Shown: one piece after another, positions 1 to 64,000 of the stretch
Numbering within the stretch: position 1 is the first letter of the stretch
Layout: each line of letters starts with the position of its first letter
From: Perlucidibaca sp.
Lineage (GTDB): Bacteria; Pseudomonadota; Gammaproteobacteria; Pseudomonadales; Moraxellaceae
Direction of reading: 5' to 3'
Length of the DNA: 64,000 nucleotides
Assembly: GCA_023265995.1 (NCBI GenBank)
Contig: JAHFSA010000002.1
Coordinates: 384,814 to 448,813, forward strand
Translations under genes and position numbers: made by a program
Notes under the pieces: model-generated
Seen by the model: the letters and a program-made list of their open reading frames with translations, nothing else
Databases searched by the model: none
Told to the model about the DNA's origin: nothing

Positions 1-562
1 GCAGGCGCTTGCTGGCCAGACGCACGAGCAGCGCCGCGAACGGGCCGACGATGAAGAGCAGCATCGACAGGCGCCAGTTGGTGTAGAGCAGATAGCCGAA
101 GAGACCGATGACGATGGCGCCTTCGCGCACGATGGTCTTGAGCGCTTCCGACGCCGCCGCGGTGACCTGCTCGACGTTGTAGAGCAGCTTGGCGGCGATG
201 TGGCCGGGCGAGTTGTCGTGGTAGTAGCGCGCCGGCAGCACCAGCAGCTTGTCGAACAGGTCCATGCGCAGGGCATAGACGACATTGCGCGACACCATGG
301 ACATGTAATAGCCGCCCATGAAGCTGGTCACGCCACGCACGAAGAAGAGCACGATGATCAGCACCGGAAACATGTTCTTGGCGCTTTGATCCTGATCCTG
401 GATGGCGGTGATGATGAACTTGAGCAACTGCGCCGCCGCCCACTCGGTCTGGGCATTGGCCACGAAGCCGACCACGGCCAGGGCGAACAGCTTCCAGTAG
501 CGACGGGTGTAGCCGAGCAGACGCTTGTAGGACGTCCAGCTGTCAATCGGAGAGGCAGTCAT
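1..562 (-). CDS. msbA: Lipid A export ATP-binding/permease MsbA (3' part outside window)
   Basis: Flips lipid A-core across the inner membrane. Only the N-terminal ~187 residues are in the window; the gene runs off the left edge. The translation begins MTASPIDSWTSYKRLLGYTR and continues into an ABC-exporter transmembrane domain, with the family-typical stretches RYYHDNSPGHIAAKLLYNVEQV and EALKTIVREGAIVIGLF. The nucleotide-binding domain lies outside. The ATG is preceded by AAGG. It is the last gene seen of a leftward comEC-exbB-exbD-msbA run, 14 bp after exbD, an order common in gammaproteobacteria (lpxK often follows). Identity rests on sequence features plus synteny. Confidence 0.9.
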   Translation of the reverse strand, partial: MTASPIDSWTSYKRLLGYTRRYWKLFALAVVGFVANAQTEWAAAQLLKFIITAIQDQDQSAKNMFPVLIIVLFFVRGVTSFMGGYYMSMVSRNVVYALRMDLFDKLLVLPARYYHDNSPGHIAAKLLYNVEQVTAAASEALKTIVREGAIVIGLFGYLLYTNWRLSMLLFIVGPFAALLVRLASKRL

Positions 563-576
563 GGGAAGACCTTGAT

Positions 577-1002
577 TCAGTGGGGTTTGGCAGAGGCATC
601 ACGCGTGCCTATGCCGAGATTGCGGAAGCCGAGCTGCCCGGCAAGATCCATGACCGTGACCACAGCCTGATGCGGCGCCATGCCATCGGCGGAAATGATG
701 AAGGGCATGTCGCGCTTGCCGGCGGTGGAGGAGACGATGGCCTCGCGCAGCACGGCAGCATCCTTGCCGGCCAGCGGCTTGCCGTTGACGGCGTACTGGC
801 CGCGCGCATCCACCGACACTTCAATGGCCTTGGCCTTGCCGGCGACCATCGCGGCATCGGCCTTGGGCAGCTGGATCTGCAGCTTGCCGGTCTTGCTGAA
901 GGTGGTCGACAGCATGAAGAAGATGATCAGGAAGAGCAGGCAGTCAATCAGCGGCGTGAGATTGAGCTCTAGCGGATCCTGGGCCGGGCGCTTGAATTTC
1001 AC
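577..1002 (-). CDS. exbD: ExbD/TolR family biopolymer transport protein
   Basis: Energy-transducing partner of ExbB in the inner membrane, coupling proton-motive force to TonB-like envelope processes. 141 residues, the family's usual size. It has a short cytoplasmic N-terminus (KFKRPAQDPLELNLTPLIDCLLFLIIFFML) with the single transmembrane helix at about residues 15-35 and the conserved membrane Asp (LIDCLLFL), then a periplasmic domain. It starts with GTG behind a strong GAGGAGG site and overlaps the exbB stop by 4 bp (GTGA), so the two are translationally coupled. This exbBD pair sits between comEC and msbA, an arrangement known from Acinetobacter and Pseudomonas. The true client system is not shown by the sequence. 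Confidence 0.9.
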   Translation of the reverse strand: MKFKRPAQDPLELNLTPLIDCLLFLIIFFMLSTTFSKTGKLQIQLPKADAAMVAGKAKAIEVSVDARGQYAVNGKPLAGKDAAVLREAIVSSTAGKRDMPFIISADGMAPHQAVVTVMDLAGQLGFRNLGIGTRDASAKPH

Positions 1003-1631
1003 GCACCCTCCTCGCGGATGTCGACTTCGCGATCGCCATGCAGCATGTCGACCAGCTTGACCGCCTGCTGCTCCATGCGCACGGTCAGGGTGATGATGTG
1101 GCGCAGGTAGTAGCGGTGCATGATCATGGCCGGGATGGCCACGAAAATACCGCCGGCAGTGGTCACCAGCGCCTTGGAGATGCCGCCGGCCAGCGCCGTG
1201 GGATCGCCGAGGCCGCCCGAGGACGCCACCAGGAAGGCATCGATGATGCCGATGACCGTGCCGAGCAGGCCGAGCAGCGGCGAGATCAGCGCAATGGTGC
1301 CGAGCAGCGACAGGTAGCGCTCGAGCTCGTGGATGACGACAGAGGCGGCATCCTCGATGCTTTCCTTCATGATGGCGCGGCCATGACGGGCATTGATGAG
1401 GCCGGCCGCCAGCAGCGTGCCCAGCGGCGAACCATCTTTCAGACGACGGAGCGCATCGCCCTGGAGCTCGCCGGCCTGGAGCTGGGTCCAGACATCAGCC
1501 AGCAGATGCGGCGGCGCCACCCGGCGACTGCGCAAGGTCCAGGCGCGCTCGAGAATGATGGCCAGTGCCAGTGTCGAGGCCAGCAGCAAAGGCAGCATCA
1601 ACCAGCCGCCAGATTTCACCATCTCCCACAC
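999..1631 (-). CDS. exbB: ExbB/TolQ/MotA proton channel family protein
   Basis: Inner-membrane proton-channel subunit working with the adjacent ExbD. 210 residues with three hydrophobic segments (about 9-27, 110-135 and 150-175) and the family core SLLGTIALISPLLGLLGTVIGIIDAF followed by ALVTTAGGIFVAIPAM. The frame stays open much further upstream, overlapping comEC in another frame. The GTG at 1631 is preferred because GAGAGGAG lies 8 bp before it and the resulting N-terminus (VWEMVKSGGWLMLPLLL) matches the usual family start. The gene follows comEC by about 30 bp on the same strand and is coupled to exbD. Confidence 0.9.
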   Translation of the reverse strand: MWEMVKSGGWLMLPLLLASTLALAIILERAWTLRSRRVAPPHLLADVWTQLQAGELQGDALRRLKDGSPLGTLLAAGLINARHGRAIMKESIEDAASVVIHELERYLSLLGTIALISPLLGLLGTVIGIIDAFLVASSGGLGDPTALAGGISKALVTTAGGIFVAIPAMIMHRYYLRHIITLTVRMEQQAVKLVDMLHGDREVDIREEGA

Positions 1632-1662
1632 GGGCAATACTCCTCTCACTTTGGCCGCTACT

Positions 1663-4047
1663 CTACGGGAACGCCGGCAGAGCGCCAAGCATTGACAGGG
1701 CCTCGGAGCCTGACCGGTCGGCCGAGCTGACAGGAAACAGCCAATAATGGTCCTGTTCCAGTCGCCAGCGCCTGACCACGGGCCATTTTCCGGCCGAGAC
1801 GAAGTCATAGCGCAGGGCGCCGGTCTCGTCGCTGCGCCAGCCAGGCACGCCCATGCCGGCCAGTCGGCGCAGCACGGAAGGCGACGGATGCCGGTAGCGA
1901 TTGCGATAGCCGACAGAGGCAATGGCCTCGCGCGGCCTGACCGCGCGCAGAAAGGCCGGCGTGCTCGATGTCCTGCTGCCGTGATGCCCGAGCACCAGCA
2001 GATCGGCGCGCAGCAGCGCGGCATTGCCGGCCAGCAGCACACGCTCGCCGGGAGCCTCGAGGTCGCCGGGCAGCAGCACCACCTGCCCCATCGCCTCTAT
2101 GCGCAGCACGCAGGAATGATTGTTCTCGTTACCCGTGACCCGCGGCGATGGCCAGAGCATGGTGAAGCGCACGCCATCCCAGCGCCATGACTGCCCGGCC
2201 CGGCAGGCCTGCCATGGCGGTCGTGACGGTAGCGGCCAGGTCGCCAGCAACGACGGCCAGACACCCAGCACCTGACGCACCGGCAAGGCCCGCAGCAATG
2301 AACCGGCACCACCGGTGTGATCGACATGATCATGGCTGAGCACCACCACATCGAGACGGTGCACATCCCACCAGCGCAGATACGGCAGGATGACGCGGCT
2401 GCCGGCATCGGCGGCAGGCCCCATGGGCGGCCCGGTATCGAAGAGCAGGTTGTGTCCGGCCGTCTGCACATGTACCGCCAGACCCTGGCCGACATCGAGC
2501 ACGGTCACCCGCATCTGGCCCGGCGCCAGCGCGGGCTGCGGCCACAGCACCGCCAGCAGAGGAATGCCTGCCAGCGCACGCCCGGGCAGGGCGCGGGGCA
2601 TCAGCAGCAAGGCCAGCAGCAGCGCCAGCCAGAGCACGGAAAGACCGGGCAACGCCAGCTCACCGAGCGCGCCGGGCCAGGCCGCGACAGCGGCGAGCAG
2701 ACTGTCGAGCCGGGCCATGAGCCAGATCGCGACCTGCCAGCAGAGATCGCTGGCTGGCTCGTTGCAGGGCCAGAGCAGGAGGCCGAGCATGGCCAGCGGG
2801 ACAACGGCAAAGGTGACCCAAGGAATCGCGATCAGGTTGACCGGCAGGCTGACCCAGCTCACGCGCGCAAACATGGCCAGGGTCAGCGGCATCAGCCCCC
2901 AGGTCGCCAGCCATTGCGCCCGCAGCGCGGCCCGCCAGCCACCCTCCTCGCCCGGCGCCAGACCGCCGGTCATGAGCAGGGCAACGGCGGCGAACGACAG
3001 CCAGAGGCCGACCGCATGCACCGCCAGCGGATCACAGGCCAGGACGATGGCCAGCGCCGCCAGCAGGACCTGGCGGCCGCCATATTCACCCGGCAGCCAG
3101 CGCACCAGCACCAGTACGCCGAGCATGATCAGCGTGCGCTGCGCCGGCAGCTCCATGCCGGCCAGCAGTCCGTAGCCGCAGGCCGCCAGCCAGCCGGCAA
3201 GACCGGCAAGACGATGCGCCGGCAAGCGCACGGCAGCACCCGGCAGACGCAGCCAGGCCCTCTGCACCAGCCATCCGGTCAGCCAGGCCAGCATGGTCAG
3301 ATGTGTTCCGGAAATTGCCACGAGATGCGTGATGCCGGTGCGCCCGTAGCGTTCCCAGGCAGCCGGCGTGATGCCGACACGATCGCCGGTGAGCAGCGCC
3401 AGCACCGTGCCGGTCGCCTCGGGATGGTCGTGGAAGCGCGTCAGCAGACGCTGCCGTATCTGCCAGCGCAGACCGTCGAGCGAAGCCTCGGCCGCTTGCA
3501 GGCGCTGCCCGTAGCGCGCCCGACCGGTCGCGCCCACCCGCTCCTGATGCCACCAGCGCTCAGCATCGAAACCGCCCGGATTCTGCAGGCCGTGCGGTCG
3601 CTTCAAACGCAGCTGCAACTGCCAGCGCTCGCCCGGGCGCACTTCCCCAGACGTTTGCAGGCTGACCTGCCAGAGTGCTCCGGTGCTGACACAGGGACCG
3701 ACCTCGGGCCGCAAGCGCAGGCTCAGCGCACCCGACTGCGTCGGCTCCGGCAAGCCGATGATCCTGCCGCGAACAACGAGCATGCGACCCTCGCAGGACG
3801 CCGGCAGCCAGCTCGCGAGCTGACGCGAAGCCACCCAGGCCGAGGCCTGCAAACCCGCCATCAGCCCCAGCAGAAGCGGCAGCAACAGGCGCGCTCCCGG
3901 CATGCCGGCCGGACCTCCAGCCAGCCTCGGCAGCAGCAGGCAGAACACCGCCGCCAGTGCCGTCAGCCAGACCGGCAGAGCATCGAGATGGCTGCGCCAG
4001 AGCAGCGCGGAAACACCGGCCACCCAGCCCCAGAGGAATCCTTCCAT
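1663..4047 (-). CDS. comEC: DNA internalization competence protein ComEC/Rec2
   Basis: Inner-membrane channel for single-stranded DNA uptake in natural transformation. 794 residues from the ATG at 4047, which has AAGGAG 10 bp upstream; an in-frame extension to 4125 lacks a better site. Domain order: N-terminal hydrophobic segments and DUF4131 region; the Competence domain with LLTGDRVGI and ITHLVAISGTHLTML at about residues 215-245; a long multi-helix membrane region; and a C-terminal metallo-beta-lactamase-like domain with SHDHVDHTGG (about 567-577) and LGHHGSRTSSTPAFL. All expected domains are present, so the gene looks intact. It is followed by exbB-exbD-msbA and is divergent from the DUF2062 gene. 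Confidence 0.93.
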   Translation of the reverse strand: MEGFLWGWVAGVSALLWRSHLDALPVWLTALAAVFCLLLPRLAGGPAGMPGARLLLPLLLGLMAGLQASAWVASRQLASWLPASCEGRMLVVRGRIIGLPEPTQSGALSLRLRPEVGPCVSTGALWQVSLQTSGEVRPGERWQLQLRLKRPHGLQNPGGFDAERWWHQERVGATGRARYGQRLQAAEASLDGLRWQIRQRLLTRFHDHPEATGTVLALLTGDRVGITPAAWERYGRTGITHLVAISGTHLTMLAWLTGWLVQRAWLRLPGAAVRLPAHRLAGLAGWLAACGYGLLAGMELPAQRTLIMLGVLVLVRWLPGEYGGRQVLLAALAIVLACDPLAVHAVGLWLSFAAVALLMTGGLAPGEEGGWRAALRAQWLATWGLMPLTLAMFARVSWVSLPVNLIAIPWVTFAVVPLAMLGLLLWPCNEPASDLCWQVAIWLMARLDSLLAAVAAWPGALGELALPGLSVLWLALLLALLLMPRALPGRALAGIPLLAVLWPQPALAPGQMRVTVLDVGQGLAVHVQTAGHNLLFDTGPPMGPAADAGSRVILPYLRWWDVHRLDVVVLSHDHVDHTGGAGSLLRALPVRQVLGVWPSLLATWPLPSRPPWQACRAGQSWRWDGVRFTMLWPSPRVTGNENNHSCVLRIEAMGQVVLLPGDLEAPGERVLLAGNAALLRADLLVLGHHGSRTSSTPAFLRAVRPREAIASVGYRNRYRHPSPSVLRRLAGMGVPGWRSDETGALRYDFVSAGKWPVVRRWRLEQDHYWLFPVSSADRSGSEALSMLGALPAFP

Positions 4048-4147
4048 GGCGGCCACACTCCTTGTGTCCGATACAGTCCTGTCCTCAAGGCAGTGTAGAC
4101 TAGCCCCTGCCATCCGGCCGGCCACCAGGAGCCATCAGAACAACAAC

Positions 4148-4714
4148 ATGCCGAAAGCCCTCCTGAAACGTTACATGCCCGACCCTGACAAGATCCTGGC
4201 CGCCCGCTCGCTGGGCTTTCTCGGCGACCGCCTGAGAGACCCGAGCATCTGGCATCTCAATCGCCGCTCGGCATCGGGAGCCGTGTTCTGGGGCTTGTTC
4301 TGCGCTTTCCTGCCCATGCCCATGCAGATGATTCCGGCCGCGCTCGGCGTGCTCGCCTTTCGCTTCAACCTGCCGCTGACCATGCTGCTGGCCTGGCTGA
4401 CCAATCCGCTGACCTGGCTGCCCTGCATGTATATCGCCTACGAGGCCGGCACCTGGGTGACCGGCGCGGCCTCGCTAAGCTTCAGTGAAGTGCATGTCGT
4501 GCTGGATCGTCTCGGCGACATGCTGTCGGGGGGACATGCCCATGAGGGCAAGGGTGCGCTGCACCTGTATCTGAAGACCTTCGTGATCGGCTGCTTCATG
4601 GTCGGCAGCCTGCTCGGCAGCAGCGGCTATGTGCTCATGCGCCTGTACTGGCGCTGGCATGTGGTGCGTGCCTGGCGGCAGCGTGCCGAACGCAGGGCCG
4701 GCACGCCATCCTGA
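4148..4714 (+). CDS. DUF2062 membrane protein
   Basis: 188-residue membrane protein of the DUF2062 family, function unknown. It begins MPKALLKRYMPDPDKILAAR, typical of the family, and carries the conserved stretch FCAFLPMPMQMIPAALGVLAFRFNLPLTMLLAWLTNPLTWLP, with hydrophobic segments at about residues 45-70, 80-105 and 150-175. The ATG at 4148 was chosen from this N-terminus; the only AGGAG is 16 bp upstream, longer than usual. It is divergent from comEC, and its stop abuts the lolD stop directly (4714/4715), so the two genes converge with no spacer. Members of this family are often found beside comEC in Pseudomonadales. Confidence 0.85.
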   Translation: MPKALLKRYMPDPDKILAARSLGFLGDRLRDPSIWHLNRRSASGAVFWGLFCAFLPMPMQMIPAALGVLAFRFNLPLTMLLAWLTNPLTWLPCMYIAYEAGTWVTGAASLSFSEVHVVLDRLGDMLSGGHAHEGKGALHLYLKTFVIGCFMVGSLLGSSGYVLMRLYWRWHVVRAWRQRAERRAGTPS

Positions 4715-5398
4715 TCATTCCGCCGCGCTGAGCACTCCACGCTCCATGCGCAGGCGGCGATGCGCCAGCGCCGCCAGGCGTTCCTCGTGCGTGACGATGA
4801 TGAAGCTGGTACCCAGAGACTCGTTGAGCTCGACGATGAGCTGATGAATGCTCTCGGCGGTATCGCGATCGAGATTGCCGGTAGGCTCGTCGGCCAGCAC
4901 CACGGCCGGGCGCGTCACCAGGGCGCGCGCCAGGGCCACGCGCTGACGCTCGCCACCGGACAGCTCCGCCGGCTTGTGCTGCAGACGCTCACCCAGCCCG
5001 ACACGGCGCAGCAGTTCGCTGGCATCGCGCTCGGCATCGGCGATCGAACCACCACCCAGCACCACCGGCAGTGACACGTTTTCCAGTGCGGTGAATTCCG
5101 GCAGCAGATGATGCAACTGGTAGACGAAGCCCATGTGCCGGTTGCGCAGACGGCTGCGCTCGCTTTCGCTGGCCGCGCCGAGGTCATGCTGGAGCAATTG
5201 CACACGCCCGCTCGACGGCTGTTCGAGACCGCCGAGCAGATGCAGCAGCGTGGTCTTGCCCGAGCCGGAACGGCCGATGATGGCGACGCGCTCGCCGCGC
5301 TTGACGCTCAGCGTGACGCCATTGAGCACATGCAGGGCTTCCGGGCCTTCGCGAAAGGTCTGCCGCAGATCGTCGGCATGGAGAACGACATCACTCAT
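4715..5398 (-). CDS. lolD: Lipoprotein-releasing system ATP-binding protein LolD
   Basis: ATPase of the Lol transporter that extracts mature lipoproteins from the inner membrane and hands them to LolA. 227 residues with a full ABC set: Walker A GRSGSGKTTLL (about 42-52), Q-loop region MGFVYQLHHLLPEFTALENV (the YQ-hLLPEFta motif typical of LolD), signature LSGGERQRVALARAL, Walker B VVLADEPTGNLD and the switch His in IIVTHEE. Its start overlaps the end of the permease gene by 8 bp, so both come from one leftward transcript. Confidence 0.94.
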   Translation of the reverse strand: MSDVVLHADDLRQTFREGPEALHVLNGVTLSVKRGERVAIIGRSGSGKTTLLHLLGGLEQPSSGRVQLLQHDLGAASESERSRLRNRHMGFVYQLHHLLPEFTALENVSLPVVLGGGSIADAERDASELLRRVGLGERLQHKPAELSGGERQRVALARALVTRPAVVLADEPTGNLDRDTAESIHQLIVELNESLGTSFIIVTHEERLAALAHRRLRMERGVLSAAE

Positions 5399-6626
5399 AG
5401 CGCAGGGCCTCGGCGGGCTGGATGCGACCGGCCTGACGCGCCGGATAGATGGTCGCCAGGAAGCTGAGACCGAAAGCCGTCAGGCTGACCCAGAGCACAT
5501 CGCCCCAGTCCAGATGCGACGGCAGATAGTTGACGAAATAGGCATCGAAGAGATGCACGCCGGACAGGCGCTCGTAGAAGCTGGCGAGGTCGCTGACGGT
5601 CAGCGACAGCAGCACGCCAAGCGCGACCCCGGCGATGGTGCCGCCAAAGCCGACGGCCGTGCCCTGCACCAGGAAGACGCGCTGGATCATGCCCGGCGTG
5701 GCGCCCAGCGTACGCAGGATGGCGATGTCCGACTTCTTGTCGTTGACCACCATGACCAGGCTGGACACGATGTTGAACGCCGCCACCGCCACGATGAGCA
5801 GCAGCAGCAGCGACATCATGGCCTTTTCCATCTTGATGGCGTTGAACAGATTGCCCTGGGTCTGCGTCCAGTCGCTGGCATAGAAGAACGGCGGCAGGCG
5901 CGAGAGCAGACGCTCGTTGACAGCACGCGCCTGGAACAGGTCATCGACCTTGAGGCGCACGCCCTGGACCTTGTTGCCGATGCGCAGCATGCGGCCGGCA
6001 TCGGCATAGTGGACATAGGCCAGCAGGCCGTCGACCTCGGCACCGACCTTGAAGATGCCGGTCACGGTGAAGCGTTTGAAGCGGGGAATCACGCCGGCGG
6101 CACTGAGCGTGGCCTCGGGCAGCACCAGCGTGACCGGATCGCCGACCTGCACGCCCAGGCTGCTGGCGAGCTGACGACCGAGAACAATGCCGAACTCGCC
6201 GTCACGCAGACTGTCCATGGTGCCTTCGACCATGAACTGGGGCAGGATCGACACCTTCTTTTCCAGCGCCGGATCGATGCCGGTGATCATGGCGCCGTTG
6301 ACCTGGCCATTGGCGGTGAGCATGCCCTGCACCTGCGACATCGGCGCCGCGGCGGCGACACCCGGCGTCTTCTCCGCCAGCGCGATCAGCTGCTGCCAGT
6401 TCTGCATGGGTTCGGTCGCGGTCAGCGTGGCCTGCGGCACCATGCCGAGGATGCGCTGCTTGAGTTCGCGATCGAAGCCGTTCATGACCGAGAGCACGGT
6501 GATCAGCACCGCCACGCCGAGCATGAGACCGATCATGGAGCTGAGCGACATGAAGGAAATGAAACGCTCGCGCCGACGCGCACGCGTGTAGCGCAGACCG
6601 ATGAAAACAGAGAGAGGCTTGAACAT
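5391..6626 (-). CDS. Lipoprotein-releasing ABC transporter permease (LolC/LolE/LolF type)
   Basis: 411-residue FtsX-type permease of the Lol system. It has an N-terminal membrane helix (SFMSLSSMIGLMLGVAVLITVLSVMNGFD, about 25-53), a large periplasmic domain (about 55-265), and three C-terminal helices (about 270-300, 315-345, 375-400). The motif NGFDRELKQRILGMVPQATL is characteristic of LolC/E. Only one permease is encoded next to lolD here. That fits either LolE with lolC elsewhere or the single LolF permease found in part of the gammaproteobacteria; the window cannot decide, so no symbol is given. The gene overlaps lolD by 8 bp. Confidence 0.9.
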   Translation of the reverse strand: MFKPLSVFIGLRYTRARRRERFISFMSLSSMIGLMLGVAVLITVLSVMNGFDRELKQRILGMVPQATLTATEPMQNWQQLIALAEKTPGVAAAAPMSQVQGMLTANGQVNGAMITGIDPALEKKVSILPQFMVEGTMDSLRDGEFGIVLGRQLASSLGVQVGDPVTLVLPEATLSAAGVIPRFKRFTVTGIFKVGAEVDGLLAYVHYADAGRMLRIGNKVQGVRLKVDDLFQARAVNERLLSRLPPFFYASDWTQTQGNLFNAIKMEKAMMSLLLLLIVAVAAFNIVSSLVMVVNDKKSDIAILRTLGATPGMIQRVFLVQGTAVGFGGTIAGVALGVLLSLTVSDLASFYERLSGVHLFDAYFVNYLPSHLDWGDVLWVSLTAFGLSFLATIYPARQAGRIQPAEALRYE

Positions 6627-6743
6627 AGTGGCGGATTAGATCACAGCTGCCGACAGGCGTCACACCACATTCACGTTCATGGCTACACTGTCGATTACCT
6701 ATCCTGCGGAATACCGCGCAAGACAGTCACCAGGTTGCCTGCC

Positions 6744-7472
6744 ATGAAGATCATCGGCCACCGCGGCGCCCGCCGCGAAGCCCCGGAAAACACCTTAGCC
6801 GGTTTCCGCCACCTGCGCGCACTGGGTGTGCGTGCCGTCGAATTCGATATCCAGGTCAGTGCCGATGGCAAGCTGGTCATCATCCATGATGCCGCGCTCG
6901 ACCGCACCACCTCGGGCAAGGGCAGTGTCAGCGAATACCTCGCCACCGAACTGGCAGCGCTCGATGCCTGCCATGTCGCCTTCCCCGACTGGCCGTCCGG
7001 CGAGGGCGTGCCGCGCCTGGAAGACGTGCTCGGCCTGCTGCCCGACTTCGATCATCTCGAACTGGAAGTGAAGGCCGCCTCGGCGCAGGACGAAGCCGCC
7101 GTCATCGCCCGCCTGCCGGCGCTCTGGGAGCGCTTCGGCCTGGCCGGGCGCGCCCGCACGACCTCGTTCAATCCGCGCTATCTGCAAGGCATCAAGGATG
7201 CCGCCCCGCACATCACGCGCGGCTTCCTGTTCGAGGAGAACTTCGCCGGCGATCCCGTCAGCACCGCCCTCAGCCTCGGCTGCACCTCGCTGGGTCCGCA
7301 CCAGGCCCGCTGCACGCCGGAGCTGGTGGCGGCCGCCCATGCCGCCGGACTGATCGTCTCGACCTGGACCGTGAACACGCGCGAACGCGCCCGCGAACTC
7401 GCCGCCATGGGAGTGGATGGCCTCATTACCGACGTGCCGACACAGGCACTGACATGGTTCGCTGCAGGCTGA
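6744..7472 (+). CDS. ugpQ: Glycerophosphodiester phosphodiesterase
   Basis: Hydrolyses glycerophosphodiesters to glycerol-3-phosphate and an alcohol. 242 residues, cytoplasmic (no signal peptide), the length of UgpQ. The GDPD motifs are clear: IIGHRGARREAPENTLAGF (His and Arg at residues 5-6, Glu at 13), AVEFDIQVSADGKLVIIHDAALDRTTSGKG (Glu/Asp metal ligands and the second catalytic His), LELEVKA, and the C-terminal STWTVN...GVDGLITDVP. The ATG at 6744 is the natural start; the frame stays open far upstream only because it runs antisense to the Lol genes. It is divergent from the Lol operon and convergent with the M48 peptidase gene, with the repeat element 7498-7671 between. A functional link to glpD (8667-10238) is possible through glycerol-3-phosphate. 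Confidence 0.92.
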   Translation: MKIIGHRGARREAPENTLAGFRHLRALGVRAVEFDIQVSADGKLVIIHDAALDRTTSGKGSVSEYLATELAALDACHVAFPDWPSGEGVPRLEDVLGLLPDFDHLELEVKAASAQDEAAVIARLPALWERFGLAGRARTTSFNPRYLQGIKDAAPHITRGFLFEENFAGDPVSTALSLGCTSLGPHQARCTPELVAAAHAAGLIVSTWTVNTRERARELAAMGVDGLITDVPTQALTWFAAG

Positions 7473-7497
7473 AGATCACGTCTGCGCAGGCGGCACA

Positions 7498-7671
7498 AAG
7501 AGGAGGGTACTGTCTTTAAAAACCCGCCGTGAACCCGCCCAGCCAGCGTGTTACATCACGCTGGCGTTCATGCGGTTCGGAGCGCTCTCCGAAATGTCCC
7601 GCATTCACCCCTGGGGGCTCGGGCTCGGCATCCCTGCCTCGCACGGTTTTTAAAGACAGTACCCTCCTCTT
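7498..7671. repeat. Intergenic hairpin element, copy 1 (conserved core, private arms)
   Basis: A perfect 27-bp inverted repeat (arms 7498-7524 and 7645-7671) encloses a 120-bp core. Read on the minus strand, the core starts GTGCGAGGCAGGGATGCCGA and ends TTCACGGCGG, nearly the same as in copy 2 at 25264-25379, but the arm sequences of the two copies are unrelated. Relative to copy 2, the core carries about 70 extra bases that fold into further hairpins: CCAGCGTG/CACGCTGG around a 6-nt loop, and TTCGGAG/CTCCGAA around AGCG inside ATGCGG/CCGCAT. It lies between convergent genes (ugpQ and the M48 peptidase) and may act as a two-way terminator. No ORF is supported here; this also accounts for the gene-free stretch 7473-7743. 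Confidence 0.8.
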
Positions 7672-7743
7672 CGCACCACTCATCACGGGCGGCTGCCAGC
7701 ACATGTGAAACAGCATGCTGGTGCCACCTCCACGAACGAATCG

Positions 7744-8598
7744 TCAGCTCGTGCGCGGCACGATCTGACGCACGGCCGGCGGATTGCGGAGAGCCTGGTT
7801 GTAGAGCGGCATGACCTTGGGGATGGCCGCCTGCAGACCCTGGATGCGCTGCGGGCCCGAGGGATGGGTGCTGAGGAAGGACGGGCCGTTGCCGGCGCCG
7901 GCCTGACCCATCTTCTGCCACAGCGAAACCGCGGCATTGGGGTTGTAGCCGGCACGCGCCAGCAGCTCCAGCCCCATGATGTCGGCCTCCGACTCCTGGC
8001 CACGGCTGTGCGGCAGGGTCAGCGCCAGCTGGGCTGCCGTCTGCATGAGCTGGGCACTGCCCGCCGACATGCCGGTGGCAATGGCGAGCACGTTCATGCC
8101 CATCTGCTGGGCAGCACTCTGCGACATGCGCTCGCGACCATGCTCGCGCAGGGCGTGCGCCATTTCATGACCCATGATGGCCGCGATCTCGTCATCGCTG
8201 AGCTTGAGCTTGTTGATGATGCCGGTGAAGAACATGATCTTGCCGCCGGATGCGCAATAGGCATTGAGCTCATCCTTGGTCTGCAGGTTGACCTCCCACT
8301 GCCAGGACAGCGCATCGGGGCGGAACACGGTGGCCTGCGGAATCAGCCGGTCGGCAATGCGGCGGATGCGCTCCAGGTTGGCGCGATCGGTATTGAGCGC
8401 ACTCGCGCCACGCGCCTTGGTCAGCTCGGCACGATAGGACTGCAACGCCGCCGAGTTGGCTTCCGCGCTGGACAGCAGCATGAACTGGCTGCGGTTGATG
8501 CCGGTGGCACCTTGCTGCGTGGTGCTGACACAGGCGGTCAGGCTGATGGCCATGGCAGCGGCAAGCGCCAGCGGGCGCAGGAAGCGGGTGGACGACAT
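7744..8598 (-). CDS. M48 family metallopeptidase lipoprotein
   Basis: 284-residue secreted zinc metallopeptidase of the M48B/LoiP-like group, probably attached to the outer membrane. A signal peptide is followed by a lipobox (AISLTAC, Cys at about residue 23). The catalytic motif HEMAHALREHG and the third ligand in ESEADIMGLELLARAGY are intact. The ATG at 8598 has AAGGAG 6 bp upstream, which settles the start against an in-frame extension to 8664. Such proteins (LoiP, YcaL, BepA relatives) degrade or help assemble outer-membrane proteins; the substrate here is unknown. Upstream is glpD on the same strand, with a 68-bp gap. Confidence 0.88.
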   Translation of the reverse strand: MSSTRFLRPLALAAAMAISLTACVSTTQQGATGINRSQFMLLSSAEANSAALQSYRAELTKARGASALNTDRANLERIRRIADRLIPQATVFRPDALSWQWEVNLQTKDELNAYCASGGKIMFFTGIINKLKLSDDEIAAIMGHEMAHALREHGRERMSQSAAQQMGMNVLAIATGMSAGSAQLMQTAAQLALTLPHSRGQESEADIMGLELLARAGYNPNAAVSLWQKMGQAGAGNGPSFLSTHPSGPQRIQGLQAAIPKVMPLYNQALRNPPAVRQIVPRTS

Positions 8599-8666
8599 GA
8601 AGCTCTCCTTGTACTGATCACGGACGGGCCTTGCCACCCGGGTCCGGGACCAGCCGGAAAGCACCC

Positions 8667-10238
8667 TCAGGCAGCAGGCAGGTAATAGTAACGCTGCCAG
8701 ATTTCGCCATAGCGTACACGCTCGGCAACAATCTTTTCAGCGCTCCAGCCCAGCTCTTCGGACAGGATGTCATCGAGGCCCGGCACGGCATCGATGCCGC
8801 CATGCGGCAGCAACAGGCCGAGACGGACGCGACGCAGCAGCAGATCGTCGAGATGCACCACCTGCTCATGGCGGCAGGCCCAGCGCAGTTCGGCGACCAG
8901 CGTACCGGTATCGGCCACCGGCAGCATTTCCGAACGAGGCATGTCGTCGAGGAAGCGGCGGGTATGAATGCCGTAGCGCGCCACCAGACGGGCGAACGCC
9001 GGCGCTGCCAGCCACTCCGGCGCCGGACCCGGCTTGGGCGCCGTGAAGATGGCCTTGCGGTCGTCGCTGATGGCCAGGCCGAGATAGGGAGCGGCGAGCT
9101 TGAGGGCATCGAGCGCGATCAGGCGGAACGTGGTGAGCTTGCCGCCGGTGACCGTGATCAGACCGTTGTTGTCCCAGACCCGGTGGCTGCGACTCTCCTT
9201 CGAGGGGTCGTTGCCATCGCCGGCGCTGATCACCGGACGCACGCCGGAGAAGGTGGCGATGATGTCAGCGGTCGTCAGGCCGGCCTGCGGGAACTTGTCA
9301 TTGGCGCCGCGCAGCAGGTACTGCACTTCCTCGCTGCCGATGACAGCCTCGATGTCCATGTCCTCGCGATGATCGAGGTCGGTGGTACCGACTATCGTGC
9401 GACCTTCCCAGGGATAGATGAACATGACGCGGCCATCGTCGGGATGATTGCAGATCACTGCCTCGCGCAGCGGCAGCCGCTGCGCCGGCAGCACCAGATG
9501 ACTGCCGCGCAGGGGGCGCACGCGCACCTCGTCGACGAGCTTGCGACGCAGGCGGTCGGCCCAGGCGCCGGTGGCATTGATGACGGCGCGCGCGCTCACC
9601 ATGGTCTGCCCGCCGCTGACTCTATCCTCCAGGGTCAGGCCGCCGACACGGCAGCCGGCCATGACCAGATCACTGGCCTTGACGTAATTGATCATGGTCA
9701 GACCGTCGGCCACGGCCTCGTCGAGCACGCGCTGCACCAGGCGGGAGTCATCGGTGAGAGCATCGGTATAGCGCGATGCGCCGGTGAGGCCATCGCGGCG
9801 GTAGCCGGGAATGAGCTGCAGGAAGGCGTCGACACGGAAGTAGCGGTGATCACGCACGCGGGCCAGGAAGTCATAGGCCATGAGCAGCGCCATGAACGGC
9901 CAGCGGCCCGGGAACACACCCTTGAAATGGGCGAAGAAGTAGCCCATGCGTTCGACCAGGCCCGGCGCCTCGCGCAGCAGGCGCTCGCGCTCGGTCAGCG
10001 AATGCCAGGTCAGGCGGACCTCGCCCTGGGCGATGTAGCGCAGACCGCCATGAACCATCTTGGAGGAGCGGCTGGAGGTGCCCCAGCTGTAGTCGGTCTG
10101 CTCGATCAGCAGGGTCTTGAGACCGCGCCGAACAGACTCACGCGCAACGCCGGCACCGGTAATGCCGCCACCGATGACGATCACGTCCCAGAGATGATGC
10201 GGAAGAGATGACCAGATTTCCTTGCGTTGGGCCGACAC
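8667..10238 (-). CDS. glpD: Aerobic glycerol-3-phosphate dehydrogenase
   Basis: FAD-dependent membrane-associated enzyme oxidising glycerol-3-phosphate to dihydroxyacetone phosphate and feeding electrons to the quinone pool. 523 residues. The N-terminal dinucleotide fold is VIVIGGGITGAGVARESVRRG (about 19-39); the family motif SSRSSKMVHGGLRYI follows, then GSHLVLP, FIYPWEGRTIVGTTD and VTGGKLTTFRLIA in the C-terminal domain. Start is GTG with AGGGAG 5 bp before it. No glpF, glpK or glpR lies next to it, so its regulation cannot be inferred. Confidence 0.92.
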   Translation of the reverse strand: MSAQRKEIWSSLPHHLWDVIVIGGGITGAGVARESVRRGLKTLLIEQTDYSWGTSSRSSKMVHGGLRYIAQGEVRLTWHSLTERERLLREAPGLVERMGYFFAHFKGVFPGRWPFMALLMAYDFLARVRDHRYFRVDAFLQLIPGYRRDGLTGASRYTDALTDDSRLVQRVLDEAVADGLTMINYVKASDLVMAGCRVGGLTLEDRVSGGQTMVSARAVINATGAWADRLRRKLVDEVRVRPLRGSHLVLPAQRLPLREAVICNHPDDGRVMFIYPWEGRTIVGTTDLDHREDMDIEAVIGSEEVQYLLRGANDKFPQAGLTTADIIATFSGVRPVISAGDGNDPSKESRSHRVWDNNGLITVTGGKLTTFRLIALDALKLAAPYLGLAISDDRKAIFTAPKPGPAPEWLAAPAFARLVARYGIHTRRFLDDMPRSEMLPVADTGTLVAELRWACRHEQVVHLDDLLLRRVRLGLLLPHGGIDAVPGLDDILSEELGWSAEKIVAERVRYGEIWQRYYYLPAA

Positions 10239-10331
10239 TGCTACTCCCTCGTCTGGCTGAAAAGCAGACGCATTCTAAGGGATTGGCCGTGACAAATGAG
10301 CCGCCAGAATGACCCGGCAGTCAAATCGGTC

Positions 10332-11153
10332 TTACCAGCGCACCTGCTCCAGATGCTTGAACTCGCGCCCGAGGAAACGGCTGCCGATGGTCTGGAAACG
10401 CAGCGGAACGTCGGTCACCACATAGTCGTAGCGTGGCTCGCCACGCTGCGGGTTGTGCATGTCCATTTCGCTCAGCACGCGTGCGGTCTGCTCGGCGATG
10501 GTAGTGGCCGAATCCACCAGCTTGATGCCCGGTCCGGCGACTTCCTGCAGCAACGGCTTGAGCAGCGGATAGTGCGTGCAGCCCAGCACCATGGCGTCGA
10601 TCTGCTCGACCAGCGCCGGCTTGAGGTATTCACGCGCGGTCAGACGGGTGACCTCGTGATCGAGCCAGCCCTCCTCCACCAGCGGCACGAACAACGGGCA
10701 GGCCTGGGAGTAGACATGGAGGTTGGGATTGAGCGCATGGATGCTGCGCGCATAGGCATTGGAGTTGATCGTGGTCGGCGTGCCGATGACGCCTATGCCC
10801 TTCTTGCTGATCTCGACAGCGGCGCGGGCACCGGCATCGATGACATCCAGCACCGGCACCGACGAGCGCTCGCGCACGGCCTCGCCGGCGACAGCCGCCA
10901 TGGTGTTGCAGGCGATGATCAGGAGTTTGACGTCACGCTCGAGCAGGTAGTCGGCGATCTGCGTGGTGAAGCTGCGAATGGTTTCCACCGACTTCACGCC
11001 GTAGGGCACGCGCGCGGTATCGCCGAAGTAGATGATGTCCTCGAACGGCAGGCGTTCCATGAGCGCACGCACTACGGTGAGACCGCCGATGCCGGAGTCG
11101 AAGACTCCGATGGGGGAACGTGCGGAAGGGGAACGAGCACTCGAACCGGGCAT
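10332..11153 (-). CDS. murI: Glutamate racemase
   Basis: Makes D-glutamate for peptidoglycan. 273 residues. The two catalytic cysteines are visible in LLIIACNTMAAVAGE and AMVLGCTHYPLLKPLL, and the N-terminal substrate loop is PIGVFDSGIGGLTVVRAL. The start at 11153 follows an AGGTG site; translation further upstream would run into tRNA-Gly, so the in-frame extension to 11270 is rejected. The gene lies downstream of tRNA-Gly and its terminator on the same strand. Confidence 0.93.
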   Translation of the reverse strand: MPGSSARSPSARSPIGVFDSGIGGLTVVRALMERLPFEDIIYFGDTARVPYGVKSVETIRSFTTQIADYLLERDVKLLIIACNTMAAVAGEAVRERSSVPVLDVIDAGARAAVEISKKGIGVIGTPTTINSNAYARSIHALNPNLHVYSQACPLFVPLVEEGWLDHEVTRLTAREYLKPALVEQIDAMVLGCTHYPLLKPLLQEVAGPGIKLVDSATTIAEQTARVLSEMDMHNPQRGEPRYDYVVTDVPLRFQTIGSRFLGREFKHLEQVRW

Positions 11154-11190
11154 GCAGCACCTGCTGACGATAGGATGGCGGCAGCATAGC

Positions 11191-11217
11191 AAAACGCCGA
11201 CACAATGGTCGGCGTTT
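11191..11217 (-). terminator. Terminator after tRNA-Gly
   Basis: Read on the minus strand, a 7-bp GC-rich stem CGCCGAC/GTCGGCG with loop CATTGT runs into TTTT. Flanking A/T bases extend the stem to 10 bp. It sits directly downstream of tRNA-Gly and before murI. Confidence 0.75.
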
Positions 11218-11225
11218 CGGATAAC

Positions 11226-11301
11226 TGGAGCGGGTAACGAGGCTCGAACTCGTGACCTCGACCTTGGCAAGGTCGCGCTCTACCAACTGAGCTACACCCG
11301 C
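11226..11301 (-). tRNA. glyT-GCC: tRNA-Gly (GCC)
   Basis: 76-nt cloverleaf on the minus strand: acceptor GCGGGTG at the 5' end pairing with the 3' acceptor strand, D-arm with AGCTCAGTTGGTAGAGC, anticodon loop TTGCCAA (anticodon GCC), T-arm with GTTCGAGCC, encoded 3' CCA. It follows pgsA as in the conserved gammaproteobacterial order uvrY/gacA-uvrC-pgsA-glyW. The symbol is descriptive. Confidence 0.95.
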
Positions 11302-11438
11302 ATGCTGTTGCCAGCGTGTCGCTGAGGCTTTCGCATCAGGACAGGCGCGCATTGTATGCCGCCATTGCGCTCTGTCAAGCGCTGTCAGCCCTGCTCCGAT
11401 GCGACTGCGCAATTTTGCGCCAGCCGCACCGGCAAGGC

Positions 11439-12029
11439 TCAATCGGTCTCGCGCAGCTCCGGCCAGGCTGCCGCCATGTAGATGCACATGGACCACAGCG
11501 TCAGCACCACGGCCAGGTACATGAGCACCCAGCCGAGCGGATTGAAGAGTTCGTAATCGAGCAGCAGCACGGTGATGGAAACCATCTGCGCCGCCGTCTT
11601 CCACTTGCCTATGCTGCTCACCGCCACCTGGGCGCGCTTGCCGAGCTCGGCCATCCACTCGCGTAGTGCGGAAATGGTGATCTCGCGAGAAATGACCACG
11701 ATGGCCGGAATCACGATGAAGGCATTGTGATGCCATTCGACCAGCAGGATGAGCGCGGCGGCGACCATGAGCTTGTCAGCCACCGGATCGAGAAAGCGTC
11801 CGAAGGCGGAACCCTGGTTGAGGGTGCGCGCCAGATAGCCGTCGAACCAGTCGGTGACCGCGGCCAGGGCAAAGATCACCGCCACCGCCTCGTGTCGCCA
11901 GGGCAGCTCGGTATACGCCACCAGCAGAAGCACCGGAATCAGTGCCACGCGGGAAACGGTGAGGATATTGGGGATGTTCCAGAGTGAACGCGCGGCCAAC
12001 GCCATCTCCTTGCCGGTTGCTGCCGTCAC
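11439..12029 (-). CDS. pgsA: CDP-diacylglycerol--glycerol-3-phosphate 3-phosphatidyltransferase
   Basis: Inner-membrane enzyme making phosphatidylglycerophosphate, the committed step to phosphatidylglycerol. 196 residues. The CDP-alcohol phosphotransferase motif is complete (DWFDGYLARTLNQGSAFGRF followed by LDPVADK; spacing DG-x2-AR-x8-G-x3-D-x3-D, about residues 61-87), with several hydrophobic helices around it. The GTG at 12029 is used, with a weak GGGA upstream; the ATG at 12005 (MALAARSLWNIPN) is a real alternative, but its GGAG touches the start codon. It follows uvrC by 12 bp. Confidence 0.92.
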   Translation of the reverse strand: MTAATGKEMALAARSLWNIPNILTVSRVALIPVLLLVAYTELPWRHEAVAVIFALAAVTDWFDGYLARTLNQGSAFGRFLDPVADKLMVAAALILLVEWHHNAFIVIPAIVVISREITISALREWMAELGKRAQVAVSSIGKWKTAAQMVSITVLLLDYELFNPLGWVLMYLAVVLTLWSMCIYMAAAWPELRETD

Positions 12030-12041
12030 TATCCCGTAACT

Positions 12042-13901
12042 TCAGTGGCTGTGCAAGGCGGCATGGATGGCCTGCGCCAGTGTTTCGCTGATTCCCGGCA
12101 CGGTGGCGAGGTCGCGCGCGCTGGCCCGACGCACTTCCTGCAAGCCGCCGAAATGCTGGATCAGCGCCCGGCGTCTCGTCGGCCCGACGCCCGGAATGCT
12201 TTCCAGTGACGATGTCGTGCGCGCCTTCTGCCGGCGCTCGCGATGACCGGTGATGGCAAACCGGTGCGCCTCGTCACGGATATGCTGGATGAGATGCAGG
12301 GCCGGCGAGTCGGCGTTGAGCGACAGGCTGTGTCCGTCCGCGAAGTGCAAGGTCTCCAGGCCGGGCTTGCGGCCCTCGCCCTTGGCGATGCCGACCAGCA
12401 GCACGCTGCTTACCGCCAGCTCCTGCATGACGGCCACCGCCTGCGCCAGCTGGCCCTTGCCGCCATCGATGAAGAGGATGTCCGGCAAGGCGCCCTCGCC
12501 CTTGACCAGGCGGCTGTAGCGCCGCGTCAGCGCCTGCTGCATGGCGGCGTAATCGTCACCGGGGGTGATGCCCTCGATATTGAAGCGACGATAGTCGCTC
12601 TTCTTCGGTCCCTGCCCGTCGAACACCACGCAGGACGCCACCGTGGCCTCGCCCATGGTGTGGCTGATGTCGAAGCACTCCATGCGCTGCACCGGCTCGT
12701 CGAGTCCGAGCACCTGCTGCAGATCGGCAAAACGGCGTGCGATGTGGCTGCGGTTGGCGAGCCCGGCGGCGAGTCCGGCCTCGGCATTGCGCTGCGCCAT
12801 CTCCAGCCAGGCCGCGCGCGTCTCGCGCACGCGCGACTTGATCTCGACCTCGCGGCCGTACTGGCTGCGGATGGCCTCGACCAGCACCGCGGCATCGGGC
12901 AGCTCGACCGGCAGAATGATCTCGCGCGGCAGATCGCGCCCGCCGCCACCCTCGAGCCCGGCCTGCAGATAGAACGACGGCAGGAACTCGGACAGGATGT
13001 CGACCACCTCGGTTTCACCAAACAGCGCCGGCTGCCAGGCCTTGGTGCCGAGCACACGGCCGTCGCGCACATAGAGCACCTGCAGGCAGACACCACCGGG
13101 CTGGGCGGCGACGCCGAAGACATCGGCGGAACCGATGTCCTTGAGCACGAACTGCTGCTCCTGGACGCGACGCAAGGCGGCGAGCTGATCGCGATAGACC
13201 GCCGCCTGCTCGAAGTCGAGCGCCTCCGAGGCCATGCTCATGCGCGCGATCAGGTTGTCGGTGACTTCTTCGTTGCGACCTTCGAGAAACAGGCGGGTGT
13301 TCTCGACATCGCGACGGTAGTCCTCGGCACTGATGTAGCCGACGCAGGGCGCGCGGCAGCGCCTGATCTGATACTGCAGACAGGGACGCTCGCGATTGCG
13401 GAAGGTGCTGTCCTCGCACTGGCGCACCATGAACAGCTTCTGCAGCAGGCTGAGACTGTCGCGCACCGCGGTCGAGCTCGGGAACGGCCCGAAATAGCGT
13501 CCCTTCTGCTGCTTGCTGCCGCGGTGAAAGGCCAGGCGTGGCCAGGCCTCGCCCTCCGAGAGGAAGACATAGGGGTAGCTCTTGTCGTCGCGCAGCAGGA
13601 TGTTGTACGGCGGCTTCAGCGACTTGATCAGCGTCTGTTCGAGCAGCAGCGCCTCGGTCTCGGAGGCGGTGATGGTGATCTCGATGGCGTGGATGCGCTC
13701 GACCAGCGCCCGCGTCTTGGGGCTGGCCACATTCTTGAGGAAATAGGAGCTGACCCGGTTCTTCAGCACCTTGGCCTTGCCGACATAGAGCACGCTGCCA
13801 TCGGCCGCCAGCATGCGATAGATGCCCGGCGCCAGCGGCAGGGTCTTGAGCTGGGCACGCACGGGAGCCAGCCGGGCTTCGTCGTCCTCGGGACTGCTCA
13901 T
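12042..13901 (-). CDS. uvrC: Excinuclease ABC subunit C
   Basis: Makes the dual incisions of nucleotide excision repair. 619 residues, normal length. The GIY-YIG nuclease (about 25-60) contains [10 protein letters not shown] and [19 protein letters not shown] cysteine-rich linker ([17 protein letters not shown]) and UVR domain follow, then the RNase H-like C-terminal nuclease with [28 protein letters not shown] and [14 protein letters not shown], and a C-terminal helix-hairpin-helix pair ([35 protein letters not shown]). It sits 8 bp after gacA and before pgsA, the classic uvrY-uvrC-pgsA order. Confidence 0.96.
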
Positions 13902-13909
13902 GGCGGCGC

Positions 13910-14548
13910 TCAGGCAATCACTCCGTGCTGCAAGGCCAGGCGCGCAAGGGCGATGTCATTGTCGACACCGAGCTTGAGCAGCAGTCGCGAGCGATAAGTA
14001 CTGATCGTCTTGGGGCTGAGGAAAAGCTGCTCGGCGATGTCCTGCACACGCTTCTCGCTGACCAGCAGCATGAGCACCTGCATCTCGCGTGCCGACAGGG
14101 TAGTGAACGGATTCTCGGCCGGATCCGGGGCATGCTTCTGCAGCACCAGCATCTGCGCCAGCTCGGGGCTGACATAGCGCTGCCCGCGCGCGGCACGGCG
14201 AATGGCGGTGACAACATCATCGAGATGCGCACCCTTGGTGAGATAGCCGGCGACCCCGGCATCCAGCAAGCGGCCCGGCAGCGGACCGTCCTCGGTGACA
14301 CTGAGCATGACGATGCGCAATTCCGGCCACAGCTTCATGAGACGCAGGCTGGCCTCGTGCCCGCCCATGCCCGGCATCATGAGATCCATGAGCAGCACCT
14401 GGGGCTGCACTTCGCGCACCAGCTGTATGGCTTCCTCACCGCTGGCGGCGGCTCCCACCACCTCCAGACCGGGCACATCGGCCAGCATGCGCGAGAGGCT
14501 CATGCGGATCAGGCTGTGGTCATCGACTATTGCAACACGAATGTTCAC
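13910..14548 (-). CDS. gacA: Response regulator GacA/UvrY
   Basis: LuxR-type response regulator which, in the Gac/BarA-UvrY system, activates small RNAs that sequester CsrA/RsmA. 212 residues. The receiver domain has acidic residues in [12 protein letters not shown] and the phosphoacceptor Asp in [13 protein letters not shown] (about residue 54). The C-terminal HTH begins [28 protein letters not shown] and ends [16 protein letters not shown]. It is the first gene of the gacA-uvrC-pgsA run; the sensor kinase is not in the window. It is divergent from the PBP7-like gene. Confidence 0.94.
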
Positions 14549-14739
14549 TGCGGATGCTCACGGGCTGAAATCACCGCTATCTTAGCGAGAGATAGTTGTG
14601 TTACAAAATAACGGCAGACCGTTTGTTTTCAGAGGCCGTCATGAAAAGGCTGGCAAACGCGTTGAAAAGCCGCCGGTGGGGTGTCTATCTCCCCATGGTC
14701 ACCGACGGCAGTAACAGACTGAACCAGGTAACAACACTC

Positions 14740-15831
14740 ATGCTGATGAACATCTTCCGCGGCCCGGCACGCATGCTGCTGGCCCTCCTGCTGTCCCTTT
14801 CCATTGTCGCTCCCGCCAGCCTGCTCGTCGCCCAGACAGCCCAGGCGGCCGAGAAGTCCTCCGCCAGAACCACCAGCAAGAAGGTCGTCAAGACCAGAAA
14901 GCATGCCGCTGCCCGAGTCAGCCACAAGGCCTCCGGCAGCCATCGCCACAGGGTCGCCCGTCACAAGGCGGCTGCGGCTGCCACAGTCGCTGCCGTCGCC
15001 GCCGCTCCGCTGGTGCTGAGCTCGGCCGAAGTCGCCGCCGAGCAGCGCCGCAAGCGTCCTGACTCCATCCAGAGCACCGTCAGCGTGCCGCTCGATGTCG
15101 AGTCCCGCGCGGCACTGATCACCAACGCCCGTACCGGCGAGGTGCTCTACGGCAAGAACATCCACCAGACCATGCCCATCGCCTCCATCACCAAGCTGAT
15201 GACGGCCATGATCGTGCTCGATGCCGGTCTCGACCTCAACGACCCGGTCACCATTACCGATGCCGACGTCGACCATCTGCGCCACACCCATTCGCGTCTG
15301 GCTGTCGGCACCACGCTGACCCGTGGCGACCTCATGCTGATCGCCCTCATGGCCTCGGAAAACCGTGCCGCCGCCGCCCTCGCGCGCAGCTACCCGGGTG
15401 GCACGCAGGCCGCGGTCAATGCCATGAACCGCAAGGCACGCAGCCTCGGCATGACCAGCGCCATCTTCCTCGATTCCACCGGCCTGCATGGCGAGAACAG
15501 CGCCACGCCCAGCGACCTGGTGAAAATGGTGCAGGCGGCCTACCGCTACCCCGACATCCGCGCCTTCTCGACCATGGCGGAATATCAGGTTCCCTCCAAG
15601 GGCCAGATCCTGCAGTACAAGAACACCAACGGTCTGGTGAAGAAGCCGGAATGGAACATTGAAGTGTCCAAGACCGGCTACATCAACGAAGCCGGTCGCT
15701 GCCTGGTCATGATGGCGCACATCCGCAACATCCCGGTGGTCATCGTGCTCATGGACTCCTGGGGCAAATACACCCGCATCGGCGATGCCAACCGCGTCAA
15801 GCGCTGGCTGGAACTCGCCTACGGCACCTGA
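14740..15831 (+). CDS. pbpG: D-alanyl-D-alanine endopeptidase/carboxypeptidase (PBP7/8-like, peptidase S11)
   Basis: Periplasmic low-molecular-weight penicillin-binding protein that trims peptidoglycan cross-links. About 363 residues. A signal peptide (ARMLLALLLSLSIVAPASLLVAQTAQA) is followed by a basic, Ala-rich linker (about 30-95) and the S11 domain with SxxK in IASITKLMTAMI, SxN-type motif SEN in MASENRAAAAL and KTG in VSKTGYINEAG. The ATG at 14740 is chosen because it puts the signal peptide at the N-terminus. The ATG at 14641 has a better site (AGAGG, 5 bp) and would add 33 residues, so the start is uncertain. The long Lys/Arg/Ala linker is unusual and may bind peptidoglycan or nucleic acid. 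Confidence 0.87.
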   Translation: MLMNIFRGPARMLLALLLSLSIVAPASLLVAQTAQAAEKSSARTTSKKVVKTRKHAAARVSHKASGSHRHRVARHKAAAAATVAAVAAAPLVLSSAEVAAEQRRKRPDSIQSTVSVPLDVESRAALITNARTGEVLYGKNIHQTMPIASITKLMTAMIVLDAGLDLNDPVTITDADVDHLRHTHSRLAVGTTLTRGDLMLIALMASENRAAAALARSYPGGTQAAVNAMNRKARSLGMTSAIFLDSTGLHGENSATPSDLVKMVQAAYRYPDIRAFSTMAEYQVPSKGQILQYKNTNGLVKKPEWNIEVSKTGYINEAGRCLVMMAHIRNIPVVIVLMDSWGKYTRIGDANRVKRWLELAYGT

Positions 15832-15869
15832 GCCGCTCCCTGCCTGACACCTCTCCGACTGCGCCGGCC

Positions 15870-16583
15870 TCAGGCCGCGCGCAGACGGTCTGACCATGCC
15901 GCCATTTCCTGACGACGCAGACGCCAGTCGGGACACAGCCTGTCCTGCCAGGCGTGAAAGCGCGGACTGTGATTGAACTCGCGCAAGTGGCAGAGCTCGT
16001 GGCAGATCACATAGTCGATGCAGTTCCCGGGCACGCTCATGAGCTGGGTGTTGAGGGTGATGCGGCCATCACGCGAGCAGCTGCCCCAGCGTGAGCGCAT
16101 GTGGCGCAAACGCAGATCGGCCGGCACCCAGTCCGGGCCGAAACCGGCCACCAGGGTATCCATCCGGGCCGGCAGCCAGAGCGCCGCCTGCCCCTTCTGC
16201 CACTGCAGCAGCGCCGTGGCCAGGGTCTCCTTCTGCTGCCACAGAGACGGGCTGACACGCAGCTCGCCACTCGCCTCGTCCAGCCATATCGAAGGCTTGC
16301 GGCCACGCCCGGCCGGCGCCATGGCGGACTCGCCGCAGACCACCGGCAAGGGCTCGCCCAGATGCCACCAGACGCGACCCTCGCCCCACTCCGGGCGGGC
16401 CGGTCGTGCCGCGATCTCGTCAAGGTGATGGCGTATCCAGTCCTGACGGCTGTGCACGAAGGCCTCGATCTCGTAGAGCGGCAGACGGCGTGGCGCCCTC
16501 ACCTCGACCCGGCCGTCCTGATGAATCTGGATGGCCAGGGTGCGGCGCGCGCTGCGCACCAGCTCGTACGAAACCGCAGCCAT
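15870..16583 (-). CDS. M48/YgjP-like zinc metallopeptidase
   Basis: 237-residue protein of the YgjP/DUF45 family. The zinc motif is HELCHLREFNHSPRFHAWQ, preceded by the family hallmark RHMRSRWGSCSRDGRITLNTQL. No signal peptide; likely cytoplasmic, substrate unknown. The ATG at 16583 has GAGGTG 8 bp upstream and is favoured over the GTG at 16589, whose site would be only 2 bp away. Either way the gene follows recQ with essentially no gap, suggesting a shared leftward transcript. Confidence 0.85.
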   Translation of the reverse strand: MAAVSYELVRSARRTLAIQIHQDGRVEVRAPRRLPLYEIEAFVHSRQDWIRHHLDEIAARPARPEWGEGRVWWHLGEPLPVVCGESAMAPAGRGRKPSIWLDEASGELRVSPSLWQQKETLATALLQWQKGQAALWLPARMDTLVAGFGPDWVPADLRLRHMRSRWGSCSRDGRITLNTQLMSVPGNCIDYVICHELCHLREFNHSPRFHAWQDRLCPDWRLRRQEMAAWSDRLRAA

Positions 16584-16585
16584 GC

Positions 16586-18442
16586 TCACGCCACCTCGTC
16601 GACATGCTGGCGTATGACCGCCAGGAACTCGTCGCCGTAGCGCTCCAGCTTGCTGTCGCCTATGCCGCCGATCTGGCGCATTTCGCGCAGGCTCAACGGC
16701 ATGTGCTCGATCATGGCCAGCAGCGTGCTGTCATGGAAAATGACATAGGGCGGCACACCCTGGGCCTCGGCCAGCTCGCGCCGCCTGGCGCGCAGCGCCA
16801 GCCACAGCGGCTGGTCGGCGGAATCGACCTGGGCCGAAGCCCGCGCCCGCCCGGCACTGCTGCTGCGTGCGCCCGCCACGGTGTCGCGATCCTGGCGCAG
16901 CGACAGCATGGTTTCGCCCTTGAGCAGGCCACGACACTCCGGTGCCAGGCGCAACGTGCCATAGCCGTCGACATCGACCAGCAGCAGACCCTTGGCCAGC
17001 AACTGCCGGAACAGGCTGCGCCAGGTCTTGAGCGCCACGCTCTGGCCCTGGCCGAACAGCGCCAGCTGCTCGTGACCATTGCCGAGCACGCGCTCGGAGC
17101 GCTTCCCGGTCAGCACCTCCAGCACATACTCGACGCCATAGCGCTGGCCGGTGCGGTAGACCGCCGACAAGGCCAGACGTGCCGGCTCGGTGGCATCCCA
17201 GGTCGCCACCGGCTCGACGCAGATGTCGCAATTGCCGCAGGGCTGCGCCATGTGCTCGTCGAAGTAGCGCAGCAGCAGCTGACGACGGCAATCGGTGGCC
17301 TCGCAGAGCTGCAGCATGGCATCGATGCGCCGGCGCTCATGGCGCTTGTGCTCCTCGCTGCCCTCCGACTGCGCCAGCATCTGCTGATGCTTGATGACAT
17401 CCTGCAAGCCGTAGAACAGGCAGACGGTGGATGGCAGGCCGTCGCGACCGGCGCGACCGGTTTCCTGGTAGTACGCCTCCAGGCTCTTGGGCAGGTCGAG
17501 GTGGGCCACGAAGCGCACATTGGACTTGTCGATGCCCATGCCGAAGGCGATGGTCGCCACCACGATCACGCCTTCCTCGCGCAGGAAGCGGGTCTGGTTG
17601 GCTTCGCGCTCGGCCGCCGGCAGACCGGCGTGATAGACCAGCGCCGGAAAGCCGCGCGCCTTCAGGGCCTCGGCCACCTTCTCGGTCTTCGCGCGCGACA
17701 GGCAGTAGACAATGCCGGCATCCTGCGAGTGCTCGCGCTTGATGAAATCGGTGAGCTGCTCAAGCGCGTTCAGGCGCGGCAGGATGCGATAGAACAGATT
17801 CGGCCGGTCGAAGCTGCTGATGAAGACTTCGGCATCTTCCAGCCGCAGCAGGCGGATGATGTCGGCACGCGTGCGCAGGTCGGCGGTCGCGGTCAGGGCG
17901 AGACGCGGAATGTTCGGGAACTGCTCGGCCAGCACCGACAGGCCGAGATAGTCGGAGCGGAAATCATGCCCCCATTGCGAAACGCAGTGGGCCTCGTCGA
18001 TGGCGAACAGCGAGATCGGCACGCGCTGCAGCAGCTCCAGCGTGCGCGAGGTGACCAGACGCTCGGGTGCCATGTAGAGCAGATCGAGCCGACCGTCGAG
18101 CAGCTGCGACTCGATGGCGCGCGCCTCGTGCGCCTCCAGGCTGCTGCTCAGATAGGCCGCGCGCACGCCAAGCTGCAGCAGCGTGGCGACCTGATCCTGC
18201 ATCAGCGAGATCAGCGGCGAGATGACAATGGCGGTGCCCGGACGCATCAGCGCCGGCACCTGATAGCACAGCGACTTGCCGCCGCCGGTAGGCATCAGCA
18301 CCAGGGCATCGCGCCCGCTCGCCACCGTCTGCACGATGGCGGCCTGCTGCTGCCGGAAGCCGTCATAGCCCCAGACATGGCGCAGCACCTCGCGTGCCTG
18401 CGCCGCCAGATCATCCTCCGGCATGATACTGCCTGCTTTCAT
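16586..18442 (-). CDS. recQ: ATP-dependent DNA helicase RecQ
   Basis: 3'-5' DNA helicase of recombination and replication-fork repair. 618 residues. Helicase motifs: Walker [20 protein letters not shown] (about 50-68), DEAH box in [17 protein letters not shown], motif [13 protein letters not shown] zinc-binding RQC region has [17 protein letters not shown] and CGNCDIC. A C-terminal HRDC domain ends the protein ([34 protein letters not shown]). The ATG at 18442 has GAGAGG 6 bp upstream; the GTG at 18448 is less likely. It is divergent from the UPF0149 gene. Confidence 0.95.
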
Positions 18443-18507
18443 GCCCACCCTCTCGCACCTCTGCCTGACTCGGCACTACAATCCGCATCACTTCTCCGGA
18501 GAAAGTC

Positions 18508-19074
18508 ATGCACGAACAATACGCCATGCCCGCCGCCACGCTGGGCGCCCTCGAAGACTTTCTCGACAGCGATGCCAACGAGAACGGCCTCGACTTCCTC
18601 GGCAGCCACGGCTACCTGACCGCACTCACCGTCGGCCCTCGCGGCACGCTCGACGCGGAAGCCATGGCAGCCCTCTTCGAGGATGCCGAGCCCTGCGCCG
18701 ATGCCGCCCGCTCCGCGCGCATCCGCGAACAACTGCAAGCCTGGCAGAAAAGCATTCATGCCGTGCTCTACCATGGCGCCCGTCTCGAGCTGCCCTGCCC
18801 GCTGGTGTCCGACCTCAACGAAGCCAACGAGCTCAGCGACTGGTGTGTCGGCTTCATGGAAGGCTTGTTCCTCGACGAGGAGCGCTGGTATGCCGGTCAT
18901 GAAGATGACATTGCCGACCTGACGCTGCCCATGGTGGTCATTTCCGACCTGATCGACGACCCCGACCTGCAGGTCCTGCGCCGCGACCGCAAGCTGCTCA
19001 AGGAAATGACCCTGCAGATCCCCGATCTGATCACCGAAATCTACCTGCTCTTCCACGCCCCGACCAACGTCTGA
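18508..19074 (+). CDS. UPF0149 (YecA/YgfB) family protein
   Basis: 188-residue acidic cytoplasmic protein of the UPF0149 family, function unresolved. Visible family features are ALEDFLDSDANENGLDFLGSHGYLTAL near the N-terminus and NELSDWCVGFMEGLFLDEERW in the middle. No C-terminal SEC-C zinc motif (CxCxSG..KyK) is present, so it is the short form. The start has GGAG 6 bp upstream. It is divergent from recQ. Confidence 0.82.
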   Translation: MHEQYAMPAATLGALEDFLDSDANENGLDFLGSHGYLTALTVGPRGTLDAEAMAALFEDAEPCADAARSARIREQLQAWQKSIHAVLYHGARLELPCPLVSDLNEANELSDWCVGFMEGLFLDEERWYAGHEDDIADLTLPMVVISDLIDDPDLQVLRRDRKLLKEMTLQIPDLITEIYLLFHAPTNV

Positions 19075-19097
19075 CACCGCCAGCGCGGCCGCCGACC

Positions 19098-20042
19098 TCA
19101 CTTGCGCAGGCCGGCGGCGCGTTCGGCTGCCAGCCTCAGCTGCAGACGGCGCTCGGCAAAGCGGGCGCGCTGATCATCACTCAGGTCATCATGACAGGCC
19201 GGGCAGCTGATGCCCTCTTCATACTTCTGCGAAGCCTTGTCGGCTGGCGTGACGGCGCGCCGGCAGCCATAGCAGAGCTCGGCGACGCCCTCCTCGAGGC
19301 CGTGGGTCACACCCACGCGCTCATCGAAGACAAAGCACTCGCCCTGCCACAGGCTCTGCTCCTGCGGCACCTCCTCCAGATACTTCAGGATGCCGCCCTT
19401 GAGGTGATAGACCTCGGCGAAACCCTGCTGCCGCATGTAGCTCGACGCCTTCTCGCAGCGGATGCCGCCGGTGCAGAACATGGCCACCTTGCGATGCTTC
19501 GCCGGATCGAGATGCTCGGCGACATACTGCGGGAACTGGCGAAAGCTCTGCGTGTGCGGATCAATGGCGCCCTCGAAGCTGCCGATCGCCACCTCGTAGT
19601 CATTGCGCGTGTCGATCACCACCACCTCTGGATCGCTGATCAGCGCATTCCAGTCCTGCGGGTCGACATAGGTACCGACCACGGCCGTCGGGTCCACGAA
19701 GGGCACACCCAGGGTGACGATCTCCTTCTTCAGCTTGACCTTCAGGCGCACGAAGGGATGCCGGTCGCTGAACGACTCCTTGTGCTCCAGCGCCGCCAGA
19801 CGGGGATCGGCGCGCAACCAGGCCAGCACCCTGTCCATGGCCGCGCGCGAACCGGAGATGGTGCCGTTGACACCCTCCTGGGCGAGCAGCAGCGTGCCGT
19901 GTATGCCTTCCGCCTCGCACAGCGCCTTCAGGGGAGCCTGCAGGTCGCGGAAGTCATCGAGCCGGGCAAAGTGGTAGAGCGCCGCTATGACGACCTCTCC
20001 CTCCCTGTCATTGCCCGCCGCCGGACGCAGCGCCTCAGCCAT
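19098..20042 (-). CDS. trhO: tRNA uridine(34) hydroxylase TrhO (YceA-type rhodanese)
   Basis: Oxygen-dependent hydroxylase making ho5U at position 34 of several tRNAs. 314 residues. An N-terminal acylphosphatase-like domain ([27 protein letters not shown]) is followed by a rhodanese domain with the catalytic Cys in [18 protein letters not shown] (about residue 180). The C-terminal tail carries two Cys pairs ([24 protein letters not shown]), as in YceA. The ATG at 20042 has GGAGG 8 bp upstream; the longer in-frame reading overlaps bolA in another frame and is rejected. It overlaps bolA by 8 bp, so the two are coupled. Confidence 0.92.
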
Positions 20043-20373
20043 GCTTGCTGCCTCCGCGGCAGGCCGGGCTTTCCGGCGCCGCGCCGGACGCGGCCCACTC
20101 CTCCGGCGTATAGGTATGCAGGGCCAGGGCATGCAGGCCACGCTGCATTTCCGGCTGCACCAGGGCATAGACGCGCTGGTGCCGTGCCACGGAGCGCAGG
20201 CCGTCGAAAGCAGCCGTGACCAGCACGACCTTGTAATGGGTCTCGCCACCAGGGCCGCTATGGTTGTGCGACTCGTTCAGCACCTCCAGATGGCTGGGCG
20301 CGAACGCCTGCTGCAGGGTCTCCTGCAACCAGGCCTGACGGGAATTCGCTGACGAGCCTGCCGAGCCGGACAT
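20035..20373 (-). CDS. BolA family protein
   Basis: 112-residue BolA-like protein, a family acting with monothiol glutaredoxins in Fe-S handling and stress responses. The core is [51 protein letters not shown] and [15 protein letters not shown], including the conserved SHNH and RHQRVY segments. The start at 20373 has GGAGG 4 bp upstream. It is the first gene of a bolA-trhO pair, overlapping by 8 bp. Confidence 0.9.
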
Positions 20374-20512
20374 GGCGCCTCCAGGGTTCAAAAGGGGGAT
20401 TGTCCCGATTATAGGGCCTGAGGCTTGGTCACGCTTGCATCTTGGCGAAGATGCGGTATTCTGCACTTGTACATTACTTATTTGCGCCATTAATAACTTA
20501 TAGAGTAATGAA

Positions 20513-21469
20513 ATGAGTACATTCAAACTGGATCCAGCCCTGCGTGCCGAGCTGAACCAGAAATCGAACTGGCGCGGCAGCCTCGAAGTTGCCCGTGACT
20601 GGACCCTGGTCCTGTCCGGCTTCGCACTCAGCCTGCTGTGGCCGCATCCGCTGGTGTTCCTGCTCTCCGTGCTGCTGCTGGCTGCCGGCATGGCTGGCTT
20701 CGCCATTCTTCAGCATGAAGCCTCGCACCGCTCGCTGTTCGCCAGTGCCAGGCTCAATGACTGGGTCGGCGAGTACCTCGCCGCCCTGCCCATCCTGCAG
20801 AGCATGCCTGGCTACCGCGCCTATCACATGACTCACCATCGCCTGGCAGGTACCCGCGAAGACCCGGACCTGGTCATGACCGAGAACTATCCGGTGAGCA
20901 AGGCCAGCCTGCGCCGCAAACTGCTGCGTGACGCCTCGGGCATGACCGGCATCAAGTCCATCATCGGTCTCATGGGCATGTATGCCGGCTACTGGAAATA
21001 CGAGCTGACCGGCAAGGTCACCCGCGTCCAGCCGGCGCCGCGCAACCTGTTCGGCTATCTGTCCGTGTTCGTCAGCAACAACGGCCACATCGCCCTGCTC
21101 TGGCAGCTCGCCATCTGGGCGGTGCTGCATGCGCTCGGCCACGGCATGTACTACCTGCTCTGGGCCGCCGCCTTCATTTTCGTGCTGCCGGTCTGCATGC
21201 GTGTGCGCCAGATCGCCGACCATGCCGTGGTCGCGGACCAGCTCAGCACCAATCCGCTGCAGCATGCCCGCACCTCGCGTGCCACCTGGCTGGAAAAGCT
21301 CATGCTGGCGCCGCACAACGAGCACTACCACCTCGAGCATCACCTCATGCCGACGGCGCCATGCTGGAACCTGCCAAAGCTGCATGCCGTGCTGGAGCGC
21401 GAAGGTGTGATCCCGGAACAGAACCAGGCCGGCAGCCTGCTCGGCGTGTTGCGCAAGGCAACTGTCTGA
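20513..21469 (+). CDS. Fatty acid desaturase family protein
   Basis: 318-residue membrane-bound di-iron desaturase/hydroxylase. The three histidine boxes are HEASH (about residues 70-74), HMTHH (about 105-109) and HNEHYHLEHH (about 265-274), with hydrophobic segments at about 30-66, 175-235. This is a short desaturase lacking an N-terminal cytochrome or regulatory domain; similar proteins act on fatty acyl chains, hydrocarbons or carotenoids, and the substrate is not readable from sequence. It is transcribed alone from an AT-rich upstream region. It is not closely similar to the second desaturase at 62186-63292. Confidence 0.85.
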   Translation: MSTFKLDPALRAELNQKSNWRGSLEVARDWTLVLSGFALSLLWPHPLVFLLSVLLLAAGMAGFAILQHEASHRSLFASARLNDWVGEYLAALPILQSMPGYRAYHMTHHRLAGTREDPDLVMTENYPVSKASLRRKLLRDASGMTGIKSIIGLMGMYAGYWKYELTGKVTRVQPAPRNLFGYLSVFVSNNGHIALLWQLAIWAVLHALGHGMYYLLWAAAFIFVLPVCMRVRQIADHAVVADQLSTNPLQHARTSRATWLEKLMLAPHNEHYHLEHHLMPTAPCWNLPKLHAVLEREGVIPEQNQAGSLLGVLRKATV

Positions 21470-21553
21470 GGGGCTGAGCACAGAGGCAGACGTTTCAACG
21501 GTTTCGTATTGAGAGATTGGCTGCGTCGTGAGCTGGTACGCCGGCAGTGCGGA

Positions 21554-21605
21554 GAGAAAGTTTCTTTTGACGCGCATCGTGGCGCGGCACAAAGAAAGCT
21601 TTCTC
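21554..21605. terminator. Inverted repeat between convergent desaturase and pdxB
   Basis: Arms GAGAAAGTTTCTTT (from 21554) and its near-complement AAAGAAAGCTTTCTC (ending 21605) differ by one bulged base and enclose about 22 bp. There is no clean U-tract, but the position between convergent stops suggests termination in both directions. Nothing else was recognised in 21470-21662. Confidence 0.5.
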
Positions 21606-21662
21606 GCAGCAGCTCCGACTAAACAACCCACGCTGTCAGCAACGCCCGCCTAACGACTGCTG

Positions 21663-22841
21663 TCAGCAGCCAAACCCCAACGCCACCAGCAGCGAATGCA
21701 GCGCATCGTCGCTGCCGACACGCACATGGTGCGCCGGGAACTCGCGGCGGATCGGATAGCTCTTGCGCAGATGATCGAACGCCTCGCCACGCTTCGGCTC
21801 CTGCTGAGCCATGCGCAGGCGGCGGTCATCTCCCGCCAGGTCAATGACCGGGGTCAGCAAGGCTGCCAGACGGCTTTCGGTGCTTGCACCGGCAGCCGGC
21901 AGCTCCAGCGTCAGACCGCCCTCCTCGGGAAGTATCTCGGCCAGCTCGCCGGGCAGCGTCAGGTCCAGGGCTGCTGCCGCCGCCGCCATGATCTGCCAGG
22001 TACCGCGCCACTTGCCCTCCAGGCTGTGCCCGGCAATATGCGGGCTGCCGTGACGAACCCGTGCCAGCAGACCGGTATCAGGCTCGGGCTCGCCCTCCCA
22101 GACATCGAGAACGGCCGTCAGGTCGCCACGCGCCAGGCGCGCCGACAAGGCCGCATTGGCCACCACCGGGCCGCGGGCGGCATTGATCAGCCAGGCTCCG
22201 GGGCGCAATGCCGCCAGCGCATCGGCATCCAGCAGATGATGGGTAGGGTGAGGTCCGCCACGAGTCAGCGGGGTATGCACGCTGACCATGTCGGCACGCG
22301 CCAGCAGCTCGCGCAGCGTCAGCAGCGGTACATGTGCCAGGTCGGCGGGCAGGTGCTCGCGCACCAGGAAGGGATCGCAGGCGACGACGCGGATGCCGAG
22401 CAGGCCCGCCAGACGCGCCGTCCAGCGCCCGACATGACCGAGCCCGACGACACCCAGCGTACGCCCGGCCAGCGTCACGCCCTGCTCCGCCGCGAGCTGC
22501 ACCAGCACGTTGAGCACCCACTCGCCGACCGCCCTGGCATTGCAGCCCGGCGCCGAAGCCCAGGCTATGCCCTGCTCTGCCAGCCAGGGCAGGTCGAGAT
22601 GATCGGTACCGATGGTGGCGGTGCCGACGAAACGCACCGGGCTGCCGGCCAGCAAGGCGGCATCGACCCGGGTGATGGAGCGCACCAGCAGGATGTCGGC
22701 GGCGGCGACATCGGCAGCGCCCAGCTGGCGTCCCGGCCGGCGCGTCACCTCGATGTCGGCCTGTGTCGCCAGCAGCTCGCAGCAGGCTTCCACGCCCGGC
22801 ATGTTCTCATCGGCAAGCAGACGAATGCGGCTGGATGACAT
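21663..22841 (-). CDS. pdxB: 4-phosphoerythronate dehydrogenase
   Basis: Second step of DXP-dependent pyridoxal-5'-phosphate synthesis: oxidises 4-phospho-D-erythronate. 392 residues, the PdxB length, with a D-isomer 2-hydroxyacid dehydrogenase fold. It begins MSSSRIRLLADENMPGVEACC; NAD-binding TLGVVGLGHVGRWTARLAGLLGIRVVACDP; catalytic Arg in INAARGPVV; Glu/His region VWEGEPEPD and PHIAGHSLEGKWRGT. A C-terminal PdxB-specific dimerisation domain follows. The ATG at 22841 has GAGGT upstream. It is divergent from the Nudix gene. Confidence 0.92.
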   Translation of the reverse strand: MSSSRIRLLADENMPGVEACCELLATQADIEVTRRPGRQLGAADVAAADILLVRSITRVDAALLAGSPVRFVGTATIGTDHLDLPWLAEQGIAWASAPGCNARAVGEWVLNVLVQLAAEQGVTLAGRTLGVVGLGHVGRWTARLAGLLGIRVVACDPFLVREHLPADLAHVPLLTLRELLARADMVSVHTPLTRGGPHPTHHLLDADALAALRPGAWLINAARGPVVANAALSARLARGDLTAVLDVWEGEPEPDTGLLARVRHGSPHIAGHSLEGKWRGTWQIMAAAAAALDLTLPGELAEILPEEGGLTLELPAAGASTESRLAALLTPVIDLAGDDRRLRMAQQEPKRGEAFDHLRKSYPIRREFPAHHVRVGSDDALHSLLVALGFGC

Positions 22842-22981
22842 GGTGATACCTCGCGACGTGATGAGGAGAGTATGACACCGCGCTTTGCTACACTGCAGGC
22901 TCTGACGGCCGCCATTTGCATGACATCTGCCGCAGGACACATGCCAGATCCGTCCCCTGCCTGACCGGAGCCTTTCCTCCC

Positions 22982-23851
22982 ATGCCGCAACCGCTCACCG
23001 AACGGGTCATTGCCTTCCTGCACAGCGAACCGCGCTTCCAGGCTGTCAATGAACTGCGCCTGCATATCGACGGCCGGGCGCTGGGCTGGGTGCGCCCGCA
23101 GATCGCCGAGGCGCTCTGTCAGCTTGATCGTCAGCGCATCCGTGTCAACACCCGCGATCTCTACATCAACACCGGCAGCATCGGCACCGGCAGCGATGCC
23201 GACGTACGCGGACAGGTGTTGCAGGACTGGGCACTGGCACTGCGCGAGCAGGGCCTGCTGCCGAACTGGCGTGACGAGGCCATGGCCCTGCAGCAGCCTG
23301 ATGGCGTCTATCTCGTCATGGAGCGTGCCGCTTTCCGCTGCCTGGGTCTGTGCACACCCTCCGTGCACATGAACGGCTGGGTCGCCACGGCGGAAGGTGT
23401 CGCCCTCTGGGTGGCCGAACGCAGCACACACAAGTTCGTCGATCCGGGCAAGCTCGACAACCTGGTCGGCGGCGGCCTCGCTGCCGGCGAAAGCCTGGCC
23501 ACCGGCCTCGCCCGCGAAGCCTGGGAAGAAGCCGGGCTGCACTTCCGGCATGTCCCGGCGCCGCGCAGCTGGCTGCACATTCACCGCCGCATCAAGGAAG
23601 GCGTCCAGGAAGAACGCATCGCCGTCCACGACTGCTGGCTGCCGGCGCATTTCCACGCCACCAATCAGGATGGCGAAGTCGCCGACGCCCGCCTGCTGCC
23701 GCTGGCACCCGCCCTGGCCATGCTGCTCGACGGTCACTTCACCTGGGATGCCGGCCTGGTCGTGCTCGACGGCCTGCTGCGCCAGCGCTACTTCGGCGCC
23801 GAAGGCGCCCTCATCGAAGCCACACTGGCCACGCTGGGCTACCGCAACTGA
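22982..23851 (+). CDS. Nudix hydrolase with DUF4743 N-terminal domain
   Basis: 289-residue protein. An N-terminal DUF4743 region (about 1-110) precedes a Nudix domain with motif GGGLAAGESLATGLAREAWEEAGL (GxxxxxExxxxxxxREAxEExGU, about 160-183), matching the plant/fungal TPP-pyrophosphatase-like (Tnr3/YJR142W) group. Members cleave oxidised thiamine pyrophosphates or similar nucleoside diphosphates; the substrate here is inferred only. Its stop overlaps the MATE gene start (TGATG), so the two are translationally coupled. Confidence 0.85.
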   Translation: MPQPLTERVIAFLHSEPRFQAVNELRLHIDGRALGWVRPQIAEALCQLDRQRIRVNTRDLYINTGSIGTGSDADVRGQVLQDWALALREQGLLPNWRDEAMALQQPDGVYLVMERAAFRCLGLCTPSVHMNGWVATAEGVALWVAERSTHKFVDPGKLDNLVGGGLAAGESLATGLAREAWEEAGLHFRHVPAPRSWLHIHRRIKEGVQEERIAVHDCWLPAHFHATNQDGEVADARLLPLAPALAMLLDGHFTWDAGLVVLDGLLRQRYFGAEGALIEATLATLGYRN

Positions 23852-25245
23852 TGTCGCAGACCCGTACCCTCTCCGTCTGGCAGGAGCTGCGCGCGCTCGC
23901 CATCCTGGCCGGCCCTATTTTCGTCAGCCAGTTCTCCCAGGCCGCCTACGGCTTCATCGACACCCTCATGGCAGGCCAGGTCTCGCCTGTGGACCTCGCC
24001 GCCGTGGCGGTGGGCTCCAGCATCTGGTTGCCGCTGTTCCTGCTCACCACCGGCACCCTGCTGGCCACCACACCGCTGGTGGCCGAAGCGCATGGCGCCG
24101 GGCGCCACGAACGCATCCCCGACATCAGTCATCAGGCGCTGTGGCTGGCCGTGCTGGTCGGCCTCGGCGGATTGCTGCTGATCCGCAACGCCTGGCCTGT
24201 CTTCGACCTGCTGGATGTCGATCCGGCACTGCGCAGCAAGACCCGCGAATTCCTCACGGCCATCTCCTGGGGCATGCCGGCAGTCGGTCTGTTCCACGTC
24301 ATGCGCTGCTATTGCGAGGCTCAGGGCCGTCCCCTGCCCGTCATGCTGATCAGCCTCTCCGGCCTGCCGCTGGCGGTCATGACCAACCAGCTCTTCATCT
24401 ACGGCAGCGCCGACATTTCCTGGCTGAGCTGGCTCGGTGTGCCGGCCATGGGCGGCCCCGGTTGTGGCTGGGGCACCACCGTGGTCATGTGGTCGATGAC
24501 GCTCGCCATGCTGATCTACGTGCTCTGCGCGCCGGCCTTCGCCGCGGTGCGCCTGCTGCAGCGCTGGACGCCGCCGCATGCCGGCGAGCTGGGTCATATT
24601 GCCGCCCTCGGCCTGCCCATAGGCCTCGCCATCTTCTTCGAGGTCAGCTCGTTCGCGCTGGTCGCAGTGCTGATCAGCCCGGCTGGCGCCATTGTGGTCG
24701 CCGGCCATCAGGTCGCGCTGTCGGTGACATCCACCCTGTTCATGGTGCCGCTCAGCCTGGCCATCGCGCTCACCATCCGGGTCGGCCAGCTCTATGGCGC
24801 CCGTGATCTGGCCGGCATAGCCCATACCCGCCGCGTCGGCCTGATCACCACCAGCCTGATCGCCTGCCTGTCGGCAACCTTCCTGCTGCTGTCGCGCCAC
24901 TTCATTGCCTCCGGCTACAGCGAAGATGAGGCCGTGCGCACGCTGGCATCCAACCTGCTGCTGTTCGCCGTTGCCTATCAGGTCTTCGATGCCCTGCAGG
25001 TCGGCGCCGCCGGCTGCCTGCGCGGACTGCAGGACACCCGCAGCCCCATGCTGCTGACACTCATCGCCTACTGGGTCGTGGCCATTCCCTTCGGCATCAT
25101 CGCCGGCAGCACCGATTGGCTCGGCCGAGTCTGGGGCCCTTACGGCTACTGGGCAGGACTGGTGCTGGGTCTGGGCGTGGCCTGCGTGCTGCTCAACCTG
25201 CAGCTGCGCAAGCGCTTGCGGATATTGCGCGAGCAATGGGACTGA
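23851..25245 (+). CDS. MATE family multidrug efflux transporter (NorM-like)
   Basis: 464-residue inner-membrane cation-coupled drug antiporter. Twelve hydrophobic segments can be counted in two related halves. The N-terminal half has AGPIFVSQFSQAAYGFIDTLMAGQVSPVDLAAVAVGSSIW, a NorM-type signature; the second half begins around ALGLPIGLAIFFEVSSFALVAVL. The start overlaps the Nudix stop (TGATG). The gene ends 18 bp before the repeat element 25264-25379. Confidence 0.9.
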   Translation: MSQTRTLSVWQELRALAILAGPIFVSQFSQAAYGFIDTLMAGQVSPVDLAAVAVGSSIWLPLFLLTTGTLLATTPLVAEAHGAGRHERIPDISHQALWLAVLVGLGGLLLIRNAWPVFDLLDVDPALRSKTREFLTAISWGMPAVGLFHVMRCYCEAQGRPLPVMLISLSGLPLAVMTNQLFIYGSADISWLSWLGVPAMGGPGCGWGTTVVMWSMTLAMLIYVLCAPAFAAVRLLQRWTPPHAGELGHIAALGLPIGLAIFFEVSSFALVAVLISPAGAIVVAGHQVALSVTSTLFMVPLSLAIALTIRVGQLYGARDLAGIAHTRRVGLITTSLIACLSATFLLLSRHFIASGYSEDEAVRTLASNLLLFAVAYQVFDALQVGAAGCLRGLQDTRSPMLLTLIAYWVVAIPFGIIAGSTDWLGRVWGPYGYWAGLVLGLGVACVLLNLQLRKRLRILREQWD

Positions 25246-25263
25246 TGCCGACGCCGCCCATGA

Positions 25264-25379
25264 GCCCTTCGGGGTGGGTGGTGGTGTTGAAAAACTGTGC
25301 GAGGCATGGACGCCGAGCCCAAGCCTCCAGGGATGGATTCACGGCGGGTTTTTCAACACCACCACCCACCCCGAAGGGC
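25264..25379. repeat. Intergenic hairpin element, copy 2
   Basis: Perfect 32-bp inverted repeat (25264-25295 and 25348-25379) around a 52-bp core beginning GTGCGAGGCATGGACGCCGA and ending TTCACGGCGG. The core matches copy 1 (7498-7671, opposite strand) at about 85 % over its first 43 bases and exactly over the last 10, but the arms are a different sequence (GGTGGGTGGTGGTGTTGAAA here). It lies between convergent MATE and TusA-like genes, immediately after the MATE stop, and could form a very stable hairpin in RNA from either strand. Confidence 0.8.
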
Positions 25380-25396
25380 GCCTTGCCATGACGGCA

Positions 25397-25639
25397 TCAG
25401 CCGCCCTTGCGCAGCCTGTAGCGGTAGAGCCCTGGCTCGGGCTGGCTTTCCTCGAGCAGCTCGTGGCCGAGAAAGCGGCAGAACTTGGGGATGTCGCGCT
25501 GCGTTGAAGGATCGGTGGCGAGCACCACCAGCTCATCGCCGGCGGCGAGCTCGCGCACGCGCTTGTGCAGCATCATGACCGGCTCGGGACAGAGCAGGCC
25601 GCGGGCATCGAGCAGGGGAAGATCGGCATCGGACGACAT
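25397..25639 (-). CDS. TusA/SirA-family sulfurtransferase-like protein
   Basis: 80-residue protein of the TusA/YedF fold. It has the family CPxP motif in [54 protein letters not shown]. The Cys is the persulfide-carrying residue of the family. TusA serves tRNA 2-thiouridine synthesis; without tusBCDE in the window the exact role is open. The ATG at 25639 is preferred (GGAAAG upstream) over longer in-frame readings. It is convergent with the MATE gene across repeat copy 2. Confidence 0.88.
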
Positions 25640-25723
25640 GAACGGCTTTCCAGCAGCTGGCGCCGGGGTCAGTCCCGCAGCGCTTCCGGTTCGCAAGTAT
25701 AGCGCCAGGCCACCGGGCGGGTA

Positions 25724-26581
25724 TCAGGCAAACACGATGGTCTTGTTGCCGTGCACCAGCACGCGATCCTCGAGATGCCAGCGCACAGCGCGTGCCAGCA
25801 CATGGCGCTCCACCGTCTCGCCCATTTCACGCAGCGTCGGCACCTCGTCGCGATGCGACACGCGCTCGACATCCTGCTCGATGATCGGTCCCTGATCGAG
25901 GTCGGCGGTGACGTAGTGGGCGGTGGCGCCAATCAGCTTGACGCCCTTGTCGTAGGCCTGCTGATAGGGGTTGGCGCCGACGAACGCGGGCAGGAAGGAA
26001 TGGTGGATGTTGATGATGCGGTTGGGCCGGCGCGCGGTGAAGTCGGCGCTGAGGATCTGCATGTAGCGCGCCAGCACGACGAGATCGACATCACCCAGCA
26101 GGGCATCGATGGTCGCTTCGGCTTCAGCCTTGGTCGCCGCGGTCACCGGCACAACATGGAACGGCACGCCGAAGTTCTCGACATCCTGACGCAGGTCCTC
26201 GTGGTTGCTGATCACCGCCACGATGTCGCAGGGCAGCGAGCCGCGCGACCAGCGCCAGAGCAGCTCCATCATGGCGTGATCGTACTTCGACACCAGAATC
26301 GCCACTTTCTTGCGCTCGGCGGCGTAGCTGATGTGCCACTTCATGCCGTAGCGCGTCGCCACCTCGTCCTGGAAGGCCTGACCGAGCTGCTCGCGGCTCA
26401 GGCGCAGGTTGCCGGTCTGGAACTCCATGCGCATGAAGTAGGTGCCGCCCTCGGGCGCCGTCGCGTGCTGGTCGAGATCGGTGATGTTGGCGCCGTTGTT
26501 GTACAGGAAGCTGGAAACGGCGCTGACGATGCCGGGAGCATCGGCGCAGTTGATCAGCAGGCGGGCCGTGGTATCGGTCAT
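25724..26581 (-). CDS. purU: Formyltetrahydrofolate deformylase
   Basis: Hydrolyses 10-formyl-THF to formate and THF, supplying formate for PurT and balancing one-carbon pools. 285 residues. An N-terminal ACT domain (ARLLINCADAPGIVSAVSSFLYNNGANITDLDQHA) precedes a formyltransferase-type domain with VAILVSKYDHAMMELLWRW, the catalytic Asn/His/Asp pattern in RIINIHHSFLPAFVGANPY, and KLIGATAHYVTADLDQGPIIEQD. The start overlaps the AraC regulator stop by 4 bp (ATGA). Confidence 0.94.
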   Translation of the reverse strand: MTDTTARLLINCADAPGIVSAVSSFLYNNGANITDLDQHATAPEGGTYFMRMEFQTGNLRLSREQLGQAFQDEVATRYGMKWHISYAAERKKVAILVSKYDHAMMELLWRWSRGSLPCDIVAVISNHEDLRQDVENFGVPFHVVPVTAATKAEAEATIDALLGDVDLVVLARYMQILSADFTARRPNRIINIHHSFLPAFVGANPYQQAYDKGVKLIGATAHYVTADLDQGPIIEQDVERVSHRDEVPTLREMGETVERHVLARAVRWHLEDRVLVHGNKTIVFA

Positions 26582-27621
26582 GGTTCGGTGGTTCCGAGAA
26601 GCTGGCGCCGACAGGCGACCGGCGTCATGCCGGTCCATTTCTTGAAGGCGCGATGAAAGGCGCTGGCCTCGGAGAAACCCATCATGAGGGAAATCTCGTC
26701 GATCGACAGCATGGGTTTGGCGAGATAGAAGCGGGCAGCCTCTTCGCGCATCTGGTCCTTGATGACCTGGTAACTGGTGTTCTCGTCCTTGAGGCGGCGA
26801 CGCAGCGTCTGCGGCGTCAGGTTGAGACGGGCGCAGACATCGGCCAGCTCGGGGAACTGGTTGCCGTATTCCTTGCTGAGCATGCTGCGTATCTGTTCGG
26901 CGACACCCACCGGCCGGGCGCGGCCACCAATGATCAGCGCCACCGAGTCCTTGAGGAAGCGCGACAGCGACAGCGGCGTCTGCGCCAGCGGCAGGTTCAG
27001 CCAGGATGCCGGGAAGCGGATGACATTGTCATCCATGCCGTAGTTCACCGGACAACTGAACAGGCGCTGAAAGTCACCGGCACTCTGCGGGGCCTCGAAG
27101 GCGAATTCGAGCACCAGCGGATCGAGACGACGACCGACCAGCCAGCTCCAGAAACGCACCGAGAGAAACACCATCACTTCATGGATGGTGTCGGAGTAGG
27201 TCGAGCTCTCATTGATGTCGAAGTAGAGCCGGCCTTCGTTGTCGACCACCTCGAAGCGCGTTTTGACCGGCGTCTGGAACAACCCGTAGAACGCGGTCGA
27301 ACGCTGGATGGCCTTGCCCAGATTCGGGCAGTTGATGACGGCATGCGCCATCATGGAAAAAGTGCCGGGCTTGGAGCGGGTGTCGGTAGCGAGCAGACCG
27401 ATGAACTCGTCGCGGGTCTGGCGCATGACAGCCTTGATCAGGAGGATCAGCTCACCGCCCTCAAGCCGCCCTTCCGGATCATCGAGCCGCGCCGGATCCA
27501 GGCCGTTGGCCTCGAACAGCTCGGCCAGCGACACCCCATGACGCGCAGCCCCCGCCAGCAGGCGCTTCGCATAGGTCATGCTGAGGGTGTTCTGGGAACG
27601 GGGCATCGGCGCTTGAGGCAT
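26578..27621 (-). CDS. AraC family transcriptional regulator (Arabinose_bd N-domain type)
   Basis: About 347 residues. The N-terminal ligand-sensing domain (KRLLAGAARHGVSLAELFEANGLDPARLDD onward) is of the OruR/ArgR-like Arabinose_bd type. A C-terminal double HTH follows: FPELADVCARLNLTPQTLRRRLKDENTSYQ and SIDEISLMMGFSEASAFHRAFKKWTGMTPVACRR. The start at 27621 is tentative, as no convincing ribosome site was seen for it or for the ATG at 27606. It overlaps purU by 4 bp and is divergent from the acyl-CoA dehydrogenase at 27805, the more likely target; see the direct repeats at 27742-27774. Confidence 0.85.
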   Translation of the reverse strand: MPQAPMPRSQNTLSMTYAKRLLAGAARHGVSLAELFEANGLDPARLDDPEGRLEGGELILLIKAVMRQTRDEFIGLLATDTRSKPGTFSMMAHAVINCPNLGKAIQRSTAFYGLFQTPVKTRFEVVDNEGRLYFDINESSTYSDTIHEVMVFLSVRFWSWLVGRRLDPLVLEFAFEAPQSAGDFQRLFSCPVNYGMDDNVIRFPASWLNLPLAQTPLSLSRFLKDSVALIIGGRARPVGVAEQIRSMLSKEYGNQFPELADVCARLNLTPQTLRRRLKDENTSYQVIKDQMREEAARFYLAKPMLSIDEISLMMGFSEASAFHRAFKKWTGMTPVACRRQLLGTTEP

Positions 27622-27741
27622 ATCAATTGACTGGGCACCGAGGGTAGCAAAAGCAGACCCGGCTTGCATGCCGCATGAACGCTCAGGTCAAGGATTTTGA
27701 ACGATACGGTCATTGGTCACACAGAACGGACCACGCAAAAT

Positions 27742-27774
27742 TGACCGATCAGTCACATTATGACCGAACAGTCT
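27742..27774. promoter_or_regulatory. Two TGACCGAWCAGTC repeats upstream of acyl-CoA dehydrogenase
   Basis: TGACCGATCAGTCA (27742-27755) and TGACCGAACAGTCT (27761-27774) are direct repeats 19 bp apart, about two helical turns. Each is also partly palindromic (TGAC...GTCA). They lie between the divergent AraC regulator and acyl-CoA dehydrogenase, 31 bp before the latter's ATG. Half-site spacing fits an AraC-type activator; the internal symmetry would also fit a TetR-type repressor. Confidence 0.5.
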
Positions 27775-27804
27775 CAATCAGAGACTGCACAACGAGCAAA
27801 AATC

Positions 27805-28941
27805 ATGAGCAAGCGCGCCCTTTTCACCGAAGATCACGAGATTTTCCGCGACAGCTTCCGCAAATTCCTCGAAACCGAAGTCGTTCCGCATCAGCAGGCC
27901 TGGTGGCAGGCCGGCGAGGTCTCGCGCGAAGTCTGGCTGAAGGCCGGCGCGCAGGGCTATCTCTGCCCTTATGTCGACGAGCAGTACGGCGGCCTTGGCC
28001 TGCGCGACTGGCGCTATGCCCTGGTCATCAACGAGGAAATGGCGCGCATCGGCGAGTCCGGCTTCGCCATGGCGCTGCACAGTGATGTCATCGGCCCCTA
28101 CCTCGACAGCTTCTCCAACGACGAACAGAAAGCACGCTGGCTGCCGGGCATCGTCAGTGGCGAGAAGATCCTCGCCGTCGCCATGACCGAGCCGGGTACC
28201 GGCTCCGACCTGCGCAACATCAAGACGCGCATCGAGGACAAGGGCGACCACTACCTGCTCAACGGCGCCAAGACCTACATCTCCAACGGCATTCTCTCCG
28301 ATCTGGTGATCGTCGCCGCCCAGCACGAAGGCACCGGCGGCATCAGCCTGATCGTGGTCGAGCGCGGCATGGAAGGTTTCGTGCGCGGTCGCAAGCTGGA
28401 GAAGATGGGCATGCACTCGCAGGACACCGCCGAACTGTTCTTCCAGGACGTCAAGGTGCCCAAGGAGAACCTGCTCGGCCAGCCCGGCATGGGCTTCATG
28501 TACCTGATGCAGAAGCTCGCCGTGGAACGCCTGACCTGTGCCATGGGCGCCATCGCCGGCGCCCGCGAAGCGCTCAACCACACCATCTCCTTCGCCAAGG
28601 ATCGTGTCGCCTTCGGCAAGCCCATCAGCAAGTTCCAGAACACCCGCTTCAAGCTCGCCGAGATGAACACCGAGATCACCATAGGCCAGACCTTCGTCGA
28701 CTCGCTGGTGCTCAAGGCCAACGATGGCACGCTGAGCCCGGACGAGGCCTGCATGGCCAAGTACTGGAGCACGGACCTGCTCAACAAGGTCTGCTATGAG
28801 GGCGTGCAGCTGCACGGCGGCGCCGGCTACATGATGGAATACCCGATCGCGCGCGCCAGTCTGGACGCCCGCATCATGACCATCTTCGCCGGCACCAACG
28901 AGATCATGAAGGAAGTGATCGGCCGCAGCATGGGCCTCTGA
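27805..28941 (+). CDS. Acyl-CoA dehydrogenase (LCAD/isovaleryl-CoA dehydrogenase-like)
   Basis: FAD enzyme introducing the 2,3-double bond in an acyl-CoA; electrons pass to ETF. 378 residues. FAD/substrate motifs: VAMTEPGTGSDLRNIKT, HGGAGYMMEYPIARASLDARI. The C-terminal segment reads FAGTNEIMKEVIGR, with Ala where most family members have the catalytic Glu (EGTxEI). A Glu is present in LAVERLTCAMGAIAG, the helix-G position used by LCAD and isovaleryl-CoA dehydrogenase, so the enzyme is probably active and of that class. The ATG at 27805 is preferred; a frame extension to 27760 would run through the operator-like repeats. It stands alone between the AraC gene and the HIT gene. Confidence 0.9.
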   Translation: MSKRALFTEDHEIFRDSFRKFLETEVVPHQQAWWQAGEVSREVWLKAGAQGYLCPYVDEQYGGLGLRDWRYALVINEEMARIGESGFAMALHSDVIGPYLDSFSNDEQKARWLPGIVSGEKILAVAMTEPGTGSDLRNIKTRIEDKGDHYLLNGAKTYISNGILSDLVIVAAQHEGTGGISLIVVERGMEGFVRGRKLEKMGMHSQDTAELFFQDVKVPKENLLGQPGMGFMYLMQKLAVERLTCAMGAIAGAREALNHTISFAKDRVAFGKPISKFQNTRFKLAEMNTEITIGQTFVDSLVLKANDGTLSPDEACMAKYWSTDLLNKVCYEGVQLHGGAGYMMEYPIARASLDARIMTIFAGTNEIMKEVIGRSMGL

Positions 28942-28953
28942 GGCACCTGCAAA

Positions 28954-29010
28954 CGCGCCGTCCGACCCGACGGCGCGCTCCGTCAGGGCTGGTCGTACCG
29001 GCCAGCCCTG
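28954..29010 (+). terminator. Tandem hairpins after acyl-CoA dehydrogenase
   Basis: Two 9-bp perfect stems in a row: CGCGCCGTC/GACGGCGCG (28954-28977, 6-nt loop) and CAGGGCTGG/CCAGCCCTG (28984-29010). They lie 12 bp after the stop. There is no U-tract, so they may be an mRNA 3' stabiliser or a weak terminator. Confidence 0.5.
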
Positions 29011-29050
29011 CTTACACTGCGGCGATACCCTCGCCGGAGTGTTCTCCCCC

Positions 29051-29485
29051 ATGTTCTCCCTGCACCCCCGCCTCGAAGCCGACACCATCGTGCTCGGTGA
29101 CTTCCCGCTCTGCCGCTGCCTGCTCATGAACGATGCCCAGTATCCCTGGCTCATCCTGGTGCCGCGCCATGCCGATCTGCGCGAGGTGCATGAACTCACC
29201 GAGGCCGATCAGGCCCAGCTGCTGCGCGAGTCATCCTGGGTCAGCAAGCGCCTGTGCGCGCAACTCGATGCGACCAAGATGAACGTGGCCAACCTCGGCA
29301 ACGTCGTGGCTCAGCTGCACTGGCACATCATTGCGCGCTTCGAGGGTGACCCGGCCTGGCCCGGCCCGGTCTGGGGCAAGCTGCCGGCCGTGCCCTACAC
29401 GGACGAGGAACTGATGGAAACGCTGCACATCCTCAAGGCGGCACTGCCTTCGGATGGCGCCGTGGGCCTGAACTGGGCGGTCTGA
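29051..29485 (+). CDS. HIT domain protein
   Basis: 144-residue histidine-triad family nucleotide hydrolase/transferase. The triad region reads NLGNVVAQLHWHIIARFEGD; the first His of HxHxH is replaced by Gln (QLHWH), as in a recognised proteobacterial subgroup, while the catalytic second His of the pair remains. The ATG at 29051 has GGAG 11 bp upstream; the GTG at 29039 would overlap that site. Substrate unknown. Nothing nearby suggests a pathway. Confidence 0.85.
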   Translation: MFSLHPRLEADTIVLGDFPLCRCLLMNDAQYPWLILVPRHADLREVHELTEADQAQLLRESSWVSKRLCAQLDATKMNVANLGNVVAQLHWHIIARFEGDPAWPGPVWGKLPAVPYTDEELMETLHILKAALPSDGAVGLNWAV

Positions 29486-29507
29486 ACCCGCCCGCCCGAG
29501 GCGCGCG

Positions 29508-29825
29508 TCAGAAGCCGGTGAACAGCAGATCCAGCGCCGCCAGGATGTCCTGACGATGATCCGCCAGCACAGTCACCGGCTCACCCAGCTCCCGCACGGC
29601 AACACCGGCCAGCTGGGCCGTGTTCATGATCAGCGACACGCCCTCCACCACCAGCTCCGGCATCAGACGCGTGATGGCAGGCCCGGCCTCGGGGGTCTTG
29701 CGATACAGAGGCACCACGACGCGAGTCGCCAGATCCTGCAGCAGGTCGCTCTGGACCGCGAGCAGATAAGGCACATCACCCCGTGTGCGCGGGCTGCGAT
29801 TGCGATAGACCGTGAACTGCGCCAT
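29508..29825 (-). CDS. ccdB: CcdB family toxin
   Basis: 105-residue toxin of the CcdB family, which traps DNA gyrase on DNA. It matches CcdB in length and layout: AQFTVYRNRSPRTRGDVPYLLAVQSDLL, VVVPLYR, LMPELVVEGVSLIMNTAQLAGV and a C-terminal ILAALDLLFTGF. CcdB of plasmid F ends WGI, a terminus needed for gyrase poisoning; here the end is TGF, so target and activity need testing. The start codon overlaps the ccdA stop by one base. Confidence 0.88.
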   Translation of the reverse strand: MAQFTVYRNRSPRTRGDVPYLLAVQSDLLQDLATRVVVPLYRKTPEAGPAITRLMPELVVEGVSLIMNTAQLAGVAVRELGEPVTVLADHRQDILAALDLLFTGF

Positions 29826-30070
29826 CAGAAGCTGCGCACATCGTCGCCAAAGACACCGCGCTCGGCGACCCGGACGTTGTAATCCGCGATTGCCGCCCTG
29901 TTCTCCTCCCGCCAGCGCGCCTCGCGCCGGCTAGCGACCAGTCCCGCCAGCGCCAGCTCCAGCTCGGCCGACAGATTGATGTCCAGCGCTCTGGCCTGAC
30001 GCAGGAGATCACTGTTCAGACTCAGGTTGGTTGCCTTCTTGGGGGCAGCGACATCATAGACAGGCAGCAT
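29825..30070 (-). CDS. ccdA: CcdA family antitoxin
   Basis: 81-residue antitoxin with a ribbon-helix-helix N-terminal half (KKATNLSLNSDLLRQARALDINLSAELELALAG) and a C-terminal tail (REARWREENRAAIADYNVRVAERGVFGDDVRSF) carrying the family W-x-x-EN-x-x-AI-x-x-YN motif that wraps the toxin. The order antitoxin-toxin with a 1-bp overlap is standard for ccdAB. It is probably autorepressed through the palindrome at 30100-30114. Confidence 0.9.
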   Translation of the reverse strand: MLPVYDVAAPKKATNLSLNSDLLRQARALDINLSAELELALAGLVASRREARWREENRAAIADYNVRVAERGVFGDDVRSF

Positions 30071-30099
30071 GGCATCGGACTCTTCATGCACAGGGTATG

Positions 30100-30114
30100 C
30101 GCATAAATTATGCG
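30100..30114. promoter_or_regulatory. Palindromic operator candidate for ccdAB
   Basis: Perfect 7-1-7 palindrome CGCATAAATTATGCG, 30 bp upstream of the ccdA ATG, in an AT-rich stretch with a further related TTTATGCAT (30119-30127). Position and symmetry fit binding by the CcdA ribbon-helix-helix dimer. Confidence 0.55.
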
Positions 30115-30208
30115 TACTATTTATGCATGTCAATGTCATGATTTCCTCTCCCTGATACGTACCTGCTACCCCGGCTCGCCCGCCACCTGGCGTCGTGCTA
30201 TATCAGTC

Positions 30209-30994
30209 ATGGCACCGCTCCCTGGAATTCGCAAACCCGTGACCCCGGATTTTCTGGCAACCCTCCTGCCCCCTGACCTCGCGCCCTGGATGGCCGCCAG
30301 CCTGATCATCAGCGCCGCCTTCACCTCGGCGCTGACAGCCGGACTCGGCATAGGCGGCGGCGTGCTGCTGCTCGGCATCATGGCCTTCCTGGTGCCTGCG
30401 GCCGCGCTCGTGCCCCTGCACGGGGTAGTCCAGATCGGCTCCAATGCCGGACGCACCTGGCTGATGCGCCGGCATGTCCATGCCGGCATCGTGCTGCCGT
30501 TCGCCACCGGCGCCCTGGCCGGAGCTTTCGCCGGCGGCAGCCTGGCCCTGCAGCTGCCACCCGCCCTGCTCAACCTCGCACTCGGTCTGTTCATCCTCTA
30601 TGCGGTCTGGGGCAGATGGCCCGCCATGCGCAGGACAGGGGTCTGGCTGGGCGGCATCCTGATCAGCTTCCTGAGCATGTTCGTCGGTGCCACCGGCCCG
30701 CTGGTGGCCGCCGTGATGAAAACCCAGGCGCTGGACCGCCAGCGCCACATGGCCACGTTCTCGGCCTGCATGACGCTGCAACACGGCCTCAAGATCGCCG
30801 CCTTCGGCTTCTTCGGCTTCCGCTTCGGACCCTGGCTGCCACTGCTGCTGACCATGGTGGCGGCAGGCTTCATCGGCACCTGGCTGGGCGAGCGCTGGCT
30901 GGCCGGACGCGCCGACGAGGGCTTTCACAAGGTGCTGAACTGGCTGCTGACAGCCATGGCGCTGCAACTGCTCTGGCAGGGGTTAACGCACTGA
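30209..30994 (+). CDS. TSUP family (TauE/SafE) transporter
   Basis: 261-residue inner-membrane protein with about 7-8 hydrophobic segments in two halves (LTAGLGIGGGVLLLGIMAFLVPAAALVPLHGVVQIGSNAGR and FLSMFVGATGPLVAAVMKTQALDRQRHMATFSACMTLQHGLKI). These are the paired glycine-rich TauE motifs of the sulfite/sulfoacetate/organic-anion exporter family. Substrate unknown. The ATG at 30209 lacks a clear ribosome site; an in-frame GTG further upstream would overlap the ccdAB operator and is unlikely. Confidence 0.85.
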   Translation: MAPLPGIRKPVTPDFLATLLPPDLAPWMAASLIISAAFTSALTAGLGIGGGVLLLGIMAFLVPAAALVPLHGVVQIGSNAGRTWLMRRHVHAGIVLPFATGALAGAFAGGSLALQLPPALLNLALGLFILYAVWGRWPAMRRTGVWLGGILISFLSMFVGATGPLVAAVMKTQALDRQRHMATFSACMTLQHGLKIAAFGFFGFRFGPWLPLLLTMVAAGFIGTWLGERWLAGRADEGFHKVLNWLLTAMALQLLWQGLTH

Positions 30995-31095
30995 GAGCGG
31001 CGTCAAATCAGACGCGCACGCCAGAGAGCCTTGCGGATCACAGAAGGCCACCTGGGCATCAATCACCAGAATACGGCGCATGAGACCTTGCCGAC

Positions 31096-31851
31096 TCAGT
31101 TGCGATAGCCCGGATCCAGGCGCTCCAGCTTGCGCAGCAGCGACGGCCAGACAAAGGCGCCGCCGAGGCCGCTGGTCTGCACGCGCAGCGACTCGGCGAC
31201 GCCAGCGACTATGCGCGGATCAACCTGCACCAGTTCGCCGCCCGCCTGGGCCGCCAGCTGTATATGGCAGCTGCTCTCGAAGACATACATGGAGAGGAAG
31301 GCATCGGCGATGCTGGCGCCGCAGGTCAGCAGGCCATGGTTGCGCAGCATGAGGTAATTGGCGCTGCCCAGATCGGCCTGCAGACGAGGCTTCTCGTCCG
31401 GCCGGAAAGCCACGCCCTCGTAGTCATGGTAGGCCAGCGAGGCCAGCACGAAGGTGGACTGCTGCGAGATCGGCAACACGCCGCAGGCCTGGGCGCTGAC
31501 CGCGACGCCGGCGCGGGTATGCGTGTGCAGCACGCACTGCACATCCTCGCGCGCCTCATGAACGGCGCTGTGAATGACGAAGCCGGCCGGGTTCACCGGG
31601 AAAGGCGAGTCGATCAGCTTGTTGCAGTCGCGATCGACCTTGACCAGCGATGACGCCGTGATTTCGTCGAACATCAGCCCGTAGGGGTTGATCAGGAAGT
31701 GATGCTCGGGCCCGGGCAGCCGCGCCGAGATGTGCGTGAAGACCAGATCGCTCCAGCCATAGGCCGCCACCAATCGATAACAGGCGGCAAGATCGCAGCG
31801 CAGTTGCCACTCCTCGGCACTGACCTGTTCCTTGAGCGAGGGAATCTGCAT
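31096..31851 (-). CDS. Class II aldolase/adducin family protein
   Basis: 251-residue zinc-dependent aldolase-fold protein. Metal ligands: His pair in VLHTHTRAGVAVSAQ and a third in LRNHGLLTCG; the N-terminal part has DLVFTHISARLPG, typical of the adducin-like branch. Members of this branch range from sugar-phosphate aldolases to uncharacterised proteins, and no sugar pathway genes are adjacent. The next gene upstream on the same strand is an acyltransferase, 15 bp away, so they may be cotranscribed. Confidence 0.85.
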   Translation of the reverse strand: MQIPSLKEQVSAEEWQLRCDLAACYRLVAAYGWSDLVFTHISARLPGPEHHFLINPYGLMFDEITASSLVKVDRDCNKLIDSPFPVNPAGFVIHSAVHEAREDVQCVLHTHTRAGVAVSAQACGVLPISQQSTFVLASLAYHDYEGVAFRPDEKPRLQADLGSANYLMLRNHGLLTCGASIADAFLSMYVFESSCHIQLAAQAGGELVQVDPRIVAGVAESLRVQTSGLGGAFVWPSLLRKLERLDPGYRN

Positions 31852-31866
31852 GCGTTTCTCCGGATA

Positions 31867-32721
31867 TCAGTATTGCAGGGGGGCCAGCCAGCGGCGCAGA
31901 CGCCCCCAGCTGGCATGGTCTGCGAGGCGCTCCTGCTTGAGGCGGGCCACGAGCTGACCTATCGCCACCTCGGTCTGCCGGCGCACGCTCCACAGGCTGT
32001 CCTGGTCAGGCTGCCCGCTCTGCAGATGCGCGGTGGTGATGCGCTCGCCGAAGCCGAAGTAGAAGCGCTGCGGACGCGGCAACAGAGTCGGCCCCATGCC
32101 GCGCACCAGCGGCGACAGCAGATCGCCCCCGCGCAGGCGCTGCGCGATGCCGGTGTGCCGGTCCAGCCAGTGCCAGGCACGGCTGGCCATGACCTCATCG
32201 GCGTCGACCAGGATGCTGAAGATCTCGTTGGCACCCACCGAAGCAAAGGGAATGATGTCGTAGCCATGCTGTATGGCCATGCGGGCAAAACCGGTGCGCT
32301 GCTTCCAGACCAGATCGTAATCCTCGCCCTTGCACCGGTTGACCTCGCGCGCGCCACCCGGAAAGACCAGGATGGACTGGCCCTGGCGCATGAGTTCGGC
32401 GCAGTTGGCAGGGGTGCCGTCGACCACACCGCTGTTGCGCACCATGTCGCCCCAGCCGGGAATGCGGAAATGGAAGTGATCGCCGATGGCGCGCACCAGC
32501 ACGCCATGACGGCTGTAGATGGCCGACAGCACGAGCGGCGCATCCAGCGAGAACAGTGTGTGATTGCCCACGAACAGGGCCGGCCGGCTCAGGTCCAGCT
32601 CATCGAGCCCGTAGCAGCGCGGGCTGAACCAGGCGCGCAAGGAGGCCAGCTGGCGATGCAGCTGCTCCGCCGTTGGCGGCGTGAAACGGTTGATGTCGTC
32701 GAATGTCTCGGAGGTCGTCAT
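31867..32721 (-). CDS. Lysophospholipid acyltransferase (PlsC-like/diacylglycerol acyltransferase family)
   Basis: 284-residue PlsC-superfamily protein. Catalytic box NHTLFSLD (NHx4-5D, about residues 68-75) and the substrate motif VFPGGAREVNRCKGEDYDLVWK are present, the latter typical of the Tmem68/DAGAT-like bacterial branch rather than classical PlsC. The ATG at 32721 has GGGAG 5 bp before it and is preferred to the two GTG codons just upstream. It follows the small H-NS-like gene on the same strand and precedes the aldolase gene. Confidence 0.85.
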   Translation of the reverse strand: MTTSETFDDINRFTPPTAEQLHRQLASLRAWFSPRCYGLDELDLSRPALFVGNHTLFSLDAPLVLSAIYSRHGVLVRAIGDHFHFRIPGWGDMVRNSGVVDGTPANCAELMRQGQSILVFPGGAREVNRCKGEDYDLVWKQRTGFARMAIQHGYDIIPFASVGANEIFSILVDADEVMASRAWHWLDRHTGIAQRLRGGDLLSPLVRGMGPTLLPRPQRFYFGFGERITTAHLQSGQPDQDSLWSVRRQTEVAIGQLVARLKQERLADHASWGRLRRWLAPLQY

Positions 32722-32739
32722 CACCACTCCCGGGCTGGT

Positions 32740-32913
32740 TCAGTCCGCCAGCAGGGCGAACTCTTCGGCAGAGAGGCCGGCGCTGCGTGCCATGCGTTGC
32801 ATTTCCTGCCGCAAGGTTCGCGCTCGCGTCTCGCGCCGACGGGCCAGGACATTGCTGGCCTCGGCCACCAGGGCTTCAAGCTCGGCCAGGGACAGGTCTT
32901 CCAGATTGTGCAT
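32740..32913 (-). CDS. Small H-NS N-domain-like protein
   Basis: 57 residues: MHNLEDLSLAELEALVAEAS then a basic helix and a second short helix. The pattern resembles the N-terminal oligomerisation helices of H-NS-family proteins (SLAELEALVAEASNVLARRRETR), but the DNA-binding AWTGRGRKP-type C-terminal domain is absent. If real it would be a dimerisation-only H-NS modulator. It is 18 bp upstream of the acyltransferase on the same strand. No homologue is recognised with certainty. Confidence 0.55.
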   Translation of the reverse strand: MHNLEDLSLAELEALVAEASNVLARRRETRARTLRQEMQRMARSAGLSAEEFALLAD

Positions 32914-33047
32914 GATGGTTTTCCAGCAAACCAAAACCAATGATCAGGAATGATAGGTCATTGTCCGCTGTCCTGCCGAAATCATTGCCGCACAACTCCC
33001 GGAAAGTTATCCCCGGAAGCTGTGGAAAACTACGTGCAAAACTTGCC

Positions 33048-33140
33048 ATGAAACGCGTGAAACCCTTGTCCGCCATGGCCTGCGCGTTATCGCTGCTTTT
33101 TCCCGCAGCGACACTTGCAGGCCCGGAAAAGCGCTGCCGC
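33048..33140 (+). pseudogene. Possible 5' remnant of a secreted-protein gene
   Basis: From the ATG at 33048 the frame encodes a textbook signal peptide (MKRVKPLSAMACALSLLFPA followed by ATLAGPEK), but then runs straight into sequence antisense to the end of the MaoC gene, where the translation becomes low-complexity Arg/Ser/Pro. This suggests that only the first ~30 codons of an exported protein survive. It could also be chance. Beyond this, 32914-33145 holds nothing recognisable. Confidence 0.3.
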
Positions 33141-33145
33141 AGACG

Positions 33146-34024
33146 TCAGCCGCGCCAGCGTCCGGCCAGATGCAGCTTGCCGCCCTCGCCGATCAGGCGC
33201 AGCGGGTGCCAGCCCTCGCCATCCGCCGGCGCCACCTGCACGCTCAGCGGCTGCGACGGCAGCGGCACCGGACGCAGGAAGCGCACGTCGAGCTCGCGCA
33301 GACCGGCAGTATCCAGTCGTTCATAGCTGCGCACGAACATGCCGAAACCGTGCAGCACCTTCTGCTTGAATGCCGAGAACTTGCCGGCCAGGCCTATCCA
33401 GTGGATGGGATTGAAGTCGCCGGTGAGCACGGCGAACTGGAAGCCGTCCTGCGACCCCGCCTGCCACTGCCCGACGGTCTCCCAGGCCGGCTCTTCACGC
33501 GTGTCCTGGCCAGCCTTGCGCTTCTGGTGACCAGGCTTGATGAAGATCATGTGCAGCACGGCCTCGACCAGTTCCGGCGCCTGCGCGGTGCCGGTGGTGA
33601 TGGCCACCGAGACGCGGGCGCGACCTTCATCCTCTTCGACCGAATGCATGGCCGCGCGCAGATGCAGCGGCTCGCCACGCGGCAGATCGCCGCGTACAGT
33701 CAAGGTGACACCCTGATTGATGACCTGCGCCAGCGGATACGAAGTCTGCAGCAGAAGCTCGGTCACCAGCGGAATGCCCCACTGCGACATCATGTGCGGC
33801 GGCAGCGTGTGGTCATAGCGACCGGCAGCTCCGCACCAGGCGACATAACTGTCGACCAGTGCTGCCGCCGGCGCCGGCACGACGCGGCTGATCGCGGGCA
33901 GTTGCATGGCCGGCACGCCCGTGCGCTTGCGCGAGGCCGGCAGCAGCACCTGCAGCGCCACCTGGCCTATACCCTTGAGGGCGGATGCCTGGTAGCGGAC
34001 CAGACTGAAGGGAACCTGTGTCAT
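33146..34024 (-). CDS. MaoC-like hot-dog dehydratase domain protein
   Basis: 292-residue double-hot-dog protein. The C-terminal half has the MaoC/(R)-hydratase motif LTGDFNPIHWIGLAGKFSAFKQKVLHGFGMF (Asp and His of the catalytic dyad). The N-terminal half (about 30-150) looks like a degenerate hot-dog. Similar to AcpA/MaoC-type (R)-specific enoyl-CoA hydratases acting on acyl-CoA or acyl-ACP. The ATG at 34024 has AGGAG 9 bp upstream, ruling out the longer in-frame reading. It is divergent from an enoyl-CoA hydratase, with a shared 182-bp promoter region containing GTTCC-N5-GGAAC and TTAAC-N3-GTTAA palindromes. Confidence 0.85.
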   Translation of the reverse strand: MTQVPFSLVRYQASALKGIGQVALQVLLPASRKRTGVPAMQLPAISRVVPAPAAALVDSYVAWCGAAGRYDHTLPPHMMSQWGIPLVTELLLQTSYPLAQVINQGVTLTVRGDLPRGEPLHLRAAMHSVEEDEGRARVSVAITTGTAQAPELVEAVLHMIFIKPGHQKRKAGQDTREEPAWETVGQWQAGSQDGFQFAVLTGDFNPIHWIGLAGKFSAFKQKVLHGFGMFVRSYERLDTAGLRELDVRFLRPVPLPSQPLSVQVAPADGEGWHPLRLIGEGGKLHLAGRWRG

Positions 34025-34206
34025 GAAGAATATCTCCTGCAAGGGATCATGCCTGTCGGCAAGACGATACGCGCGCCGCAACAGGTTGTCGCCCCGCGGC
34101 ATGTCGAACGGCAGCATAACTTGACAAGTTCCTTTTTGGAACCAATGATGTTTTAACACCGTTAAGTTCATCTTGATTGGCCCGCCAGGGGCCGGGAGCG
34201 CACATC

Positions 34207-34992
34207 ATGTCCGAACTTATTTCCGTTGAGCGTCGCGGCCATGTCCTGCTGATCGGCCTCAACCGCCCCGACAAGCTCAATGCCTTCAACCCGGAAATGA
34301 TCCGCGAGCTGGCCGCCGCCTACACTCTGCTGGCCGAAGACAAGGATCTGCGCTGCGGCGTGCTCTGGGCGGCCGGCAGCGACTTCACCGCCGGTCTCGA
34401 CATGCCGGCGATCGCCAGGCATGTGCCCAAGGTCATCTTCCAGCCCTTCATCCCGCGCGGCATGACCGACCCCTGGGGCGTCAGCACGGCCCCCTGCCCC
34501 AAGCCGCTGGTGACCGCCATCAACGGTCGCTGCTACACCCTCGGCATCGAACTGCTGCTGTGCAACCAGGTCACCGTGGCGGCCGACAATGCCAGATTCA
34601 GCCAGTACGAGGTCAGTCGCGGCCTGTTCCCCTTCGGCGGCGGCACAGTGCGCTGGCCGCTGGCTGTCGGCACCAACAACGCCTATCGCTACATGCTCAC
34701 CGGCGACTGGTTCGATGCCGCCGAGGCGCTGCGCCTGGGCCTGGTGCAGGAAGTGGTGCCGGCTGGCACAGAGCGGGACCGCGCCATCGAGCTGGCCGGG
34801 AAGATCGCCGAGCAGGCGCCACTGGGCGTTCAGGCCGTGCTGCGCTCAACGCGCCTGGCCCAGGCCAAGGGCACGGGACCGGCGCTGGGCAAGCTGAGCT
34901 GGCAGATCCTGCGCCTGTTCCTGAGCAAGGATGCCAGGCGCGGCGTCGAGGCCTTCAAGAACCGCACGACGGCAAAGTTCGAGGGCGACTAG
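34207..34992 (+). CDS. Enoyl-CoA hydratase/isomerase family protein
   Basis: 261-residue crotonase-fold protein. Motifs: GLNRPDKLNAFNPEMIREL, LWAAGSDFTAGLDM (oxyanion-hole GSDFTAGLD in place of the common GxxFCAGxD) and PKPLVTAINGRCYTLGIELLLCNQVTVAADNARFSQYEV. The Glu positions of classical hydratase (GGGCELAM) are occupied by TLGIELLL, so the exact chemistry (hydratase, isomerase, other) is uncertain. The ATG has GGGAG 8 bp upstream. It converges on the AraC-type gene, the two stops overlapping by a few bases. Confidence 0.87.
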   Translation: MSELISVERRGHVLLIGLNRPDKLNAFNPEMIRELAAAYTLLAEDKDLRCGVLWAAGSDFTAGLDMPAIARHVPKVIFQPFIPRGMTDPWGVSTAPCPKPLVTAINGRCYTLGIELLLCNQVTVAADNARFSQYEVSRGLFPFGGGTVRWPLAVGTNNAYRYMLTGDWFDAAEALRLGLVQEVVPAGTERDRAIELAGKIAEQAPLGVQAVLRSTRLAQAKGTGPALGKLSWQILRLFLSKDARRGVEAFKNRTTAKFEGD

Positions 34993-36020
34993 AGAGGCGC
35001 CGGACTGCGGCGCCGGAACTGGCTCGGGGCCATCCCGGTCCAGCGCTTGAAGGCGCGACTGAAGTTGGTGGTATCGGTATAGCCGAGCTGGTCGGCGATG
35101 TAATCAAGGCCGAACTCGCCACGCTTGAGCATGAGCAGCGCACGCTGGTGGCGCAGCTCGTCGAGAATGGCGCTGAACGAGGTGCCGGCGCACGCCAGCT
35201 GACGCTGCAAGGTGCGCTCCGACATGTGCAGGCGCTCGGCGACCTGGTCCATCCGGCAGAAACCCATGGTTTCGTCACAGGCCAGCTCGCGCACCAGAGA
35301 GATCAGACTGCCGCTGCCCGCCATGGTGTGCAGGGCCTGCTTGCACTGCTCGCGTGCCATGCGCGCCGCCACCAAATCGGCCATGACCAGCGGCAGGTCG
35401 AGATAGGCCGGATCGAAGCTGAGACGATGGGAGGGCTGCCCGAAGCTCACGGTTCCCGGCAGCAGATGCTCGAAGCGATCAAAGTAGGCCGGGCGCGCAA
35501 AGCTGACATCCGCATGCCCTGTCAGGCGCCGGCCGGTGATGGCCTCGCCCATGGTGACAAAACCGAGCATGATGAACATGGTGCCGATCTCGCCGAGCGG
35601 ATAGCCCGGCATGGGCTCCTCCACATGCAGATGCGCCACGCCATTCGCCTCCTCCAGGCGCATCCGTAGCGTCGATGACTGCAACTGGATGAAGCTCTGC
35701 CCGATCTCCAGCGCCTCACGGACATTGCGCGCGATCATGGCTGCATAGCCGATCAGGCCGTGGCAGGAGATCTTCATCTGCAGGCCGATATGAAAACCCA
35801 GTCCCGGCTCGCCGGTGAGCGCCACTGCCCGCTTCAGCAGACGCTTGAACTCGCTGTAGTCCAGATGCCAGATGGGTGACAGCAGGTTCTCGGGCGAAAC
35901 CCTGCTACCCTCCAGCAAACGCGCCGCCGGGATGTCCCAGCGCGCGACGACATCTGCCAGCAGACAGGCATAGGTTCCCGGGACCGTGGGACTGGTGCTG
36001 CGCGCAGCTTTCATGACCAT
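34989..36020 (-). CDS. AraC family transcriptional regulator (Arabinose_bd N-domain type)
   Basis: 343 residues. The N-terminal ligand domain includes LLADVVARWDIPAARLLEGS and LGFHIGLQMKISCHGLIGYAAM; the C-terminal AraC HTH pair is CRMDQVAERLHMSERTLQRQLACAGTSFSAIL and GLDYIADQLGYTDTTNFSRAFKRWTGMAPSQFRR. It shares architecture with the regulator at 26578-27621 but is clearly a different paralogue. ATGs at 36020 and 36014 are both possible. It is divergent from the periplasmic binding protein gene at 36157; target unknown. Confidence 0.87.
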   Translation of the reverse strand: MVMKAARSTSPTVPGTYACLLADVVARWDIPAARLLEGSRVSPENLLSPIWHLDYSEFKRLLKRAVALTGEPGLGFHIGLQMKISCHGLIGYAAMIARNVREALEIGQSFIQLQSSTLRMRLEEANGVAHLHVEEPMPGYPLGEIGTMFIMLGFVTMGEAITGRRLTGHADVSFARPAYFDRFEHLLPGTVSFGQPSHRLSFDPAYLDLPLVMADLVAARMAREQCKQALHTMAGSGSLISLVRELACDETMGFCRMDQVAERLHMSERTLQRQLACAGTSFSAILDELRHQRALLMLKRGEFGLDYIADQLGYTDTTNFSRAFKRWTGMAPSQFRRRSPAPL

Positions 36021-36156
36021 ATCGTATTGGCGTGAAATGACAGGTTATTGTCGTGCAAGCATAAGCCGGCCGCTGGTAAGCGACCACATAATTCAGACGT
36101 TTAACCTTATAGTTGAATCCGGCCGGATGCGGCCAAAGGACTGAGGAGCCCGCATA

Positions 36157-37149
36157 ATGAAAACAACAGCAAAGCTGGCAGCTGCCATCACCCTGGCAAT
36201 GACCGGTCTCACCGCCAACGCCGGCATCTACTGTGTCTATGATCCGCTCGGCGCCCAGGGCCCGGCTTACAGCCAGGCCAAGGACTTCGCGCTGGTCGCC
36301 AAGAAATGGGGAGTGGATATCACCCTCAAACCCTATACCGATGAGCGCGTGGTCACCGAGGACTTCAAGGCCGGCCAGTGCGACGGCATCGCCGTGACCG
36401 GTCTGCGTGGTCGCCAGTTCAACCACTTCGTCGGCAGTATCGACTCCATCGGTGCCGTGCCCACTTACAAGCACCTGCGTGTGGTCATCCAGGCACTGTC
36501 CACCCCGCAGATGGCACCCTCCATGATCAACGGCCAGTACGAAGTGATCGGCATCGCCCCGCTGGGTGGCGCCTACATCATGGTTCGCGACCGCGCCATC
36601 AACTCGATCGAGAAGGCTGCCGGCAAGAAGATCGCCGTGCTCGACTTCGACAAGTCGCAGGCCAAGATGGCCCAGCAGATGGGTCTGCAGCCGGTGGCAT
36701 CCGATATCACCAATCTGGCGCCCAAGTTCAACAATGGCCAGGTCGACATCATTGCCGTGCCGGCGATTGTCTATAAGCCCTTCGAGCTCTACAAGGGCCT
36801 GGGCGCCAACGGTGCCGTCTACCGTTTCCCGCTGATCCAGATGACCGGCATGCTGATCATCCGCAAGGACAAGTGGCCGGCTGACTTCGGCGCCAAGTCC
36901 CGTGCCCACGCCGTGACCCAGCTCGACATGGCCGAGGCCCTCAGCAAGAAGGCCGAAGCCGGCATCCCCGACAAGTACTGGATGGAGCTGTCTGCTGCTG
37001 ACAAGACCAAGTACGTGCTCATGATGCGCGAGGCCCGTCTCTCCATGACCAAGGACGGCACCTACGATGCGAAAATGATGTCGCTGCTCAAGAAGGTGCG
37101 TTGCAAGCTGGACGCCAGTGCTGCCGAGTGCTCCGACAACGTCGAATAA
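36157..37149 (+). CDS. Putative periplasmic solute-binding protein (AdeT/DUF6091-like)
   Basis: 330 residues with a Sec signal peptide (MKTTAKLAAAITLAMTGLTANA, cleavage about residue 22). The rest resembles a type-2 periplasmic binding protein (TRAP-like): IYCVYDPLGAQGPAYSQAKDF, ERVVTEDFKAGQCDGIAVTGLRGRQFN, and a C-terminal region with paired Cys (CKLDASAAEC). Homologues in Acinetobacter were named AdeT and linked to efflux, but they look like binding proteins; no transporter genes are adjacent. Expressed alone, with a strong terminator downstream. Confidence 0.83.
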   Translation: MKTTAKLAAAITLAMTGLTANAGIYCVYDPLGAQGPAYSQAKDFALVAKKWGVDITLKPYTDERVVTEDFKAGQCDGIAVTGLRGRQFNHFVGSIDSIGAVPTYKHLRVVIQALSTPQMAPSMINGQYEVIGIAPLGGAYIMVRDRAINSIEKAAGKKIAVLDFDKSQAKMAQQMGLQPVASDITNLAPKFNNGQVDIIAVPAIVYKPFELYKGLGANGAVYRFPLIQMTGMLIIRKDKWPADFGAKSRAHAVTQLDMAEALSKKAEAGIPDKYWMELSAADKTKYVLMMREARLSMTKDGTYDAKMMSLLKKVRCKLDASAAECSDNVE

Positions 37150-37159
37150 GCACGATGCA

Positions 37160-37198
37160 GACATGAAAAAGCCCGGCAATGCCGGGCTTTTTCATGTC
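37160..37198. terminator. Bidirectional intrinsic terminator
   Basis: Perfect 18-bp inverted repeat (GACATGAAAAAGCCCGGC and its complement) with an AAT loop. The A-tract and T-tract on either side make it a textbook terminator on both strands, serving the convergent binding-protein gene and mmsB. Confidence 0.93.
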
Positions 37199-37204
37199 TT
37201 GTGT

Positions 37205-38125
37205 TCAGGCCTCGCGTTTCCGCAGCAACTGAATGATGCTGGAGAAATCGAGGCCGCCGGAGCCGCCGGCACTGTGCGCGGCATAGAGATTGCGCGCGAG
37301 GCCGCCAAGCGGAATGGCCGAGCCACTGGCCAGCGCCGCCTCCTCCGCCAGCCCCAGATCCTTGAGCATGAGATCGCTGCCGAAACCACCGCTGTATCCG
37401 CGCGAGGCAGGCACCGCATCCATGACACCGGGCATGGGATTGTACTTCTGCAGCGACCAGTTGTCGCCCGAACTCTGCTTCATGATCTCCGACAGCACGG
37501 TGGCATCGAGGCCGTTGTTGACGCCCAGATTCAGGGCCTCCGCCGAGCCGATCATGTGTATCGCCAGCAGCATGTTGTTGCAGACCTTGGCGACCTGGCC
37601 GGCACCGCTGGCACCGGCGTGGAAGATGTTCCTGCCCATGGCCTGCAGGAAGGGGCGAGCCGCCTCGACGCAGGCATCGGCGCCACCAACCATGAAGGTC
37701 AGCGTGCCGGCTGCCGCACCGGCCGTACCACCCGAGACCGGGGCATCGATCATGGACAGGCCACGCGCCTCGGCTGCTGCCGCGACCTTGCGCGCACTCG
37801 CCGGTGCGATGGTGCTGCAGTCGATGATGCGGATGCCGGCCGGCAATGTGGCCAGCAGGCCGGGATTGCTGCCTGTCGCGCCGAGGCCATCACCCAGATA
37901 GAGGCCCTCGACGTGACGGCTGGCCGGCAGCATGGAGATCACCACGGTGGCACCCGTCAGTGCCTCGGCCGCAGTCGCGACCACCGCCACGCCCTCGTCG
38001 GCAACCTTTGCGCGTGCCGCTGGCGACAAGTCGGTGGCGGTCACGGCAAAGCCGGCCTTGTGCAGGTTGACGGCCATGGGGCCGCCCATGTTGCCGAGGC
38101 CGATGAAGGCGATCTTGTCAGTCAT
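37205..38125 (-). CDS. mmsB: 3-hydroxyisobutyrate dehydrogenase
   Basis: Valine degradation: oxidises 3-hydroxyisobutyrate to methylmalonate semialdehyde with NAD+. 306 residues. Rossmann motif IAFIGLGNMGGPMAVNLHKAGF; substrate motif IIDCSTIAPASARKVA and DAPVSGGTAGAAAGTLTFMVGG; catalytic Lys in GQVAKVCNNMLLAIHMIGSAEAL (about residue 171). The ATG at 38125 has GGGGA 5-6 bp upstream. It is downstream of the isobutyryl-CoA dehydrogenase gene on the same strand. Confidence 0.94.
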   Translation of the reverse strand: MTDKIAFIGLGNMGGPMAVNLHKAGFAVTATDLSPAARAKVADEGVAVVATAAEALTGATVVISMLPASRHVEGLYLGDGLGATGSNPGLLATLPAGIRIIDCSTIAPASARKVAAAAEARGLSMIDAPVSGGTAGAAAGTLTFMVGGADACVEAARPFLQAMGRNIFHAGASGAGQVAKVCNNMLLAIHMIGSAEALNLGVNNGLDATVLSEIMKQSSGDNWSLQKYNPMPGVMDAVPASRGYSGGFGSDLMLKDLGLAEEAALASGSAIPLGGLARNLYAAHSAGGSGGLDFSSIIQLLRKREA

Positions 38126-38223
38126 GTCTTTCCCCTGTTCCTGTGTTCTGCAGTTCTGCAAATGCGGGCTTTTGCAGATGCGGGTCTTTTCAAAAGCCGG
38201 ATGGCGAACGGCTGATCGCCGCT

Positions 38224-39396
38224 TCAGCGGATGCGCTCGGGCGCACCCTCCTCCAGCATCCGGCGCGCGATGATGACGCGCATGATTTCGTTGGTGCCTT
38301 CAAGTATCTGGTGCACACGGGCGTCACGCACCAGCCGCTCCAGCGGGTAGTCGCGCAGATAGCCGTAGCCGCCATGCAGCTGCAGCGCCTCGTTGCAGAC
38401 CGTGAAGCCGGCATCGGTGGCGAAGCGCTTGGCCATGGCGCAGTAGGTGGTGGCGTCGGGCGCGGCGGCATCGAGCTTGCAGGCTGCAAGCCGGACCATC
38501 TGGCGTGCCGCGACCAGCTCGGTGGCCATGTCGGCGAGACGGAACTGCAGGGCCTGGAACTCGGCCAGCGACTTGCCGAACTGCCGGCGCTCGCCGAGAT
38601 AGCGCTGGGCGGCATTGAGCGCGCCCTGGGCGGCGCCGACCGAGCAGGTGGCGATGTTGATGCGGCCGCCATCGAGTCCCTTCATGGCGATGCGGAAGCC
38701 CTCGCCCTCTTCGCCGAGGCGGTTGCCGACCGGCACACGCACGTCATCGAAGAAGATCGCGCGCGTGGGCTGGCTGTTCCAGCCCATCTTGTCTTCCTTC
38801 TTGCCATAGCGGATGCCCGGCGTGTCGGCCGGCACCGCAAAGGCCGTGATGCCTTTGGCACCGGGCGCGCCGGTACGCGCCATGACCACCAGCATGTCAG
38901 TGCTGCCGGCGCCGGAAATGAACGCCTTCGAGCCCTTGAGCACGTAAACCGCATCAGCGCCATCGCCTTCGAGACGGGCGCTGGCCTTGAGGTTGGCGGC
39001 ATCGGAGCCGGCATCCGGCTCGGTCAGGCAATAGGACGCCAGCAGTTCACCGGAGGTCAGCTTCGGGCCCCACTTGCCGGCCAGCTCGGGCTGGCCCCAG
39101 CCACAAAGCATCCAGGTCGCCATGTTGTGGATGGTCAGGAAGGCCGCCGTCGACGGATCGGCCGCCGCCAGCTCCTCGAACACCACGGTGGCATCGAGAC
39201 GGCTGAGGCCGAGACCGCCGTACTGCTCCGGCGAATAGAGACCGCAGAAGCCTAGCGAGCCAGCCTCGCGCAGCACCTCGACCGGAAAGATGCCCTCGGC
39301 ATCCCACCAGGCGGCATGCGGCGCCAGCGACTTGGCGGCGAAATCGCGGGCCAGCTGCTGGAAGGCGAGCTGGTCTTCAGAAAGCTCGAAGTTCAT
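38224..39396 (-). CDS. Isobutyryl-CoA dehydrogenase-like acyl-CoA dehydrogenase
   Basis: 390 residues. Acyl-CoA dehydrogenase with the canonical C-terminal catalytic Glu (VRDARVHQILEGTNEIMRVIIARRML), FAD motifs YCLTEPDAGSDAANLKASA and LQLHGGYGYLRDYPLE. Placement between mmsA and mmsB, and similarity to the ACAD8 group (ADMGWNSQPTRAIFFDDVRVP-like stretch), point to isobutyryl-CoA or short branched-chain acyl-CoA as substrate; this is inferred from context. It sits 26 bp after mmsA, same strand. Confidence 0.9.
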   Translation of the reverse strand: MNFELSEDQLAFQQLARDFAAKSLAPHAAWWDAEGIFPVEVLREAGSLGFCGLYSPEQYGGLGLSRLDATVVFEELAAADPSTAAFLTIHNMATWMLCGWGQPELAGKWGPKLTSGELLASYCLTEPDAGSDAANLKASARLEGDGADAVYVLKGSKAFISGAGSTDMLVVMARTGAPGAKGITAFAVPADTPGIRYGKKEDKMGWNSQPTRAIFFDDVRVPVGNRLGEEGEGFRIAMKGLDGGRINIATCSVGAAQGALNAAQRYLGERRQFGKSLAEFQALQFRLADMATELVAARQMVRLAACKLDAAAPDATTYCAMAKRFATDAGFTVCNEALQLHGGYGYLRDYPLERLVRDARVHQILEGTNEIMRVIIARRMLEEGAPERIR

Positions 39397-39422
39397 CCCG
39401 CATACTCCTCGTCAGCGGCCAC

Positions 39423-40928
<1,506 letters not shown>

Positions 40929-41035
40929 GATGGCCTGCCTTGCAATGCGCTTCTTGATGCGCCTTTCGATGAATGACGGCGCGCGGGAAGCATCAGCATA
41001 TATAGGTTAAAATGCATTATGAACCCGCACTGATC

Positions 41036-41048
41036 CATATTTGATATG
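41036..41048. promoter_or_regulatory. Palindrome at the LysR gene start
   Basis: CATATTTGATATG (5-3-5 perfect palindrome) covers the LysR start codon. A second inverted pair GCAT-N12-ATGC lies at 40996-41015. Both are in the 117-bp intergenic region between divergent mmsA and the LysR gene, and are candidates for autoregulation and activation sites. Confidence 0.4.
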
Positions 41049-41987
41049 CAAAAAAGCACGAAGCAGCAAGCCAACTGGGATGACCTCCGCTTCTTTCTGG
41101 AAGTCGTGCGCGCAGGCACCGCCAGTGCCGCCGCCAAGCGCCTGGGCGTCGACTACACGACCGTGGCAAGGCGCATCCGCGCGCTGGAAGAGGCCATGGG
41201 CGCCCTGCTCTTCGACAAGTCGCGCAGCACCGGCTTCACGCTGACGCTAGATGGCCAGCAGCTGGTCAGCCATGCCGAAGCCATGGAGGGTGCCATGCAG
41301 GCGGCCTGCGAGCAGGTCTCGGGCACCGGCAGCGCCCTGTCGGGTCATGTGCGCATAGGCTGCACCGAGGCCTTCGGCGCGTATTTCGTGATCCCGCAGA
41401 TGGTGGCGTTCCAGGATCGCTACCCGAACATTTCGATAGATGTGCTGCCGGTGCCGCACTTCGTCAACCTTTCCCGGCGCGAGGCCGACATCGCGATCAC
41501 GCTGGAAAGACCGGCGCGCGGACCCTACATCTGCACCAGGCTCTGCGACTACAAGCTCGCGCTCTACGCCACGCCGGAATACCTCGCCGCGCAGGCGCCG
41601 ATCCGGCGGCGCGAGGATCTGCGCGAGCATCGCTTCATCAACTATGTGCAGGATCTCGCCTTCAGCGCACAGCTGCTCTATCTCGACGAGATGGTGCCGG
41701 GTGCCAGCAGCCCGCTGCGCAGCACCAGCGTGCTGGCGCAATACCATGCCGCGCTGCAGGGCAGGGCACTCGCCATCCTGCCCTGCTTCGTGGCCGCCGG
41801 CGATCCGCGTCTGCAGCCGGTGCTGCCCGACGAGATCTCCGTTGTCCGGCAATTCTGGATGTCCTACAGCGAGGACCTGCGCCGCCTCAAGCGCGTGACC
41901 GGGGTTGCCGGCTACCTTGCCGAGCGCGCCCGCGCCTGCGAGGACTTCCTGCTCGGCACCGCCGCCACGCTGTCACCCGCACCCTGA
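41046..41987 (+). CDS. LysR family transcriptional regulator
   Basis: 313 residues. N-terminal winged HTH: DDLRFFLEVVRAGTASAAAKRLGVDYTTVARRIRALEEAMGALLFDKSR. The effector domain starts around residue 95 (SGHVRIGCTEAFGAYFVIPQMVAFQDRYPNI). Divergent from mmsA with 117 bp between, the classic LysR arrangement, so it probably regulates valine catabolism. In Pseudomonas aeruginosa the mms operon is controlled by the AraC-type MmsR, so this is a different scheme. Confidence 0.9.
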   Translation: MQKSTKQQANWDDLRFFLEVVRAGTASAAAKRLGVDYTTVARRIRALEEAMGALLFDKSRSTGFTLTLDGQQLVSHAEAMEGAMQAACEQVSGTGSALSGHVRIGCTEAFGAYFVIPQMVAFQDRYPNISIDVLPVPHFVNLSRREADIAITLERPARGPYICTRLCDYKLALYATPEYLAAQAPIRRREDLREHRFINYVQDLAFSAQLLYLDEMVPGASSPLRSTSVLAQYHAALQGRALAILPCFVAAGDPRLQPVLPDEISVVRQFWMSYSEDLRRLKRVTGVAGYLAERARACEDFLLGTAATLSPAP

Positions 41988-42000
41988 GACCTGGCACCGA

Positions 42001-42558
42001 TCAGGGCAGGAGCAGGATCATCAGCCCCAGCACGGCGAAGATCAGCGCCGCGATCTTGTGGATGAGCGGAATCGGAATGCGCCGCGTGATGCGCTCGCCC
42101 AGGTACACCGCCGGCACATTGGCCAGCATCATGCCCAGCGTGGTGCCGGCGACCACCGCCAGCAGACTCTGGTACTGCGCCGCCAGCGCCACCGTGGCGA
42201 TCTGGGTCTTGTCGCCCATCTCGGCCAGGAAGAAGGCCGTCAGCGTGGTGGCGAACACACCCCAGTGCCCGCTCTCGGCACGCAGATCGTCGACATGATC
42301 GGGAATCAGCGCCCAGACCGCCATGGCCAGGAACGACACGCCCAGCACCCAGCGCATGATGTCCGGATCAACGAGATCGGCGAGCCAGTGTCCGAACGCG
42401 CCGGCAACCGCATGATTGGCCAGCGTGGCGACAAGAATGCCGAGGATGATGGGCAGCGGCTTGCGGAAACGCGCCGCCAGCAGGATGGCCAGAAGCTGGG
42501 TCTTGTCGCCGGTTTCGGCGAGCGCCACCAGACCGGTGGAAACGAGGAAAGCGTCCAT
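42001..42558 (-). CDS. GDT1/UPF0016 family manganese exporter
   Basis: 185-residue inner-membrane protein with six helices in two repeats, each with the family motif E-x-G-D-K-T/Q: ALAETGDKTQLLAILLA (about 12-28) and FFLAEMGDKTQIATVALAA (about 105-123). Such proteins (MneA-type, TMEM165/Gdt1 relatives) export Mn2+. The yybP-ykoY riboswitch immediately upstream independently supports a manganese role. It converges with the LysR gene. Confidence 0.9.
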   Translation of the reverse strand: MDAFLVSTGLVALAETGDKTQLLAILLAARFRKPLPIILGILVATLANHAVAGAFGHWLADLVDPDIMRWVLGVSFLAMAVWALIPDHVDDLRAESGHWGVFATTLTAFFLAEMGDKTQIATVALAAQYQSLLAVVAGTTLGMMLANVPAVYLGERITRRIPIPLIHKIAALIFAVLGLMILLLP

Positions 42559-42584
42559 TGATGAGTTCTCCGAGCCGGCTCAAT

Positions 42585-42755
42585 ACCAATGACCATGCGC
42601 CACCCCGGCTCCGCGGAGGTGCATGGTCAAAGGTCTTGCCAAGTCGTGAACCGCGCGCGCCATGCCGTTACGGCAAGTGTGTTGACGCGAGCCTCTTCTG
42701 AAACCCGCCTGTTGGCGGACTTGTGAACGAAGAGCGGCTACTCCCCAATGACGGG
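42585..42755 (-). ncRNA. yybP-ykoY manganese riboswitch
   Basis: Read on the minus strand, the leader holds the class's conserved pieces in order: TTGGGGAGTAGCC, GTCAACACACTTG, GGCAAGACCTTTGACC, GCCGGGGTGG and CATGGTCATTGG. The aptamer's paired elements can be drawn (GGTCAAAGG and GCAT/ATGC helices). It ends about 25 nt before the GDT1 ATG. The sequence around the ribosome site (GAGCCGGCTCGGAG) is self-complementary, so Mn2+ could act on translation start or on a terminator; no U-tract was seen, favouring translation. The aptamer family is known to sense Mn2+. Confidence 0.9.
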
Positions 42756-42758
42756 GGC

Positions 42759-42787
42759 ATTATAGCCGATCCTGCACACGGGAATGA
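42759..42787 (-). promoter_or_regulatory. Sigma-70 promoter of the riboswitch-GDT1 transcript
   Basis: A perfect TATAAT -10 box (42764-42759 on the minus strand), preceded by the extended GGC. The -35 position 17 bp upstream (TCATTC) is weak. The expected start near 42752 matches the 5' edge of the riboswitch. Confidence 0.65.
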
Positions 42788-42802
42788 ATACCTGCCCGGG
42801 CA

Positions 42803-43888
42803 TCAGCCCTGCACGGCGGCGTCGTTGCCCGGGAAACGCTCGGCCTGGCCCTGCACGATCAGGGTCTGGGTCGGGTAGGCGAACTCGATGCCGAGCTCGG
42901 CGAAGCGCTTGAAGATTTCCAGATTGATGGCCTGCTGGGCATTCATGCTGCCCAGGAAATCCGGATCCAGCATCCAGAAAACCACCTCGAAATCCAGCGA
43001 CGAAGGCCCGAAGGCCTTGAAGTGGGCACGCTCGAAGCGGGTCTTGGGCACCTTGCGGACAATTTCGCTGACCATGCCGGGAATCGCTGCCAGCTGTTCC
43101 GCCGTGGTCTGGTAGACGACGCCGAAGCCGAAGGTGATGCGGCGCTCTTCCATGCGCTTGTAGTTGCGTATGCGGGTCTTCAGCAGGTCACCGTTGGAGA
43201 TGATGATCTGCTCGCCGGTGGAACTGCGCAGGCGCGTGGTCTTCAGGCCGACGTGCTCGACCGTGCCGGAGAAGGTGTCGACCATGATGACATCGCCAAT
43301 GACAAAGGGCTTGTCGATGACAATGGACAGGCTGGCAAAGAGGTCGCCGAGAATGTTCTGCACGGCCAGGGCGACCGCGATGCCGCCGACACCGAGGCCT
43401 GCCACCATGGCGGTGACATTCACACCCAGGTTGTCGAGCATGATCATGATGACCAGTGCCCACAGCACCAGCTTGCCGACGAAGTTGAGCGCCGCGAGGC
43501 TGGTGGTGGCCGCGGCATCCTGGCTGTTGATGCGGTAGCGATCAATCCAGAAGTTCATGCCGGCGCTCAGCCACAGACCCAGCTGCAGGAAGCCGGCGAC
43601 GGTGGCGATCCTGGACAGGCCGTGCTCCAGGGCCGGCTTCAGCTCAAGATACTGGGTACCGATCATGAGCGTGACCAGGAAGATCAGCGGCTGCTTGGTG
43701 CGCCTGGCCATGGCCACCACACCGTGATCGAGACCGCGGACACCACGAACGGCAACCTTGGAGACCCGCGTGATGATCAGCCACTTCATCAGCGCCACCA
43801 GCACATTGATGCTCAGCGCCAGTGCCAGCGCCGTGCCCCATGCCTCCAGCGTGTTGTCCAGCCAGATGGTCTCCAGATCCAGAATCAT
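42803..43888 (-). CDS. Small-conductance mechanosensitive channel (MscS family)
   Basis: 361-residue inner-membrane tension-gated channel. N-terminal helices at about 15-40 and 75-125; the pore helix and upper beta domain are GKLVLWALVIMIMLDNLGVNVTAMVAGLGVGGIAVALAVQNILGDLFASLSIVIDKPFVIGDVI (about 135-200), with the Gly/Ala-rich TM3 diagnostic of MscS. A cytoplasmic alpha/beta domain follows. Slightly longer than E. coli MscS because of an extra N-terminal helix pair. It lies upstream of the riboswitch transcript on the same strand, separated by its promoter. Confidence 0.93.
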   Translation of the reverse strand: MILDLETIWLDNTLEAWGTALALALSINVLVALMKWLIITRVSKVAVRGVRGLDHGVVAMARRTKQPLIFLVTLMIGTQYLELKPALEHGLSRIATVAGFLQLGLWLSAGMNFWIDRYRINSQDAAATTSLAALNFVGKLVLWALVIMIMLDNLGVNVTAMVAGLGVGGIAVALAVQNILGDLFASLSIVIDKPFVIGDVIMVDTFSGTVEHVGLKTTRLRSSTGEQIIISNGDLLKTRIRNYKRMEERRITFGFGVVYQTTAEQLAAIPGMVSEIVRKVPKTRFERAHFKAFGPSSLDFEVVFWMLDPDFLGSMNAQQAINLEIFKRFAELGIEFAYPTQTLIVQGQAERFPGNDAAVQG

Positions 43889-43939
43889 TGCAGCTACCTG
43901 TTTGCGTACGTCAAAGGGGAAATTATAACCCGTCCGGCC

Positions 43940-44797
43940 TCAGGGCCATAAACGCGCCAGAGCCTCCAGCACCTCCTGCGGCATTTCCACCTGGGGAAAA
44001 TGGCCGCAGGGCAGCTCGACCACCGGCCGCCCCGGCAGCAGGCGCCGGAAGTGCTCGACCATGTGCGCGCCCGACACCGGGTCATGCACGCCATCGATCA
44101 GGGCTATGGGAACTGGCGACTGCTCCAGTGCCCCTACCCAACGCGCACGGTTGCTGCGGCGTTCACGAATGTAGTGAATATGACGATGAAGCAGGTACTG
44201 ACCCTGCCCGCGCGACATCAGTGTCCAGTAATCGGCCAGATCCTGCCGGGTCGGCCGGGTATCGGGACCGAAAACGGCTGCCAGGCTGCGCCCGAACGAT
44301 CCCGCCGTGATGACACGGGTGAGCAGACCGCCAACCGGGCTCAGCAGCAGTTTCTGCATCAGCCGGGCGCGGTGCATTTCGGGGAAGAGACCGCCATTGA
44401 GAAAGCAGAGGTGGCTGATGCGTGTGGAGATGGCCGGCGCCTCGATCTGATGCGCCAGCCAGGCCTGCGCCACCGTATTGCCATTGTCATGCGCCAGCAC
44501 GCGCGCCTCGCTGACACCCAGGGCATTCAGCAGTTTCAGGGTGCGCCGCAGATGCGCGGTAATGCTGTAGTCGCCATCACGCGGCTTGTCCGAAAAACCA
44601 TAGCCGAGCTTGTCGAAGGCAATGACGCGATAGCGTTGCGCCAGCGCATCGAAGACCTTGTGCCAGTCCCATGACGATGTGGGAAAACCGTGCAGCAGGA
44701 CCAGGACCTCGCCAGTACCGGCCTCGACATGAAAAACATGCCCCTCGCCGGTGTCGAAATAACTGCCTCTGGCCATCCAGGCGGCAAGATTGCTCAT
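43940..44797 (-). CDS. Alpha/beta hydrolase, MEST/haloalkane dehalogenase-like
   Basis: 285 residues. Oxyanion HG motif LLHGFPTSSWDWHKV (about 35-49). The nucleophile elbow reads LAHDNGNTVAQAW, i.e. Asp in the nucleophile position as in epoxide hydrolases and dehalogenases, and close to the MEST signature HDxGD. The acid is in LIDGVHDPVSG and the catalytic His in LPCGHFPQVE. The cap region spans about 130-210. Substrate unknown: epoxide or haloalkane hydrolysis would fit the Asp-Asp-His triad. The ATG at 44797 has GGAGG 7 bp upstream; the longer in-frame start at 44821 lacks one. Confidence 0.85.
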   Translation of the reverse strand: MSNLAAWMARGSYFDTGEGHVFHVEAGTGEVLVLLHGFPTSSWDWHKVFDALAQRYRVIAFDKLGYGFSDKPRDGDYSITAHLRRTLKLLNALGVSEARVLAHDNGNTVAQAWLAHQIEAPAISTRISHLCFLNGGLFPEMHRARLMQKLLLSPVGGLLTRVITAGSFGRSLAAVFGPDTRPTRQDLADYWTLMSRGQGQYLLHRHIHYIRERRSNRARWVGALEQSPVPIALIDGVHDPVSGAHMVEHFRRLLPGRPVVELPCGHFPQVEMPQEVLEALARLWP

Positions 44798-44900
44798 GTG
44801 TACCCCTCCGTTAAAAGCCATTCACCATGGTCGCTGTTTGGCGCCAGCACTCCAAGCCTGCCGAGGCGAGCGGTATGATCGAAATAGCATCTAAGCAGCC

Positions 44901-44929
44901 TTTTCAATTGCTCCCGGCGTCTGTATCAT
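44901..44929 (+). promoter_or_regulatory. Promoter of tRNA-Ser (and probably tRNA-Arg)
   Basis: TTTTCA (44901-44906), 17-bp spacer, TATCAT (44924-44929); start expected about 44936, just before the mature 5' end of tRNA-Ser. No separate promoter was evident in the 92 bp between the two tRNAs. Confidence 0.45.
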
Positions 44930-44942
44930 CGCCCACCTTGTC

Positions 44943-45033
44943 GGAGAGTTGACCGAGAGGCCGAAGGTGCTCCCCTGCTAAGGGAGTAGGGGCCAAAAGC
45001 TCCTCAAGGGTTCGAATCCCTTACTCTCCGCCA
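44943..45033 (+). tRNA. serX-GCT: tRNA-Ser (GCT)
   Basis: 91-nt class II tRNA: acceptor GGAGAGT/ACTCTCC, anticodon loop CTGCTAA (anticodon GCT), long variable arm GTAGGGGCCAAAAGCTCCTC region, T-loop GTTCGAATCC, discriminator G and encoded CCA. The symbol is descriptive. Confidence 0.95.
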
Positions 45034-45125
45034 TCATCGCTTCAAGCTGATTCAAACGTCTGAAATTTGGACAACAACAGCTTGACGATAAACAGGTCGA
45101 TGCGTAGGATACGCCGCCTGACAAC

Positions 45126-45202
45126 GCGCCCATAGCTCAGCTGGATAGAGCACCAGGCTACGAACTTGGGGGTCGGGAGTTCGAATCTCTCTGGGCGCAC
45201 CA
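45126..45202 (+). tRNA. argT-ACG: tRNA-Arg (ACG), integration target
   Basis: 77-nt cloverleaf: acceptor GCGCCCA/TGGGCGC, D-arm AGCTCAGCTGGATAGAGC, anticodon stem CCAGG/CTTGG with loop CTACGAA (anticodon ACG, read after A34 to inosine), T-arm GGGAGTTCGAATCTCTC, discriminator A, encoded CCA. Its 3' 45 bases form part of the attL repeat; the island restores an intact tRNA here. The symbol is descriptive. Confidence 0.96.
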
Positions 45203-45204
45203 TA
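45158..45204 (+). repeat. attL: 47-bp direct repeat
   Basis: Identical over 47 bp to 60717-60763. It starts CTACGAACTTGGGGGTCGGG in the anticodon loop and ends two bases after the tRNA CCA. It marks the left boundary of the island; crossover by the integrase would fall inside, most likely near the anticodon loop. Confidence 0.95.
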
Positions 45205-45206
45205 TG

Positions 45207-45245
45207 AAACAAAGGGTTGGACGGAAACGTCCAACCCTTTTTCAT
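45207..45245 (+). terminator. Intrinsic terminator after tRNA-Arg (island-borne)
   Basis: Stem AAAGGGTTGGACG/CGTCCAACCCTTT with a GAAA tetraloop, followed by TT and TTCATTT. It lies just inside the island, so the intact tRNA-Arg now uses a terminator supplied by the element. Confidence 0.9.
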
Positions 45246-45260
45246 TTCTGGGTCTCGTCA

Positions 45261-45280
45261 GGGGACCATCTGGGGGACCA
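45261..45280 (+). other. Candidate integrase arm-type sites, left end
   Basis: GGGGACCA occurs at 45261-45268 and 45273-45280, 12 bp apart. The same octamer with the same 12-bp spacing and orientation occurs near the right end (60545-60564). This fits accessory arm sites for the integrase or excisionase. Confidence 0.5.
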
Positions 45281-45368
45281 CCAGATCCTTTCAAGACAAA
45301 AAGGCCAAGTTGCGTTGCTTGCGTGCATATGAGATCAATTAGCACAGCAAACGACGCGATGGCGCTCA

Positions 45369-45779
45369 ATGAACCAGGCCCAGCTTCTCTTCGACACTCA
45401 GTACCCGAATGCCAGGCGGCTTCTGGTTCGGGATAGCGTCAACTGGCTTTCCGGCTTGAGACATGAGATCAAGACTGCCACCAGTGTCGAAAGAGATACA
45501 TCCGGTCTGAGAGGGAAAATCATCCTCAGCTTCTTGGTCATGATGTTCTTTTTGCTTCCGACCCTGGCCTACCTGTTCGATCCCAGCCCCGGGATGATTG
45601 CCATCTGGATGTTTTACATCTGGGGCTTGCTGACCATGGCTCGCGCCAAGCTCATCTATGAGCCACTCAAGAAAATTAAGCTGATTGCTATAGCGTCCAT
45701 GCCGCCAGAGAAACGCGCTGCCGACTGCTATCAGACACTTCATCGCGCCTTACCGGTCGATCTTCCCCCTCCGCGCTGA
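45369..45779 (+). CDS. Hypothetical membrane protein (island)
   Basis: 136 residues, no family recognised. Two adjacent hydrophobic helices at about 49-69 (ILSFLVMMFFLLPTLAYLF) and 75-92 (MIAIWMFYIWGLLTMARAK) are separated by a short DPSPG turn; both ends are probably cytoplasmic. The N-terminal part (MNQAQLLFDTQYPNARRLLV) is hydrophilic. It is the first gene after attL and precedes the mobilization operon by 110 bp. A role in defence or transfer cannot be assigned. Confidence 0.6.
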   Translation: MNQAQLLFDTQYPNARRLLVRDSVNWLSGLRHEIKTATSVERDTSGLRGKIILSFLVMMFFLLPTLAYLFDPSPGMIAIWMFYIWGLLTMARAKLIYEPLKKIKLIAIASMPPEKRAADCYQTLHRALPVDLPPPR

Positions 45780-45889
45780 TTACGTGTGCTGAACCCTGTC
45801 CCATCGTCTCACCGGACGAGGCCAGCACGCGCCTACGCGCAAAAAACAGCCTGACGAGACTTTCCTGAACTTAAACAGGAGAGGCACTC

Positions 45890-46102
45890 ATGCCCTCGAA
45901 TACTGACGCTCTGGTGATGCCAATCACTGTCACCATTGCGCACGCCTGCCACTTGATGAGCCTATCGCGGTCAACGCTCTACCGTCGCCAAGGCACCCCC
46001 AATTTCCCCGCCATTCTCAAGGAGGCGTACGGCAACCGCTCATTCCTTCTGTATGCAGAGATCGTCGCGTGGAGCCAGCACCTTGGGAGGGCTTTGTCAT
46101 GA
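45890..46102 (+). CDS. AlpA-like helix-turn-helix regulator/excisionase
   Basis: 70 residues with the MerR/AlpA-type wHTH pattern ITVTIAHACHLMSLSRSTLYRRQG followed by FPAILKEAYGNRSFLLYAEIVAWSQ. AlpA-family proteins in integrative elements activate the integrase gene or act as excision factors. AGGAGAGG precedes the ATG. Its stop overlaps the next start (ATGA), making it the first gene of the mobilization operon. Confidence 0.8.
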   Translation: MPSNTDALVMPITVTIAHACHLMSLSRSTLYRRQGTPNFPAILKEAYGNRSFLLYAEIVAWSQHLGRALS

Positions 46103-46851
46103 GCATTCGCCTTCTGAACCAAGTGCTCGACCTGCCTTTGAGGCCCGCCGAGAAATTGGCACTATCGGTTCTGGCCGACCTGGCAAACGAGGCTGGAGTC
46201 TGCTGGCCCAGTCTTGCCTATGTCGCACCCAGAGCCTCTGTGTCCATTCGAACCCTACAGCGCATCATGGGCTCGTTGGAGTCACAGGGGCTGATCCTGC
46301 GGCAACCGCGATATCGTGCCGATGGTTCTCGGACGTCATCGGAGTACATCATCCTGCCCAAAGACAACGGGGGTGACACTTTGTCACCTCCTGCTGTCCC
46401 AATTGCCACCTCCCCTACGCCAACCATGGCAGGTGGACATGACACGCCCGACACCCCTTTACCCCACAAAGAACCATCAAAAGAAAACCACCACCACACA
46501 CCCGCAGGCCTGGTCTATCCACGCAGCTTCGATGACAACCGCATCGCAGCGGCAGACCACCTGCTGGCCGGACTGCCATCGGCAGACGCTCAGTCACTGA
46601 TCGACGAGGTTGCTGGCCGCATGACCTCTGGCCGTGTCGCGTCCCCACTGTCCTATCTGCGTGCACTGATCAAGCGCCACGCTGCCGGCGAGTTCATTCC
46701 TGAAGTGGCGGATCAGATCTCAAAACAGCGCCGAGCAAAGACCGAGGAACCTCAAACAGCAACGCCAAGTCGCCGCACATCACGCGAGCACATTCAGAAG
46801 CATCTGCGTGATCTTCGCCAAGCCATCGCCAAAGGAGCCAGCCATGACTGA
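46099..46851 (+). CDS. Helix-turn-helix (replication-type) protein
   Basis: 250 residues. An N-terminal winged helix of the HTH_36 type (PAEKLALSVLADLANEAGVCWPSLAYVAPRASVSIRTLQRIMGSLESQGLILRQPRY, about 12-70) is followed by a Pro/Thr-rich linker and a basic C-terminus (ISKQRRAKTEEPQTATPSRRTSREHIQKHLRDLRQA). Such domains are found in plasmid/phage replication initiators and island regulators. The start at 46099 has GGGAGG 8 bp upstream. It overlaps the genes on both sides (4 bp and 8 bp). Confidence 0.75.
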   Translation: MSIRLLNQVLDLPLRPAEKLALSVLADLANEAGVCWPSLAYVAPRASVSIRTLQRIMGSLESQGLILRQPRYRADGSRTSSEYIILPKDNGGDTLSPPAVPIATSPTPTMAGGHDTPDTPLPHKEPSKENHHHTPAGLVYPRSFDDNRIAAADHLLAGLPSADAQSLIDEVAGRMTSGRVASPLSYLRALIKRHAAGEFIPEVADQISKQRRAKTEEPQTATPSRRTSREHIQKHLRDLRQAIAKGASHD

Positions 46852-48556
46852 CCCTATCAGCACAAAGTTCAATCTCTTGTTGGTCAAGATCATCAATCAA
46901 CTGCTGACATGGCAATACGAGTTCTATGTCTGGTGGGGGCTGATCGGAGGAACCGTTTTCGTCCTGGCCTGGCTGCTGCGTAAATACAGCATCGGCGCAG
47001 CCATATTGCCTTTCGGACTCCTGGCTATCACGCCACCGATACTGCTGCTCCTGTTCCTGCCAACGTTGTCTTGGGAGTTAGGACAAGTCCGGCTGTCGCT
47101 ACCAAAAGCGCATACCTACTGGTTGGCCGGAGGGCTGGCACTTCCCATCTGCTTGGCCTTTCTGATCGCACGCTATGGCGGCGAGTACTGGTCCAACCTG
47201 CTTGGTGGGCTAACGCGCTCATACTCACACGAGCGCTCTCGCCGTACGGACATTCGGCATGTGGCCACAGAGTTGCCACAGGCACGAGCACGCGCCTATC
47301 ACCCCAGGCAGTTCTTCAGAGAGGGCACCATGTTTCTCGGGCTGGACCCGGATGGCAAGCATGTACGCATTCCCAGATCACAATGGCTCAAGTCCCATAT
47401 CCAGATCATGGGCACCACCGGCTCGGGGAAAGGTGTCGCTGCAGGCATGCTGCTGAGTCAGGCCGTATGGGGGGGCGAAACGGTAATCGTCATCGATCCC
47501 AAAAACGACGAGTATCTGCCCCATGTCATGCAGCAGTCAGCCGCGGATCGTAATGCTGGCTATGTCTATGTTGACCTAGGTGCGGATTGCGCACAGTGGA
47601 ATCCATTCGCAGGCAAAACCGCGCAGGAGTGCGAGGAACTGATCACCGCCGGCTTCGGCATGGCAGAGAAAGGCACCGATGCTGATTTCTACCGAGTCGA
47701 GGATCGCCGCGTGGCCAGGCGCTTTGCCGCATTCATCGCTGCTAGCCCTGGCCCATTGCAGGATCAATTCACTGCCTTCTTCCGGCAACATCCCGAGCTG
47801 ATTGATGACTGCAAAAAGCTCTATGCCGACTTGGAAGAACTGGCTATCACCCCAGCCGCGCAAGCGGAGGTCGGCATCGATATCGCCAGATTGATCCAGA
47901 GCGGCAGCGTCATCTATGTGCGCGGCAGCACACGCAACCCCAGGCTGCTTAAGTTGCAACGCATCTTCCTGCTGTCATGCATGCAGTGGCTGGAGAGCCG
48001 AGATCGCGAAACTGCACGCCATACCGTAATTTTCATGGACGAATTCAAGTATGTCTTGTCCCGCCCAGCTCTGGAGGCGCTTGGCGCGATCCGCGACAAA
48101 CGTGCGCATGTCATGCTGGCACACCAGTCTCTGGGGGACTTGAAAGATTGCGGCGGAGATCTCAACCCGGCAGCGGTCATCGGCGGAGTGATCGAGAACT
48201 GCGCAATCCGCCTCAGCTACCGCGTGCAAGACCCAGAAACAGCGAAATGGCTATCCGATGCCAGCGGCAAAATCCTCATTGATGACGAAACACGCGTCGT
48301 TGAGCGCAACTCCGGACTGACCGAAGTCGCGCAAGGACAGCGCGTGCTACGCCAGGCCGAACGGCCGCTAGTCGACACCAACCAGCTATTCATGCTGCCT
48401 GAGCGGTGTGCCGTACTTTTCGGCGCAGGTCCTGCCCGCTTCGTTTTCACGGCTCCCATCCCCGTCCAGAAAACAGCACTGGCGACCTCTGTTACCTTCA
48501 AGGAGCGGCCGAGCACTTCTGTCCAGCTAACCGAGGGACTGATTGATGTTGATTAG
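46844..48556 (+). CDS. VirD4/TraD-like coupling ATPase
   Basis: 570 residues. Three N-terminal membrane helices (about 22-45, 50-72, 92-112) precede a RecA-like motor domain with Walker A IMGTTGSGKGVAAGMLLSQ (about 183-201), VIDPKNDEYLPHVM, and Walker B HTVIFMDEFKYVLSRPAL. This layout is that of type IV secretion coupling proteins, which deliver the relaxase-DNA complex to the mating pore. AAGGAG lies 6 bp before the ATG. It overlaps its neighbours by 8 and 11 bp. With no pore genes present, it may dock on a helper element's system. Confidence 0.87.
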   Translation: MTDPISTKFNLLLVKIINQLLTWQYEFYVWWGLIGGTVFVLAWLLRKYSIGAAILPFGLLAITPPILLLLFLPTLSWELGQVRLSLPKAHTYWLAGGLALPICLAFLIARYGGEYWSNLLGGLTRSYSHERSRRTDIRHVATELPQARARAYHPRQFFREGTMFLGLDPDGKHVRIPRSQWLKSHIQIMGTTGSGKGVAAGMLLSQAVWGGETVIVIDPKNDEYLPHVMQQSAADRNAGYVYVDLGADCAQWNPFAGKTAQECEELITAGFGMAEKGTDADFYRVEDRRVARRFAAFIAASPGPLQDQFTAFFRQHPELIDDCKKLYADLEELAITPAAQAEVGIDIARLIQSGSVIYVRGSTRNPRLLKLQRIFLLSCMQWLESRDRETARHTVIFMDEFKYVLSRPALEALGAIRDKRAHVMLAHQSLGDLKDCGGDLNPAAVIGGVIENCAIRLSYRVQDPETAKWLSDASGKILIDDETRVVERNSGLTEVAQGQRVLRQAERPLVDTNQLFMLPERCAVLFGAGPARFVFTAPIPVQKTALATSVTFKERPSTSVQLTEGLIDVD

Positions 48557-49262
48557 CTCTTATGATGACCGCATGGCACGGCAGGCCACGCGCCATGCGC
48601 GCGTGCTGCACTTTCTGCGCGACGAAACATGGACAGCTGCTCACGTGATCAGAGAGCTGCTAAAAGGCTCGCCGGCCTTGGTCTCCAAGACCATGCAGCA
48701 GCTCAAGAAGCTCGGGCATGTGACAGAGCATCGCGCCGAGGGATGCCGAAGCACGCTGTGGGGCATTACGACGCACGGCCTGGCGCACGCCTGGGATGCT
48801 GACGAAGCCATGGCTATCCGTTCGTACTTCGAGCCATCGCGGCTCTCGGCACTGGCGATCCCGCATCGACTGGATGTTCAGCGGGCTCGCCTGCGTGCTG
48901 AGGATGCTGGCTGGTCAGATTGGCGTCCAGAGATCATCCTCCCGGCAGGCATGGCGAAACGCCCGGATGCGTTAGTGGTCGATCCGAATGGGCAAGTAAT
49001 TGCCGTCGAGCTGGAGCGGCACATCAAAACGCTCAAGCGGTACGAGGCTGTCTTTGCAGCCTATCTGCAAGCGATCAAGCGCGGGGAGCTGGAGTATGTG
49101 CACTACGTGACACCGGATGCGGACCTAGCTACTCGACTAGCTCGCGTTCTGAGCCTGGTGCAGGCTGTCCCCTTGCTGGGCGAGCGCGTGCCGATTTCTG
49201 ATCGGCACCGCTCCCGCTTCCTGGTCATGGCGTTACCTGACTGGCCGCCACTCTGCACATAG
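48546..49262 (+). CDS. Replication-relaxation (Replic_Relax) family protein
   Basis: 238 residues. An N-terminal winged helix (ARVLHFLRDETWTAAHVIRELLKGSPALVSKTMQQLKKLGHV) is followed by a C-terminal nuclease-like fold with RPDALVVDPNGQVIAVELERHIKTLKRYEAVFAAYLQ, matching the Replic_Relax pattern (PD...E-x-E/H). Family members accompany mobilization genes on plasmids and ICEs and are thought to act as, or with, relaxases. ATG 48546 is used; ATG 48573 is an alternative. It overlaps the coupling-protein gene by 11 bp and is the last gene before the structured region. Confidence 0.75.
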   Translation: MLISSYDDRMARQATRHARVLHFLRDETWTAAHVIRELLKGSPALVSKTMQQLKKLGHVTEHRAEGCRSTLWGITTHGLAHAWDADEAMAIRSYFEPSRLSALAIPHRLDVQRARLRAEDAGWSDWRPEIILPAGMAKRPDALVVDPNGQVIAVELERHIKTLKRYEAVFAAYLQAIKRGELEYVHYVTPDADLATRLARVLSLVQAVPLLGERVPISDRHRSRFLVMALPDWPPLCT

Positions 49263-49283
49263 GTACGCGAAATCGGAAACCCA

Positions 49284-49928
49284 GATGGGATTTGCACCTC
49301 TCCCATCCTGATATCCCATCTCGCTCCACCATCAGAAGCCAGACTCGGCTGCGGCTGCAGCCTCCTCTGAGGAGCCGTCCTCTCAATGGTTACGTGGCTG
49401 AACGCCGCGAAACCATTGATTCACCTCACACGGCCAGTCTGGACGCCTGACTCGCTTGGAGGGCAAGCCCTCTTGTGACCTCCAGTCGCTGGACGCTCCC
49501 TCCGGCCTCAATTCACCCTGCCGGCGTCGGCGCTGGCGCGCGACTCCCGGCTTCACCGGCTGCGCTGCGGCCCCTGTTGGGCACTGCAGCTTGGTCGCGC
49601 TTGTGCACGCCGCGTCAAGACGCTCGCGTCTCGACCTGTCCCGTACCGGACAGTTCTCGCCTTGAGCTTTTCCGCCCAGGAAGACGGGAGTCGCGCGCCT
49701 GCTAGTGCAGGCACTCGACGCCGGCAGGCCGGACACGAGAACAGGCCGCTGGGGCGGCCCGTCCTCTTGCCGCGTCTGGGGACGCGGCATTCCGTCCTTG
49801 GTTGCCCGTCTGGACGACGGACAATCCCGTGATCGCTGTCGCATCACGGGACGCGAACGATTGCGGCTGGCGTGGGCGCCAGCCTTCATCTGTCTGGCCG
49901 TGGGCGGCCAGACTCGCGCCATGTGGCG
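49284..49928. other. Structured non-coding region: TGGG-loop hairpin array
   Basis: Fills the gene-free gap 49263-50064. At least twelve short perfect hairpins were found by eye. Four have the loop TGGG: 49744-49759 (GGCCGC stem), 49768-49789 (TGCCGCGTC stem), 49865-49884 (GGCTGGCG stem) and 49892-49913 (GTCTGGCCG stem). Others: 49384-49418 (CAATGGTT/AACCATTG), 49459-49472 (GAGGGC/GCCCTC), 49618-49631 (AGACGC/GCGTCT), 49806-49820 (CCGTC/GACGG, loop TGGAC), 49826-49850 (CCCGTGAT/ATCACGGG). Two long-range stems pair 49517-49529 with 49716-49728 (13 bp) and 49535-49549 with 49685-49699 (15 bp). Open frames here are low-complexity and unconvincing. It may be a large structured RNA, an oriT or a single-strand origin. 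The AT-rich stretch 49950-50064 is probably the promoter of the next gene. Confidence 0.75.
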
Positions 49929-50064
49929 GTGGGCGTCCTCATGGAGAGCATTGCATATATGAATTTTAGTTTGAATGGTGCATATTTCATGTCTGGCATT
50001 GACGCGTAAAGTCAGACTTCATTCTGATGCAAAAAAGCAGTAAAGTTTCCGGCGAGAGAAGATT

Positions 50065-52164
50065 ATGACCCTTGATATAAGAGGCGGCCTTAAAAACACA
50101 TTAATCAGCTCCAATAAATATGTCTTCATAGAGGAGCTGCTGTCAAACGCCGTTGACTCTTATTTGATACGCAGGAACTCGGACCCAGGCGCTCCAACGC
50201 TGTCAATTTCGATATCTATTGATTTTTTCAATACCGAACTTCTGCAGGGAGATACATATGATGTTGAGATTTCCTGCACAGATAATGGATACGGTTTTGG
50301 CCCCGATCAAATAAGGGCCTTTGTTACAAAGGACTCAACCTATAAGGATTATTTGGATATCCAAGGGATTGGAAAGTGCAAGGGCGCTGGAAGAGTCCAG
50401 TACTTCCATTTTTTTAGGAAATTAAACATCGAAAGCATCGTCAACAATGCCAATATACGCAATAAGATTAAGCTGGATATTCCAGAAGGAGCGCGCGAGA
50501 TATCAGAAGATAGCTTCGTGGCGGTCAACCATCCAGATGGTGATGCCTCTACCAGAGTAAGACTGGTTGGGTTGACAGAAAAGGCATATACACAGCATTT
50601 TGACGCACGATCGCTTAAAGTAGATCTTTCAGCAAGACGCGTCAGAGACTATTTGTATGTCGCATTCATGCAGAAATTTATTGTTCTGAAAAATATATTA
50701 GGCGATTTTCAGGTCTCTGTAAGTGAAACTGGTGGCGACAACGAAGGCACTGAGTACATTCGGGCAGAAGACCTCCCTGAGCCTGTCAGCATAGAAAGCC
50801 TTCCGATTATTTGCTCTCATGGGAAAAATACGAGCAATAAACAACTCAGAGTTACGAGATACTCATTACCGGAAAGCCGCCTGTCAGACTCGCAGCATGA
50901 GGTTGCGCTCTGTGCTAACGCAGCCTTAGTTTACTCTCTAACAAAGTATTTTTTGAAAAACCCAAGAGATAGGTCAAGGCCATTGGATGGGGCATTCAAT
51001 TTACTACTTGTGGAAAGTGATTTCCTTGAAGACAGGGTAAATGAGCAGCGAGACGGGTTCAATATCCCGAAGGAATGCACATCAACGGACGATATCGATG
51101 GAGAAATCTCTCTTTACGATATAGTTGACTCTCTAGAAGATTATGTTTTTGGGATATTGACTCCGAGGGACTTTGACAGGGATGCACTCATTAGCTCGAC
51201 AGAAGAGCAGTTTGGCATATCGCGCTACATGTTAAATCAGGTAAACATCAAGGTTCGCTACAGTGACACGGAAGAGAATATCGCAAAAAGAGTTCTCAGA
51301 AAATATCAAGATGAGATTGTCAAAGAGACGTGGGATATATACTCCATGAAGCAGGATCTTTTACAGTTGGATCCGCGCAGTAGCGACTTTAGAGACAAGG
51401 TATCTGAGATATCATGGAAATATACGTCAACGATTAGAAAAATGGATATGGCGAACTTGTCTCAACTTATTGTTAGGCGCTCATCCATGCTTGAGGTTTT
51501 GAAGCGCGCAGTTGAGATGACGCTAACCTGCCAAGCCAACGGATCTGGAAGAAATGAAAATGAAAAAATTCTACACAACGTTTTCTTTCCGATGGGCACG
51601 GATAGCACAGAAAATGCAGATCATGATATCTGGATATTAAACGAAGAATATCATTATTTTGAATACATATCTTCAGATAAGTCCTTGGCATCCATCCCAT
51701 GGAGAGATGAAGATAAAATATTCTCTCCTGATATTGATGCGAGCCTTGAAGAGCTCTTCAAAAAGAACAACGCAGAGCATCGACTCAAAAGGCCAGATAT
51801 TGCAATATTTAATCAAGAAGGTGCCGCAATAATCATAGAGTTTAAGGCGCCTGGAGTTGCACTGCAGGACCATATACCAGATATTGTTCAATATGCACGA
51901 TTGTTGGCAGCAAAATCTGGCGGAAAGATAAAGAAATTTTATGGCTACTTAATTGGTGACTGCCTCGATGAGACTAGGCTGCCACCGGAGTTTGAACGAT
52001 TTCCTAGCGGCTTGGGCTACTTCAATACCTCCAGAGTAAAGGATCTTTCCTCTGGAGCACAGTATGGTGAGCTGTACACGGAGGTACTTTTCTATAGCCA
52101 GTTTATTGATCGCGCAGAAAAAAGACTAAAAATATACAAAGAGAAAATAAATCTACCAATTTAG
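50065..52164 (+). CDS. GHKL ATPase fused to a C-terminal PD-(D/E)xK-like nuclease
   Basis: 699 residues, about 40 % GC, far below its surroundings. N-terminal GHKL ATPase: N-box IEELLSNAVDSYL (about 20-32), G1 CTDNGYGFGPDQI (about 71-83), G2 GIGKCKGAGRVQY (about 108-120). The middle has no recognised domain. The C-terminal part (about 580-660) reads HRLKRPDIAIFNQEGAAIII followed by EFKAPG, the D...ExK pattern of restriction-like nucleases. GHKL-plus-nuclease proteins (MutL/MORC/Hsp90-like) are known from restriction and defence islands. Phage defence is inferred from this layout and from the SIR2-HerA and methyltransferase neighbours. The gene is transcribed alone, after the hairpin array. 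Confidence 0.8.
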   Translation: MTLDIRGGLKNTLISSNKYVFIEELLSNAVDSYLIRRNSDPGAPTLSISISIDFFNTELLQGDTYDVEISCTDNGYGFGPDQIRAFVTKDSTYKDYLDIQGIGKCKGAGRVQYFHFFRKLNIESIVNNANIRNKIKLDIPEGAREISEDSFVAVNHPDGDASTRVRLVGLTEKAYTQHFDARSLKVDLSARRVRDYLYVAFMQKFIVLKNILGDFQVSVSETGGDNEGTEYIRAEDLPEPVSIESLPIICSHGKNTSNKQLRVTRYSLPESRLSDSQHEVALCANAALVYSLTKYFLKNPRDRSRPLDGAFNLLLVESDFLEDRVNEQRDGFNIPKECTSTDDIDGEISLYDIVDSLEDYVFGILTPRDFDRDALISSTEEQFGISRYMLNQVNIKVRYSDTEENIAKRVLRKYQDEIVKETWDIYSMKQDLLQLDPRSSDFRDKVSEISWKYTSTIRKMDMANLSQLIVRRSSMLEVLKRAVEMTLTCQANGSGRNENEKILHNVFFPMGTDSTENADHDIWILNEEYHYFEYISSDKSLASIPWRDEDKIFSPDIDASLEELFKKNNAEHRLKRPDIAIFNQEGAAIIIEFKAPGVALQDHIPDIVQYARLLAAKSGGKIKKFYGYLIGDCLDETRLPPEFERFPSGLGYFNTSRVKDLSSGAQYGELYTEVLFYSQFIDRAEKRLKIYKEKINLPI

Positions 52165-52289
52165 TATGCTGGCGGAGGCACCGCTCATCTACGAAGATCT
52201 TGCAGTCTTGAGCTGCTATGCTTCGGGTTAGAGCACAGCCAGAGCAAGACGCCAAGCGGCACTGCCAGCGACAATGAGGTGCGAGCTGG

Positions 52290-53270
52290 ATGATTGAGCA
52301 GAGTAACGGCATGAGTGAGATCCTCATCTATCAGAGCGGGGACCAACCCGTTGAGGTGCGCCTACAAGGTGATACCGTATGGCTGCGCCAAGATCAGATG
52401 GCAGCGCTGTTTGGGCGCGACCGTACCGTTATTGGCCGTCACATCCGCAATGTGTTCTCCGACGACGAACTACCTCTGGAAAGCAATGTGCAGAATTTGC
52501 ACATTGCCCACTCCGACAAGCCTATTGGGCTCTACAGTCTGGATGTCATCATCTCCGTTGGCTATCGGGTCAAGTCCGCTGAGGGTGTGCGCTTTCGTCA
52601 GTGGGCCACGAAGTTGCTGCGTGAACACCTGACTCGCGGCTACACCGTGAACCGTCAACGATTTGAAGCAAATGCCCGCGAACTGGAGGCTGCGCTGACA
52701 CTTGTGCGCCGTCTGGCGGCTGATCCGGCGCTAAATGCCGACACCGGTCGTGGCTTGGCTGATATTGTGAGCCGCTACGCACAGACCTTTTTGCTCCTGC
52801 AACGATACGACGAAGGATTGCTGACCGAGCCCACTACGCAGCTCGGTGGCCTACTACCTACACCAACGGAGGCACGCGCTGCGCTGGCCATTCTCAAGTC
52901 CAACTTGATCGCACGTGGAGAGGCCACCGATTTGTTTGCTCGCGAACGCGGCGACGGACTTGCCGCCTTACTTGGCAACTTGGACCAGACTGCATTTGGC
53001 GAGCCGGTGTATCCAAGCATCGAAGCCAAGGCGGCACACCTGCTGTATTTCGTGATCAAAAACCACCCCTTCGCGGATGGCAACAAGCGTAGTGGTGCCT
53101 ACCTGTTTGTGGACTTCCTGCATCGCAATGGCCGACTACTGGATACCAACGGACAGCCCGTGATCAATGACATCGGACTGGCTGCACTGGCATTGCTGGT
53201 GGCCGAGTCGGACCCAGCTCAGAAAGATACGTTGATTCGGCTGATCATGAACATGCTAGCGGGCACATAA
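52290..53270 (+). CDS. RhuM-Fic/Doc fusion protein
   Basis: 326 residues. The N-terminal RhuM (virulence-protein) domain, about 8-130, starts EILIYQSGDQPVEVRLQGDTVWLRQDQMAALFGRDRTVIGRHIRNVF and includes ISVGYRVKSAEGVRFRQWATKLLREH. A helical linker follows, then a C-terminal Fic/Doc domain with HPFADGNKRSGAYLFVDFLHR (about 252-272), the HPFx(D/E)GNKR active site of the Doc/kinase-like branch. Doc-type proteins phosphorylate EF-Tu; Fic proteins AMPylate targets. No Phd-like antitoxin is adjacent, so RhuM may regulate it in cis. The ATG at 52290 has GAGGTG upstream; 52311 is an alternative. It is followed 47 bp later by the methyltransferase gene. Confidence 0.85.
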   Translation: MIEQSNGMSEILIYQSGDQPVEVRLQGDTVWLRQDQMAALFGRDRTVIGRHIRNVFSDDELPLESNVQNLHIAHSDKPIGLYSLDVIISVGYRVKSAEGVRFRQWATKLLREHLTRGYTVNRQRFEANARELEAALTLVRRLAADPALNADTGRGLADIVSRYAQTFLLLQRYDEGLLTEPTTQLGGLLPTPTEARAALAILKSNLIARGEATDLFARERGDGLAALLGNLDQTAFGEPVYPSIEAKAAHLLYFVIKNHPFADGNKRSGAYLFVDFLHRNGRLLDTNGQPVINDIGLAALALLVAESDPAQKDTLIRLIMNMLAGT

Positions 53271-53317
53271 AAAACGGAGTTGCGCCTATCTCTGGACGCC
53301 CTGACTCTAACTTTCAA

Positions 53318-56233
53318 ATGAATTGCAGGATGCAAACCCATATGACCGCTGCACGTAAAGCCCTTCTCCAAGAGTTTGTCCAATGGTGCGCTAAGCACAT
53401 CAATGGCGATGAGAAAGGTGAGGCTCAAATTTTCCTTGACCAGCTTTTCAGAGCCTTTGGCCATCCGGGCTTCAAAGAGGCCGGCGCCACATGCGAGATG
53501 CGGGTAAAGAAGGCAGGCAAGGGCACCAGTTTTGCTGACCTGGTATGGAAGCCCATGGTGTTGGTTGAGATGAAAAAGCGCGGAGAAGACCTCTCTAAGC
53601 ACTACTCACAAGCCTTCACGTACTGGACACGCCTAGTCCCTAATCGCCCACAGTATGTGGTGTTGTGCAACTTCGATGAATTCTGGATTTACGACTTCAA
53701 CAGTCAGATGGACAGTCCCGTCGATAAGGTGCACCTCCATGAATTGCCCGAGCGCTTCGGTCCTCTGGCGTTCCTATTTGCTGAGGCCTCTGCCCCCGTC
53801 TTCGGCAACCATCAGGAAAGTGTCACGCGGCAAGCCGCCGACCAACTGGTCCTATTGTTCCGCGCTCTGATCGCGCGCAAAGTTGACCGTGAGACGGCCC
53901 AGCGCTTCACACTCCAAACACTCATGGCTCTGTTTGCCGAAGACATCGGCTTGCTTGAAAAATATTTCTTCACTCGACTTCTGGATGATTGCAGCACCCC
54001 AACGCTGGCCTATGACCTGATCGGACAGCTATTCGTAGAAATGAATACTCCGGGCAAGACTCCCGGCGGGCGCTTCAAGGGAGTTCCCTACTTCAATGGT
54101 GGCTTGTTTGCCAATCCAGCTCGCATCGAGCTCACTGAGGAAGAAATCGAACTGCTCCGAGAGGCTGCCAAGTTCGATTGGTCGAAGGTCCGGCCAGAAA
54201 TCTTCGGTGCCATTTTTGAACACAGCATGGACGCTAACGAGCGGCACGCATACGGTGCCCACTACACCAGCCCAGTCGACATCATGAAAGTGGTCGGCCC
54301 GACTATTGTCGAGCCATGGCAACAGCGCATAGATAGCGCAAAAACGCTCAAAGAGCTGGAGCACTTGCTTATGCGTATCGAGAACTTTCGAGTTCTCGAT
54401 CCGGCGTGCGGATCAGGAAACTTCCTATATATCGCCTATCGAGAGCTCAAGCGCCTAGAGGCGCAAATCTATGAGCGCATGGGCGAGTACAAAAGCATCG
54501 ATGCATCACAGAGGCCTATGGGCTTTGTTACCGCTCGCAATTTCTTCGGTATGGACATCAATCCATTTGCTGTCGAACTAGCCAAAGTGACGATGATGCT
54601 GGCTCACAAGCTGGCCATCGACGAGCTACATGTTCAAGAGCAGGCGTTGCCGCTGGACAATCTCGACTCCAACTTCAACATTGGAGATGCTCTTATACGT
54701 GACGATGGCAGCCGTACTTCTTGGCCTAATGTTGATGTCATCATTGGTAATCCACCATTTCTTGGTGCCAAGCTACTCAAACCAAATTATGGGGCGGACT
54801 ACGTTAAGCGTCTGCGCAAAGCCTATCCTGAGGTTCCAGGAATGGCTGACTTCTGCGTCTACTGGCTCCGTCGTGCCGAGGTGCATTTACCTGAATGCAC
54901 TGCAAATGACTGGTTCGCTGGTCGGGCTGGCTTGGTCGGCACACAGAACATACGCAACAACGCCAGCCGCATAGGTGGGCTGGATGCTATCTGTGCTAGT
55001 GGGACAGTGATCGAGGCCGTAGATAGTCAACCTTGGTCCGGCGAGGCTAATGTACACGTATCTATCGCTAACTGGGTCAAGACCCAAAACACAGCCCTAC
55101 TTCCAAAAAGCTGTCGACTGTGGTTCAAGGTCGAGCATACTGCCACGGGGCGTAGAGCCCGCGGCAGCGGCCAGGCTAGCAAAGATTACGAATTAGATAT
55201 GCGTGAGGTCGCGCATATCAATGCCTCACTTTCAGACAAGGTCGACGTGGGTGGCGCCCTCGTTTTAGCGTGCAACACAACACCACAAATCACCTTCCAA
55301 GGCATCACCCCTGGTCATGCCGCATTCGTTCTGTCCGAATCACATAAGCAGTTGTTCCCCACCAAGGAGCAGTCTCTAATTTCCCCTTATCTTGTAGGCG
55401 ATGAGGTACTCAGCGGTACGACGGAGCGCCGCTATCTGCTCAACTTAGGGCAGCGCAATGTGCTGGAAGCGCAGGGGTTTCCTCACACGTTCACACATGT
55501 GAAAGAGCACGTGCTTCCCGCCCGCAAGAAGGCGGCAGAAGAGGGACGGGACCAAGATGGCAACATGCGTCCACATCACCGTCGCTTTCTTGAGCGCTGG
55601 TGGCAGCTTTCTTGGGGGCGCGCCGAATTGTTAACTGAGCTCGCTAAGGTGCCACGTTATCTTGCTTGCTCACGTGTCACTAAGCGCCCAATCTTTACTT
55701 TTGTCGACACGATGATCCATCCAGGCGATGCGCTGCAGGTCTTCGCTTTGGCTGATGACTACAGCTTTGGCATCCTCCAGTCAGCTGCTCATTACCAATG
55801 GTTCCATGCCAAGTGCTCCAACATGAAGTCAGACCCGCGCTACACTTCGGAGTCGGTATTCGACACCTTCCCTTGGCCGCAAGGCGTCAGCCCTGCCCAA
55901 GTCGATGCAGTGGCTAAAGCCGGGCGCCAACTCCGCCAAATTCGCGATCAAGCCTTACAGCACCTAGAAGGAGGCTTGCGCGCGCTCTATCGCACTCTTG
56001 ATCTGCCTGGAAAGAATCCATTGAAGGATGCGCATGACAACCTAGATACTGCAGTAGTTAAAGCTTTTGGCTTCAGCCCTATGCAGGATCTCCTTGAAGA
56101 ACTGCTTAAGTTAAATCAGAGAGTAGCAGCACAGGTTATAGAGGGGGCATCGGTTAATGGCCCCGGAGTGCCCAACACCTATCCTGATCCATTAAAGCTA
56201 ATCACAAGAGACTCATTTGGCACCCAAGGCTAG
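53318..56233 (+). CDS. Single-polypeptide restriction-modification enzyme (MmeI-like, type IIL/IIG)
   Basis: 971 residues, within the MmeI-family size range. The N-terminal nuclease-like segment is TSFADLVWKPMVLVEMKKRGEDLSKH (D...ExK, about 68-93). A helical connector follows, then a gamma-class adenine methyltransferase core with SAM motif FRVLDPACGSGNFLYIAYREL (about 361-381) and catalytic NPPF in VIIGNPPFLGAKLL (about 484-497). A C-terminal target-recognition region has the family's SDPRYTSESVFDTFPWP. No separate REase, MTase or specificity gene is nearby. ATGs at 53330 and 53342 are plausible later starts. It converges with herA, leaving a 64-bp gap. BREX PglX-like identity was considered; the N-terminal nuclease argues against it. 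Confidence 0.85.
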   Translation: MNCRMQTHMTAARKALLQEFVQWCAKHINGDEKGEAQIFLDQLFRAFGHPGFKEAGATCEMRVKKAGKGTSFADLVWKPMVLVEMKKRGEDLSKHYSQAFTYWTRLVPNRPQYVVLCNFDEFWIYDFNSQMDSPVDKVHLHELPERFGPLAFLFAEASAPVFGNHQESVTRQAADQLVLLFRALIARKVDRETAQRFTLQTLMALFAEDIGLLEKYFFTRLLDDCSTPTLAYDLIGQLFVEMNTPGKTPGGRFKGVPYFNGGLFANPARIELTEEEIELLREAAKFDWSKVRPEIFGAIFEHSMDANERHAYGAHYTSPVDIMKVVGPTIVEPWQQRIDSAKTLKELEHLLMRIENFRVLDPACGSGNFLYIAYRELKRLEAQIYERMGEYKSIDASQRPMGFVTARNFFGMDINPFAVELAKVTMMLAHKLAIDELHVQEQALPLDNLDSNFNIGDALIRDDGSRTSWPNVDVIIGNPPFLGAKLLKPNYGADYVKRLRKAYPEVPGMADFCVYWLRRAEVHLPECTANDWFAGRAGLVGTQNIRNNASRIGGLDAICASGTVIEAVDSQPWSGEANVHVSIANWVKTQNTALLPKSCRLWFKVEHTATGRRARGSGQASKDYELDMREVAHINASLSDKVDVGGALVLACNTTPQITFQGITPGHAAFVLSESHKQLFPTKEQSLISPYLVGDEVLSGTTERRYLLNLGQRNVLEAQGFPHTFTHVKEHVLPARKKAAEEGRDQDGNMRPHHRRFLERWWQLSWGRAELLTELAKVPRYLACSRVTKRPIFTFVDTMIHPGDALQVFALADDYSFGILQSAAHYQWFHAKCSNMKSDPRYTSESVFDTFPWPQGVSPAQVDAVAKAGRQLRQIRDQALQHLEGGLRALYRTLDLPGKNPLKDAHDNLDTAVVKAFGFSPMQDLLEELLKLNQRVAAQVIEGASVNGPGVPNTYPDPLKLITRDSFGTQG

Positions 56234-56297
56234 AGGTTAGTAACGAATCAGACTGGTTCCGATACATGGCTGGGTAATGGCACAACGACGCCTCTAG

Positions 56298-58070
56298 TCA
56301 TTGTGGTGTTTGGACTCTTTGCTTACGCCAACTCTCTACTGCCGCATCATGGCCGCCAACTGCAGTATCTAGAGCCCAACGATCCCAAAAATCGATGGTT
56401 CCACTGTTCGGCGGCTGATTCGGGGGAGACATGCGAATACGCGCAGGCAGCAAACTGGCATCGCCTACGACGAGAGCCTCTCCCGTATCGAGAACTGGAA
56501 GTAACTCACCAAAACCACCAAGGCTATCAGGTAGTAGGCGACGCACTACAGCCTGATCGTCACCATTAGTAAGACGCATTGCCATCAGGTTGTTGCACTG
56601 ACTCAGAACAGTCCGATTAACTTCAGATGGTCTCTGGCTAACGACAACCAAACCTAATCCGTATTTTCTCCCTTCCTTCGCGATACGCTCGAAAATTGCG
56701 ACTGAGATATCGCCTGCTCCAGACGCACCACTCCGCTCAGGAATGTATAGATGCGCCTCATCACACACGATAGATATCGGATGGCGCCTCTCTATTGGAG
56801 TCCACTGCTGGACAGAAAAAATTAGGCGCGCAACTAGGCTCACCATCAACGGCAAGACATCTGAAGGAACCTCAGAGAAATCAATTACCTTGACGCCACC
56901 TCTTTGGGCCGGCTGATCCTTTCGCCCTGCCATCAAACGCACAACCAAGCGCTCGAGCCAGTCATACTGCATCGTTTCCGCTACTCCCTGGAAAAGGAAG
57001 CCAAGTCTTCGATCAGACTGCTTGCTCTCAAGACGCTGTATGAGACGACTGAGCTTGCCATTGAATTCACCTTGCTTTTCTGCACCTGCACGCGCACCCG
57101 GAACCATTTGCTCATTTAGCTCATTCAACTCGCCAAGCACAGTTTCAAGATCGAAAGGCACGGGGCTATCGATGGTGAAGTTCGCTAGCACGTCAGACTT
57201 ACCGTCTGCTTCCAAGTAGATACGCTTTGCGTTGAGGATTGCACGTGACATAACCATCGCTTGGTTCGGTGCATTCTGATCAGATCGGTCAACGAACATA
57301 GAGGTCAAAGCCTCGTAACCGAGTAGCCAGTACGGCAGGAAAAGCACTCCTTGGTCTAGCGTGGCTCCGGAGTCGAGGTCCGCCGGACCTGCAATCCGCA
57401 AATGCTGGAAACCATCGCCGTTAAGCGGGGCGTACTCCCCATGAATATCCAGCATGACAGCATTTGCATTGGGAAGTTCGGCGACCTGTTCAAGCACACG
57501 AGCGGTTGTCCAAGACTTACCCGACCCGGTACTACCTACAATAATTGCGTGACGCTGGAAAAAGCGGTTGCCGTTGAGATAAGCGCCCGCAGCTTCATCA
57601 AGCGTGTAATGCCCCAGAGAAAGTCGTTGTCCGTCTCCAGCAATGTTCGCAACTACGCGCATGAATGCCGTCAAACGGAGCCCCTCGAGGGCAAAACAAT
57701 TGGCATCGATCTCAGGAACGGTCTCGAGCGTTCTTACGAACACATTCTCTTTCAGTCCAATACGATCAATCAGAGTACCGATCAATGCTATGCGTACAAC
57801 GTTGATTTCATCATCAGGATCGTCGTCATCAACACCTTCCGCTACCACTGCCCTGTCTGCGCGCGCCCCCCCACTCGAGGCGCTTCGTGTAATCCTCTGA
57901 ATAATGCCGATCAAGTGTTGACCTGGCCGACTACTCTGCAGCGCAGCTAACCGATTTACTTGCAACTTCCGAAGCCGGGTAACGTCTTCGACAGCCACAG
58001 TCACATTTGCAGTATCTACTGCACGCACACGCCCGAGGGCTTCATTATCTTGGTAATCGAGAATAGGCAT
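56298..58070 (-). CDS. herA: HerA family ATPase (Nezha defence system subunit)
   Basis: 590 residues. N-terminal HAS-barrel (MPILDYQDNEALGRVRAVDT onward) precedes a hexameric FtsK/HerA motor: Walker A IIVGSTGSGKSWTTARVLEQ (about 176-195), Walker B ISIVCDEAHLYIPERSG, and a C-terminal VVSQRPSEVNRTVLSQCNNLMAMRL sensor/Arg-finger region. It starts 9 bp after the SIR2 stop on the same strand. SIR2-HerA pairs form a large supramolecular defence complex in which HerA stimulates or moderates SIR2 NAD+ hydrolysis or nuclease activity. Its pairing with SIR2 here is by synteny. Confidence 0.9.
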   Translation of the reverse strand: MPILDYQDNEALGRVRAVDTANVTVAVEDVTRLRKLQVNRLAALQSSRPGQHLIGIIQRITRSASSGGARADRAVVAEGVDDDDPDDEINVVRIALIGTLIDRIGLKENVFVRTLETVPEIDANCFALEGLRLTAFMRVVANIAGDGQRLSLGHYTLDEAAGAYLNGNRFFQRHAIIVGSTGSGKSWTTARVLEQVAELPNANAVMLDIHGEYAPLNGDGFQHLRIAGPADLDSGATLDQGVLFLPYWLLGYEALTSMFVDRSDQNAPNQAMVMSRAILNAKRIYLEADGKSDVLANFTIDSPVPFDLETVLGELNELNEQMVPGARAGAEKQGEFNGKLSRLIQRLESKQSDRRLGFLFQGVAETMQYDWLERLVVRLMAGRKDQPAQRGGVKVIDFSEVPSDVLPLMVSLVARLIFSVQQWTPIERRHPISIVCDEAHLYIPERSGASGAGDISVAIFERIAKEGRKYGLGLVVVSQRPSEVNRTVLSQCNNLMAMRLTNGDDQAVVRRLLPDSLGGFGELLPVLDTGEALVVGDASLLPARIRMSPPNQPPNSGTIDFWDRWALDTAVGGHDAAVESWRKQRVQTPQ

Positions 58071-58079
58071 GAGAGGCTC

Positions 58080-59135
58080 TTATGTCGTGTGATTCAGAAA
58101 TTCGTTCAACTGCCAAAGTGGTCCGCTCGAAATTTCCACTCCATCAGGCACCTCGTTTGCGAAAACTCTAATACCAACTGAGCTTTCTTCCAGCGCTAAG
58201 TAACGAGCACAGCGACCACCGTCGAAAATTTGACGGGTGGTTGGACTAATTTCCTTCGTGATTAAAACCAATGGAACATCAGCATGAGCGCACCGCTCAG
58301 TAAGCAATGGCTGCAGATGTGGGTCATTGAATCCAAATCCAACACAAAGAAATCCGGTTGAGTTCCTCACAGCCTCATCAGCGCTATGCATTGCACTGCG
58401 AAATGGCTCGTCGTGCGTCCTGCGATACTTCTCAATTCCTGGCGTAACAATCGCCGGAGTCATACCCGGCGGAGGCTCCGCCATTGGTGGTAATGACACG
58501 ACACTGCCAAATGCATCGGCAAACCAACCAAAAGAGCCGTGAACCTTCCAGACATTAACCGTCCTCACCTGTCGCTGCCCGATGTACACGCGGGCAGGCG
58601 GATCTCCTACTCGAGCCCCTAGGAGGCCATAGCCAAATCCAGTGTAGGCGCAGAAGCCCGCAGCTTCAGCGGCGTACTCTGCAATCCGGTCGTAGTTAGG
58701 CGTTACAACATTTACAGTTGTGGCTGTACTGCGAAACAAGTGTGTAAAGAGACGCGAGAGAGGGAGGCACCGACGGTCCGCTACAACACGCTGGAAGACG
58801 GTGATATCTGCTGAATTAAGAAAGCGCCAAGTCGTATCTACGATATGTGATAAGACTGGCTGCGTGACTTGTATCTCAGACAGAGCAGACTCTAGATCTC
58901 GGGTACGTATCCGCTCAAGGAACTGCAGCCAAGCCTGCTGGTCAGCATCGCGCTGACATGTCAAAGGTAACGCTGACGCGGACAGATGATTGCCGAGAGG
59001 CCCCATGCCAGGAATCCCGACTGGTACAGATGCACCGCTTCCCAAAATGACAGTAGGGGCCTGCCGTAGGCAGGCTTGGGCAAGCTCGATAACTTGTTTG
59101 ATATCCATCTGCTTTTTACGATCCTTCGTTGTCAT
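58080..59135 (-). CDS. SIR2 family NAD+-hydrolysing effector (Nezha system)
   Basis: 351 residues. The sirtuin-like fold is visible: TVILGSGASVPVGIPGMGPLGN (about 29-50, NAD-binding), TTVNVVTPNYDRIAEYAAEAAG (the TxNYD motif), catalytic His in VNVWKVHGSFGWF (about residue 213) and VGFGFNDPHLQPLL. This is the defence-type SIR2, which degrades NAD+ upon phage infection, rather than a deacetylase (no zinc Cys tetrad). It is first in a SIR2-herA operon, 102 bp downstream of the integrase on the same strand. ATG 59108 is an alternative start. Confidence 0.88.
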   Translation of the reverse strand: MTTKDRKKQMDIKQVIELAQACLRQAPTVILGSGASVPVGIPGMGPLGNHLSASALPLTCQRDADQQAWLQFLERIRTRDLESALSEIQVTQPVLSHIVDTTWRFLNSADITVFQRVVADRRCLPLSRLFTHLFRSTATTVNVVTPNYDRIAEYAAEAAGFCAYTGFGYGLLGARVGDPPARVYIGQRQVRTVNVWKVHGSFGWFADAFGSVVSLPPMAEPPPGMTPAIVTPGIEKYRRTHDEPFRSAMHSADEAVRNSTGFLCVGFGFNDPHLQPLLTERCAHADVPLVLITKEISPTTRQIFDGGRCARYLALEESSVGIRVFANEVPDGVEISSGPLWQLNEFLNHTT

Positions 59136-59237
59136 CGGATACTAACGTGCTATGCCGATAGTAGTAAGCTGCCACCGAGTTTATGAATACCTACTTTCGA
59201 TCTGTGAAACCGCCTATCGCAGGCGCTCATGCTAGAT

Positions 59238-60602
59238 CTATCCTTGGCGGCCATACGACATCCATATCTTTTGCAAACTCCCCCCCACCAGCTCCCAGGC
59301 CTCTTTCTGCTCCGCCTGCGTCGACTGCCGTTGGTATATCCGCTGCATCTTGTTGGGGTCCACATGGTTTAAGCACTTCTCGATAATGTGCGGCGCCACT
59401 CCCAGATGCCCCATCAGCGTGGCGCAGCTCCGGCGCAGGTCATGAGCCGTCCAGCGACCACCGGGGAGCATGAGCGCATCCGTCTGCTTGCTGCGATTCT
59501 TCATAGGCTCGGCGTTCTCACCCAATTGCCTATCTCGTAGCTGCTTGCTGAGGAACTTCGGGCACAGACTGGCCCAGGGTGCATCTGGGTTTGATCGCCG
59601 GCTAGGCAGAATGAAGGGCGCCTCAGGCTCCTCTAGCCTCAGTACCTGCATCTGTTGCTTAGCAAAGTCCGACAAGAAAACCGCGTGTGCCACCCGGTTC
59701 TTGGTGTTGCCTGCGGGCAGAAACAAGCGGCCCTTATCTAAGTCCACATGCTCCCAGCGAGTCGCCGAAATCTCCCCCACACGACAACCCGTGGCCAGCA
59801 ATAACCAGATCGTCGCCTCCGATGACTTAGACACCCCTGATACTGGAAGCTTAGCCGCGAGCATCTTGATCTCGTCCTCATCCAGAAAGCGATCACGCTC
59901 CGTCTTCTTGCCCCAGGTATCCCGTTTCAGCCCGAAGGTCGGATCAATCAATATGTACTCGCGCAGCAGGGCATAGTTGAACATCTGGCGAATGTCACCC
60001 AGCATGTTCCGCGTCATGACTGACACACCGCGCTGTTTAACCTTGTCGAGGATCTTGATGACATCAGGTCGGCGAATCTCTTCGGCGTAACGTTCGCCAA
60101 TGACAGGCAGCACGTCCTTGGTGAATGTTCGGCGCACTTCCTGACCACCATCGCTACGTCGCTTCACTTCGGCAGTGACCCACTCCTCGTATAGAGTGTT
60201 GACCGTCATCCTGCGCCGGAGTCTTTCGGCTGCCTCGCGCTGCGCAGCCTCTTCGGCCTCTCGGCGTGCTCGGTCCATCCTGGGGTCTATGCACTGAGCG
60301 ATGAGTTCGCGGGCACGGTCTGCCTCGGTGCGTGCGGTCTTGAGCGATATGTCGCGATAGCTGCCTAACCCCAGCTTGCAGCGTTTGCCCCCGAAGGTGT
60401 ATTTGAATAGCCAGTCCTTCTCACTCGCCGGGCGCACCCTGAGGAACAGCCCGCTGCCATCCCCCAGTAGATACTCCTGAGTCTTCGGCTCGGCACGATT
60501 GATCTCCAGCTGCGTCAGGATGTACTTGCTCAATACCGTCTCCAGGGGACCACTCAGGGGACCACTTTTGCTGCGCTTGGATGGCACGCAGTGAGACATC
60601 AT
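59238..60602 (-). CDS. P4-type tyrosine integrase
   Basis: 454 residues. An N-terminal DUF4102-like arm-binding domain (LFLRVRPASEKDWLFKYTFGGKRCKLGLGSYRDISLKTAR), a core-binding SAM-like domain (about 135-235), and a catalytic domain with Arg in LLLATGCRVGEISATRWEH, Lys in GNTKNRVAH, HxxR in AHDLRRSCATLMGHLG, His in CLNHV and Tyr in QRIYQRQ. All six catalytic positions are present, so it looks active. It is transcribed inward from attR (60717-60763), as usual for tRNA-targeting islands. The first residues overlap the GGGGACCA repeats. Confidence 0.93.
   Translation of the reverse strand: MMSHCVPSKRSKSGPLSGPLETVLSKYILTQLEINRAEPKTQEYLLGDGSGLFLRVRPASEKDWLFKYTFGGKRCKLGLGSYRDISLKTARTEADRARELIAQCIDPRMDRARREAEEAAQREAAERLRRRMTVNTLYEEWVTAEVKRRSDGGQEVRRTFTKDVLPVIGERYAEEIRRPDVIKILDKVKQRGVSVMTRNMLGDIRQMFNYALLREYILIDPTFGLKRDTWGKKTERDRFLDEDEIKMLAAKLPVSGVSKSSEATIWLLLATGCRVGEISATRWEHVDLDKGRLFLPAGNTKNRVAHAVFLSDFAKQQMQVLRLEEPEAPFILPSRRSNPDAPWASLCPKFLSKQLRDRQLGENAEPMKNRSKQTDALMLPGGRWTAHDLRRSCATLMGHLGVAPHIIEKCLNHVDPNKMQRIYQRQSTQAEQKEAWELVGGSLQKIWMSYGRQG
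60545..60564 (+). other. Candidate integrase arm-type sites, right end
   Basis: GGGGACCA at 60545-60552 and 60557-60564, 12 bp apart, identical to the pair at 45261-45280 in sequence, spacing and orientation. Here they fall inside the integrase 5' coding region (SGPLSGPL), which may link integrase binding to its own expression. Confidence 0.5.
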
Positions 60603-60716
60603 GAAACAGCAAGAGAAGCGATATAGTCAACAAGCTGTTGATTTATAGAAACAAATATTTTCAATTGCGACAGCATGACACAAGCTGACACAGCCTGAGA
60701 AAGTCAAAAATTACAT

Positions 60717-60763
60717 CTACGAACTTGGGGGTCGGGAGTTCGAATCTCTCTGGGCGCACCATA
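60717..60763 (+). repeat. attR: 47-bp direct repeat (tRNA-Arg 3' fragment)
   Basis: Exact 47-bp copy of 45158-45204: the 3' part of tRNA-Arg from the anticodon loop through the CCA plus two bases. No 5' tRNA half precedes it, so it is not a functional tRNA. It marks the right boundary of the island. Confidence 0.95.
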
Positions 60764-60765
60764 CA

Positions 60766-60808
60766 AGCAAAAGCGGATCAATCGACAGGTTGATCCGCTT
60801 TTTGCTTT
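60766..60808 (+). terminator. Original chromosomal tRNA-Arg terminator
   Basis: Stem AGCGGATCAA/TTGATCCGCT with an 8-nt loop followed by TTTT, right after attR. Before insertion it would have terminated the tRNA-Arg transcript; it now stands 15.6 kb away. The rest of 60603-60862 holds nothing else recognisable. Confidence 0.88.
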
Positions 60809-60862
60809 TCAGGGCCGGAAAACCTGTTCCGCTCCAGCCCTGCCCTCTACCCCCTGCCCTGC

Positions 60863-62017
60863 TCACGCCGGCAGCAGGGCAGACTCGATGCAATTGCGGC
60901 CGTTGGCCTTGGCCCGGTACAGCGCCTCGTCAGCGCCCTTGATGAGCAGCTCCGCGACCTGGTCGCCAGCCCCGCCACCGCAAGCCAGGCCGAAGCTGGC
61001 GCTGATTCGCAGCCGGTCCTGTGTCTCGGTAACGATCTCGGCCTCGGCCAGCCGGATACGGCAACGCTCGAGCACACCCATGGCCTCGTGCACGTCCGCG
61101 CCCGGCAGCACGATCATGAACTCCTCACCGCCATAGCGGCCCAGCAGATCCGTGTCGCGCACACTCTCGCGCAATATCCTGGCGGCCTCGCGCAGCACCT
61201 GATCTCCAGCCGGATGCCCCCAGGTGTCATTGATGCGCTTGAAATGGTCGAGATCGAGTATGACCACCGACAGCGTCGTGCCCTGCCGGGCGGCGCGGCC
61301 GAGCTCCTGATCCAGAGCCTCCATGATGCTGCGCCGGTTGCTCAGCCCGGTCAGCACATCGGTGCGGCTGAGCAGGCGCATGCGCTCCTCGCGCTCCCGC
61401 CACCAGTTCAGCATTTCATCCGCCATCAGCGTGATGAAGATCAGGAACGGGGCCGCAAAGAAGAACATGCTGTTCATCCAGAACAGATGACTGACGTGAT
61501 CGACAGGCTGCACCACGGCCGGCGCATAAGGCAGATAACCATAGGTCGAGGCATAGCTGAGCACGACCAGCACGGTCAGGGCGACGCCGCTGGCCAGCCA
61601 GACGGCAAAGCGATCAAGCAGGATGAAGCCGAAGATGGGCGCACCGAGCAGGACCAGCCCGGAACAGAACGACATGGTGCCTATGCTGTAACTGGACAGC
61701 ACCAGCGAGAGCGCGAAGAACTGGATGGCGACATGCTGGAACAGCAGCAGATCCGGCCAGCGCCGGCGAATGAGCCAGCCCGCCAGCACGATGGCACAGC
61801 CGGCGACAAGGACCGAGGCCTGCACCTGCGCGAAGTCGAACACGAAATCGACATGTACCAGACGCTCGCGATCCTCGCGGCCCAGCACATAGAACGCCCA
61901 CAGCACGTATTGCAGATAGAGCGGAAGGGTCATGACCATGATGACCAGACCCTTGTCGACCGCGCTCCATTCCAGTGCCGCCGCCAGTCGCCGGCGCATG
62001 TCCCTCGTGAACAGCAT
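60863..62017 (-). CDS. Membrane diguanylate cyclase (GGDEF)
   Basis: 384 residues. Five or six hydrophobic helices (about 22-190) form an N-terminal sensor, then a GGDEF domain (about 215-375) with DVLTGLSNRRSIMEAL, ILDLDHFKRINDTWGHPAGDQVL and active-site GGEEF in LGRYGGEEFMIVLPG. An RxxD inhibitory site is suggested by RESVRD just before. Makes cyclic-di-GMP. No EAL domain. It is the first chromosomal gene right of the island and stands alone between two terminators. Confidence 0.92.
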   Translation of the reverse strand: MLFTRDMRRRLAAALEWSAVDKGLVIMVMTLPLYLQYVLWAFYVLGREDRERLVHVDFVFDFAQVQASVLVAGCAIVLAGWLIRRRWPDLLLFQHVAIQFFALSLVLSSYSIGTMSFCSGLVLLGAPIFGFILLDRFAVWLASGVALTVLVVLSYASTYGYLPYAPAVVQPVDHVSHLFWMNSMFFFAAPFLIFITLMADEMLNWWREREERMRLLSRTDVLTGLSNRRSIMEALDQELGRAARQGTTLSVVILDLDHFKRINDTWGHPAGDQVLREAARILRESVRDTDLLGRYGGEEFMIVLPGADVHEAMGVLERCRIRLAEAEIVTETQDRLRISASFGLACGGGAGDQVAELLIKGADEALYRAKANGRNCIESALLPA

Positions 62018-62097
62018 GCGGAGTCTCCCGCGTATTCTTGTCGTTGTGCGCTATAGATACCCCAGGTCGCCGCGAAACGCATCCAAAACCGGACGGA

Positions 62098-62144
62098 CAT
62101 GAAAAAAGCGGCACAACCGGTCAGGTTGCGCCGCCTTTTTCATG
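62098..62144. terminator. Bidirectional terminator-like hairpin
   Basis: Arms of 21 bp (CATGAAAAAAGCGGCACAACC and its near-complement, two mismatches) around CGGTCA or so, with A- and T-tracts at each end. It lies downstream of the desaturase gene and upstream of the diguanylate cyclase, so it mainly ends the desC-desB transcript. Confidence 0.82.
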
Positions 62145-62185
62145 ATTCGTGTTCATGCTTCGGGCTGCCGTGCCCGATGCCGTGC

Positions 62186-63292
62186 TCAGGCAGTGACGGG
62201 CGCTCCAGCACGACGCTCACGTGCCACCCTGGACGGGAAGGCATGGCGCAGGATGCGCCAGGTCACCTGGGAGGCCTGCCCCCAGAGCGAGCCGGTGTTG
62301 TAGTGCACGCCATAGCGCTGACATATCTCGCGCACCTCCGGCGCCATGCCGGCATAGCGCCAGGCCGGAATGTCCGGGTACAGGTGGTGCTCGATCTGGT
62401 GACTGAGATTGCCCGAAAGCAGGTTCAGCACCGGTCCGCCGGAGAGATTGGAGGAACCGCGGATCTGACGCAGATACCAGTGCCCGCGCGTCTCGTTCTT
62501 GAGCACGGTCTTGGGGAAGATCTCGACATCACGCGTGAAGTGACCGCAGAAGATGATGCTGAAGGTCCAGATGTTGCGCATGCCGTTGGCGACGAGATTG
62601 CCGGCGGCGATGGTCAGGAAGAACGGACCGGCCAGCAGCGGGAAGACGACGTAGTCCTTGAGCAGCTGATGACCCATCTTGCGGCCGACCGGCGCGAACT
62701 CCTCGCGGAACTTCGCCCAGCTCTTGCGCCCCTGGAAGAGCTGACCGAGACGCAGCTCCTGGATGGCCACGCCCCACTGGAACAGCAGCGCGAAGATCAC
62801 GGCATAGACCGGCTGCAGCAGGTAGAACGGCTTCCAGGTCTGCTCCGGGAACAGGCGCAGCACGCCATAGCCGACATCGTCATCGATGCCCTTGATGTTG
62901 GTGTAGGTGTGATGCATGTAGTTGTGGGTCTGGCGCCAGTTGTCGCCGGTGCCGACGATGTCCCACTCGAAGGTCTTGCCGTTCAGCGCCGGGTCGCCCA
63001 TGAAGTCGTACTGGCCATGCATGACGTTGTGGCCCAGCTCCATGTTGTCGAGAATCTTGGACAGGCCGAGCAGCAGCGCCCCGGCCAGCCAGGCCCAGGG
63101 CATGAGAATGCCGAGATAGAGCAGCGCGCGACCGGCAAAACCGGTCAGGCGCACGGCGGCGACGATGCGGCGGATATAGCGCGCATCCTTCTCGCCAAGA
63201 TCGGCGACCGCCTTGGCGCGCACGGCATCAAGCTCGGCGGCGAAGCGATCAAGCTCTTCGGGGGACAGCTTGCGGGTCAGTGATGAGGTCAT
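62186..63292 (-). CDS. desB: Acyl-CoA/acyl-lipid desaturase (DesB-like)
   Basis: 368-residue membrane di-iron desaturase. Histidine boxes: GHNVMHGQYDF (about 91-101), HNYMHHTYTN (about 127-136) and HQIEHHLYPD (about 304-313), with hydrophobic segments between. In Pseudomonas aeruginosa, DesB is an inducible acyl-CoA delta-9 desaturase encoded with the reductase DesC under the TetR regulator DesT; the order reductase-desaturase here (16-bp gap) matches. The regulator is not in the window. Symbol by homology and synteny. Confidence 0.85.
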   Translation of the reverse strand: MTSSLTRKLSPEELDRFAAELDAVRAKAVADLGEKDARYIRRIVAAVRLTGFAGRALLYLGILMPWAWLAGALLLGLSKILDNMELGHNVMHGQYDFMGDPALNGKTFEWDIVGTGDNWRQTHNYMHHTYTNIKGIDDDVGYGVLRLFPEQTWKPFYLLQPVYAVIFALLFQWGVAIQELRLGQLFQGRKSWAKFREEFAPVGRKMGHQLLKDYVVFPLLAGPFFLTIAAGNLVANGMRNIWTFSIIFCGHFTRDVEIFPKTVLKNETRGHWYLRQIRGSSNLSGGPVLNLLSGNLSHQIEHHLYPDIPAWRYAGMAPEVREICQRYGVHYNTGSLWGQASQVTWRILRHAFPSRVARERRAGAPVTA

Positions 63293-63308
63293 GTCGGGAA
63301 TCGCCTGA

Positions 63309-64000
63309 TCAGAGGTCAAGAACAAGATCGGAACGTGCGCTGCTGATGCAGATGCGCAAGGCCGATGCGGCTTCATGGTGACGTTCGCCAGTGCGCACGT
63401 CTTCGCTGCTGCCTTCCAGCTTGGCGCAGGCGCAGGTATTGCAGATGCCCATGCGGCAACCGGATGCCGGCTTCAGGCCTTCGGCCTCGATGGCCGCCAG
63501 CAGCGGCTGGCCGGCCGGCACCATGAGCTCACGACGGCTGCGCGCGAGCGTGACGCGCACCGGAGCTCCGCTGGCAACTGCTGCCGTTGGCAGGGAGAAG
63601 GCCTCGCCATGGAAAGGCACGGCGACAGCCGCGGCCAGTTCGCCGGCCGTGGCCACGAAACCGGCCGGACCGCAGGCGTAGATCGTGGTCTCGGCCAGGC
63701 CAGGCACCGCGGCCAGATGCGCAGCCTGCAGACGCTCGCCATGATCGCGGTCAGCGTCAGCGCGCGTCAGCACGAACTGCACGCGCAGGCGCGGAAAGCG
63801 TTCCGCCAGCGCCTGCAGCTCATCGACAGCGCAGAGCTCGTCACGCTGCCCGGCCCAGCAGATGAGCGTGATGTCGCGCGGCATGCCGAGCAGGGCCTGG
63901 GCACGAATCATCGACAGGAATGGGGTAATGCCGCTGCCGGCAGCCAGACAGAGCAAGGCAGCCGGCGCCGCCGCGACGGTCATGTCGCCAAAGGCCTCGC
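63309..64000 (-). CDS. desC: Ferredoxin--NAD(P) reductase partner of desaturase (DesC-like), 5' part outside
   Basis: Partial: the frame is open to the window edge, so the N-terminal FAD domain is outside. Visible are the NAD(P) domain (LLCLAAGSGITPFLSMIRAQ; YACGPAGFV) and a C-terminal plant-type 2Fe-2S ferredoxin domain with CRMGICNTCACAKLEG (three Cys) and the last ligand in ALRICISSARSDLVLDL. Passes electrons from NAD(P)H to the adjacent desaturase. An internal ATG near 63983 is not the start, because upstream sequence (EAFGDMTVAA) continues the family pattern. Confidence 0.88.
   Translation of the reverse strand, partial: EAFGDMTVAAAPAALLCLAAGSGITPFLSMIRAQALLGMPRDITLICWAGQRDELCAVDELQALAERFPRLRVQFVLTRADADRDHGERLQAAHLAAVPGLAETTIYACGPAGFVATAGELAAAVAVPFHGEAFSLPTAAVASGAPVRVTLARSRRELMVPAGQPLLAAIEAEGLKPASGCRMGICNTCACAKLEGSSEDVRTGERHHEAASALRICISSARSDLVLDL

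Follow-up and report, generated by a model that had tools for sequence, protein, structure and literature searches.

A structured segment of about 600 nt that follows the mobC gene in the window (i.e., the whole stretch of 64,000 nucleotides of Perlucidibaca sp. DNA analysed here) is a conserved component of MOBC mobilization modules, carried in this case by a MobB/MobC island in a tRNA-Arg gene. The following properties were established by computation: (i) its presence; (ii) its fold; (iii) the covariation of its 5' core; (iv) the recurrence of its loops; (v) its strand polarity; and (vi) its linkage to MobB and MobC. As for its function, the element may be an overlooked RNA, or a folded DNA strand, that aids the movement of mobile elements.

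The genes and repeats that surround the segment are as follows:

45178-45202, plus strand: attL-like 25-nt direct repeat AGTTCGAATCTCTCTGGGCGCACCA, the 3' end of tRNA-Arg(acg); exact repeat at 45178 and 60737
46808-48556, plus strand: MobB-like type IV coupling protein (Pfam TrwB_AAD_bind and T4SS-DNA_transf)
48543-49262, plus strand: putative MobC (MOBC) relaxase, the gene called Replic_Relax in the sequence-only reading (NCBIfam MobC_subf, 220.1 bits, cut-off 200)
59238-60602, minus strand: tyrosine integrase beside attR (Pfam Phage_integrase, 70.1 bits)
60737-60761, plus strand: attR-like 25-nt direct repeat, exact copy of AGTTCGAATCTCTCTGGGCGCACCA

Since the repeats lie at 45178 and 60737, the latter next to the integrase, the island would measure about 15.6 kb. 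With an integrase, att direct repeats at a tRNA-Arg gene and its own MobB-like and MobC genes, it looks like an island of the integrative mobilizable type, in agreement with what had been proposed for it from the sequence alone. No mating-pore gene was found among the 10 island ORFs scanned with Pfam, and most of the other island genes look like defence cargo.

To judge from its profile match and from plasmid searches, the product of the Replic_Relax gene is MobC, i.e., the relaxase of CloDF13-type (MOBC) systems. Residues P141, D142, E156, E158, K162, R166 and Y167 are invariant across 11 aligned MobC-type proteins (PD...ExE...K) and are probably the catalytic residues of a PD-(D/E)XK-type enzyme. 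An AlphaFold model of modest quality (pLDDT 66.7, built from 2 sequences) is closest to PD-(D/E)XK nucleases, the Foldseek top matches including EndoMS, VRR_NUC, BamHI and EcoO109I, but all of them are weak (best E 6.6e-3). Among plasmid records, 1,217 match the window MobC and 1377 the window MobB-like protein, and this coupling protein matches coupling proteins that are encoded beside MobC genes. The local coupling-protein and relaxase neighbours had been noted before, but the tie to the MOBC relaxase family at large had been missed.

The most conspicuous part of the segment is a hairpin array at 49744-49913, which is described here with reference to L002, the closest relative:

49744-49759, minus strand: CCCA-loop hairpin (TGGG on the plus strand), 6 bp; two-sided changes relative to L002
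49768-49789, minus strand: CCCA-loop hairpin (TGGG on the plus strand), 9 bp; two-sided changes relative to L002
49806-49820, minus strand: GTCCA-loop hairpin (TGGAC on the plus strand), 5 bp, CCGTC-TGGAC-GACGG; two-sided change relative to L002
49826-49850, minus strand: 8-bp stem CCCGTGAT / 9-nt loop / ATCACGGG; by eye, another complementary stem in L002
49865-49884, minus strand: CCCA-loop hairpin (TGGG on the plus strand), 8 bp; a 2-nt insertion alters the L002 copy
49892-49913, minus strand: CCCA-loop hairpin (TGGG on the plus strand), 9 bp; L002 has the same stem with loop CCTA

All six hairpins that had been claimed are found where they were placed: four with TGGG loops (6, 9, 8 and 9 bp), one with TGGAC and the 8-bp stem with a 9-nt loop. 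However, they had been read on the plus strand; since the minus strand is the folding strand (see below), the loop reads CCCA. Counting perfect hairpins with a stem of at least 6 and a loop of 4, none of 10,000 dinucleotide shuffles of 49744-49913 gave two or more with the same loop, against four observed, and 9,273 of them gave no such hairpin.

The further claim that structure and loop are under selection holds as well, in that stems covary while loops stay. In the window/L002 alignment the stems are rewritten on both sides and the loop is kept; at the place of the 49826-49850 stem, L002 has, by eye in the alignment, another complementary stem instead of CCCGTGAT/ATCACGGG. Uncompensated stems and variable loops had been named as what would speak against the claim: homologues have mostly compensated stems and kept loops, but L002 shows one CCTA loop and one altered hairpin. 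RNAalifold yields two-sided changes in 22 of 197 pairs of a structure chosen by RNAalifold itself. The window/L002 alignment also contains 1- and 2-nt indels, which argue against the other condition then named, a conserved protein frame through the element.

The array is real over its 170 bp but turns out to be only one end of a larger structure. Against 20 shuffles per strand, the fold of the gap 49263-49960 scores a z of -11.7 for the minus strand and -8.4 for the plus, and this, together with the long-range helices, extends the structure to about 600 nt. Its parts are:

49283-49321, no strand assigned: inverted repeat AGATGGGAT / ATCCCATCT between the MobC gene and the element, from a repeat search; candidate oriT-type repeat
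about 49325-49920 (ends approximate), minus strand: whole structured element, from fold z, G004 copy, G439 homologue and strand test
49383-49419, minus strand: 3' hairpin with GUUCA loop, from the inverted-repeat list and the sequence
49454-49518, minus strand: 3' domain, i.e., GGGTGAATT, a stem with GCGTCCAGCG apex and AAGAGGG-CTTG-CCCTC; pattern also in G238
49517-49529, minus strand: long-range helix, outer, arm 1; pairs with 49716-49728 (13/13)
49532-49554, minus strand: long-range helix, inner, arm 1; pairs with 49680-49702 (91%)
49680-49702, minus strand: long-range helix, inner, arm 2; pairs with 49532-49554
49716-49728, minus strand: long-range helix, outer, arm 2; pairs with 49517-49529
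49716-49811, minus strand: counterpart of the family 5' core (two CCCA hairpins and one junction), from a weak match to model R1
49963-49990, minus strand: promoter-like site ATGAAA-16-TAAAAT (9/12), just upstream of the element; 1 found, 0.2 expected, a score that does not count as evidence of function

Read along the minus strand, the predicted order is the CCCA-hairpin array, a junction, a long-range helix, a single-stranded GGGUGAAU and a second array with GUYCA loops. Of the two mid-element helices, the one of 23 nt (91%) encloses 125 nt and the one of 13 nt (100%) encloses 186 nt. Rfam at gathering scores found nothing in the element, either in the window or at 12 further loci, and only riboswitch, tRNA and RNAI elsewhere. 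Relaxed-threshold Rfam candidates within the element (best E 0.66) all lay below the gathering scores and were rejected.

In G004, of the same genus, there is a copy of the element 80% identical, with MobB and MobC nearby and other genes intervening; in G439 (locus L012), of another family, a diverged copy lies right after mobC (nhmmer E 4.6e-12), and a related repeat, GATGGGATA, stands at the place equivalent to window 49283-49321. The near genomes gave 2 matches in 97, one being the window's own genome, and blastn with the window element found nothing among plasmids (72,556 records) or phages (50,697 records). In viral contigs, a 16-base pattern retrieved 105 stretches with no homologue among them by nhmmer, the longer 3'-domain pattern was absent and the MobC search was also empty; in genome contigs with MobB, two peptide patterns matched 54 stretches, among which just the known relative was found.

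The wider family is defined by its linkage to MOBC genes. Among 30 distinct loci with MobB and/or MobC matches, CloDF13 included, the element was recognised in 24, that is: (i) 14 by the covariance model described below, 4 of them being its seeds; (ii) 3 by nhmmer or as its seeds (the window, L011 and L012); and (iii) 7 by eye, from loops and motifs (L133, L134, L142, L143, L153, L154 and L157). It was not recognisable in L138-L141, L144 and L146; within this group L139, L144 and L146 have a weak MobC match and no MobB found, and L144 and L146 were checked by hairpin scan and R1 only. Duplicates were counted once (L136 = L130; L145 = L157), and L161-L163, L169 and L170, which came from the model itself, stand outside the 30 loci. 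As cut, the gaps beside mobB at the further MobB/MobC loci measure 600 to 1,600 nt and, in plasmid records, are nearly devoid of annotated genes (that of L152 holds one short hypothetical gene).

On one strand of 23 elements, CCCA accounts for 29 of the 64 loops of perfect hairpins with stem of at least 6 and loop of 4, and GTCCA/GTTCA for 17 of the 64 loops of hairpins with stem of at least 5 and loop of 5, against 0 of 262 and 0 of 706, respectively, in the rest of those loci (278 kb, both strands); these counts are not independent events, since element orientation was partly set by these very loops and some elements are closely related. L148, where R1 finds the element and the hairpin scan is empty, was left out of the count.

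CloDF13 (NC_002119) has the same architecture upstream of its MobB match, which shows 28-30% identity; its MobC was not detected with the queries used. In the window, by contrast, the element follows mobC instead of preceding mobB, and it is on the strand opposite to that of the mob genes. When 478 bases of the CloDF13 copy were searched against 72,556 plasmid records, 839 matched, 824 with a coverage of at least 80%; the 12 matches listed have no annotated feature beneath them. One conjugative-type copy matches 246 of 5,426 complete E. coli genomes (79 over at least 80%); beneath the 8 matches listed there is only the neighbouring H-NS-family gene.

The sequence-only reading had suggested a covariance model built from homologous gaps. 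R1, a model of the 5' core (three-way junction and two CCCA hairpins), has seeds from four loci; a MAFFT alignment of mixed groups had misplaced the hairpins and given a poor RNAalifold fold, and the model was rebuilt from one clean group. It finds 10 of the 20 non-seed element loci, all ten of conjugative type, at E values of 7.7e-10 to 1.5e-4, these ten having been inspected already when the core was chosen. Over 32 sources (432 kb) there is nothing below E 0.2 beyond the ten loci, the seeds and one seed duplicate; at this threshold the window, CloDF13 and 8 further elements are missed. The pairs covary. In an alignment fitted to the model (18 cores: the 4 seeds, the ten loci found by R1 and G238, G357, G923 and G988), 20 of 23 core pairs change on both sides, with pairing in 97.4% of 387 cells. 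Covariation scores 0.815 here, compared with 0.167 when shuffled and at most 0.136 with partners slid. The slid controls and the consistency of the two-sided changes speak against the model-fitted alignment being the whole reason for this covariation.

Run on whole genomes, R1 matched 3 times in a set of 369 (E<=0.01) and 2 times in a set of 398 (E<=0.001), with some overlap between the sets. In G988 the match lies beside MobB and MobC. In G238 its neighbours are a MobB-like gene (tblastn E values as low as 2e-36) and a MobC-like one that scores 39.8 bits against NCBIfam MobC_subf, where the cut-off is 200. In G357 and G923 it adjoins proteins in which winged-helix and PD/ExE-like features can be made out by eye; hhalign against MobC gave weak results for both (probability 35% and 11%, E 0.0004 and 0.0029, respectively). 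The high MobC-profile score of the L162 protein was left uncounted, because the profile alignment includes that protein and the score arises by construction. A further match, in G353 (L163, E 0.0028), was rejected by eye as not element-like.

Filters off, the best R1 match within 49200-50060 (861 bases) is minus 49716-49811, weak at 11.7 bits and E 0.012, and it puts the CCCA hairpins at 49744-49789 in the model's two hairpin places. The suggested model covaries and finds half of the non-seed loci, but matches the window only weakly. The 3'-domain pattern GGGTGAATT ... GCGTYCAGCG ... AAGAGGG, written from the window and G439, occurs among 369 genomes in the window genome, in G439 and, as an independent match, in G238; the reversed pattern occurs in none of the 369. 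G238 carries both an R1 core and a window-type 3' domain; the two are on one strand, with the 3' domain some 80 nt further downstream. It is chiefly by the 3' domain, together with the loops and the position that they have in common, that the window would be assigned to the R1 family.

As to which strand folds, helix-internal mismatches on the YYCA strand of 19 elements comprise 43 G.U and 15 A.C, against 100 and 128 in shuffles (Fisher p 5.6e-5). The underlying folds were made with G.U forbidden and are hence neutral between strands, mostly with one element per near-identical group; two such helix-internal wobble tests both show the strand difference, their element sets overlapping. The z of the YYCA strand is the more negative in 12 of 13 elements, with L131 as the exception and L134 nearly equal. 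A noisy comparison of homologue pairs over whole gaps showed no strand difference (G.U 606, A.C 620). Wobble enrichment on one strand means that a single strand folds, either as RNA or as transferred DNA; on balance, one single strand (minus in the window) is kept foldable. The structured RNA and the folded single-strand transfer DNA put forward earlier are still the two live readings, whereas the plain binding array for a loop-reading protein, proposed alongside them, leaves the three-way junction and the long-range helix unexplained.

The reading that we favour, and to which we would give about an even chance, is that of a mobilization-module RNA that serves MobC, a non-covalent relaxase, and is recognised through its repeated identical loops. 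The element would be transcribed from the minus strand; a single partner, most likely the MobC/MobB relaxosome, would dock at its repeated YYCA loops; and the RNA would then assist a non-covalent PD-(D/E)XK relaxase in loading on the nicked DNA, holding it or rejoining it. The model for this role is SGI1, whose sgm-sRNA is required for transfer (PMC9299015). There, sgm-sRNA is likewise encoded beside oriT and mobilization genes, and the element that carries it is integrative and mobilizable, with a relaxase that is atypical and non-HUH (PMC9299015). Nevertheless, (i) MpsA/MpsB of SGI1 are of the tyrosine recombinase kind, not MobC; (ii) the functional core is shorter (1,295-1,572 bp of mobSGI1); and (iii) sgm-sRNA is a transcribed RNA (PMC9299015), while the window element is a putative one.

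The size and complexity of the element, the SGI1 precedent and the promoter-like sites may all be counted for the RNA. Such sites lie upstream on the folding strand in 2 of the 5 loci scanned (window, 1 against 0.2 expected; L011, 3 against 0.6) and were found in none of the other 3. A terminator scan found none in the window; terminator-like ends follow the 3' array in L134 (U8) and L142 (U7) by a loose scan that lists many other sites, and neither is listed by the dedicated scan tool. OLE, GOLLD and ROOL are large ornate bacterial RNAs, which the element resembles in size and complexity; it differs from them in having no Rfam match of that kind in the window or the 12 further loci.

In pMET1, described as 'oriT-mobB-mobC', the putative oriT precedes mobB, an arrangement shared with CloDF13, and nic is within an inverted repeat (PMC2262945). 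The conjugative-type sequences examined have inverted or direct repeats between the element and mobB, and the window has its repeat at 49283-49321 between the element and mobC; taken with pMET1, these repeats suggest that nic probably lies within the neighbouring inverted repeat, i.e., beside the element and not inside it. In L147, L149-L152, L154, L155 and L157 the repeats of this interval before mobB are short, some direct and some inverted, and their unit mostly differs from one element to another; they are possibly binding sites of the relaxase or of a partner.

The strongest alternative, serious albeit on the doubtful side, is that the YYCA strand goes to the recipient and its hairpins form in single-stranded transferred DNA, where they would be loading sites for the relaxosome or coupling protein, start sites for the second strand, or single-strand promoters in the recipient. 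The strict Watson-Crick covariation and the few G.U pairs fit such DNA: in the 18-core alignment G.U makes up 8 of the 377 standard pairs of the conserved short stems, and in 61 hairpins there are 490 Watson-Crick pairs as against 6 G.U and 26 mismatches of other types, which is fewer G.U pairs than expected of RNA. One-strand polarity suits a transferred strand as well as an RNA, and the 3 of 5 scanned loci without a promoter-like site also point this way. Against folded DNA we count that the oriTs known to us are much shorter than about 600 nt. In its favour, again, the element stands at the oriT end of MOBC modules, as the 'oriT-mobB-mobC' order of pMET1 indicates (PMC2262945).

Far less probable is a duplex binding array or a set of cruciforms, in which a protein binds inverted repeats in double-stranded DNA at oriT and single-strand folding is incidental. 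The inverted repeats do share a constant centre, the mismatch types of the short stems are near random, and the noisy whole-gap comparison shows no strand difference; however, strand-specific wobble enrichment, the more negative z of the YYCA strand in 12 of 13 elements, and a three-way junction with helices over 125-186 nt are not expected of duplex recognition. The least probable is a structured RNA that acts otherwise in these elements: as an antisense or copy-control RNA, in immunity between elements, or as a leader regulating mobB/mobC. Conjugative-type plasmids do have the YYCA strand just upstream of mobB in the same direction, but side and orientation vary: in the window it converges with mobC, and in CloDF13 and a small Klebsiella plasmid it diverges from mobB. 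The element is found both in an integrated island and on plasmids of different replicon types, and only mobB/mobC are constant beside it in the feature tables examined.

TraX of the Gram-positive plasmid pAD1 is a MOBC relaxase related to restriction enzymes, for which a covalent intermediate has not been observed, and the bind site of the pAD1 oriT consists of five direct repeats away from nic (PMC12857230). A 2025 review regards it as an open question, for the MOBC prototype TraX, by what means the recruitment, transfer and rejoining of DNA proceed when no covalent intermediate is formed (PMC12857230). The window shares with pAD1 a MOBC relaxase. If true, an RNA partner would answer how a non-covalently bound relaxase guides and rejoins the transferred strand. 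The broader proposition, that MOBC modules throughout Gammaproteobacteria encode a large RNA which partners a restriction-enzyme-like relaxase via repeated loops and so explains the non-covalent guiding and rejoining of the strand, is put forward tentatively, as something we would sooner doubt than believe.

MOBC modules are common on sequenced plasmids; the mobile-element family itself is little understood. The CloDF13-type region has been called oriT in the literature, and a conserved single-strand fold is not described there, as far as the available sections of the two papers go (PMC2262945; PMC12857230). No paper on a conserved fold at MOBC loci was found among the openly accessible papers searched. 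A conserved fold absent from Rfam makes the TraX-type question of recruitment and rejoining testable in CloDF13-derived plasmids, and it would provide a marker for MOBC transfer regions missed by protein searches.

Some minor observations concern variants of the element and neighbouring genes. The conjugative-type loci L131, L151, L152, L155 and L156 have an extra repeated apex, e.g., TTCAATTTCGAAGAAATTGTTAA, upstream of the CCCA core, the Vibrio form of which is TTCAATCCC..GGATTGTTAA. Compared with 7 of the 8 E. coli genome matches listed (two pieces each), the copy at L132 3480-4078 seems to lack about 110 bp, and part of its central helix seems to be missing. At L012 3536-4081 (G439), the MobB match upstream of mobC covers the C-terminal part only, and an integrase-like fragment is seen nearby by eye; L012 is perhaps a decaying island that still bears the element. 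At L011 1105-2688 (G004), a reverse transcriptase (RVT_1, 56.3 bits) lies beside the element, possibly as antiviral RT cargo. In the window, a large protein with weak HATPase and HSDR_N matches (50065-53270) comes directly after the element, with a RhuM/Fic protein next. The island also holds an MmeI-type restriction-methylation protein (53318-56233), and an MmeI-type gene adjoins the element in G357 too (within L161 4845-8225). At 56298-59135 a HerA-type ATPase (DUF87) adjoins a SIR2_2 protein (Pfam), a gene pair that we take to resemble the SIR2-HerA defence pair. Finally, a manganese (yybP-ykoY) riboswitch is found at window 42563-42758 on the minus strand (88 bits).
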